Virus record (IMG/VR): IMGVR_UViG_3300017818_000129
Span: 1 to 21,544 of that record
Length of the DNA stretch: 21,544 nucleotides
Reading direction: 5' to 3' (one strand)
Origin: a virus
Shown: positions 1-21,544 of the stretch, piece by piece
Numbering within the stretch: the stretch's first letter is position 1
Layout of the letters: every line of letters begins with the position of its first letter
Notes under the pieces: model-generated
Told to the model about the DNA's origin: nothing
The model's database searches: none
The model's input: only the letters and a program-made list of their open reading frames with translations
Position numbers and translations under genes: made by a program

Positions 1-1
1 A

Positions 2-553
2 GAATATGCACAAACATGGAGTGACGAGGTCAACGACCGTCTACATGTTCTTGACTGTGTTGGGACGACCATTCAGGAAGTGGATGACTGGTGCAAGATT
101 AACAAACCGGACATCATATTCATTGACCAGTTAGATAAGGTGAAGATTGCGGGTAAGTACAACCGCGGTGATGAGAAACTCAAGGAGATCTATCTCCAAG
201 CTAGAGAAATTGCGAAACGCAATAAGTGCCTTGTGTGGGGTGTATCCCAAGCGAGTGCTGAAGCGGAGGGCCTGCTCGATGTCGAGTACCAATACTTGGA
301 TAACTCAAAGACAGGCAAGGCAGGGGAGGCTGACTTAATTATAGGCATAGGGAGGCGGGGAGACCGCTCTCCAGAGAATACACAACGTTCTGTGTTCGTA
401 TCAAAGAACAAGCAGAACGGGTGGCACGGGAAGGTGATGGCTGAGATCGACATGTATCGTGGAGTCTATGAGAAACAGAATGCAGTCGTCGTCGTACCCG
501 AAGAGTATCGAGAAGAAATTGTCATTCCTACAGAAGGAGATTTCGATGAGTGA
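2..553 (+). CDS. Replicative DNA helicase, DnaB/T7 gp4-like, C-terminal part (5' end outside window)
   Basis: The reading frame is open from base 2, so the gene begins before the window; 183 residues are visible. It would unwind DNA ahead of the phage polymerase using NTP hydrolysis. A Walker B strand (DIIFIDQLD) lies at visible residues 37-45, followed by the strand ending in VWGVSQAS (sensor Gln, about residues 76-83) and a late basic segment (SKNKQNGWHGKV) resembling the KNR-type segment of DnaB-family RecA folds. The Walker A loop and any primase domain must lie upstream and cannot be judged. An internal GTG at position 80 is open in the same frame, but Walker B follows it so closely that it is not a credible start. 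The stop overlaps the ATG of the next gene. The RecA-like helicase call is firm; whether a primase is fused is unknown. Confidence 0.85.
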   Translation, partial: EYAQTWSDEVNDRLHVLDCVGTTIQEVDDWCKINKPDIIFIDQLDKVKIAGKYNRGDEKLKEIYLQAREIAKRNKCLVWGVSQASAEAEGLLDVEYQYLDNSKTGKAGEADLIIGIGRRGDRSPENTQRSVFVSKNKQNGWHGKVMAEIDMYRGVYEKQNAVVVVPEEYREEIVIPTEGDFDE

Positions 554-1004
554 CTATAACGCTGAGTACCACACCCGTAAAACATACGACTCTGTTAGAG
601 CACGTTGTGGCTTACACTCTACACTTCCTGCATCGTGGACAAATTATGCGGAGATTGGCGTGGAGTTATGTGATCGTTGGAAAGAGTCCTATAGAAACTT
701 TGTTGCGGATATGGGCCTTCGCCCTTCCAAGCGCATGACGCTAGATAGGATTGACAACGCTCTCGGGTATTTTAAAGAGAATTGTCGATGGGCAAGCTAC
801 TTCGTACAACAATACAACAAAGCAAAGAAACCGAAGAACTATCACTTTGATGGTACCCATAGTAAGAAATGGGTAGTATCATTTCAGGTGGAGGGTAAGA
901 CCATTAACATGGGACGGTTTGATGACGAGGCAACTGCTAAGAAAGTAGCCAAAGGTGCACACCGTTTGATTGACCGCTTTATTGAAACAGGATTACTCCA
1001 ATGA
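546..1004 (+). CDS. HNH-like endonuclease with C-terminal AP2-like DNA-binding domain (possible free-standing homing endonuclease)
   Basis: The ATG at 546 overlaps the helicase stop and has AAGGAGA at 534-540 with a 5-base gap; a longer in-frame version lies wholly inside the helicase gene and is rejected. The 152-residue product has the signature LDRIDN at 66-71 and ENCRWA at 78-83, a pattern common in phage HNH-type proteins, then a basic linker. Residues about 100-146 look like an AP2/integrase-type DNA-binding fold, with a short strand-rich stretch (WVVSFQVEGKTINMGRFD) and a helix rich in Ala and Lys. Proteins of this layout are usually mobile nicking or homing endonucleases sitting between replication genes. 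The canonical HNH histidine pair is not obvious, so it may be a DNA-binding relic. It sits between helicase and exonuclease with tight overlaps, so it is expressed with the operon. Confidence 0.7.
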   Translation: MSDYNAEYHTRKTYDSVRARCGLHSTLPASWTNYAEIGVELCDRWKESYRNFVADMGLRPSKRMTLDRIDNALGYFKENCRWASYFVQQYNKAKKPKNYHFDGTHSKKWVVSFQVEGKTINMGRFDDEATAKKVAKGAHRLIDRFIETGLLQ

Positions 1005-1549
1005 ATATCTTAACGTTTGACGTGGAGTGTACCCATAGACCAAAACCCAATGGTGGGTACACACCACTACCCTATTTTGGTAATCATTTGGTGAGCATCG
1101 GTTGGAAGAACAATGATGCGGACACACAGTATGCTTTTGTCCATCACGATGAACACGAGCAAGAAGTCGAGAAGATTCAACAGTTTAGGGATGATTTATC
1201 AAAGGCAGATGTTGTTGTAGGACACAACATTAAGTTTGACCTCAACTGGATACGTGAGTGTGGATTCGCGTACGAGGGACATGTGTATGATACGATGGTT
1301 GCGGAATATCTCTTGGCTAGGGCGCGTAAGTGGCCGCTCTCGCTTGATGCCCTCGCTAAAAGGTATGAAGTTACTGAAAAGAAGAAAGACCTTACGGAGG
1401 ATTACCTCAAGAGCGGCAAGACATTCGCGCAGATCCCGTGGGAAATAGTTCTCGAGTATGGGATTGCAGACGTGGAGGCTACATGGGAGGTAGCCCAGAA
1501 ACAACTAACGGAGAAGTACAGGACAACTTGGGAGGAATTGTATGGCTGA
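1001..1549 (+). CDS. DnaQ/PolA-type 3'-5' proofreading exonuclease, separate from the polymerase
   Basis: This 182-residue DEDDy exonuclease corresponds to the proofreading domain of DNA polymerase I. Exo I is FDVE at 6-9 (Asp7, Glu9), Exo II is VGHNIKFDLNWI at 73-84 (Asp80), and Exo III is YGIAD at 153-157 (Tyr153, Asp157), so all catalytic acids and the tyrosine are present. It would remove mismatched 3' ends in complex with the polymerase encoded about 700 bases downstream. The ATG overlaps the preceding stop (ATGA), and AGGAT lies about 8 bases upstream. In most T7-like phages this domain is fused to the polymerase. Here it is a complete gene with its own start and stop, with three small genes in between, so it is a split rather than a frameshift. 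Confidence 0.92.
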   Translation: MNILTFDVECTHRPKPNGGYTPLPYFGNHLVSIGWKNNDADTQYAFVHHDEHEQEVEKIQQFRDDLSKADVVVGHNIKFDLNWIRECGFAYEGHVYDTMVAEYLLARARKWPLSLDALAKRYEVTEKKKDLTEDYLKSGKTFAQIPWEIVLEYGIADVEATWEVAQKQLTEKYRTTWEELYG

Positions 1550-1856
1550 CACTAAACGTACTGTTTTTGTTTGGACACAAGAAGCTCTAGATAAGCTCGT
1601 AGAATTATACCTTGAGGGTGTTCCCCTCGAAGAATTGGCTCAAAGAATAGGAGCGTCTTATCCTTCTACAAAAGCTAAGATCACTATGTTACGTAAGAGC
1701 GGCATGGATTTACCCTACCGGGATCAGAAGCTGATTCAATCTACTCGCCGAAACACGATGAACCTCGGAGAAAAAAAACTCACGGCATTTGACCGCGAGT
1801 ACCAAGGTGCAGTACCATTCGGACACTGGTCTATAACGAAACCGTGGAGGTTGTGA
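1542..1856 (+). CDS. Small predicted helix-turn-helix DNA-binding protein
   Basis: The product has 104 residues. GGAGG at 1531-1535 lies 6 bases before the ATG, and the start overlaps the exonuclease stop. Residues about 12-52 (TQEALDKLVELYLEGVPLEE... AQRIGASYPSTKAKITMLRK) have the shape of a compact helix-turn-helix of the GcrA/sigma-like kind: helix, LAQRIGASYPST turn, recognition helix with Lys and Arg. The C-terminal half is basic and then aromatic (VPFGHWSITKPW), unassigned. A run of eight A at 1771-1778 lies inside the gene; slippage there would change the last 25 or so residues. It could be a regulator of the replication operon, but the sequence supports only DNA binding. I do not recognise a specific family. 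Confidence 0.7.
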   Translation: MADTKRTVFVWTQEALDKLVELYLEGVPLEELAQRIGASYPSTKAKITMLRKSGMDLPYRDQKLIQSTRRNTMNLGEKKLTAFDREYQGAVPFGHWSITKPWRL

Positions 1857-2083
1857 TGAGTGAAGGTAAGGTAGGCATTATTAAGGTGACTAAACTGGAA
1901 GAGAATGAGGATGGATCGGCTAATCTCGAGCTTGAAACTGACGCAGAAGCAACTCGGTTTCTCGTAGAAGAAGGACTTATAGCAGTGCTCAAGAAAGCTA
2001 TCGACGCGGAGAACAAGGAGTATGCTTTGAATCCGGAACTTCGGGCAGGAGATGACAATGAGCAAGAAACCCCTAGCATATAG
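1856..2083 (+). CDS. Small acidic hypothetical protein
   Basis: I chose the ATG at 1856, which shares its A with the previous TGA and has GGAGG at 1846-1850 with 5 bases between; a GTG 12 bases upstream sits on top of that ribosome site and is less likely. The 75-residue product is strongly acidic, beginning MSEGKVGIIKVTKLEENEDG and followed by LELETDAEATRFLVEEGLIA, which suggests a short strand pair then an amphipathic helix. Small proteins with this Gly-x-Ile-Lys-Val start recur in marine and enteric podophage replication operons without a known function. It lies between the split exonuclease and polymerase genes. Function not recognised. Confidence 0.75.
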   Translation: MSEGKVGIIKVTKLEENEDGSANLELETDAEATRFLVEEGLIAVLKKAIDAENKEYALNPELRAGDDNEQETPSI

Positions 2084-2378
2084 AGGTTTGATGGGCGGCA
2101 TTACCTACGAGTCTGCCGTCATCATCCTCAAGTTCCTACGGAACGAAGCAGATATGGAAGACGATTTGTCGACAGTGGAATACTACAATGGTATGCTCCA
2201 AGGCATGGAGTCTGTCCGCAATGGTGAGATATTCTCACAATCCCTCATGAAGGAGATCAAAGCCTATGGCATCGAAATTATTGAACACCCTACGCCTGTC
2301 GTTGGAGATGACGGACGTCCTTGCGAACCTCGAGAGAACAGGGATCAAGATCGACCCGCAGTCTTTAGCAGAGATTGA
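2058..2378 (+). CDS. Hypothetical protein overlapping the polymerase gene
   Basis: The start is set at ATG 2058, with AGGAG at 2047-2051 six bases before it; an in-frame ATG at 2052 sits immediately after that site. The product has 106 residues. The first 70 are helical with clusters such as SAVIILKFLRNEADMED and YYNGMLQGMESVRNGE, plausible for a small helical protein. The last 37 residues are encoded in the 113-base overlap with the polymerase start in another frame and are rich in Pro, Arg and Asp (TPVVGDDGRPCEPRENRDQD), as expected where the other frame dictates the codons. The N-terminal part fills an otherwise empty gap between tight neighbours, which supports it being a gene. Function not recognised. 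Confidence 0.65.
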   Translation: MSKKPLAYRGLMGGITYESAVIILKFLRNEADMEDDLSTVEYYNGMLQGMESVRNGEIFSQSLMKEIKAYGIEIIEHPTPVVGDDGRPCEPRENRDQDRPAVFSRD

Positions 2379-3810
2379 GAAGGAATATAGGGAAGAGCTA
2401 CAAGAGCTAGAAGTTAAGCTCCAGCGCATGGCTGAAGAGGCGATGGGTGACACACCTATCAACCTCAACAGTGCTGATGACCGTTCTATGCTGTTCTACT
2501 CCCGTCGAGTCCTGAGTAAGAAGCGTTGGTCATCTATCTTCAACCTCGGTTCAGAGCTACGTGGAGCAACACGTAAACCGAAGCAACGTACAAAAATGAC
2601 AAAAAAATTATTTGCGATGTATGTCAAAGACGAGACTGAGATCTTACATAAGACAGTTGCATCCCGGTGTACTAAGTGCATGGGTAAAGGACGTAACCAA
2701 GTAATCAAGAAGGATGGTACGGTAGGTAAAGCTATACGGGTATGTAAGCCGTGTGGAGGCGATGGAGTTATCTATGCGAAGACTAAACAAGTTGCAGGCT
2801 TCAAGATTATACCGCGGGATGCGTGGGATACAGCGGCCGCAGGCTTTAAAACAGACCATGAGACTCTCAAGGAGAGGTTGGATGAATTATCTGGAGACGC
2901 ACGAGAGTTTGCCGAGTCTTACTCAAGGTACAATGCGTTGCGAACTTACTTATCTACCTTTGTCGAGGGACTCAAAAACAATCGCGACGACCAAGACATC
3001 GTGCATCCAGATTTCATGCAATGTATCACTGCGACCGGACGGCTCAGTTCTCGTAACCCCAACTTCCAGAACATGCCCCGTGGCTCTACCTTCGCCATTC
3101 GACGCGCAATGGTCTCTCGTTTTAACGGAGGAAAAATCCTAGAGGCTGACTACGGACAGCTTGAGTTTAGGGTGGCAGGCTATCTCGCTAACGACCCACA
3201 GGTGTACCACGATGTGGAGAACAAGACAGATGTACACACTGTTACTGCTGAGATTATCGGGTGTTCCCGTCAGGATGCTAAAGCGCACACATTTAAACCT
3301 CTTTACGGAGGCACAACAGGTACTGACGACCAGCAACGATATTACCGGACTTTTAAAGAGAAGTATGCTGGCGTAACGGATTGGCACGGAGACTTGCAAC
3401 GGGACGCTGTCGAGAAAGGATTCATTACGTTACCCTCCGGAAGACAGTACGCATTCCCCGGAACAACGTGGACAGAGTGGGGTACAGCAACCAATCGCAC
3501 AGCCATCTGTAACTACCCTGTGCAAGGATTTGCGACAGGTGATCTCCTACCAATAGCCTTAGTTTATCTCTCTAAGTCTATGAAAGGTAAGGAATTAAAA
3601 AGTGTCATTTGTAATACAGTACATGATAGTATTGTGCTTGACATCTTCCCCGGTGAGGAGGATACTGTAACTAATCTCGTGGTTGAGGCGATGATGTCTC
3701 TCCCACAAGAGTGCCGACGCAGGTATGGTATCGAGTATGACATGCCGATATCTGTCGAGGTTAAGATGGGGTCCAACTGGTTGGATACCCAAGTTGTTTA
3801 TGCAAACTAA
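2266..3810 (+). CDS. Family A DNA polymerase, polymerase domain only, with DnaJ-like zinc motif
   Basis: The 514-residue product copies the phage genome. Motif A is LEADYGQLEFRV at 292-303 (catalytic Asp295). Motif B is RQDAKAHTFKPLYGG at 335-349 with the Pol I spacing Arg335, Lys339, Phe343, Tyr347. Motif C is NTVHDSIVLD at 450-459 (His453, Asp454). The TGRLSSRNPNFQNMP segment is at 257-271. No exonuclease domain is present; it is encoded at 1001-1549. Residues 135-167 hold CTKCMGKG ... CKPCGGDG (Cys135, 138, 160, 163), like two arms of a DnaJ central zinc domain, placed before the catalytic palm. Start ATG 2266 has AAGGAGA at 2250-2256; the N-terminal LANLERTGIKID matches the start of Pol I polymerase domains. 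Phe343 aligns with E. coli Phe762. A DnaJ-like segment in PolA is something I recall from Puniceispirillum phage HMO-2011. Confidence 0.95.
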   Translation: MASKLLNTLRLSLEMTDVLANLERTGIKIDPQSLAEIEKEYREELQELEVKLQRMAEEAMGDTPINLNSADDRSMLFYSRRVLSKKRWSSIFNLGSELRGATRKPKQRTKMTKKLFAMYVKDETEILHKTVASRCTKCMGKGRNQVIKKDGTVGKAIRVCKPCGGDGVIYAKTKQVAGFKIIPRDAWDTAAAGFKTDHETLKERLDELSGDAREFAESYSRYNALRTYLSTFVEGLKNNRDDQDIVHPDFMQCITATGRLSSRNPNFQNMPRGSTFAIRRAMVSRFNGGKILEADYGQLEFRVAGYLANDPQVYHDVENKTDVHTVTAEIIGCSRQDAKAHTFKPLYGGTTGTDDQQRYYRTFKEKYAGVTDWHGDLQRDAVEKGFITLPSGRQYAFPGTTWTEWGTATNRTAICNYPVQGFATGDLLPIALVYLSKSMKGKELKSVICNTVHDSIVLDIFPGEEDTVTNLVVEAMMSLPQECRRRYGIEYDMPISVEVKMGSNWLDTQVVYAN

Positions 3811-3822
3811 AGGACAAACTTT

Positions 3823-4659
3823 ATGGGCGAACTGAGCGTTTTGGAAAACACAGATAACATCATGGATGTTGTCAAGTCAGGTGATCGTGAAGCTTTAATG
3901 GCTTTGATCGGACAAGGGGAAACAGAGGAAAAGCCAAAGACTGGCCTCACTCGTTTGAACATCAACTACGATACTGACGATGATGAGGGTAATACTCTCA
4001 AGAAAGGTGCGTGGAAAGTATTTCACGATGGAGCGTATGTATACGCAGATACTGTAACGTTTAGGCCGATGGCTCGTTACTACGAGTGGTCTGTGTACGA
4101 CGCAGAGGAAGGTAAGATTTCTTGCCGTTCTACCCAAGAGCCTAAGCTTGAGCATCAGTTCCCTGATACATCAGGTGGTAACAAGTGCGGACGCCTAAGC
4201 AAAAGCGAAGAGCAAGAGTTGGGCGAGGACCACCCTAAGACTTTGGCATCGCGTCTCGCTACGTGTAACCAAGTATTTTACGCAGTAATTTCTATGGAAG
4301 GTAAAACTGCGACAGGTACGGATGTGAAGATTACAGATCTTCCTGTGGTTGCGTATTTCAAGCGTTCGGGTTTCCGCCCTGCTCGTGAAGCAATTGACCG
4401 TCTACCGAAGGGCACTCTGATGAGTGAGCAACTCTTTGACCTGACTACTCAGCGTCACAAGATGGGTAGCGTCACATACTTCACTCCAGTGTTTACTCCG
4501 AGTAAAACTCTCAAGATGAAGGAGGAGGATTTTGAAACAACAGGAATGTTCGTTCAGACTGTTGCGGCGTCCAACCATCGAATCTTGGAACAGCACAAGG
4601 AAGCACTCAAAGGCAAGGCCAGTGAGCAAGAAATTGACTTGGCGGCGGACTTCAACTAA
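3823..4659 (+). CDS. Probable single-stranded DNA-binding protein (phage type)
   Basis: The 278-residue product sits directly after the polymerase, with AAGGA at 3810-3814 and an 8-base gap to the ATG. Its layout fits the phage ssDNA-binding proteins commonly found at this place in marine phages: an acidic N-terminus (1-40), LTRLNINYDTDDDEGNTL at 42-59, a strand- and aromatic-rich core with GAWKVFHDGAYVYADTVTFR, DTSGGNKCGRLS at 115-126 and LPVVAYFKRSGFRP at 173-186, and a C-terminal tail (EQEIDLAADFN) with the acidic-plus-terminal-aromatic character of SSB tails that dock partners. It would coat single strands and coordinate helicase, polymerase and nucleases. Cys101, Cys122 and Cys148 do not form a clear metal motif. 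The role rests on position and tail, with a recalled family resemblance; there is no diagnostic catalytic motif. Confidence 0.6.
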   Translation: MGELSVLENTDNIMDVVKSGDREALMALIGQGETEEKPKTGLTRLNINYDTDDDEGNTLKKGAWKVFHDGAYVYADTVTFRPMARYYEWSVYDAEEGKISCRSTQEPKLEHQFPDTSGGNKCGRLSKSEEQELGEDHPKTLASRLATCNQVFYAVISMEGKTATGTDVKITDLPVVAYFKRSGFRPAREAIDRLPKGTLMSEQLFDLTTQRHKMGSVTYFTPVFTPSKTLKMKEEDFETTGMFVQTVAASNHRILEQHKEALKGKASEQEIDLAADFN

Positions 4660-5543
4660 TGATGGCTGAAGTTCGAGTTAAGAACTTCTTGCAACAAGCA
4701 ACGAGGGGGGAAGCTACGCTTCCCTCTTCTGTCTTGGAGGAGTTCGCAAGGGATTGCCGAGAGGTACTCGAGAAACAATTTAACCGAGACCCGAAGTGGC
4801 GTATTCGTATGTCGGGTCTCGGACGCCCTCTTTGCCAACAAGTGCAAGGAAGAGACGGCAAAGAAGAGGAGATGAGCTATAACGCAATCTTACGTTTCCT
4901 AATAGGAGATCTCGTTGAGTGTGCTGTGATGGCAATACTTAAAGGGGCCGGAGTAAAGATTGTCGAAGCACAGAGTAAATGTAACCTAGAGATTGCGTCA
5001 GAGAATGTACAAGGTACGCTCGACCTCGTCATGGAAGATGAAGTTGATGGAGAAAAGGTTTGGGACGTTAAGTCTGCAAGCCCCTATTCTTTCAAGCAAA
5101 AGTTCGGTAAGGGTTACGCGGGTATTAAGGAAGATGACCCGTTCGGGTATGTCATGCAAGGACACCTGTATGCTCAAGCAAAAGGACTGGATTTCGGTGG
5201 ATGGATTGTCGTTGACAAATCTTCCGGAGAGATTGAGTTTGTGCAAGCACCGCAGGACCAAGCAGAAGATCGTGCGTTATATTTGACTGAGGCTCACAAC
5301 ACTGTCGAAGCTCTCATGTCAAACTTCAAGTTTAAGAAGCCGCCGATGGAGCCCGAAGATGAGCACTACACGTTGCAAGGCACGAAGATATACACAGGAA
5401 ATAAGTTGCTTAATAAAAGCTGTACGTTCTGTGGGTATCGAAAGCACTGTTGGCCTAAAGCTATACAGCATGAGAAAGTTACTTCCCGTGCGCGTACAAA
5501 ACCCCTAGCGTGGTACCACACATTGAAGGTTAAGGAATTATGA
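4659..5543 (+). CDS. PD-(D/E)XK exonuclease of the Cas4/RecB type with Fe-S cluster cysteines
   Basis: This 294-residue nuclease has the RecB-family core: Glu87 in GDLVECAV, GTLDLV at 119-124 (Asp122), DVK at 136-138 (Asp136, Lys138) and QGHLYAQA at 167-174 (the QxxxY motif). Four cysteines frame the core, Cys59 near the N-terminus and Cys255, Cys258, Cys264 in CTFCGYRKHC, the arrangement that holds a 4Fe-4S cluster in Cas4 and AddB. It likely digests DNA ends, as T7 gp6 exonuclease does, for recombination or host DNA recycling. The first ATG (4659) overlaps the preceding TAA by one base; a second ATG at 4662 is equally possible. Neither has a strong ribosome site, so translation may be coupled to the upstream gene. 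No CRISPR genes are nearby, so a Cas4 role in spacer acquisition is not implied. Confidence 0.88.
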   Translation: MMAEVRVKNFLQQATRGEATLPSSVLEEFARDCREVLEKQFNRDPKWRIRMSGLGRPLCQQVQGRDGKEEEMSYNAILRFLIGDLVECAVMAILKGAGVKIVEAQSKCNLEIASENVQGTLDLVMEDEVDGEKVWDVKSASPYSFKQKFGKGYAGIKEDDPFGYVMQGHLYAQAKGLDFGGWIVVDKSSGEIEFVQAPQDQAEDRALYLTEAHNTVEALMSNFKFKKPPMEPEDEHYTLQGTKIYTGNKLLNKSCTFCGYRKHCWPKAIQHEKVTSRARTKPLAWYHTLKVKEL

Positions 5544-5869
5544 ACGAGAAGGATGTAAGGAAAGTAATCGAGCTACAAGGGAAGTTAGCTAAACTTCGTC
5601 ATAGGATTTTTCAAGATGTTGAAAAGCATAACGAAATCTTAATGCAAGATCTACGCCCACTTACCGAAGGTCTTATCCACAACACGATTTACCAGATTGG
5701 GGATATGACTTACAAACGCGGAAAGGTGCTGTGTCAGTTAAATATTGAAGATTATGGTTTGGGTGTTAAAGTTGATGGATTGGCAACTCTCCGTCGTATT
5801 GTAGTAGGAAATAGTGATGCCAATATTGATGACGAAGAAAGTGGATCGTCAGGCTCTGTACCTGAATGA
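5540..5869 (+). CDS. Hypothetical protein, 109 residues
   Basis: The ATG overlaps the nuclease stop (ATGA), and AAGGA lies about 5 bases upstream. The N-terminal 45 residues are a basic amphipathic helix (KVIELQGKLAKLRHRIFQDV), the middle is strand-like (MTYKRGKVLCQLNIEDYGLG), and the tail is acidic and Ser/Gly-rich (DDEESGSSGSVPE), probably disordered. It has no catalytic motif or membrane segment. It is embedded between the Cas4-like exonuclease and the endonuclease I gene, so a role in DNA handling is possible but not shown. I do not recognise the family. The last 53 bases overlap the next gene. Confidence 0.7.
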   Translation: MNEKDVRKVIELQGKLAKLRHRIFQDVEKHNEILMQDLRPLTEGLIHNTIYQIGDMTYKRGKVLCQLNIEDYGLGVKVDGLATLRRIVVGNSDANIDDEESGSSGSVPE

Positions 5870-6188
5870 GAATGCGTACGCGGTATACATCGAAGCGCAT
5901 GACAAGGCAGGCGGAGACCCGTGGACTCGTTGGGCACGTAACTTTCAACGTTGTTTACCGTTGACAATGTGGCAACACTTCGGACAGCCTCTATCTCACG
6001 AAACGTGGGAACGGGACGGTAAGGTCAACACCAACGAGACTGTCGCGATTGCTAACACAGTAAACGCAGGACGTATCATCCTGTTTCCCGCGGATGAATA
6101 CACGGTTGCCTTGGAAAAACTTGAGGCAACTTCGCCCAAGCTTTACACAAGGTTAAGTAATTCGATACAAGCACTGGTTGGGTTATGA
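5817..6188 (+). CDS. Hypothetical protein, about 123 residues
   Basis: The start is uncertain. ATG 5817 has AGGAA at 5806-5810 with a 6-base gap; ATG 5829 or GTG 5841 would shorten the overlap with the previous gene. The body is rich in Trp and aromatic residues (DPWTRWARNFQRCLPLTMWQ, then HFGQPLSHETWERDG) followed by a strand-helix region (AGRIILFPADEYTVALEKLE). The stop TGA at 6186-6188 overlaps the first copy of the duplicated start of endonuclease I. There is no recognised domain. Its fixed place just before the resolvase gene and the compact packing argue that it is real. Confidence 0.65.
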   Translation: MPILMTKKVDRQALYLNENAYAVYIEAHDKAGGDPWTRWARNFQRCLPLTMWQHFGQPLSHETWERDGKVNTNETVAIANTVNAGRIILFPADEYTVALEKLEATSPKLYTRLSNSIQALVGL

Positions 6189-6237
6189 GTAAACCACAAC
6201 GACATATGGTGAGCTATGAGTAAACCACAACGACATA
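6184..6237 (+). repeat. Direct repeat (23 bp exact, 31-bp period) at the start of the endonuclease I gene
   Basis: The 23 bases at 6184-6206, which contain ATGAGTAAACCACAACGACA, are repeated exactly at 6215-6237, with TGGTGAGC between them. The period is 31, not a multiple of three, so an ATG at 6185 opens only a 12-codon frame (MSKPQRHMVSYE) ending inside the second copy at 6221-6223, while the ATG at 6216 opens the real gene. It looks like a recent tandem duplication of the gene start. Confidence 0.9.
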
Positions 6238-6599
6238 AGTTCCGATCAGACTACGAGCTACAGGTTGCTAAGTATCTTGCGGAACGTGGGGTCAAATATG
6301 AATACGAAGCACATAAGCTGGTCTACTACCCCAAGCCGAAGAACTATATACCAGACTTCTACTTACCGGAGTCGGATATTTACGTAGAGGCTAAAGGATT
6401 CTTTAGTCCTGCTGACAGACAGAAGATGTTGCTCGTAATACGAGATAATCCCTGCCTTGACATTCGTATGCTTTTCTTGAGAGCATCAAACAAATTAAAT
6501 AGGTCTAGTAAGACTACCTACGGCAAATGGTGTGAGCGTCACGGTATTCTCTGGGCAGACAGTATGATTCCACTAGAGTGGTTGGAGAAAAAAATATGA
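6216..6599 (+). CDS. T7-type endonuclease I (Holliday junction resolvase)
   Basis: The 127-residue product closely follows the pattern of T7 gp3 endonuclease I, which resolves branched phage DNA and nicks host DNA as a dimer. The catalytic set of T7 (Glu20, Asp55, Glu65, Lys67) is matched by Glu14, Asp47, Glu58 and Lys60 in YELQVAKYLAERGVKYEYE (13-31), PDFYLP (46-51) and VEAKG (57-61). The C-terminal YGKWCERHGI ... ADSMIPLEWLEKK mirrors the T7 YGEFCEKHGI ... ADKLIPAEWIKE pattern. It is shorter than T7 gp3 (149) because N- and C-terminal tails are reduced. ATG 6216 is the only start that keeps this frame; the identical start 31 bases upstream is out of frame. A GGTGAG element precedes it, a modest ribosome site. 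Confidence 0.95.
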   Translation: MSKPQRHKFRSDYELQVAKYLAERGVKYEYEAHKLVYYPKPKNYIPDFYLPESDIYVEAKGFFSPADRQKMLLVIRDNPCLDIRMLFLRASNKLNRSSKTTYGKWCERHGILWADSMIPLEWLEKKI

Positions 6600-6982
6600 C
6601 AGACTTAACCCTAGATCCTGAAAAAATTATGGCCCTCGAGCAGGCAGGTTTGCTCAAAGGAAGGTACTATATTGTCTTGGAGCCAAATGACGATGAAGAT
6701 GAAGACTCGGATGGTTTTACTATCCGCGCATACGCAACTCGCCCTACTCACAATGAGGTTGAAGGTCAGACTATGGTTGACCCGACGTATGTCATCCTTC
6801 AAGGATTGCTTGGGGCTGTCCACGAAAACTTCGAAGACCTCTACGACATGGGACTGGAACGGGTTACGTTGGAGGCACTGGGTCAAATCGTCCCAGAAGA
6901 AGAGTTAAAACCAGACCACAGAGAGCGCATCAAAAACATGGAAGGGAATGTTATCACTGCTGACTTTGGATCTGTGCAATGA
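6596..6982 (+). CDS. Acidic hypothetical protein, 128 residues
   Basis: ATG 6596 overlaps the endonuclease stop and is preceded by GGAGA and an A-rich stretch; a GTG 18 bases upstream would add six residues and is less likely. The protein is acidic, with a cluster NDDEDEDSDGFTI at about 37-49 and helical segments EQAGLLKGRYYIVLE and TYVILQGLLGAVHENFEDLY. There are no metal or nucleotide motifs. The cluster could mimic nucleic acid, but nothing specific shows this. The stop overlaps the next ATG, so it is translationally coupled to the DUF3310 gene. Function not recognised. Confidence 0.75.
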   Translation: MTDLTLDPEKIMALEQAGLLKGRYYIVLEPNDDEDEDSDGFTIRAYATRPTHNEVEGQTMVDPTYVILQGLLGAVHENFEDLYDMGLERVTLEALGQIVPEEELKPDHRERIKNMEGNVITADFGSVQ

Positions 6983-7191
6983 GTGACCCCATAAACCCCG
7001 ACCACTACAAGACAGAAACGCTTGAGGCTATTGAAGTTATGAGAGCTTTTTGTTCTGATGAAGAATTTACTGGACATTTACGTTGCACTGCAATAAAATA
7101 TTTATTGCGGTTGCACAAAAAAGACAGCCCTGAAATTAACGCAAGTAAGTGCAAGTGGTATGTCGAACGCTTAATAAAGGAACTGCAATAA
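6979..7191 (+). CDS. DUF3310 family protein
   Basis: The 70-residue product shows the DUF3310 signature: INPDHYK at 5-11, an EAIEVMRAF helix at 16-24, then HLRCTAIKYLLRLHKK at 33-48 and KWYVERLIKELQ at 59-70. The domain occurs widely in phages and forms part of T7 gp1.7, a nucleotide kinase. Here it stands alone and immediately precedes the ribonucleotide reductase alpha gene, which fits a part in deoxynucleotide supply, though the isolated domain has no visible P-loop. The ATG overlaps the preceding stop, and only one base separates its stop from nrdA. Confidence 0.88.
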   Translation: MSDPINPDHYKTETLEAIEVMRAFCSDEEFTGHLRCTAIKYLLRLHKKDSPEINASKCKWYVERLIKELQ

Positions 7192-7192
7192 G

Positions 7193-8947
7193 ATGGAAGC
7201 AATGTACTGTAATAAAATCGCTATCGACTATGATAGAGATGAGCAATTTTCAGGCCAAGCCCTAAAACTTCTCACGGACTACTACATGCTTCCGGAAGAG
7301 ACCAGCCCGCAGGAGGCGTTTGCCCGTGCGGCACTAGCTTACTGTGAGGGAGACTATGCTTTTGCTCAACGCATTTATGACTATGCTAGCAAGCGGTGGT
7401 TTATGTTTGCTTCACCTGTACTGTCTAACGCACCAGCGGATGGACAAGCAATCAAGGGTCTTCCTATCAGTTGTTTTCTTACTTATGTTGGTGACAATCT
7501 GGACTCCCTTATTGCTCACAATAGCGAAGTTGCATGGTTATCTGTCAAAGGAGGTGGAGTCGGCGGTCACTGGTCTGATGTACGTGGTATAAGCGACAAA
7601 GCACCGGGCCCTATCCCCTTCATGAAAGTCGTTGATTCCGGCATGACAGCTTGGAAACAGGGACGAACACGTAAAGGTTCCTACGCCGCATACATCGATG
7701 TGTCACATCCTGACATTATCGAGTTTATTAACTTTAAAGTACCAACAGGAGGCGACATAAACAGGAAGTGCTTTAACCTGTTTAACGCCGTAAACATTAC
7801 AGACGCTTTTATGGAGGCGGTAGAAAATGGCACAGAATGGCAATTACGAGACCCTAATGACGGATCTATCAGAGATTCAATCCCAGCTAGAAGCTTGTGG
7901 GAAAGAATACTTGAAGCTCGGTTCAGAACTGGCTCACCTTACTTACACTTCATCGATGAATCCAACCGAAGGTTACCAGATTCTCAAAAAGCACTTGGAC
8001 TCGCAGTTAGAGGGTCTAACCTTTGCTCTGAAATCACTCTCCCAACATCTGAGAAACGCACAGCAGTTTGTTGCCTCAGCTCCGTCAACCTCGAAAAGTA
8101 CGACGAGTGGCGTGACACCGGAATGGTTGGAGACTTGGTTCGATTCTTGGACAACGTCCTTGAATTCTTTATCCAAAATGCACCAAGAGAACTTTCAAAA
8201 GCTGTTTACTCAGCTAAACGAGAAAGGTCAATCGGCCTAGGAGCGATGGGTTGGCATGGATACTTGCAAGCAAATAATATCCCGTGGGAAAGTATTTCTG
8301 CAAAGTTTGCGAACCAACGTATCTTTGCCGACATCAAAGCACAAGCTGTCGCGGAGAGTGCGCGTCTTGGGCAAGAAAAAGGTGAGGCACCTGATATGCG
8401 GGGTACGGGACTTCGCAACGCTCACCTTCTCGCTATCGCTCCAAACGCTAACTCTTCTATTATCTGCGGCTGTTCTGCTAGCATTGAGCCTATTAAGTCT
8501 AATGCTTACACCCATCGTACTCGTGCGGGTGCTCATCTCGTCAAGAACCCGAAACTGGAGGAGGTCTTAGATGCGTCAGGCAATAACACGGAGTCTGTAT
8601 GGAAGACAGTGGTTGCATCTCAGGGCTCGGTACAGCATCTGGAATGCCTGTCCGACGATGAGAAGGCGGTCTTTAAAACTGCGTATGAAATTGATCAAGG
8701 CTGGGTTGTTGAACACGCGGGAGACCGACAGCAGTATATTTGCCAAGCCCAGTCAGTCAATCTTTTCTTCCCGGCAAATTCGCCTGCGTCTTATGTCAAT
8801 TCGGTCCATCTTAGAGCGTGGAAGGAGAAACTCAAATCGCTCTATTACCTCCGGACTGACGCCGGTATCGAAGCGGACAAAGTTGGCCTTGCGGTTGAGC
8901 GAGTTGCGCTCCAAGATGCGGAAGAGTGCGTCTCATGTCACGGCTAG
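7193..8947 (+). CDS. nrdA: Ribonucleoside-diphosphate reductase class I, alpha subunit
   Basis: The 584-residue enzyme reduces ribonucleotides to deoxynucleotides with NrdB. The redox cysteines are Cys94 (PISC) and Cys293 or Cys294 (VCCLSSVN). The thiyl-radical centre is NLCSE at 276-280 (Asn276, Cys278, Glu280). The radical-transfer tyrosine pair is Tyr551-Tyr552 (SLYYLRTDA), and the C-terminal CVSC at 579-582 is the re-reduction dithiol. It is shorter than E. coli NrdA (761): the N-terminal ATP cone, which provides overall activity control by dATP, is missing, as in many phage enzymes. The start is ATG 7193 with AAGGAA about 11 bases upstream; ATG 7202 is possible. Codons for residues 213-349 use AGA/AGG for 8 of 15 arginines against 3 of 18 in the rest of the gene, coinciding with an overlapping open frame (7827-8240). 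nrdB follows about 1 kb downstream. Confidence 0.96.
   Translation: MEAMYCNKIAIDYDRDEQFSGQALKLLTDYYMLPEETSPQEAFARAALAYCEGDYAFAQRIYDYASKRWFMFASPVLSNAPADGQAIKGLPISCFLTYVGDNLDSLIAHNSEVAWLSVKGGGVGGHWSDVRGISDKAPGPIPFMKVVDSGMTAWKQGRTRKGSYAAYIDVSHPDIIEFINFKVPTGGDINRKCFNLFNAVNITDAFMEAVENGTEWQLRDPNDGSIRDSIPARSLWERILEARFRTGSPYLHFIDESNRRLPDSQKALGLAVRGSNLCSEITLPTSEKRTAVCCLSSVNLEKYDEWRDTGMVGDLVRFLDNVLEFFIQNAPRELSKAVYSAKRERSIGLGAMGWHGYLQANNIPWESISAKFANQRIFADIKAQAVAESARLGQEKGEAPDMRGTGLRNAHLLAIAPNANSSIICGCSASIEPIKSNAYTHRTRAGAHLVKNPKLEEVLDASGNNTESVWKTVVASQGSVQHLECLSDDEKAVFKTAYEIDQGWVVEHAGDRQQYICQAQSVNLFFPANSPASYVNSVHLRAWKEKLKSLYYLRTDAGIEADKVGLAVERVALQDAEECVSCHG
7827..8240 (+). CDS. Candidate overlapping gene nested in nrdA (+1 frame), 137 residues
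   Basis: This frame lies wholly inside nrdA. ATG 7827 has GGAGG at 7813-7817 with a 9-base gap. The product has a protein-like makeup: a first helical part (LMTDLSEIQSQLEACGKEYL), a second (ILKKHLDSQLEGLTFALKSL), a Ser/Thr/Pro linker (ASAPSTSKSTTSG), and a last part with three tryptophans (PEWLETWFDSWTTSLNSL) and a charged C-terminal helix. It contains only one Arg and one Cys, unlike most out-of-frame shadows in this genome. The nrdA frame shows unusual AGA/AGG arginine use over exactly this stretch, as expected if a second frame constrains it. Against it: other shadow frames of similar length occur on this strand, and nrdA motifs here remain intact. The function is unknown, and this is a hypothesis. 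Confidence 0.4.
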   Translation: MAQNGNYETLMTDLSEIQSQLEACGKEYLKLGSELAHLTYTSSMNPTEGYQILKKHLDSQLEGLTFALKSLSQHLRNAQQFVASAPSTSKSTTSGVTPEWLETWFDSWTTSLNSLSKMHQENFQKLFTQLNEKGQSA

Positions 8948-9147
8948 AACCTGACAACAAATGTAACATATGCTCCTGTGAGTTCGATATAGAGTCAGAG
9001 GGAGGCGTTCAAGGGTACCTCGGTATCCTACCCTTCTCTCTCTGTCCGATGTGCTACAGCGGGCTTATGGACATGTACGATCAATTACACGGAGAATCAA
9101 ATGAGTACGAAGACGGACAAGAGGTACCGGGAGATGACTCGGACTAA
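8935..9147 (+). CDS. Small zinc-ribbon-like protein
   Basis: ATG 8935 overlaps the nrdA stop, with a GGAAGAG element about 9 bases upstream; a GTG at 8926 is a weaker choice. The 70-residue product has paired cysteines CNIC at 10-13 (plus Cys15) and CPMC at 37-40, a plausible zinc ribbon, followed by an acidic tail (ESNEYEDGQEVPGDDSD). Proteins of this sort are common in phage early operons and may bind nucleic acid or host enzymes. Its place right after nrdA might hint at a thiol-redox partner, but CxxC pairs so spaced are more typical of zinc binding. Family not identified. Confidence 0.7.
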   Translation: MSRLEPDNKCNICSCEFDIESEGGVQGYLGILPFSLCPMCYSGLMDMYDQLHGESNEYEDGQEVPGDDSD

Positions 9148-9301
9148 CGCTGGCAAAGGAGATGCCATGCGCCCTCAAGACAGACAAAAGTATAGGGACA
9201 ACTTCGATAGGATATTCGGCAATGACAACAAGAAAGTTGAAACGGAAGATGCTCAAGATGTATCATCGTATTCTGAAAGCTTCGGTCAAGAGAAAATTTG
9301 A
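9101..9301 (+). CDS. Small phage protein with NAGKGDxxRP...KYRDNFDRIFG motif
   Basis: ATG 9101 has GGAGA a few bases upstream. The 66-residue product contains the segments NAGKGDAMRPQDRQ and KYRDNFDRIFG at about 16-40, a short conserved pattern I have seen in many small phage proteins of unknown role. The rest is hydrophilic and probably disordered. It overlaps the zinc-ribbon gene by 47 bases and the next small gene by 80, each in a different frame. The conserved motif lies in this frame, which marks it as the real one in the overlap. Confidence 0.75.
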   Translation: MSTKTDKRYREMTRTNAGKGDAMRPQDRQKYRDNFDRIFGNDNKKVETEDAQDVSSYSESFGQEKI

Positions 9302-9374
9302 CAAGGCTGAAGAGCTAAACTGGAAGCTACTCGATCTAGAACTAAAGCTACGGAGACTAGAAGATGCGGATTAA
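9222..9374 (+). CDS. Small basic helical protein (start uncertain)
   Basis: The stop at 9372-9374 is fixed, but the start is not. ATG 9222 gives 50 residues with a weak AGGA upstream; ATG 9258 gives 38 residues with GGAAG about 8 bases upstream. The body is a single highly charged helix (MYHRILKASVKRKFDKAEEL, then NWKLLDLELKLRRLEDAD) with heptad-like leucines, plausible as a short coiled coil. A longer version from 9162 begins inside the preceding gene and lacks protein-like sequence in its first 20 residues. The end overlaps the ATG of the next gene. Function unknown. Confidence 0.5.
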   Translation: MTTRKLKRKMLKMYHRILKASVKRKFDKAEELNWKLLDLELKLRRLEDAD

Positions 9375-9876
9375 GTTAACACGACAGGATTTACATGAGT
9401 GTGAGGTCTTAGGTAGAGATACCGTGAAGGTGTGTAAAATGCAAAAGTTCACACCTCGCTTAGACACTCCGGATGAGAATCGTGTTCTATCCAACATCCA
9501 AGGATTTAAAGCGGAGTATGCCGTTGCAAAGATCCTCGGTTGCAAACTTCCTACGTTAAATATTGTGACAGACGGTGGAGTTGACCTCTGGGTTGAGGAC
9601 ATCGGTATTGATGTTAAGTACACTAAACGTTCTGATGGCGACTTAATTTTTGATGACTTCGATAGTTTCAAGGCTGACGTCGCCGTGTTGGTTGCGACAA
9701 CTGAGCATGATGATCAGGTAACTATTGTAGGATGGCTCGACAAGGAAACGTTTGAGGCTCGAGCCCATGACCACGACTACGGATACGGAGCACGAAAAGT
9801 TGTCTCGAATGATGAGCTTTTTGGGATCGAATCTTTGTGGACGAAAGTGGTTGACGCCCGATACGGGGTACATTAA
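9364..9876 (+). CDS. PD-(D/E)XK-fold nuclease-like protein
   Basis: The 170-residue product has the arrangement of a restriction-endonuclease-like core: Glu51 in GFKAEYAVAKIL, Asp74 in DGGVDLWV, and Asp83-Val-Lys85 in GIDVKYTKR, followed by a hydrophobic strand ADVAVLVATT and a GWLDKETF segment. This matches E, D and D-x-K of small phage PD-(D/E)XK proteins that cleave or bind DNA; no specific substrate can be named. The start ATG overlaps the previous stop region, with GGAGA about 8 bases upstream. It is the last gene before the internal terminator, lying between nrdA and nrdB. An alternative is an inactive member acting as a DNA-binding factor. Confidence 0.6.
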   Translation: MRIKLTRQDLHECEVLGRDTVKVCKMQKFTPRLDTPDENRVLSNIQGFKAEYAVAKILGCKLPTLNIVTDGGVDLWVEDIGIDVKYTKRSDGDLIFDDFDSFKADVAVLVATTEHDDQVTIVGWLDKETFEARAHDHDYGYGARKVVSNDELFGIESLWTKVVDARYGVH

Positions 9877-9879
9877 CAT
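9851..9879 (+). promoter_or_regulatory. Possible sigma70-like promoter before the nrdB-side terminator
   Basis: TTGACG (9851-9856) and TAACAT (9874-9879) are separated by 17 bases, a good -35 and a partial -10 match (4 of 6). Transcription would begin near 9886, upstream of the hairpins, giving a short leader that either ends at 9957 or reads through into nrdB. The -35 lies inside the preceding gene. An 8-base direct repeat ACATAGGT (9876-9883 and 9890-9897) overlaps the -10 and the start region and could be a binding site. This is pattern only. Confidence 0.3.
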
Positions 9880-9934
9880 AGGTAGTGGGACATAGGTTTT
9901 CTCCCCAATGACGGACTGATCCCCGTCGCTTTGT

Positions 9935-9957
9935 GGGCCCTTCGGGGCCCTTTTTTT
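9935..9957 (+). terminator. Intrinsic terminator upstream of nrdB
   Basis: GGGCCC (9935-9940), loop TTCG (9941-9944), GGGCCC (9945-9950), then seven T (9951-9957): a textbook rho-independent terminator with an extra-stable tetraloop. A second small hairpin (GACGG 9910-9914, CCGTC 9923-9927) lies just before it. It would end or attenuate rightward transcription before nrdB, so nrdB expression depends on read-through or a promoter nearby. Confidence 0.9.
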
Positions 9958-9982
9958 CCAACAAATAAAACAAGAACTTACG

Positions 9983-10969
9983 ATGTCTTTATTAGAAGAA
10001 TCAAAGGTTTACAAGCCCTTCAAATACCCTTGGGCTGTTGAATACGCGGTATCCCATGAGAAAGTTCATTGGGGAGAATGGGAGGCAAAGTTACAAGAGG
10101 ATGTAGCACAGTGGCAGGGTGGTAAGCTGTCGGCACAAGAGAAGCACCACATCACGCAAATCCTCAAGTTGTTTACCCAATCGGACGTACAGGTAGGGAC
10201 AAACTACCTCGAGCACTACATCCCGAAACTCAAGAACAATGAGATACGTGCGATGCTCACGTCGTTCGCTAACCGTGAGTTTGTACACCAAAGATCTTAC
10301 GCACTATTAAATGACACGTTGGGTTTGCCCGAGAGTGAGTTCTCCGCATTCCGTGAGTACCAAGCAATGTCTGCAAAAGTGGAGTTCATGTCCGATATTG
10401 ACATGCATAGTGTGTCAGGTATGGCGAAGGCAATCGCCCGCTCTGTGATGAACGAGGGTATGTCGTTGTTTAGTGCGTTCGCGATGCTGTTAAATTATCA
10501 ACGGTACGGAAAGATGCGAGGCATGTGTGAGATCGTAGAGTGGTCTATCCGTGACGAGTCGATGCACTGCGAGGGTATGGTTAAATTATTTAGGGAGTTC
10601 TGCGAAGAGCACCCACGAGTTGTAACAGATGAGTTTAAGAAAGATATCTACGACATGTTCCGGACTGGTGTGGCGTTGGAAGACAAAGTTATTGATAATG
10701 CGTTTGAGATGGGCCAAGTGGAAGGTGTCACGCCCGAGGAGATTAAGCAGTATATCAGATACCTTGCGGACCGACGGCTCATTATGCTCGGGCTCAAAGG
10801 AAACTGGAAGGTCAAAGAAAATCCACTACCTTGGCTAGACTGGATTATCAACGGAGCGTCGCACAAGAACTTCTTCGAGGGGACAGTGACAGACTACAAT
10901 GCTAATGGTATGGTAGGGGATTGGGGTTGGCCCAAGGCAGAAGAAACTCGAGTGGAGGAAGCGGCCTAA
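9983..10969 (+). CDS. nrdB: Ribonucleoside-diphosphate reductase class I, beta subunit
   Basis: The 328-residue subunit generates the radical that NrdA uses. All metal ligands of a di-iron (or Fe/Mn) class I beta are present: Asp68 (QSDVQVG), Glu99 and His102 (REFVHQ), Glu158 (NEGMSLF), Glu192 and His195 (RDESMH). Tyr106, four residues after His102, is in the place of the E. coli radical Tyr122, so this is a tyrosyl-radical enzyme rather than a metal-free or Phe-type variant. The C-terminus ends in an acidic segment (EETRVEEAA), the part that normally docks on NrdA. The start ATG 9983 follows the terminator; its ribosome site (AAGAA) is weak. It is separated from nrdA by about 1 kb holding four small genes and a terminator, an unusual split of a pair that needs balanced dosage. 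Confidence 0.96.
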   Translation: MSLLEESKVYKPFKYPWAVEYAVSHEKVHWGEWEAKLQEDVAQWQGGKLSAQEKHHITQILKLFTQSDVQVGTNYLEHYIPKLKNNEIRAMLTSFANREFVHQRSYALLNDTLGLPESEFSAFREYQAMSAKVEFMSDIDMHSVSGMAKAIARSVMNEGMSLFSAFAMLLNYQRYGKMRGMCEIVEWSIRDESMHCEGMVKLFREFCEEHPRVVTDEFKKDIYDMFRTGVALEDKVIDNAFEMGQVEGVTPEEIKQYIRYLADRRLIMLGLKGNWKVKENPLPWLDWIINGASHKNFFEGTVTDYNANGMVGDWGWPKAEETRVEEAA

Positions 10970-11145
10970 TGACAGACAAGCAAGTACAGACAATGCTAGA
11001 TAGGTTGAGACTCAATGCGGATGCCGCACGAGAAAATCCGATGTTAGGTAACGCTGATTTGCTTGACTCTGCACGTAAGATGATTTATGATTTACGAAAT
11101 AGGCTACGACACAGAAAGCCATACGACAAGGACTACGATAATTAA
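10969..11145 (+). CDS. Small hypothetical protein, 58 residues
   Basis: ATG 10969 shares its A with the nrdB TAA and has GGAGGAA about 9 bases upstream, which fixes the start; a longer frame from within nrdB is rejected. The product is a charged helical protein (MTDKQVQTMLDRLRLNADAA ... ARKMIYDLRNRLRHR) with a polar end. No domain is recognised. Its coupling to nrdB suggests co-expression. Confidence 0.7.
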   Translation: MTDKQVQTMLDRLRLNADAARENPMLGNADLLDSARKMIYDLRNRLRHRKPYDKDYDN

Positions 11146-11169
11146 TCTTTAATTTACGTAAGGATTCGT

Positions 11170-11379
11170 ATGGCTGAACCTAAAGCACAACTTTTAACAT
11201 TTACTATAGAGTTAAATCGTGATGGAAACCTTGAGTTTAATCTTGATTGCGTCGATACTATTGGAATGGAACGCACCCTTAGAAACTTGGGCGATCCTGC
11301 TTATGGTCCCCGGATCGGTAATATTGTGAGGCACTACTTTAGGAGTCTCGACGAGAAGATTCGAGAAGAGCGGACATAA
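11170..11379 (+). CDS. Small hypothetical protein, last gene of the rightward arm
   Basis: AAGGA lies 6 bases before ATG 11170. The 69-residue product begins with alternating hydrophobic and polar residues (LLTFTIELNRDGNLEFNLD), likely a beta hairpin, followed by a helical part (PRIGNIVRHYFRSLDEKIRE). It has no known motif. The TAA at 11377-11379 is inside the A-run of the hairpin that terminates the opposite transcript, so the two arms meet with no spacer. Function unknown. Confidence 0.7.
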   Translation: MAEPKAQLLTFTIELNRDGNLEFNLDCVDTIGMERTLRNLGDPAYGPRIGNIVRHYFRSLDEKIREERT

Positions 11380-11403
11380 AAAAACCCCGGCGTGTAGCCG
11401 GGG
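11378..11403 (-). terminator. Intrinsic terminator of the leftward virion operon
   Basis: Read on the minus strand: CCCCGGC, loop TACAC, GCCGGGG, then seven T. The stem occupies 11397-11403 and 11385-11391, the loop 11392-11396 and the T-run 11378-11384. It lies about 34 bases after the stop of the last leftward gene. On the plus strand the same hairpin lacks a following T-run, so it is efficient in one direction only. Confidence 0.92.
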
Positions 11404-11436
11404 CAAGTTCTTGGTGTTGTGTCTTCTTCTTATTAT

Positions 11437-11775
11437 TTATCTGTCAACGTTTGCACGACCGGGCGTTGGAGACATTCCTAAATCAGCCTCAATTTGCATC
11501 AGAGTTTGTCGAGCTTCTTCCTTTACTTCCGCGCTGTATTTCGGATCGTCAATCAACTTGAGTAGTTGTCCGCGACGTCTTTGTAGCTTCTCTCGATCTG
11601 GAGCGCGATCTGCACCCATTGTTGTATCGACTGTATCACTTGTGACGGCACTCTGTTGCGTACCTGTTGCGTACTTTTTACGTACACTCCCCCCATATGA
11701 TTTTTTCTGACGCTTGGTGTCTCCACCACACATCATCGGCTTACGGCCGTCAGTTGCGTATACTTTTTTCTTCAT
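11437..11775 (-). CDS. Small Lys/Gly-rich phage protein at the end of the virion operon
   Basis: The 112-residue product starts at an ATGA overlap with the stop of the giant virion gene. The N-terminus is basic and glycine-rich (MKKKVYATDGRKPMMCGGDT, then KRQKKSYGGSVRKKYATG), resembling short MCGG/YGG-type proteins found among phage structural genes. The second half is a charged helix (REKLQRRRGQLLKLIDDPKY ... VKEEARQTLMQIEADLG). No enzyme motif is present. It is co-transcribed with the ejection-protein genes and could be a minor virion protein or assembly helper. Role not established. Confidence 0.75.
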   Translation of the reverse strand: MKKKVYATDGRKPMMCGGDTKRQKKSYGGSVRKKYATGTQQSAVTSDTVDTTMGADRAPDREKLQRRRGQLLKLIDDPKYSAEVKEEARQTLMQIEADLGMSPTPGRANVDR

Positions 11776-14700
11776 GGCATTAAAAACTCCATCTGTTGAT
11801 TTACTTGACTCGGTAGGACAGCTTCTACAGGTTCGTCGTCCTTCGCAGACTTTTCCTCTGCTGTGTTAGCACGGTCTGCACGTACCGCAACCATTCCTGC
11901 CGCAACTGAAAGTGCTTGGAAGAATTCAAAATTCTCTTGCTCTGTCTTTAGCGGTTTCCCTGAGATTAAAATATCCTGTACTTTCTTCGCGAGTTTAACG
12001 TCGTTAACCATCGCCTCCACAAGACTTAGTCCTTGCATACGGATGCTCTGGATCATGGCCTCGGCACCGACATAACGTGGAGAAACAACCCCGCGGTTAA
12101 TCGAGTAGATACGGGAGATCCAAGATTCGATAGATAGTCCTGTTGGAACACCATCTACGGACATTCCCTCAGTCATCTTACCCTTGTGAAGGACAGACCA
12201 CTCACCAATACTACGGAGTGTCTCGAATAGCTCTTCATCGTTATCCGTCATCTTGCTAAAGATTTCACGACGCTTTTGGGCCATTGCATCAGTGCCTGCT
12301 CCGATTGACTCGAGCAGTGCGCCGCCATCAAAGCCACGCTTCACGGTCATCAAGCGTTCGCCGTTATCGAAGTTTACGCCAACAGCAGAGAGTCCTTCGA
12401 TAGGACGCTCAGATTGTGAGCGAATCCACGTTGAGAAATACTCTTTGCGTAACCCTTTGTAAGCATTGACCGCATCATCGATCTTTTGCTGGCCCATTTC
12501 ACGTGACATGTTGCCTGCTTCGATATCAGCGTTAACTTCCTTGGTGATACGTGCCTTAACGAGCTGTTCGATGCTCTCGACTTCGGTAAAGCCAACATCT
12601 CCAGCGTTAAACTGCTTGAAGAAAAATGCTTGAGGGTCTGCGTCGATACTCTCGAGAGCTTTAGAGAGCTTGTCTCTTTCGTAGGATTCCTTCGTTGCCC
12701 GAGCGCGGAACTCTTCTTTCATCTTTGCTACGGTATTTTTATGTTCTGCAATATTCGCGGTGACAAGCCCTCGTATCTCATCATCGGCACGGAACATCGT
12801 ATCGATACTCACTTCCTTAAAGATACTATCCATATCGAGGAGGGGTACTTGTGTGTACGAACCTGCGTCATTGGCGCGAAGCATTTTGAGTTCTGAAACA
12901 CTAAAGAGGAAGTTCATGTTCATTCCCTCTTCAGCGAAGAGTGACTCGCCTTTTTGCATTTGTTCCGCAATATCCCGTAGGGCTTTTTCCCGTTGTGCTG
13001 GGAACATTGCGCCTTCTGATAGGGCTTTGCGTAACGGAGCCGCCGCAGGACTGTTGCGGATTACTTCGAGAACTTTGAGCTTTAACGCACCACGGAATGC
13101 TTCCGTCGCCTCGTCTCCTTCAACCATTTGGTAGTGGCCACCCCTGTCTCCAACAACTTCGGTGCGTTGTCCACGACCTCCTGTATACACAGTAATCGGC
13201 TCTTCAAAGTGCTTGCCAGCCACTTGCGCGATCTCGTTGTTGACACGCAGAACAGTATCTGTACTCGCAAACCCTTTAGTTATAGGGTCAGCTACACTCA
13301 GATCTCCGAGCATATTTATGAAGAACTCGTCTGGCTTAATACGGCCTGTAGCTCCTGCGCGGATTAAAGATGGTGTTGCTTCTTTTGGAGATACGCCTTT
13401 ACCAATCTTTTCTCCCGGAGTTCCCGGACGCATATGACGTTGCGCGAATTCGACTTGGAACGTTCTGTTAGCCGCCGCTAAGTCTGTGCTCGCATTTGAT
13501 GGCTGACGGTCTGCCGCATTAAAGAAGTTATCGTAGAAGCCGTCGCCAGATTCTGCGAGTTCATCGAGGCGATCTACCATACCGCGTTCTTGTAGGGCAC
13601 CGGCACCTGTCGTCTCGCGACTGTAGGTCTTACGGATACTCGCATTCAACCCACGCTTAAACATGTGGAATTCTTGGAGAGTAATTGCGAGTGGGATGTT
13701 GTTTGCAAGCTGGATTGCGGCTTGGGCTAACGCATCGTCATCCATAGCCAAGTCAGCTTGAGTTGCGACTGCGCCAGCTTCCCCCGGCTTTTTAGGAACA
13801 CGGCCACCAATAACAAGAGCACGAACACGTCTTACACTCTCTTCCGTGACACCCGGAATGTCGGTGTCTCCACGGAGTGCCCCGCGTATTCTCTCCCACT
13901 TATCGATGCCATTAGACTTCGCATTAAGACCAACAGCTTCGTAGAGCATACCTTTAAGGTCTTCCGCGTCGAGGTTGTTAGCCGCGGCCGCTCTTTCAAT
14001 CCCTGCATCGAGTTGCGCCATTGTGCGGTCAGCCGCATCATTAAATTGGACTGACCAGTTACGGAAATGGGCCGGTTTAGCTGTTAAGCCTGCTTCACGT
14101 TGCGCTCCTGCGGATGCGGCAGGTACATTAAACGACTCGACGAGCGTTGGGTCTACGTTTACTTCATCGTAGAAAGACGTAACATCCATGAGGGTGTTGT
14201 CGCCGTACTGGGAGTACAACACTTCATAGGGTTGTGTAGCCGCATTATAGTTGCGTGAACGTGTAATGTAGTATTGGTATGTGCCGACATTATCCGCACC
14301 ACCTTGTGGTGTACGCCCGTAGTCTCGTGCGTAAACATTCGCCGCTTCTTTAATCCGTACCAGACGCTCGTTCATACGCTCATTGAGACGGTCACTAATC
14401 TCCGACGACGGCATACCGACAGACTCAAGAACCTTACGGTACTTTTCATCATCCCTGATTAGGAACTCAGACATATCTGGGAGGTCATCTCCCGGCTTCC
14501 ATGTCGGGTCAACCATACGAATAGCGTCTTGGTTTCCTGAAAGCGCACTTTCAACCATACCGAAACGCTCGTCAAGAACTGTTTCAACCTCGGCCAAGTC
14601 ACGGGTGATGCCACGTCGTAGCTCATCGTTGTAGCTCGCTAGACCCTCGGCAAGTTCGCGGACATCCGCGTCTGTGCTTGATTGCGCCGCGCCGAGTAGC

Positions 14701-16982
14701 TGGGCGACAGCTTGGTTCATGCGGTTGGCAAGCTCTGCCTTCCGACTGAGGATTGCTTCCTTCGCGTAGAAGGCAGAACCCATGTCAGTGATATCTGTGA
14801 CATCTACACCACGTGCAAGCTGTTTCTCTGCGAGAAGAAGGACGTTAAGCCCAGTAACTACACCGAGTGTTTGTTGTACAAAGTCATCAGTAAAGTACGG
14901 TTGTTGAGTACGTGGGTTGATAATCCCGCTCAGTTTATCTTGGAGATTACGTACATAAGTTGCGCTTTGGATGACGCTCTGACGTGCTTCCGGAGAAAGA
15001 TTTGAGATCGAGTTGAGAACTTGCCGCTCAGTCTTGTTTAGGGAGAACGACAGCTCGTCGTATAGACCAGCCCTACGTAAAATATTAGGGTCCATTGTGG
15101 TGAAAGGCATCATCGCGGTATTGATTAATACATCACCCGTCATACCCGCAACGTTAACGAGCTTTTTAGTACCGCCAATTGTGATTTGCATTGCAGTGTG
15201 TCCGGACATAAATCCGAGAACTTCAGCAATTGCTTGAGACCCTTCCCCGCCTGCAAAGTGATCTGAGACAACCTGACCCGCTACCGACGCACCGAGGATA
15301 CCGTAGCCTGTTGTGCGGAATGTGTCGCCAAGCCATGTTCCTTTGAGAACTTGCCCCTGTGCATTTTCGATCCTCTTTGCAAAGCCATCGATAGCTTTGC
15401 GCTCGGCGTCAATCTGTGCTTGGAGTGTGCGAATCTCTCGCGGATTTTCCGTAGCATTTCTCTTTATGATGAGGTCATCCATGCGGCTAGTGGCTTGAGC
15501 CATTTGCTCCGATTGCACACGGATCTGGTTTGCCGCTGAGAAGTTGGGTGTATCTTTATACACACTTAGGTTAATACGCATTGAGCTTGCAGACATTCCA
15601 CGTGCCCAGTTGCTGAATGCACGGTCTGGGTAGGTTTCGAGGTACTCTGCGGCAAGCTCTCCGCCGGTTTTACCAGCTTTAAACGCTTCGTCTGCACTTC
15701 CATAGTTGTTATCGATCCACGTATTGAATCGTTTGACCTGTACCATCGCTAAACCATAGCGGAATCCAGCAGAGGCAACAGCTAAGGGGACTTCTTCTCC
15801 GAGGAAACGATACGCACGATCTTCTGCATCACGCGCATACATCCAATAAGACTCGGCGGCCTCAGGACTAAAGCCCTCCGCTTCGAGTGCTTTTGCGTAG
15901 TCGAAGATATACTCAGGAGACATGGTGTAGGTTTGTGTCTTTTCATCAAAGATCAGCATACCTTTCTTACGCATGTCTTCTTGAATCTTAGCGTCTGTCT
16001 TCAAGGTTTGGGAGTTTGCTTTTGCAATCTCGTACTGGGGTTCTCCATAAAGGAATAAACCAGACTCGAGTCCAGCCTCATACGTTGCAGACTCTGTAAA
16101 AGGTTTTGCCACAAATCCTGCAAGATCAAGGACAAATCCGACAGTATCGCGCACACCTTGGAAAGCGCGAGCAATCTTCATTTCTCCTGCATCTTCGGCC
16201 GCGATGAGTGCCGCATGATCAGCAGGATTACTCGAGAGCTTGTTGAGGATAGGGATGAGTGTCTCGTACCCTTCGGTTGGAGTTTCTTTTGCGAGGAGAG
16301 TGCTAGTTAATGGGGTGTACCCTACGGCAGGAGATTTTGCTTTACGAATATCTTCAATGTACCGTGGAGCAATATACCCGTACTGCCCTTCAGGATTCTC
16401 TTGTGTGCGGACACTATCGATTGCCATCGGGTCTGCGTTGTCCACGAGAGCTTGGGCAAAGTAGTAGCCCCCTTGAGATGCCATCAATGCTCCGCGCTGT
16501 TCTGGCGTAGCATTCTCGTCGAATCTCACGAATTGGAAGTTACCGGGCTTAATTGTTCCGTCTGCTTGTGCGCGTTGCACTGTGATAGGGAGACGTCCTT
16601 GTGCTTCAATTGCTTCTTGGGCATTCGTAGGGATAAGGAACCCAATAGACTTACTTATAGCATCACGATATTTTGCTTCTCTTACAGTATCATCGTGCTT
16701 AATAAATCTATCGTAGTAGCTCTTCTCAATTCCGGGATTTTCAGCGATAACACTCGGGGTGAGAGATTGAGTGAGTGCTTGTTTAAAACGGACCGGGGGA
16801 GCTTGGTAATCATCTGCCACCATATTTGATGGGGAAACAATACCTGAGATTTCTTCGGAACGTTCAGTAGGTCTCTCAAGCTCAGTTGCGGCAGGAGCGA
16901 CTTCTACAGGAGGGTTTAGGATATCCTCCATTTGTGCATTAGTTGCGTCAGTCTGTTCCTGTTCGGTAGGTTGTAGTGCCAT
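11772..16982 (-). CDS. Giant internal virion / DNA ejection protein, 1736 residues (T7 gp16-like by position)
   Basis: This is the largest gene in the window. It follows a 740-residue gene in the order and size relation of T7 gp15-gp16, so a role as an internal core protein ejected into the host envelope is inferred. The N-terminal 70 residues are Glu/Pro-rich and probably disordered. Residues about 555-630 (TTGYGILGASVAGQVVSDHF ... AMQITIGG ... AGMTGDVLINTAMMPF) are glycine/alanine-rich and hydrophobic, a candidate membrane-inserting stretch. Long helical parts with many charged residues follow (about 640-1000 and 1350-1500), and the tail is acidic. I see no lytic transglycosylase signature as in T7 gp16, and none of the single-subunit RNA polymerase motifs of N4-type virion polymerases. 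An AAGGGAAAA element precedes the ATG. Any enzymatic activity remains open. Confidence 0.75.
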   Translation of the reverse strand: MALQPTEQEQTDATNAQMEDILNPPVEVAPAATELERPTERSEEISGIVSPSNMVADDYQAPPVRFKQALTQSLTPSVIAENPGIEKSYYDRFIKHDDTVREAKYRDAISKSIGFLIPTNAQEAIEAQGRLPITVQRAQADGTIKPGNFQFVRFDENATPEQRGALMASQGGYYFAQALVDNADPMAIDSVRTQENPEGQYGYIAPRYIEDIRKAKSPAVGYTPLTSTLLAKETPTEGYETLIPILNKLSSNPADHAALIAAEDAGEMKIARAFQGVRDTVGFVLDLAGFVAKPFTESATYEAGLESGLFLYGEPQYEIAKANSQTLKTDAKIQEDMRKKGMLIFDEKTQTYTMSPEYIFDYAKALEAEGFSPEAAESYWMYARDAEDRAYRFLGEEVPLAVASAGFRYGLAMVQVKRFNTWIDNNYGSADEAFKAGKTGGELAAEYLETYPDRAFSNWARGMSASSMRINLSVYKDTPNFSAANQIRVQSEQMAQATSRMDDLIIKRNATENPREIRTLQAQIDAERKAIDGFAKRIENAQGQVLKGTWLGDTFRTTGYGILGASVAGQVVSDHFAGGEGSQAIAEVLGFMSGHTAMQITIGGTKKLVNVAGMTGDVLINTAMMPFTTMDPNILRRAGLYDELSFSLNKTERQVLNSISNLSPEARQSVIQSATYVRNLQDKLSGIINPRTQQPYFTDDFVQQTLGVVTGLNVLLLAEKQLARGVDVTDITDMGSAFYAKEAILSRKAELANRMNQAVAQLLGAAQSSTDADVRELAEGLASYNDELRRGITRDLAEVETVLDERFGMVESALSGNQDAIRMVDPTWKPGDDLPDMSEFLIRDDEKYRKVLESVGMPSSEISDRLNERMNERLVRIKEAANVYARDYGRTPQGGADNVGTYQYYITRSRNYNAATQPYEVLYSQYGDNTLMDVTSFYDEVNVDPTLVESFNVPAASAGAQREAGLTAKPAHFRNWSVQFNDAADRTMAQLDAGIERAAAANNLDAEDLKGMLYEAVGLNAKSNGIDKWERIRGALRGDTDIPGVTEESVRRVRALVIGGRVPKKPGEAGAVATQADLAMDDDALAQAAIQLANNIPLAITLQEFHMFKRGLNASIRKTYSRETTGAGALQERGMVDRLDELAESGDGFYDNFFNAADRQPSNASTDLAAANRTFQVEFAQRHMRPGTPGEKIGKGVSPKEATPSLIRAGATGRIKPDEFFINMLGDLSVADPITKGFASTDTVLRVNNEIAQVAGKHFEEPITVYTGGRGQRTEVVGDRGGHYQMVEGDEATEAFRGALKLKVLEVIRNSPAAAPLRKALSEGAMFPAQREKALRDIAEQMQKGESLFAEEGMNMNFLFSVSELKMLRANDAGSYTQVPLLDMDSIFKEVSIDTMFRADDEIRGLVTANIAEHKNTVAKMKEEFRARATKESYERDKLSKALESIDADPQAFFFKQFNAGDVGFTEVESIEQLVKARITKEVNADIEAGNMSREMGQQKIDDAVNAYKGLRKEYFSTWIRSQSERPIEGLSAVGVNFDNGERLMTVKRGFDGGALLESIGAGTDAMAQKRREIFSKMTDNDEELFETLRSIGEWSVLHKGKMTEGMSVDGVPTGLSIESWISRIYSINRGVVSPRYVGAEAMIQSIRMQGLSLVEAMVNDVKLAKKVQDILISGKPLKTEQENFEFFQALSVAAGMVAVRADRANTAEEKSAKDDEPVEAVLPSQVNQQMEFLMP

Positions 16983-16994
16983 GCAATTTTCCCT

Positions 16995-19217
16995 TTAGAG
17001 TACCAGTTCACCATTAGCGTTTAGCTTGCCACCGACGCCACTTGGAAGAGGAACCGTGTCACCAACTTTTGGATAAGCCTTATAGAAACGTCCGTTACTC
17101 GCTCTATTCACTTCATCTTCGAGGACAGCAAAGAGATAGTCTTTTGACCCTTGTCCCTCAGATATCATCTTTTTATCCGCAGTCCAAGCCGCCCAGACCC
17201 TCGCTTCATTCTTAGATGAAAGACCCATCGCAATTTTGTACTGTCGCTCCATCACTGTTACGACCGACTGAATCACAGCGCGTTTTACTTTTGTATCTTG
17301 GAGTGTGCCGTTAAAGTTGAGGAGGTTTTGAATACGCTCAATATCCGCGTCAGAGATCGTACGGGCCGCGGCGTTACCACCTTGGAGTGCCATAGCCATC
17401 GAGTAAACGAGAACACCTTCGTAGTATTTCTGGACAGCATTTGCTACGGCAATCTCGTTTGTCTCATTAAGATTTGCGATATCCTTATCGAGATTGTTTT
17501 TTAGATTAAGGAGCTTCTCTTTATTCTTACTCTTTTGTTGCTCAGTATCTGTTGATAAATCAATTGCTTGCATAAAGTAATCGATCTGAGCACCAAAACC
17601 ATTCAAAGCACTGACCGCAGAACCGACAATACCCGGAATTGCAGGGCTGTCTGCTCCGTACGAAGTCATGAGAGCTTGACCAACAAGTACAGTGTTCTTT
17701 GCCGCATCAGCCTTGTTTGTGATGTCGGCCATCTTTTGAGTACCGAGGTATGTTCCCTCGATGTACTTTACGTATTGTTCTTGTTCTTTGTTTAGTCGCT
17801 CAATATCATTTGTTTTAAACGCAGGGTAAAGACTTGCCGGTCCACGCATCTCATTGCGCTCGGTTTCAGACTGAACATCCAGAGCGTTGACGGGAGCGAT
17901 GAGGGTTAGTGCCGCTATACTATGGTCTGTATCTAGCCTATCAAACACACCCATTTTTTTCGTGTACTCATCGTACGCTTTCATTGCACCGGTGTAACTT
18001 GTGCCTGTGCCAGCTTCAAAAATATTAAACTGCCCGCCCCTCCTTTTAGCATCGAGGGAATAATAATTGTCGTAATTACGGAAAATTCCTCGAGTGTGGA
18101 GCATTGCATCAAGTGCGTCTGTGGGTTTCATATTAGCTGTTAGAGCTAGCCCGTGTATTTCTTCTACGACGGCATCTGTAGATGCGTTACGCATATTTAT
18201 GTTCTTGCCCGCATTTCTAATAATATTTTTTTCGCCTTCCGTAAGCACACGTTCTGACGTATCAAGAGTAGGAAGAGTGGTACCATCCTTAGGTACTCCT
18301 ATAATTTCCTCTTCTCCTGTCGTCGGGTTTACTACGACCTTTTTATCTAAGTCAATTTGCTCGGGAGGAATACGCATGTTGTACAGTCTTGCATAAACCT
18401 CTGATAGTTTAGCTTTAGACTCCTTAGAGATATCATTATACACACCCTCAAGTAACTCAATTGCTAGGTCTGGAGTGTAAGTCGTAGCGACCGACTCAAT
18501 CAAACTTGCGGGAATTCGGGGTGTTCTTTGACCGGCGAGTTTTGGATCGCCCTCTACAGTACGGGTGTAGTCTAGCGCGGCCTGCTCGAGATAGGAGCCG
18601 AGTTGCCCCTTCCATTGAGCCGCGAGAGTTGGATAGCGTTGCTCCCAGAAAGCGTATTGTTGCCCGCTAATCTCCCGTTGAGCGTGGAGAAGTTTCTCCG
18701 CACCTGTTGTACCACGTGGGATGTACTGGCCCGTGGTGACATCTTCATACATACGTCCCGTATCTTGGTCGCGTATTTGGGCTGGCATTCCATCCTTAAA
18801 TGAGTTGACACGACGGTAGACAAATACGGCGTTTGGATCGATAGTCTCGCCCATTGTTTGTGCGATGGTACGTGCAGGCGTTGCCGTATCAGTACCGAGT
18901 GCGATGTTACGTTCCCGGAGACGACGTTGATCGCGCTGTAATTTTGCGGCCTCACTCTCTCCCTCAATAGTAATCCCAGCACGGCCTGTTATTAGTGCTT
19001 CCTTCTCTTTCATAAACAGATCGTGCTCAGTCTGCGTAGCACCCTGCGGCGTTAAAAGAAACATTGCTCCTGCTTTTTTCTTTGCAAGCTCTTTATTAAA
19101 GGCAAGATCAATTGCGTCCTGCGCCTCTTTCTCTTTTGCCGTTTTCTTAGCTTCCGCGGCAGATACTGCTCTAGCTCCTGACGCTAGACCTACACCGAGT
19201 GCGAGTAAAGGTAACAT
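16995..19217 (-). CDS. Internal virion protein, 740 residues (T7 gp15-like by size and order)
   Basis: The start ATG shares its A with the preceding TAA and has AGGAG about 10 bases upstream. The length is near that of T7 gp15 (747), and it lies just before the giant protein, so a place in the internal core or ejection tube is inferred. The N-terminus is hydrophobic and small (MLPLLALGVGLASGARAVSA), possibly a membrane-active segment, followed by an Ala/Lys helix. The middle and C-terminal parts are predominantly helical with polar Asn/Lys-rich stretches (KEKLLNLKNNLDKDIANLNE). The last 30 residues look like a small beta domain (VGDTVPLPSGVGGKLNANGE). No catalytic motif is visible. The assignment is by context, since the sequence is not directly recognisable as gp15. 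Confidence 0.7.
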   Translation of the reverse strand: MLPLLALGVGLASGARAVSAAEAKKTAKEKEAQDAIDLAFNKELAKKKAGAMFLLTPQGATQTEHDLFMKEKEALITGRAGITIEGESEAAKLQRDQRRLRERNIALGTDTATPARTIAQTMGETIDPNAVFVYRRVNSFKDGMPAQIRDQDTGRMYEDVTTGQYIPRGTTGAEKLLHAQREISGQQYAFWEQRYPTLAAQWKGQLGSYLEQAALDYTRTVEGDPKLAGQRTPRIPASLIESVATTYTPDLAIELLEGVYNDISKESKAKLSEVYARLYNMRIPPEQIDLDKKVVVNPTTGEEEIIGVPKDGTTLPTLDTSERVLTEGEKNIIRNAGKNINMRNASTDAVVEEIHGLALTANMKPTDALDAMLHTRGIFRNYDNYYSLDAKRRGGQFNIFEAGTGTSYTGAMKAYDEYTKKMGVFDRLDTDHSIAALTLIAPVNALDVQSETERNEMRGPASLYPAFKTNDIERLNKEQEQYVKYIEGTYLGTQKMADITNKADAAKNTVLVGQALMTSYGADSPAIPGIVGSAVSALNGFGAQIDYFMQAIDLSTDTEQQKSKNKEKLLNLKNNLDKDIANLNETNEIAVANAVQKYYEGVLVYSMAMALQGGNAAARTISDADIERIQNLLNFNGTLQDTKVKRAVIQSVVTVMERQYKIAMGLSSKNEARVWAAWTADKKMISEGQGSKDYLFAVLEDEVNRASNGRFYKAYPKVGDTVPLPSGVGGKLNANGELVL

Positions 19218-19768
19218 TATTCTTCAACTCCTAAGAAACTGCCATTGGCTATTTGCTGTTGATCCATTTCCCGCATAGTGAGTTCTTCCATTGCTTGGTT
19301 ATTACGAGCAATAACTTGTCGGTAAACTTCTGGGTTCTTTTGACGCATGATGTTGAGGATTGTTGTGTCATCCAATCCATCGCTTTCATCAGGCATGCCG
19401 TCCGCTGTCGATACAACACGAACCGGGATTCTGTTCTCTGCGGCTAGCCCCATGAAGTGAATTGCGAGTGGTCCTTTAATAAGCTCCGCAACATCAACTG
19501 AGAATGTGCCGCTCATAAATCCCCCAATTGCGAGCGAGTTCACAATTTCTTCTACAGTAATTCCAGCGAGCATCAGCTTTAAGTACCGTTGCTCTGTCTT
19601 CGGTTTTGTTGCTTGCGTTAAAACGTAGTCTAGAGCCTCTTCAGGATCTGCAAAACGCGCAGGGTTATCCCACGCCCACTTTCCTTTTGGCTGTGTAAGA
19701 CTAAATCCCGCAGGTGCGCGGGACATAGGGTCCGCAAAACGCGGATCATTTGGGGGAGGTAACGGCAT
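19217..19768 (-). CDS. Phage virion-associated protein with N-terminal Pro-rich and DPEEAL motif
   Basis: The 183-residue protein begins with a Pro-rich arm (MPLPPPNDPRFADPMSRAPA) and GFSLTQPKGKWAWDNP, then PARFADPEEALDYVL. A similar SLT..P....W..P....DPEEAL pattern occurs in phage proteins located among structural genes. The rest is helical (YLKLMLAGITVEEIVNSLAI) with a Gln/Met-rich C-terminal helix. It lies two bases from the preceding gene in the virion operon. The exact role (core scaffold, connector or chaperone) is unknown. Confidence 0.7.
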   Translation of the reverse strand: MPLPPPNDPRFADPMSRAPAGFSLTQPKGKWAWDNPARFADPEEALDYVLTQATKPKTEQRYLKLMLAGITVEEIVNSLAIGGFMSGTFSVDVAELIKGPLAIHFMGLAAENRIPVRVVSTADGMPDESDGLDDTTILNIMRQKNPEVYRQVIARNNQAMEELTMREMDQQQIANGSFLGVEE

Positions 19769-19770
19769 TG

Positions 19771-20310
19771 TTATGACACCTTAGTGGAGGAGCGTACAGA
19801 GATGGGGGTGTTTGTGCTTATTCTCATTGTAGTTGCGCCGCCCCGTCTTGTCAACGGAACTCGATCACCCCCTAAGCGAGCAACCCAAGCTAAATCAGAG
19901 TTTTGGGACATTCTCCGCATACCTTGCTGAACAGTGGAGTTAGATTGTCCGATACGACCGTTAGCGGCTTGACCAGAAGTGAAGGACCCCGGACTGTACC
20001 TACCATCAGCCGAAACACCTTTTGGTGTTGGCATCGTTCTGGTACGTTCTTTACCACCAGATAGTTCGGATAAAGCCGAAGACCCTTTTTGCCATGCTGT
20101 GACACCTTTCTTAGTCCAGTCCCATGCTGTACTAGCGGCTGTACCGGCGTAGTCGTAAACATCTTCAGCGTAGTCTCCCGCTGTGTACAAAAAACTAGAG
20201 AGCCCTCCACTTTCAGGCAAATCTAGATAAGATTCTGCTTCGTCACCGTACGTCCAACCGCTCGTAAAATCAGCGATGTACGGACTAACGTATGTATCCC
20301 AAAAACTCAT
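19771..20310 (-). CDS. Putative virion protein, 179 residues
   Basis: The N-terminal half is aromatic- and Asp-rich with repeated Tyr/Asp/Trp (MSFWDTYVSPYIADFTSGWT, GDYAEDVYDYAGTAASTAWD), plausibly a helix lying along a surface or membrane. The second half is Ser/Gly/Arg-rich and low in hydrophobics (TPKGVSADGRYSPGSFTSGQ), likely disordered. No known domain. Ten bases separate it from the upstream coiled-coil gene, so it is translated in the same operon. I infer a minor virion component from context only. Confidence 0.65.
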   Translation of the reverse strand: MSFWDTYVSPYIADFTSGWTYGDEAESYLDLPESGGLSSFLYTAGDYAEDVYDYAGTAASTAWDWTKKGVTAWQKGSSALSELSGGKERTRTMPTPKGVSADGRYSPGSFTSGQAANGRIGQSNSTVQQGMRRMSQNSDLAWVARLGGDRVPLTRRGGATTMRISTNTPISVRSSTKVS

Positions 20311-20320
20311 ACCTTGCTCC

Positions 20321-21544
20321 TTAATCCGACGCTACGCCGTACACAATCTCAACCGCAGTTTTTCCTAACTCAATTACTGCTTCGTTTTCAAATTGCTTAT
20401 CATACATCGACGTATTGTAGTCGTTCTCCATCGCGAGCATACCGACCTGATGTGCTCGCTGTTGTGCATTCTCCGACATTTGAACAGCCCACGCCGCTTC
20501 ATCCCGGTACTTCTGCCAAAGATTGTTGAGAGCTTGGGTTGTCATGTTTAAGAGATTTGTTGCATTAATTCTGTTTGTTTCGTTCTGAATCGCAGTGTTT
20601 GCCGTGTTGATATCACGTCTCCACGAAGCATTCGACTGATCAATCTGTACTTGCATTTGCGAGTTAAAGCGTTGACGCGCATCGTTAAGACTTGCAGAAA
20701 ACTGCGTCATCGCATTTGCTTCACTCACATTGAACTGGTCCATCGCGGCAATACGGTTGGCGTTGGCGTTATCTACCTGCACACCAAGCTCTGCAAAAAA
20801 CTGCTCAACCTGCATTTGGCTCTTCGCATTAAATTGTTGCGTAGCGTTTTCAGCCGCCGCATCTGTGAAGAGAGCTTGCAGTTCGGCTTGGAAGTTGAGG
20901 GTATTAGTCTTTTGTCGGTTGTCTAAATTCTGAAGATCAATGGATAAGAATGCTTTTGCGTTGTTTACCGCGGCAGTCATCCTTGCATCAAGATTTGCTT
21001 TATCCATTGCGGCAATTGTTGCGGCGTTAGCAAGGGCTGTTTGTTGACGTGCGTTGAGGTTTGCAAGATCCATTGACGCATACGTCTTTGCATCAGCCGC
21101 GGCGATAGGAATCCCAGACTCCATAAGAGCTTGGACCATCGCGGCACTTGCCATTGAACTCGATCCTAAACCCCGCTGTTGCATCAGGGCAGTCGCACCT
21201 CGTGCGGCACCAGTAGCCCACGCAGGAAGAGGTTTCCCTGATTCAATAGAACTCATCAACTCGCCAATTTGAAACTGCACGGTTGACTCTTTTGATACTT
21301 CACCTTGCGCGGCTCGAGCAAGAGCACCTTCAGATAGTGTGCCTTGGGGTACGTCGGTAATCAACGATCCAGCAGACGGGGCCTCGAGCTGGGCGGCCTC
21401 TGCTTCTCCTGTTTTTCCTACGGTAGTTGCTGTAGTTACTTGCGGTGCTTCTGGTGCAGTAGGAGCTTTAACTTCTAAGCCTTCTGTAGATGCTTTCTTA
21501 GTCTCTACAGAGATATCTTCGAGTTTGTCTGGCGCAGTAACAAG
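20321..21544 (-). CDS. Coiled-coil virion protein, N-terminus outside window (T7 gp14-like by position)
   Basis: The frame stays open to the right edge (407 residues visible), so the gene starts beyond the window; a TTG at 21364 is only an internal codon. The visible N-terminal part is Pro/Ala/Thr-rich (APTAPEAPQVTTATTVGKTG), a disordered arm. A Gly/Ala/Met-rich stretch follows (GAARGATALMQQRGLGSSSM), then a long Ala/Asn/Gln helix with three 22-residue repeats and further QFN/QMQV repeats. The C-terminus is helical with Met and Glu. Long polar coiled coils of this type and the place before the 740- and 1736-residue proteins suggest an internal virion protein with a gp14-like role. That role is inferred from order, not homology. 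Confidence 0.75.
   Translation of the reverse strand, partial: LVTAPDKLEDISVETKKASTEGLEVKAPTAPEAPQVTTATTVGKTGEAEAAQLEAPSAGSLITDVPQGTLSEGALARAAQGEVSKESTVQFQIGELMSSIESGKPLPAWATGAARGATALMQQRGLGSSSMASAAMVQALMESGIPIAAADAKTYASMDLANLNARQQTALANAATIAAMDKANLDARMTAAVNNAKAFLSIDLQNLDNRQKTNTLNFQAELQALFTDAAAENATQQFNAKSQMQVEQFFAELGVQVDNANANRIAAMDQFNVSEANAMTQFSASLNDARQRFNSQMQVQIDQSNASWRRDINTANTAIQNETNRINATNLLNMTTQALNNLWQKYRDEAAWAVQMSENAQQRAHQVGMLAMENDYNTSMYDKQFENEAVIELGKTAVEIVYGVASD
20876..21073 (-). repeat. Three tandem 22-residue repeats within the coiled-coil virion protein
   Basis: Three consecutive 22-residue units begin MDLANLNARQQTA, MDKANLDARMTAA and IDLQNLDNRQKTN. The shared pattern (M/I)-D-x-x-N-L-(N/D)-x-R-x-x-T fits two hendecads (11 + 11), the spacing of a right-handed or nearly straight coiled coil. 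The DNA copies are diverged, so the repeat is old. Confidence 0.75.

Follow-up and report, generated by a model that had tools for sequence, protein, structure and literature searches.

The locus analyzed here raises two linked questions: where in a phage replicase does a zinc motif of the kind known from DnaJ sit, and what might it do there? The window, by which we mean the whole stretch of 21,544 bases of virus record IMGVR_UViG_3300017818_000129, encodes at positions 2266-3810 (plus strand, as for the other features between 1001 and 4659 described below) a 514-aa family A DNA polymerase, which consists of the polymerase part only and has its own start codon; an AAGGAG at 2250-2255, 10 nt upstream of the ATG, may act as its ribosome binding site. 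Pfam places DNA_pol_A (PF00476) at residues 195-506 of the translated protein (E 4e-52), and an AF2 model built with 86 sequences (mean pLDDT 89.5, pTM 0.78) aligned 387 of its 514 residues to KlenTaq 422-832 (5o7t; VIA Z 30.8, rmsd 2.6), with only whole-polymerase matches among the VIA matches listed. The relatives used for comparison were the best 80 from each of five viral-contig scans (at least 600 stretches each), a sample that leans to near relatives; 395 loci were retained, 385 of which have a full-length polymerase (332 distinct sequences). The motif A aspartate, Asp295 (3148-3150), and motif C, His453-Asp454-Ser455 (3622-3630), align with their Pol I counterparts, and D295, R335, K339, F343, H453 and D454 are present in all 385 full-length relatives, with Y347 in 381 of them. 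By domain, fold and the residues of motifs A, B and C, the window protein is a family A polymerase. Motif C reads HDS in 385/385 homologues, as opposed to HDE in Pol I, with a serine always following Asp454 at what we take to be the position of Pol I Glu883.

Translation of the gene confirmed the two motifs reported by the first-pass annotation, CTKCMGKG at residues 135-142 (2668-2691; Cys135 and Cys138) and CKPCGGDG at residues 160-167 (2743-2766; Cys160 and Cys163), and bore out its description of a half-set of DnaJ-type motifs, two repeats only, within a family A polymerase. None of 20,000 shuffled versions of the protein contained the pair. The first knuckle and both cysteines of the second were found in 385/385 relatives, so that all four cysteines are invariant among the full-length polymerases collected; loss of the cysteines in close relatives, named beforehand as grounds for giving up the zinc module, was not seen. 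Gly140, Gly142, Gly151 and Gly167 are likewise invariant (385/385), and the cysteines and glycines are the most strongly conserved residues of the insert that carries them. Gly165, the earlier of the two consensus glycines in the second motif, is retained in only 276 of the 385, and by a strict count two complete CxxCxGxG motifs occur in only 238 of the 332 distinct proteins. The spacer between the motifs is 17 residues long in 326 of the 332.

HMO-2011-type phages are an abundant group in the ocean. Papers from 2019 to 2022 recognize the group by its polymerase, the hallmark being a pair of CXXCXGXG motifs in what they call a DnaJ domain or a partial DnaJ central domain (PMC9038755, PMC6918029, PMC8528129), and the motif pair is therefore not new. 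The record of Puniceispirillum phage HMO-2011 itself is annotated with Pfam DnaJ_CXXCXGXG, in agreement with these papers and with the partial DnaJ domain that the first-pass annotation had named for this phage, though not as a trait of the whole group. Among 50,697 phage records, the best full-length relative of the window polymerase is that of Pelagibacter phage HTVC033P (47.5% identity); other best full-length relatives belong to Roseobacter phages CRP-1, CRP-2, CRP-3 and others, and to HMO-2011. Query coverage of at least 80% was reached by 12 of the 3,335 matching records (11 phages). The HMO-2011-type enzymes are of the same family and share the two knuckles and the same insert, at 36-48% identity over 95-99% of the protein; they differ in that the isolates carry exonuclease and polymerase in one protein of ~680-716 aa, whereas the window has two genes 716 bp apart. 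Thus the window polymerase has the two CXXCXGXG motifs used to define the group in the relevant passage of PMC9038755, but not the arrangement of exonuclease, DnaJ part and polymerase in a single protein. Homologues of HMO-2011-type TerL and capsid genes were found in all eight of the longer contigs of relatives with a split exonuclease, which are therefore HMO-2011-type phages; the window contig ends before such genes. By its polymerase, the window most probably comes from an HMO-2011-type phage. What is new here is the site of the module in the thumb, its match to repeats 2 and 3 of DnaJ and its consistent positive charge, together with a clade of split genes, which we do not claim to be unpublished, and a possible second lineage. 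The thumb placement was not found stated in the open literature searched, most subscription papers being outside that search, and the main-text passages of the HMO-2011-group papers do not describe the split form.

How close is the module to DnaJ itself? The first-pass annotation had proposed a search with the DnaJ central domain profile, and the result was a match of limited strength: DnaJ_CXXCXGXG (PF00684; profile positions 14-55) matched residues 131-171 of the polymerase with an E value of 0.0013, at 19.4 bits, which is under the gathering score of 32.7. The same profile matched 80 of the 86 relatives scanned at E<=0.01 (best 5e-7). When a profile of the zinc core from 88 representatives was compared with E. 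coli DnaJ, the best match (20.1 bits) was to residues 156-193, that is, to repeats 2 and 3 (CPTCHGSG at 161 and CPHCQGRG at 183). Judged by sequence, the module is a DnaJ-type half zinc ribbon equivalent to these two repeats. As repeats 2 and 3 make up the second zinc centre of DnaJ, one zinc is expected, which the ribbon probably holds. The module resembles the DnaJ central zinc domain in having CxxCxGxG knuckles 22-25 residues apart, but it has two repeats and one zinc centre in place of the four repeats and two centres that define the DnaJ/Hsp40 domain; it lacks a chaperone context, as well as a J domain (no Pfam match up to E 10 in the polymerase), and its loop between the knuckles is longer and contains KKDG. 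Other two-repeat zinc proteins are more distant comparisons. Anti-TRAP was matched by 8 of 86 relatives, all weakly, and the polymerase weakly matches Q-like families and the P22-type Q among phage antiterminators; Anti-TRAP and Q are free-standing regulators, whereas the module is an insert in a polymerase.

Several lines of evidence place that insert inside the thumb. Run by hmmsearch on solved structures, the family profile aligned with two Klenow blocks, one on either side of the insert. A profile from which the insert had been removed matched E. coli Pol I 531-738 as a single domain across the junction at 93.8 bits, compared with 21.5 bits for the part before the junction and 72.0 bits for the part after it alone, and mapped the junction near Pol I residues ~594-603. 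In the AF2 model, with secondary structure assigned by DSSP, helix H (residues 31-60; 2356-2445), aligned to Pol I from 531, is followed by an NLNS motif and helix H1 (residues 70-78; 2473-2499), which corresponds to Pol I from NLSS onward to 593; after the 119-residue insert (residues 79-197; 2500-2856), bounded by the model and the insert-less profile, come helix H2 (residues 198-207; 2857-2886), also placed by that profile, and a helix at 210-239. H, H1 and H2 are the usual Pol I names for these helices. Within the insert, strands at 96-99 and 102-105 and a helix at 113-123 precede the predicted zinc-ribbon core (residues 124-180; 2635-2805), whose four strands (128-134, 143-147, 153-159 and 168-176) form one ribbon in which each CxxC knuckle joins two strands. 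The same elements appear in the model of a fused relative (mean pLDDT 85.0), and the residues of the window polymerase left unaligned to KlenTaq are about as many as the insert contains. Across 312 sequences the insert is 104-128 residues long (median 117).

On the evidence of the profiles and the models, then, the module is an insert inside the thumb between H1 and H2, which corrects its placement in the literature between the exonuclease and polymerase domains. It also refines the first-pass annotation, which had put the motifs before the palm; this is right as far as it goes, but too coarse. The structure prediction that the same annotation had called for placed both knuckles in one predicted ribbon, an outcome that does not count against a zinc site. 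A location in the thumb suggests a role in holding DNA or a replication partner.

The first-pass annotation had drawn a comparison with the thumb insert of T7 polymerase, and the two do prove to occupy neighboring, though distinct, sites at the thumb tip. T7 gp5 resembles the window enzyme as a phage family A replicase with a basic insert at the tip of the thumb. However, the thioredoxin-binding insert of gp5 precedes an NPSS motif that pairs with NLSS of Pol I, and therefore lies between H and H1, whereas the phage zinc insert follows H1, one helix further on; gp5 also lacks the zinc knuckles, of which the window polymerase has two. The position relative to NxSS and H1 led us to reject the T7-type thioredoxin insertion site for the module, and to set aside one multiple alignment that had overlaid the T7 insert on the zinc region. 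Passages of two papers describe thumb insertions in human Pol theta (insert 1) and in plant organellar polymerases as lying near DNA and serving processivity or lesion bypass (PMC9962433, PMC7699545); the Pol theta insert is short (31 aa) and unrelated in sequence to the phage insert, and the part of PMC9962433 that deals with it reports no zinc.

The charge of the insert bears on what it might hold. In the window polymerase, its net charge is +20, with -14 for the other 395 residues. The insert is net positive in 312/312 sequences (3 to 22, median +14; the rest of the protein has a median of -6), but it ranks in the top 5% of windows of its own protein for positive charge in just 111 of the 312, and the charge is therefore supportive rather than striking everywhere. 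Thumb inserts elsewhere provide precedents. In Pol theta, insert 1 makes contact with the minor groove and contributes to processivity (PMC9962433); in T7, the insert presents basic residues to the DNA (PMC5984650) and binds the acidic tails of the T7 helicase (PMC5997990) and the T7 SSB (PMC7699545). These known roles, taken with the basic character of the phage insert, lead us to favor a grip on the duplex and/or the docking of a partner.

Removal of the thumb tip from Klenow is reported to lower its processivity. From the computed position, conservation, repeat correspondence, charge and predicted fold of the insert, we infer a bound zinc, a contact with DNA or a partner, and a gain in processivity, which could fit together as follows. 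The zinc would keep the thumb tip rigid, and the positive surface of the insert would lie against the freshly synthesized duplex behind the active site and/or bind an acidic tail on a replisome protein, a contact that would raise processivity. The insert would then do the job that falls to the thioredoxin-binding insert in T7, or to insert 1 in human Pol theta, its own zinc serving as scaffold. We regard this proposal as a whole, a zinc-stabilized basic thumb insert contacting duplex and/or an acidic-tailed partner, as standing at even chances on the sequence analysis, the models and the analogies.

The nearest competing account shifts the weight from DNA to protein, in that the insert would mainly dock an acidic-tailed replisome protein. 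A candidate for such a partner is encoded by the gene adjoining that of the polymerase (3823-4659), whose product is conserved, has an acidic C-terminus and may be a single-strand-binding protein of the phage. A net acidic charge (of at least 2) over the final 15 residues is seen in 232 of 242 distinct homologues, while such tails are much rarer among the helicases (41/293), Cas4-like nucleases (31/260) and polymerases (87/350). Acidic tails are known in phage SSBs (PMC5686142), and the binding of helicase and SSB tails by the T7 insert, as given in passages of PMC5997990 and PMC7699545, offers a precedent. However, the product of 3823-4659 matched no family or solved structure pointing to an SSB, and acidic tails are common in the exonuclease as well (80/150), so that docking as the main role of the insert seems possible but somewhat doubtful.

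A plainer account would make the ribbon a structural zinc site only, one that steadies a long loop of the thumb but itself touches neither DNA nor a partner. The peak of conservation at cysteines and glycines, residues that stabilize a fold, is what it would lead one to expect. Yet it does not fit well with an insert that is basic throughout the 312 sequences and whose length is held at 104-128 residues across divergent polymerases, and we consider it unlikely.

The first-pass annotation had also suggested a host chaperone as a partner, and the module might by extension recruit a host factor, either the DnaK/DnaJ chaperones or a thioredoxin. E. coli DnaJ and lambda replication are mentioned beside the domain in a passage of PMC9038755, and host thioredoxin serves T7 polymerase at a thumb site close by (PMC5984650). 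Against this, the polymerase has no J domain and two of the four repeats only, which leaves the chaperone suggestion unsupported; no thioredoxin or glutaredoxin family was matched among the window genes scanned; and the insert site differs from that of T7. Recruitment of a host factor is thus very unlikely.

The exonuclease, a separate gene in the window, brings in the last of the accounts to be weighed. The 182-aa product of 1001-1549 is a 3'-5' exonuclease (PF01612, E 8e-16) in which the active-site residues D7/E9, D80 and Y153/D157 are present, and its gene lies 716 bp from that of the polymerase. Exonuclease and polymerase are one protein in 11/11 isolates; of the 395 loci, 201 are fused and 174 split, and in 20 no exonuclease was found. 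The polymerase frame begins no more than 506 bases from the start of the locus in the 16 loci of the latter kind that were listed, and the gene may there lie beyond the contig. In a quick tree of the 88 representatives, the split form makes one clade within which two fused members (L148 and L149) are nested, implying two changes, explicable by two fissions or by a fission with a later re-fusion. Most split relatives show a short overlap of the two genes, with a +1 frame relation in 102 of 108 overlapping pairs and an ATGA junction in some; in the window's own clade the genes are 200-1,532 bp apart. A programmed frameshift joining the two products, an idea raised by the +1 overlaps, was rejected for the window, given the 716 bp and three ORFs in between.

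Although the exonuclease is a separate gene in 174 of the 395 loci, it is most improbable that the module binds a separate exonuclease subunit and so rebuilds a proofreading polymerase, as the first-pass annotation had entertained, because all fused relatives keep the module (201/395 loci; 174/332 distinct proteins), so that holding a detached exonuclease is not the reason for its acquisition, and because the thumb tip is not known to be a contact face of the exonuclease domain in enzymes of the Pol I type.

The three small ORFs between exonuclease and polymerase all have homologues in near relatives: 1542-1856, which weakly matches the D5-like phage regulator family phrog_323 (E 1e-4), and 1844-2083 and 2052-2378, the latter overlapping the start of the polymerase gene, for which no family was matched. 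An HNH endonuclease gene at 459-1004, between helicase and exonuclease, occurs in only some near relatives and is possibly a homing endonuclease. On the minus strand, 11772-16982 and 16995-19217 encode large proteins of 1736 and 740 aa, neither of which had a match in the 50,697 phage records or a PHROG family.

Is the module confined to HMO-2011-type polymerases? A search using just the zinc core found one further polymerase, that of the freshwater phage ctsHD2 (MW202816; L325:1667-3856). It is a distant member of family A (PF00476, E 1e-9) in which PF00684 matched residues 282-322 (E 0.0047), and it has the knuckles CPECDGGG and CKPCQGTG. From its sequence, the knuckle pair apparently lies in the same thumb loop; the insert-less profile gave no significant block with ctsHD2, and whole-protein similarity is too low to align the two securely. 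A search of the phage collection for relatives of ctsHD2 recovered no other phage, and viral contigs yielded none. If the placement is correct, the ribbon was either taken up in a second lineage or kept from a common ancestor. Other matches were discarded: three pelagiphage (Autographiviridae) polymerases, inspected as weak matches of the ctsHD2 zinc region, have no CxxC, the match in Vibrio phage K249 lacks the knuckles, and that in Bacteriophage sp. MT835502 is not a polymerase. Nor was CxxC found in the polymerases of the Zobellviridae ICP2 and MEP401 or of Stenotrophomonas phage Summit. The annotation of ICP2 and MEP401 (L007 and L327) breaks the polymerase into two genes past the TGRLSS region, which is not the kind of split described above, and these proteins have no zinc knuckles. 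We tentatively suggest, as a possibility worth entertaining rather than one we expect to hold, that the H1-H2 thumb tip is a reusable site for a zinc-ribbon clamp complete in itself, which would make the enzyme processive with no host protein; two or more remote lineages would have it, the HMO-2011 type, including the split clade, and ctsHD2.

These results also have a practical side. The DNA polymerase tree in PMC9038755 took only proteins >540 aa, according to the passage that describes it, and a filter of this kind would miss members with split genes, such as the 514-aa window polymerase. Placing the module in the thumb turns the curiosity of a DnaJ piece in a polymerase into a testable question, namely whether a phage replicase can draw processivity from a zinc ribbon without thioredoxin, and may point biotechnology to new processive polymerases. 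If the H1-H2 tip does serve as a reusable clamp site, the ribbon would be a zinc-based counterpart of the thioredoxin solution of T7.

Follow-up and report, generated by a model that had tools for sequence, protein, structure and literature searches.

A candidate overprinted gene nested in the +1 frame of nrdA in a lineage of uncultured phages

The stretch of DNA analyzed here (hereinafter, the window) is a 21.5-kb virus record that contains both genes of a class I ribonucleotide reductase (RNR), nrdA and nrdB (Table 1). The window NrdA is short and begins directly with the all-alpha domain; it comprises the all-alpha and barrel domains of RNR, carries the active-site and redox cysteine motifs, and is encoded next to nrdB, as is characteristic of class I large subunits. 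The sequence-only reading of this DNA had suggested that a 137-codon gene may be nested inside nrdA in the +1 frame, and had pointed to a GGAGG sequence, an ATG codon and an uninterrupted frame. All these elements are present in the sequence, and the frame is closed by a TAG codon at 8238-8240. The ORF crosses the nrdA codons for NLCSE and VCCLSS, which we take to be the active-site motif and the second redox-cysteine motif of class I RNR, respectively, and thus the active-site region of the enzyme; therefore, the overlap involves nrdA codons that are among the least free to change.

Table 1. Positions of nrdA, nrdB, and the nested ORF with its start signals in the window
Feature	Position	Strand	Basis
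nrdA, class I ribonucleotide reductase large subunit, 584 aa	7193..8947	+	Pfam Ribonuc_red_lgC 2.8e-115, Ribonuc_red_lgN 4.6e-13; phrog_84 1.4e-172
GGAGG, Shine-Dalgarno sequence of the candidate nested gene, 9 nt before ATG	7813..7817	+	conserved nrdA Glu codon
In-frame TAG just upstream of the nested ATG	7821..7823	+	in-frame stop at the same place in most relatives
ATG, start of the candidate nested gene	7827..7829	+	conserved overlapping nrdA Asn/His codon
Candidate nested (overprinted) gene, 137 codons, +1 frame of nrdA	7827..8240	+	frame open and constrained across the clade
nrdA codons for the NLCSE and VCCLSS motifs, overprinted by the nested ORF	8018..8083	+	motif positions in the sequence
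nrdB, class I ribonucleotide reductase small subunit	9983..10969	+	Pfam Ribonuc_red_sm 2.1e-70

The affiliation of the phage was assessed from its DNA polymerase, which has a DNA_pol_A match (4.2e-52) and, at its positions 131-171, a DnaJ_CXXCXGXG match of 0.0013 that lies below the curated cut-off. A DnaJ insertion in the family A polymerase is a mark of the HMO-2011-type group (PMC9038755). The 12 best matches of the window polymerase are all HMO-2011-type isolates, including HTVC033P (47.5%), CRP-3, and HMO-2011. Comparison with the HMO-2011-type marine podoviruses (HMO-2011, CRP-1/2/3, HTVC033P) revealed several common features: (i) the polymerases are 36-48% identical over nearly the full length, (ii) the DnaJ-type insertion is shared, and (iii) the gene order around the replication module is similar, the virion genes being on the opposite strand. 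Because of this kinship, the window phage is read as marine. The differences from these phages are the class of RNR and the split polymerase of the window. HMO-2011, CRP-1, and CRP-3 have a class II RNR and HTVC033P has none annotated in the stretch that was read, whereas the window encodes the class I enzyme.

In the window, the exonuclease and polymerase domains are encoded by separate ORFs (1001-1549 and 2266-3810) with three small ORFs between them. The short polymerase frame is common to the window and its close relatives, and a single long frame is found in HTVC033P and in those relatives whose nested ORF has 122 codons. The split polymerase is adjoined by an ORF of 181 aa (459-1004, plus strand) that resembles by eye a free-standing homing endonuclease of the HNH/AP2 type and has no Pfam match. 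No terminase, portal, or capsid genes were identified in the window. A large virion-side protein of about 740 aa (16995-19217, minus strand) has no match in 50,697 phage records, and a relative of it, 52% identical, was found in one of 26 related viral contigs searched.

The length of the nested ORF was rejected as evidence for a gene. After shuffling of synonymous codons in the window nrdA, 20% of trials gave a +1 ORF of 137 codons or more (P about 0.20); thus, length in a single sequence is not beyond chance, and only the comparative data lift the observation above it. The sequence-only reading had itself cautioned that length is weak evidence given the other shadow frames, and rightly so: a shadow ORF of 129 codons in polA (2753-3142), used as a negative control, is interrupted in six of eight relatives and shows almost no synonymous constraint (0.456 vs. 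0.504).

For the comparative analysis, we used 80 IMG/VR contigs encoding NrdA proteins with at least 70% identity, which were codon-aligned and reduced to 61 sequences by removal of near-duplicates. In 53 of these 61 non-redundant sequences, with nucleotide identities as low as about 65%, no stop interrupts the first 118 codons of the +1 frame, counted from the same codon. These 53 include every close sequence, so that the search for +1 stops in close relatives, proposed in the earlier reading, returned none. Synonymous shuffling of each sequence predicts 3.9 stops in the +1 frame on average, and the mean chance of finding none is 1.6%. The +2 frame contains about nine stops, which is near expectation. 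Among the five alternative frames compared, a long conserved open run exists only in the nested one, where it extends over 123 codons from the ORF start; the runs in the others do not exceed 47 codons. In one contig (L024), nrdA itself has a premature stop at codon 293, possibly a sequencing error or a broken copy.

Synonymous divergence of nrdA over the ORF amounts to 0.64 of expectation in distant pairs and to 0.56 in both middle and close ones, and is about 1 on either side; in the eight relatives with a closed frame, the value for the same interval is 1.03. When only phylogenetically disjoint pairs were considered, divergence was lower inside the ORF in 23 of 26 pairs (P = 9e-5) vs. 3 of 8 in the ORF-lacking set, and parsimony yielded 0.154 changes per codon inside and 0.239 outside (P = 9e-11). 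The NrdA protein is equally conserved inside and outside the ORF (0.820 and 0.822), and thus a stricter stretch of NrdA is not the cause of the constraint. A small subgroup (L026, L028-L031), where the constraint is weak (0.65-0.93), counts against this pattern. On the whole, synonymous variation over the interval, which the sequence-only reading had singled out for a check, is not normal: it is sharply reduced, and the boundaries of the reduction are those of the ORF.

The nested ORFs range from 122 to 156 codons and form three length classes that differ in the place where the constraint is relieved: (i) in the 122-codon class, it changes from 0.43 to 1.03 across nrdA codon 333, (ii) in the 137-codon class, from 0.79 to 1.02 across codon 348, and (iii) in the 151-codon class, from 0.55 to 1.28 across codon 362. 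This agreement between the right-hand border of the constraint and the stop codon of each class is the most telling result of the analysis. A second, weaker synonymous dip was observed further downstream, at 8366-8573 (nrdA codons 391-460), with 0.58-0.80 of expectation among close relatives. This dip fades in distant pairs, and no conserved alternative frame is present there.

The nrdA codons that supply the start signals of the ORF are highly conserved. The Glu codon contributing to GGAGG is GAG in all 51 of 51 ORF-bearing sequences vs. 50% elsewhere in the gene, and the Asn/His codon overlapping the start is AAT or CAT in 49 of 49 vs. about 48-50% elsewhere in these genes. The nested start is GTG in two relatives, and in L059 both the start and GGAG lie a few bases further downstream. 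Between the Shine-Dalgarno sequence and the start, valine (7820-7822) is encoded by GTA in 49 of 53 ORF-bearing sequences vs. about 25% elsewhere; this choice yields an A-rich spacer and, often, an in-frame stop. Most relatives have an in-frame stop two codons before the ATG, and in some the +1 frame is open for 11-35 codons upstream of it. In the window sequence, the TAG upstream of the ATG rules out a longer +1 frame or entry by frameshifting from further upstream.

Substitution patterns were also analyzed with respect to the encoded +1 protein. Changes that are silent in nrdA and alter the ORF protein amount to 0.25 inside the ORF vs. 0.55 outside, and SN/SS is 0.29 vs. 0.56. Among changes altering NrdA, those that also alter the ORF protein are depressed, with NN/NS of 0.66 (95% interval 0.48-0.89) inside vs. 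0.92 in the same frame outside. As judged from these alignments, the predicted +1 protein is under purifying selection. The choice of arginine codons shows a related effect. Over the ORF, 8 of 15 arginines of the window nrdA are encoded by AGA or AGG, compared with 3 of 18 elsewhere, exactly as counted in the earlier reading, where this shift was ascribed to a second constrained frame. The ascription is sound, as the skew exists at the level of the clade and in ORF-bearing sequences only: these use AGR codons for 305 of 620 arginines inside the ORF (49%) vs. 224 of 987 outside (23%), and the ORF-lacking sequences show no shift (23 of 69 inside vs. 48 of 140 outside).

Three other explanations of these observations were considered. 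The codon usage and amino-acid composition of NrdA could by themselves keep the +1 frame open, without any product being made; the unremarkable length of the ORF and a composition of NrdA that somewhat disfavors +1 stops agree with this, but not the 53 open sequences with their low individual chances, the reduction of synonymous change with borders matching the ORF, the conserved start and Shine-Dalgarno codons, or the failure of the comparable polA shadow ORF in the same tests. Unless the alignments are wrong, these comparisons already refute such a chance origin, and we assign it a negligible probability. Since synonymous constraint alone is no proof of coding, the constraint might instead be caused by an RNA or DNA element in nrdA (a structure, a regulatory site, or a packaging or replication signal), the open frame being a by-product. 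However, the constraint spans 120-150 codons and ends in each ORF class at the respective stop codon, which is not expected of an RNA element; moreover, substitutions favor changes silent in +1, stops are avoided in the +1 frame only, no Rfam match was found, and the fold around the start is not unusual (z = 0.45). An element of this kind is thus a very improbable cause. The +1 product could also be real and yet be joined by frameshifting to an N-terminal portion of NrdA, with no start of its own, as the relatives with a frame open upstream of the ATG might suggest. We consider this highly improbable, given the in-frame stop before the ATG in most sequences and the onset of the constraint at the Shine-Dalgarno and ATG codons, which are the most invariant ones.

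The most probable interpretation (about 0.96) is that the +1-frame ORF is a real, selected, protein-coding gene overprinted on nrdA. The 137-codon nested gene proposed in the sequence-only reading is supported by the open frame, the synonymous constraint, the start signals, selection at the protein level, and the agreement of helical models of two class members. The comparative data indicate purifying selection on the frame, on its start codon and Shine-Dalgarno sequence, and on the predicted protein sequence, and the constraint ends at the stop codon. Translation by internal initiation is very likely: ribosomes would load at the GGAGG and ATG of the nested gene inside the nrdA message, and the nested protein would be made together with NrdA, presumably in the DNA-replication phase.

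The history of the nested gene was traced on a tree built from the part of nrdA outside the overlap. The frame is open in one lineage, closed in the outgroups L056, L060, and L075 and in the cultured phages, and lost in L046, L053, and L063. Thus, the gene appears to have arisen by overprinting within one NrdA lineage of uncultured phages and to have been partly lost in a subclade. Two members of the otherwise ORF-losing lineage, L051 (3608-3871, 88 codons) and L058 (3617-3913, 99 codons), have a truncated nested ORF with an intact Shine-Dalgarno sequence and ATG; these ORFs may be decaying or shortened functional forms. The nested gene is absent from all cultured phages examined. KZY1-k141_1938105 and T5S1-k141_444551 (Zobellviridae), Methylophilales phage Melnitz, and pelagiphages have homologous NrdA proteins, 53-63% identical, and each of these phages, as well as Lau218 and AD45-P1, has several stops in the +1 frame.

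A scan of IMG/VR with the product yielded 328 related loci, and the best 80 of the 328 all lie within nrdA. The nested gene was found in phages with an HMO-2011-type polymerase, either closely related to that of the window or only about 40% identical, and also in L061, L066, L071, L079, and others, where the polymerase is barely related and the terminase is different and shorter. The occurrence of the gene in at least two distinct phage backbones means that the unit of NrdA and the nested gene is not tied to one backbone. The phages carrying it are uncultured and probably marine.

The predicted product has a mass of 15 kDa in the window and 13.6-17 kDa overall; it is mostly acidic (pI 5.0-6.7 in five examples), with a negative GRAVY. 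The same architecture was obtained in AlphaFold2 models of two class members: a pair of long helices, then a Ser/Thr linker modeled with low confidence, then one more helix. This accords with the helix-linker-helix character claimed from the sequence, although the confidence of the models is moderate (pLDDT about 70, pTM 0.47-0.48). The third helix differs in length between the ORF classes, and thus its end is probably not critical. No consistent or significant profile match was found for the product in Pfam, PHROGs, PADLOC, and PDB; weak Pfam and PADLOC matches (Baculo_PEP_C, FliJ, ZorA, and others) were dismissed as scattered, generic helical ones. The fold search with the product model gave no significant match, returning only generic helical bundles with low scores. 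Homologs outside nrdA were not found among the best 80 of the 328 IMG/VR matches, nor in GTDB genomes, nor in the phage collection, apart from weak +1 echoes of nrdA. As there is neither a homolog nor a significant fold match, no function is supported beyond the anatomy of the protein.

We envisage the product as a small, soluble, mostly acidic, all-helical protein, in which a two-helix hairpin would be joined by the Ser/Thr linker to a third, amphipathic helix of variable length. It might act by binding a protein partner rather than as an enzyme, a guess to which we give even odds, and serve as an accessory or inhibitory factor in the phage program of replication and nucleotide metabolism, or in host takeover. 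Overprinted viral genes are often accessory, and small acidic lineage-specific phage proteins of the replication phase are often involved in host takeover or anti-defense. The nested protein could thus be a small helical protein that inhibits an enzyme or an immune protein of the host, nrdA merely having had an available frame, as its size, acidity, lineage-specific occurrence, expected expression phase, and patchy loss in a subclade would suggest; however, it is similar to nothing known, and its conservation among widely diverged phages of different backbones is unusual for a narrow anti-defense gene, so that this role is plausible at somewhat less than even odds. A partnership with RNR itself, in assembly, in regulation, or in inhibition of the host enzyme, would explain the location inside nrdA. 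It agrees with co-expression with NrdA by design, with a short NrdA that starts at the all-alpha domain, and with the persistence of the nested gene beside NrdA in phages with unrelated polymerase and terminase genes. Physical overlap forces co-inheritance, so this linkage is no independent evidence, and a subclade with similar NrdA and NrdB has lost the ORF; we regard such a partnership as unlikely. Somewhat more doubtful still is that the nested proteins form a previously undescribed family, encoded across the nrdA catalytic core and present in unrelated backbones, that acts directly on ribonucleotide reduction by the host or the phage enzyme; if true, a single piece of DNA would encode both an enzyme and its regulator.

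Overprinting as such is well known (PMC8227390). In the literature searched (including PMC12918982 and PMC3653736), which lacked many subscription papers, no phage nrdA was described as carrying a nested gene. Long nested genes are rare in double-stranded DNA phages and are normally suppressed by gene callers. The known examples, gene E in D of phiX174 and Rz1 in Rz of lambda, are complete same-strand nested genes in another frame, with their own ribosome-binding site and start and with lineage-specific products. The ORF in nrdA is likewise a complete second gene, as predicted, inside another on the same strand. It differs from both in that (i) the enclosing gene encodes a metabolic enzyme, (ii) the overlap, 122-156 codons long, falls on the catalytic core, and (iii) the product is unrelated to the lysis proteins, has no detected homolog, and is found only in uncultured phages. 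The nested product would constitute a new protein family.

The DNA that encodes the active site of a textbook enzyme appears to carry, in addition, a nested gene of 122-156 codons that is backed by dozens of independent sequences, and metagenomic alignments alone can reveal such genes. Surveys of viral nrdA at the nucleotide level that overlook the overlap would misinterpret both codon bias and dN/dS in the nested stretch. The predicted product would represent a new protein family, found in phages whose relatives form one of the most abundant marine groups. As ORFs of three lengths, along with the gain, truncation, and loss of the gene, can be followed on a single tree, the locus offers an unusually clean system for studying the birth of a gene atop another gene.
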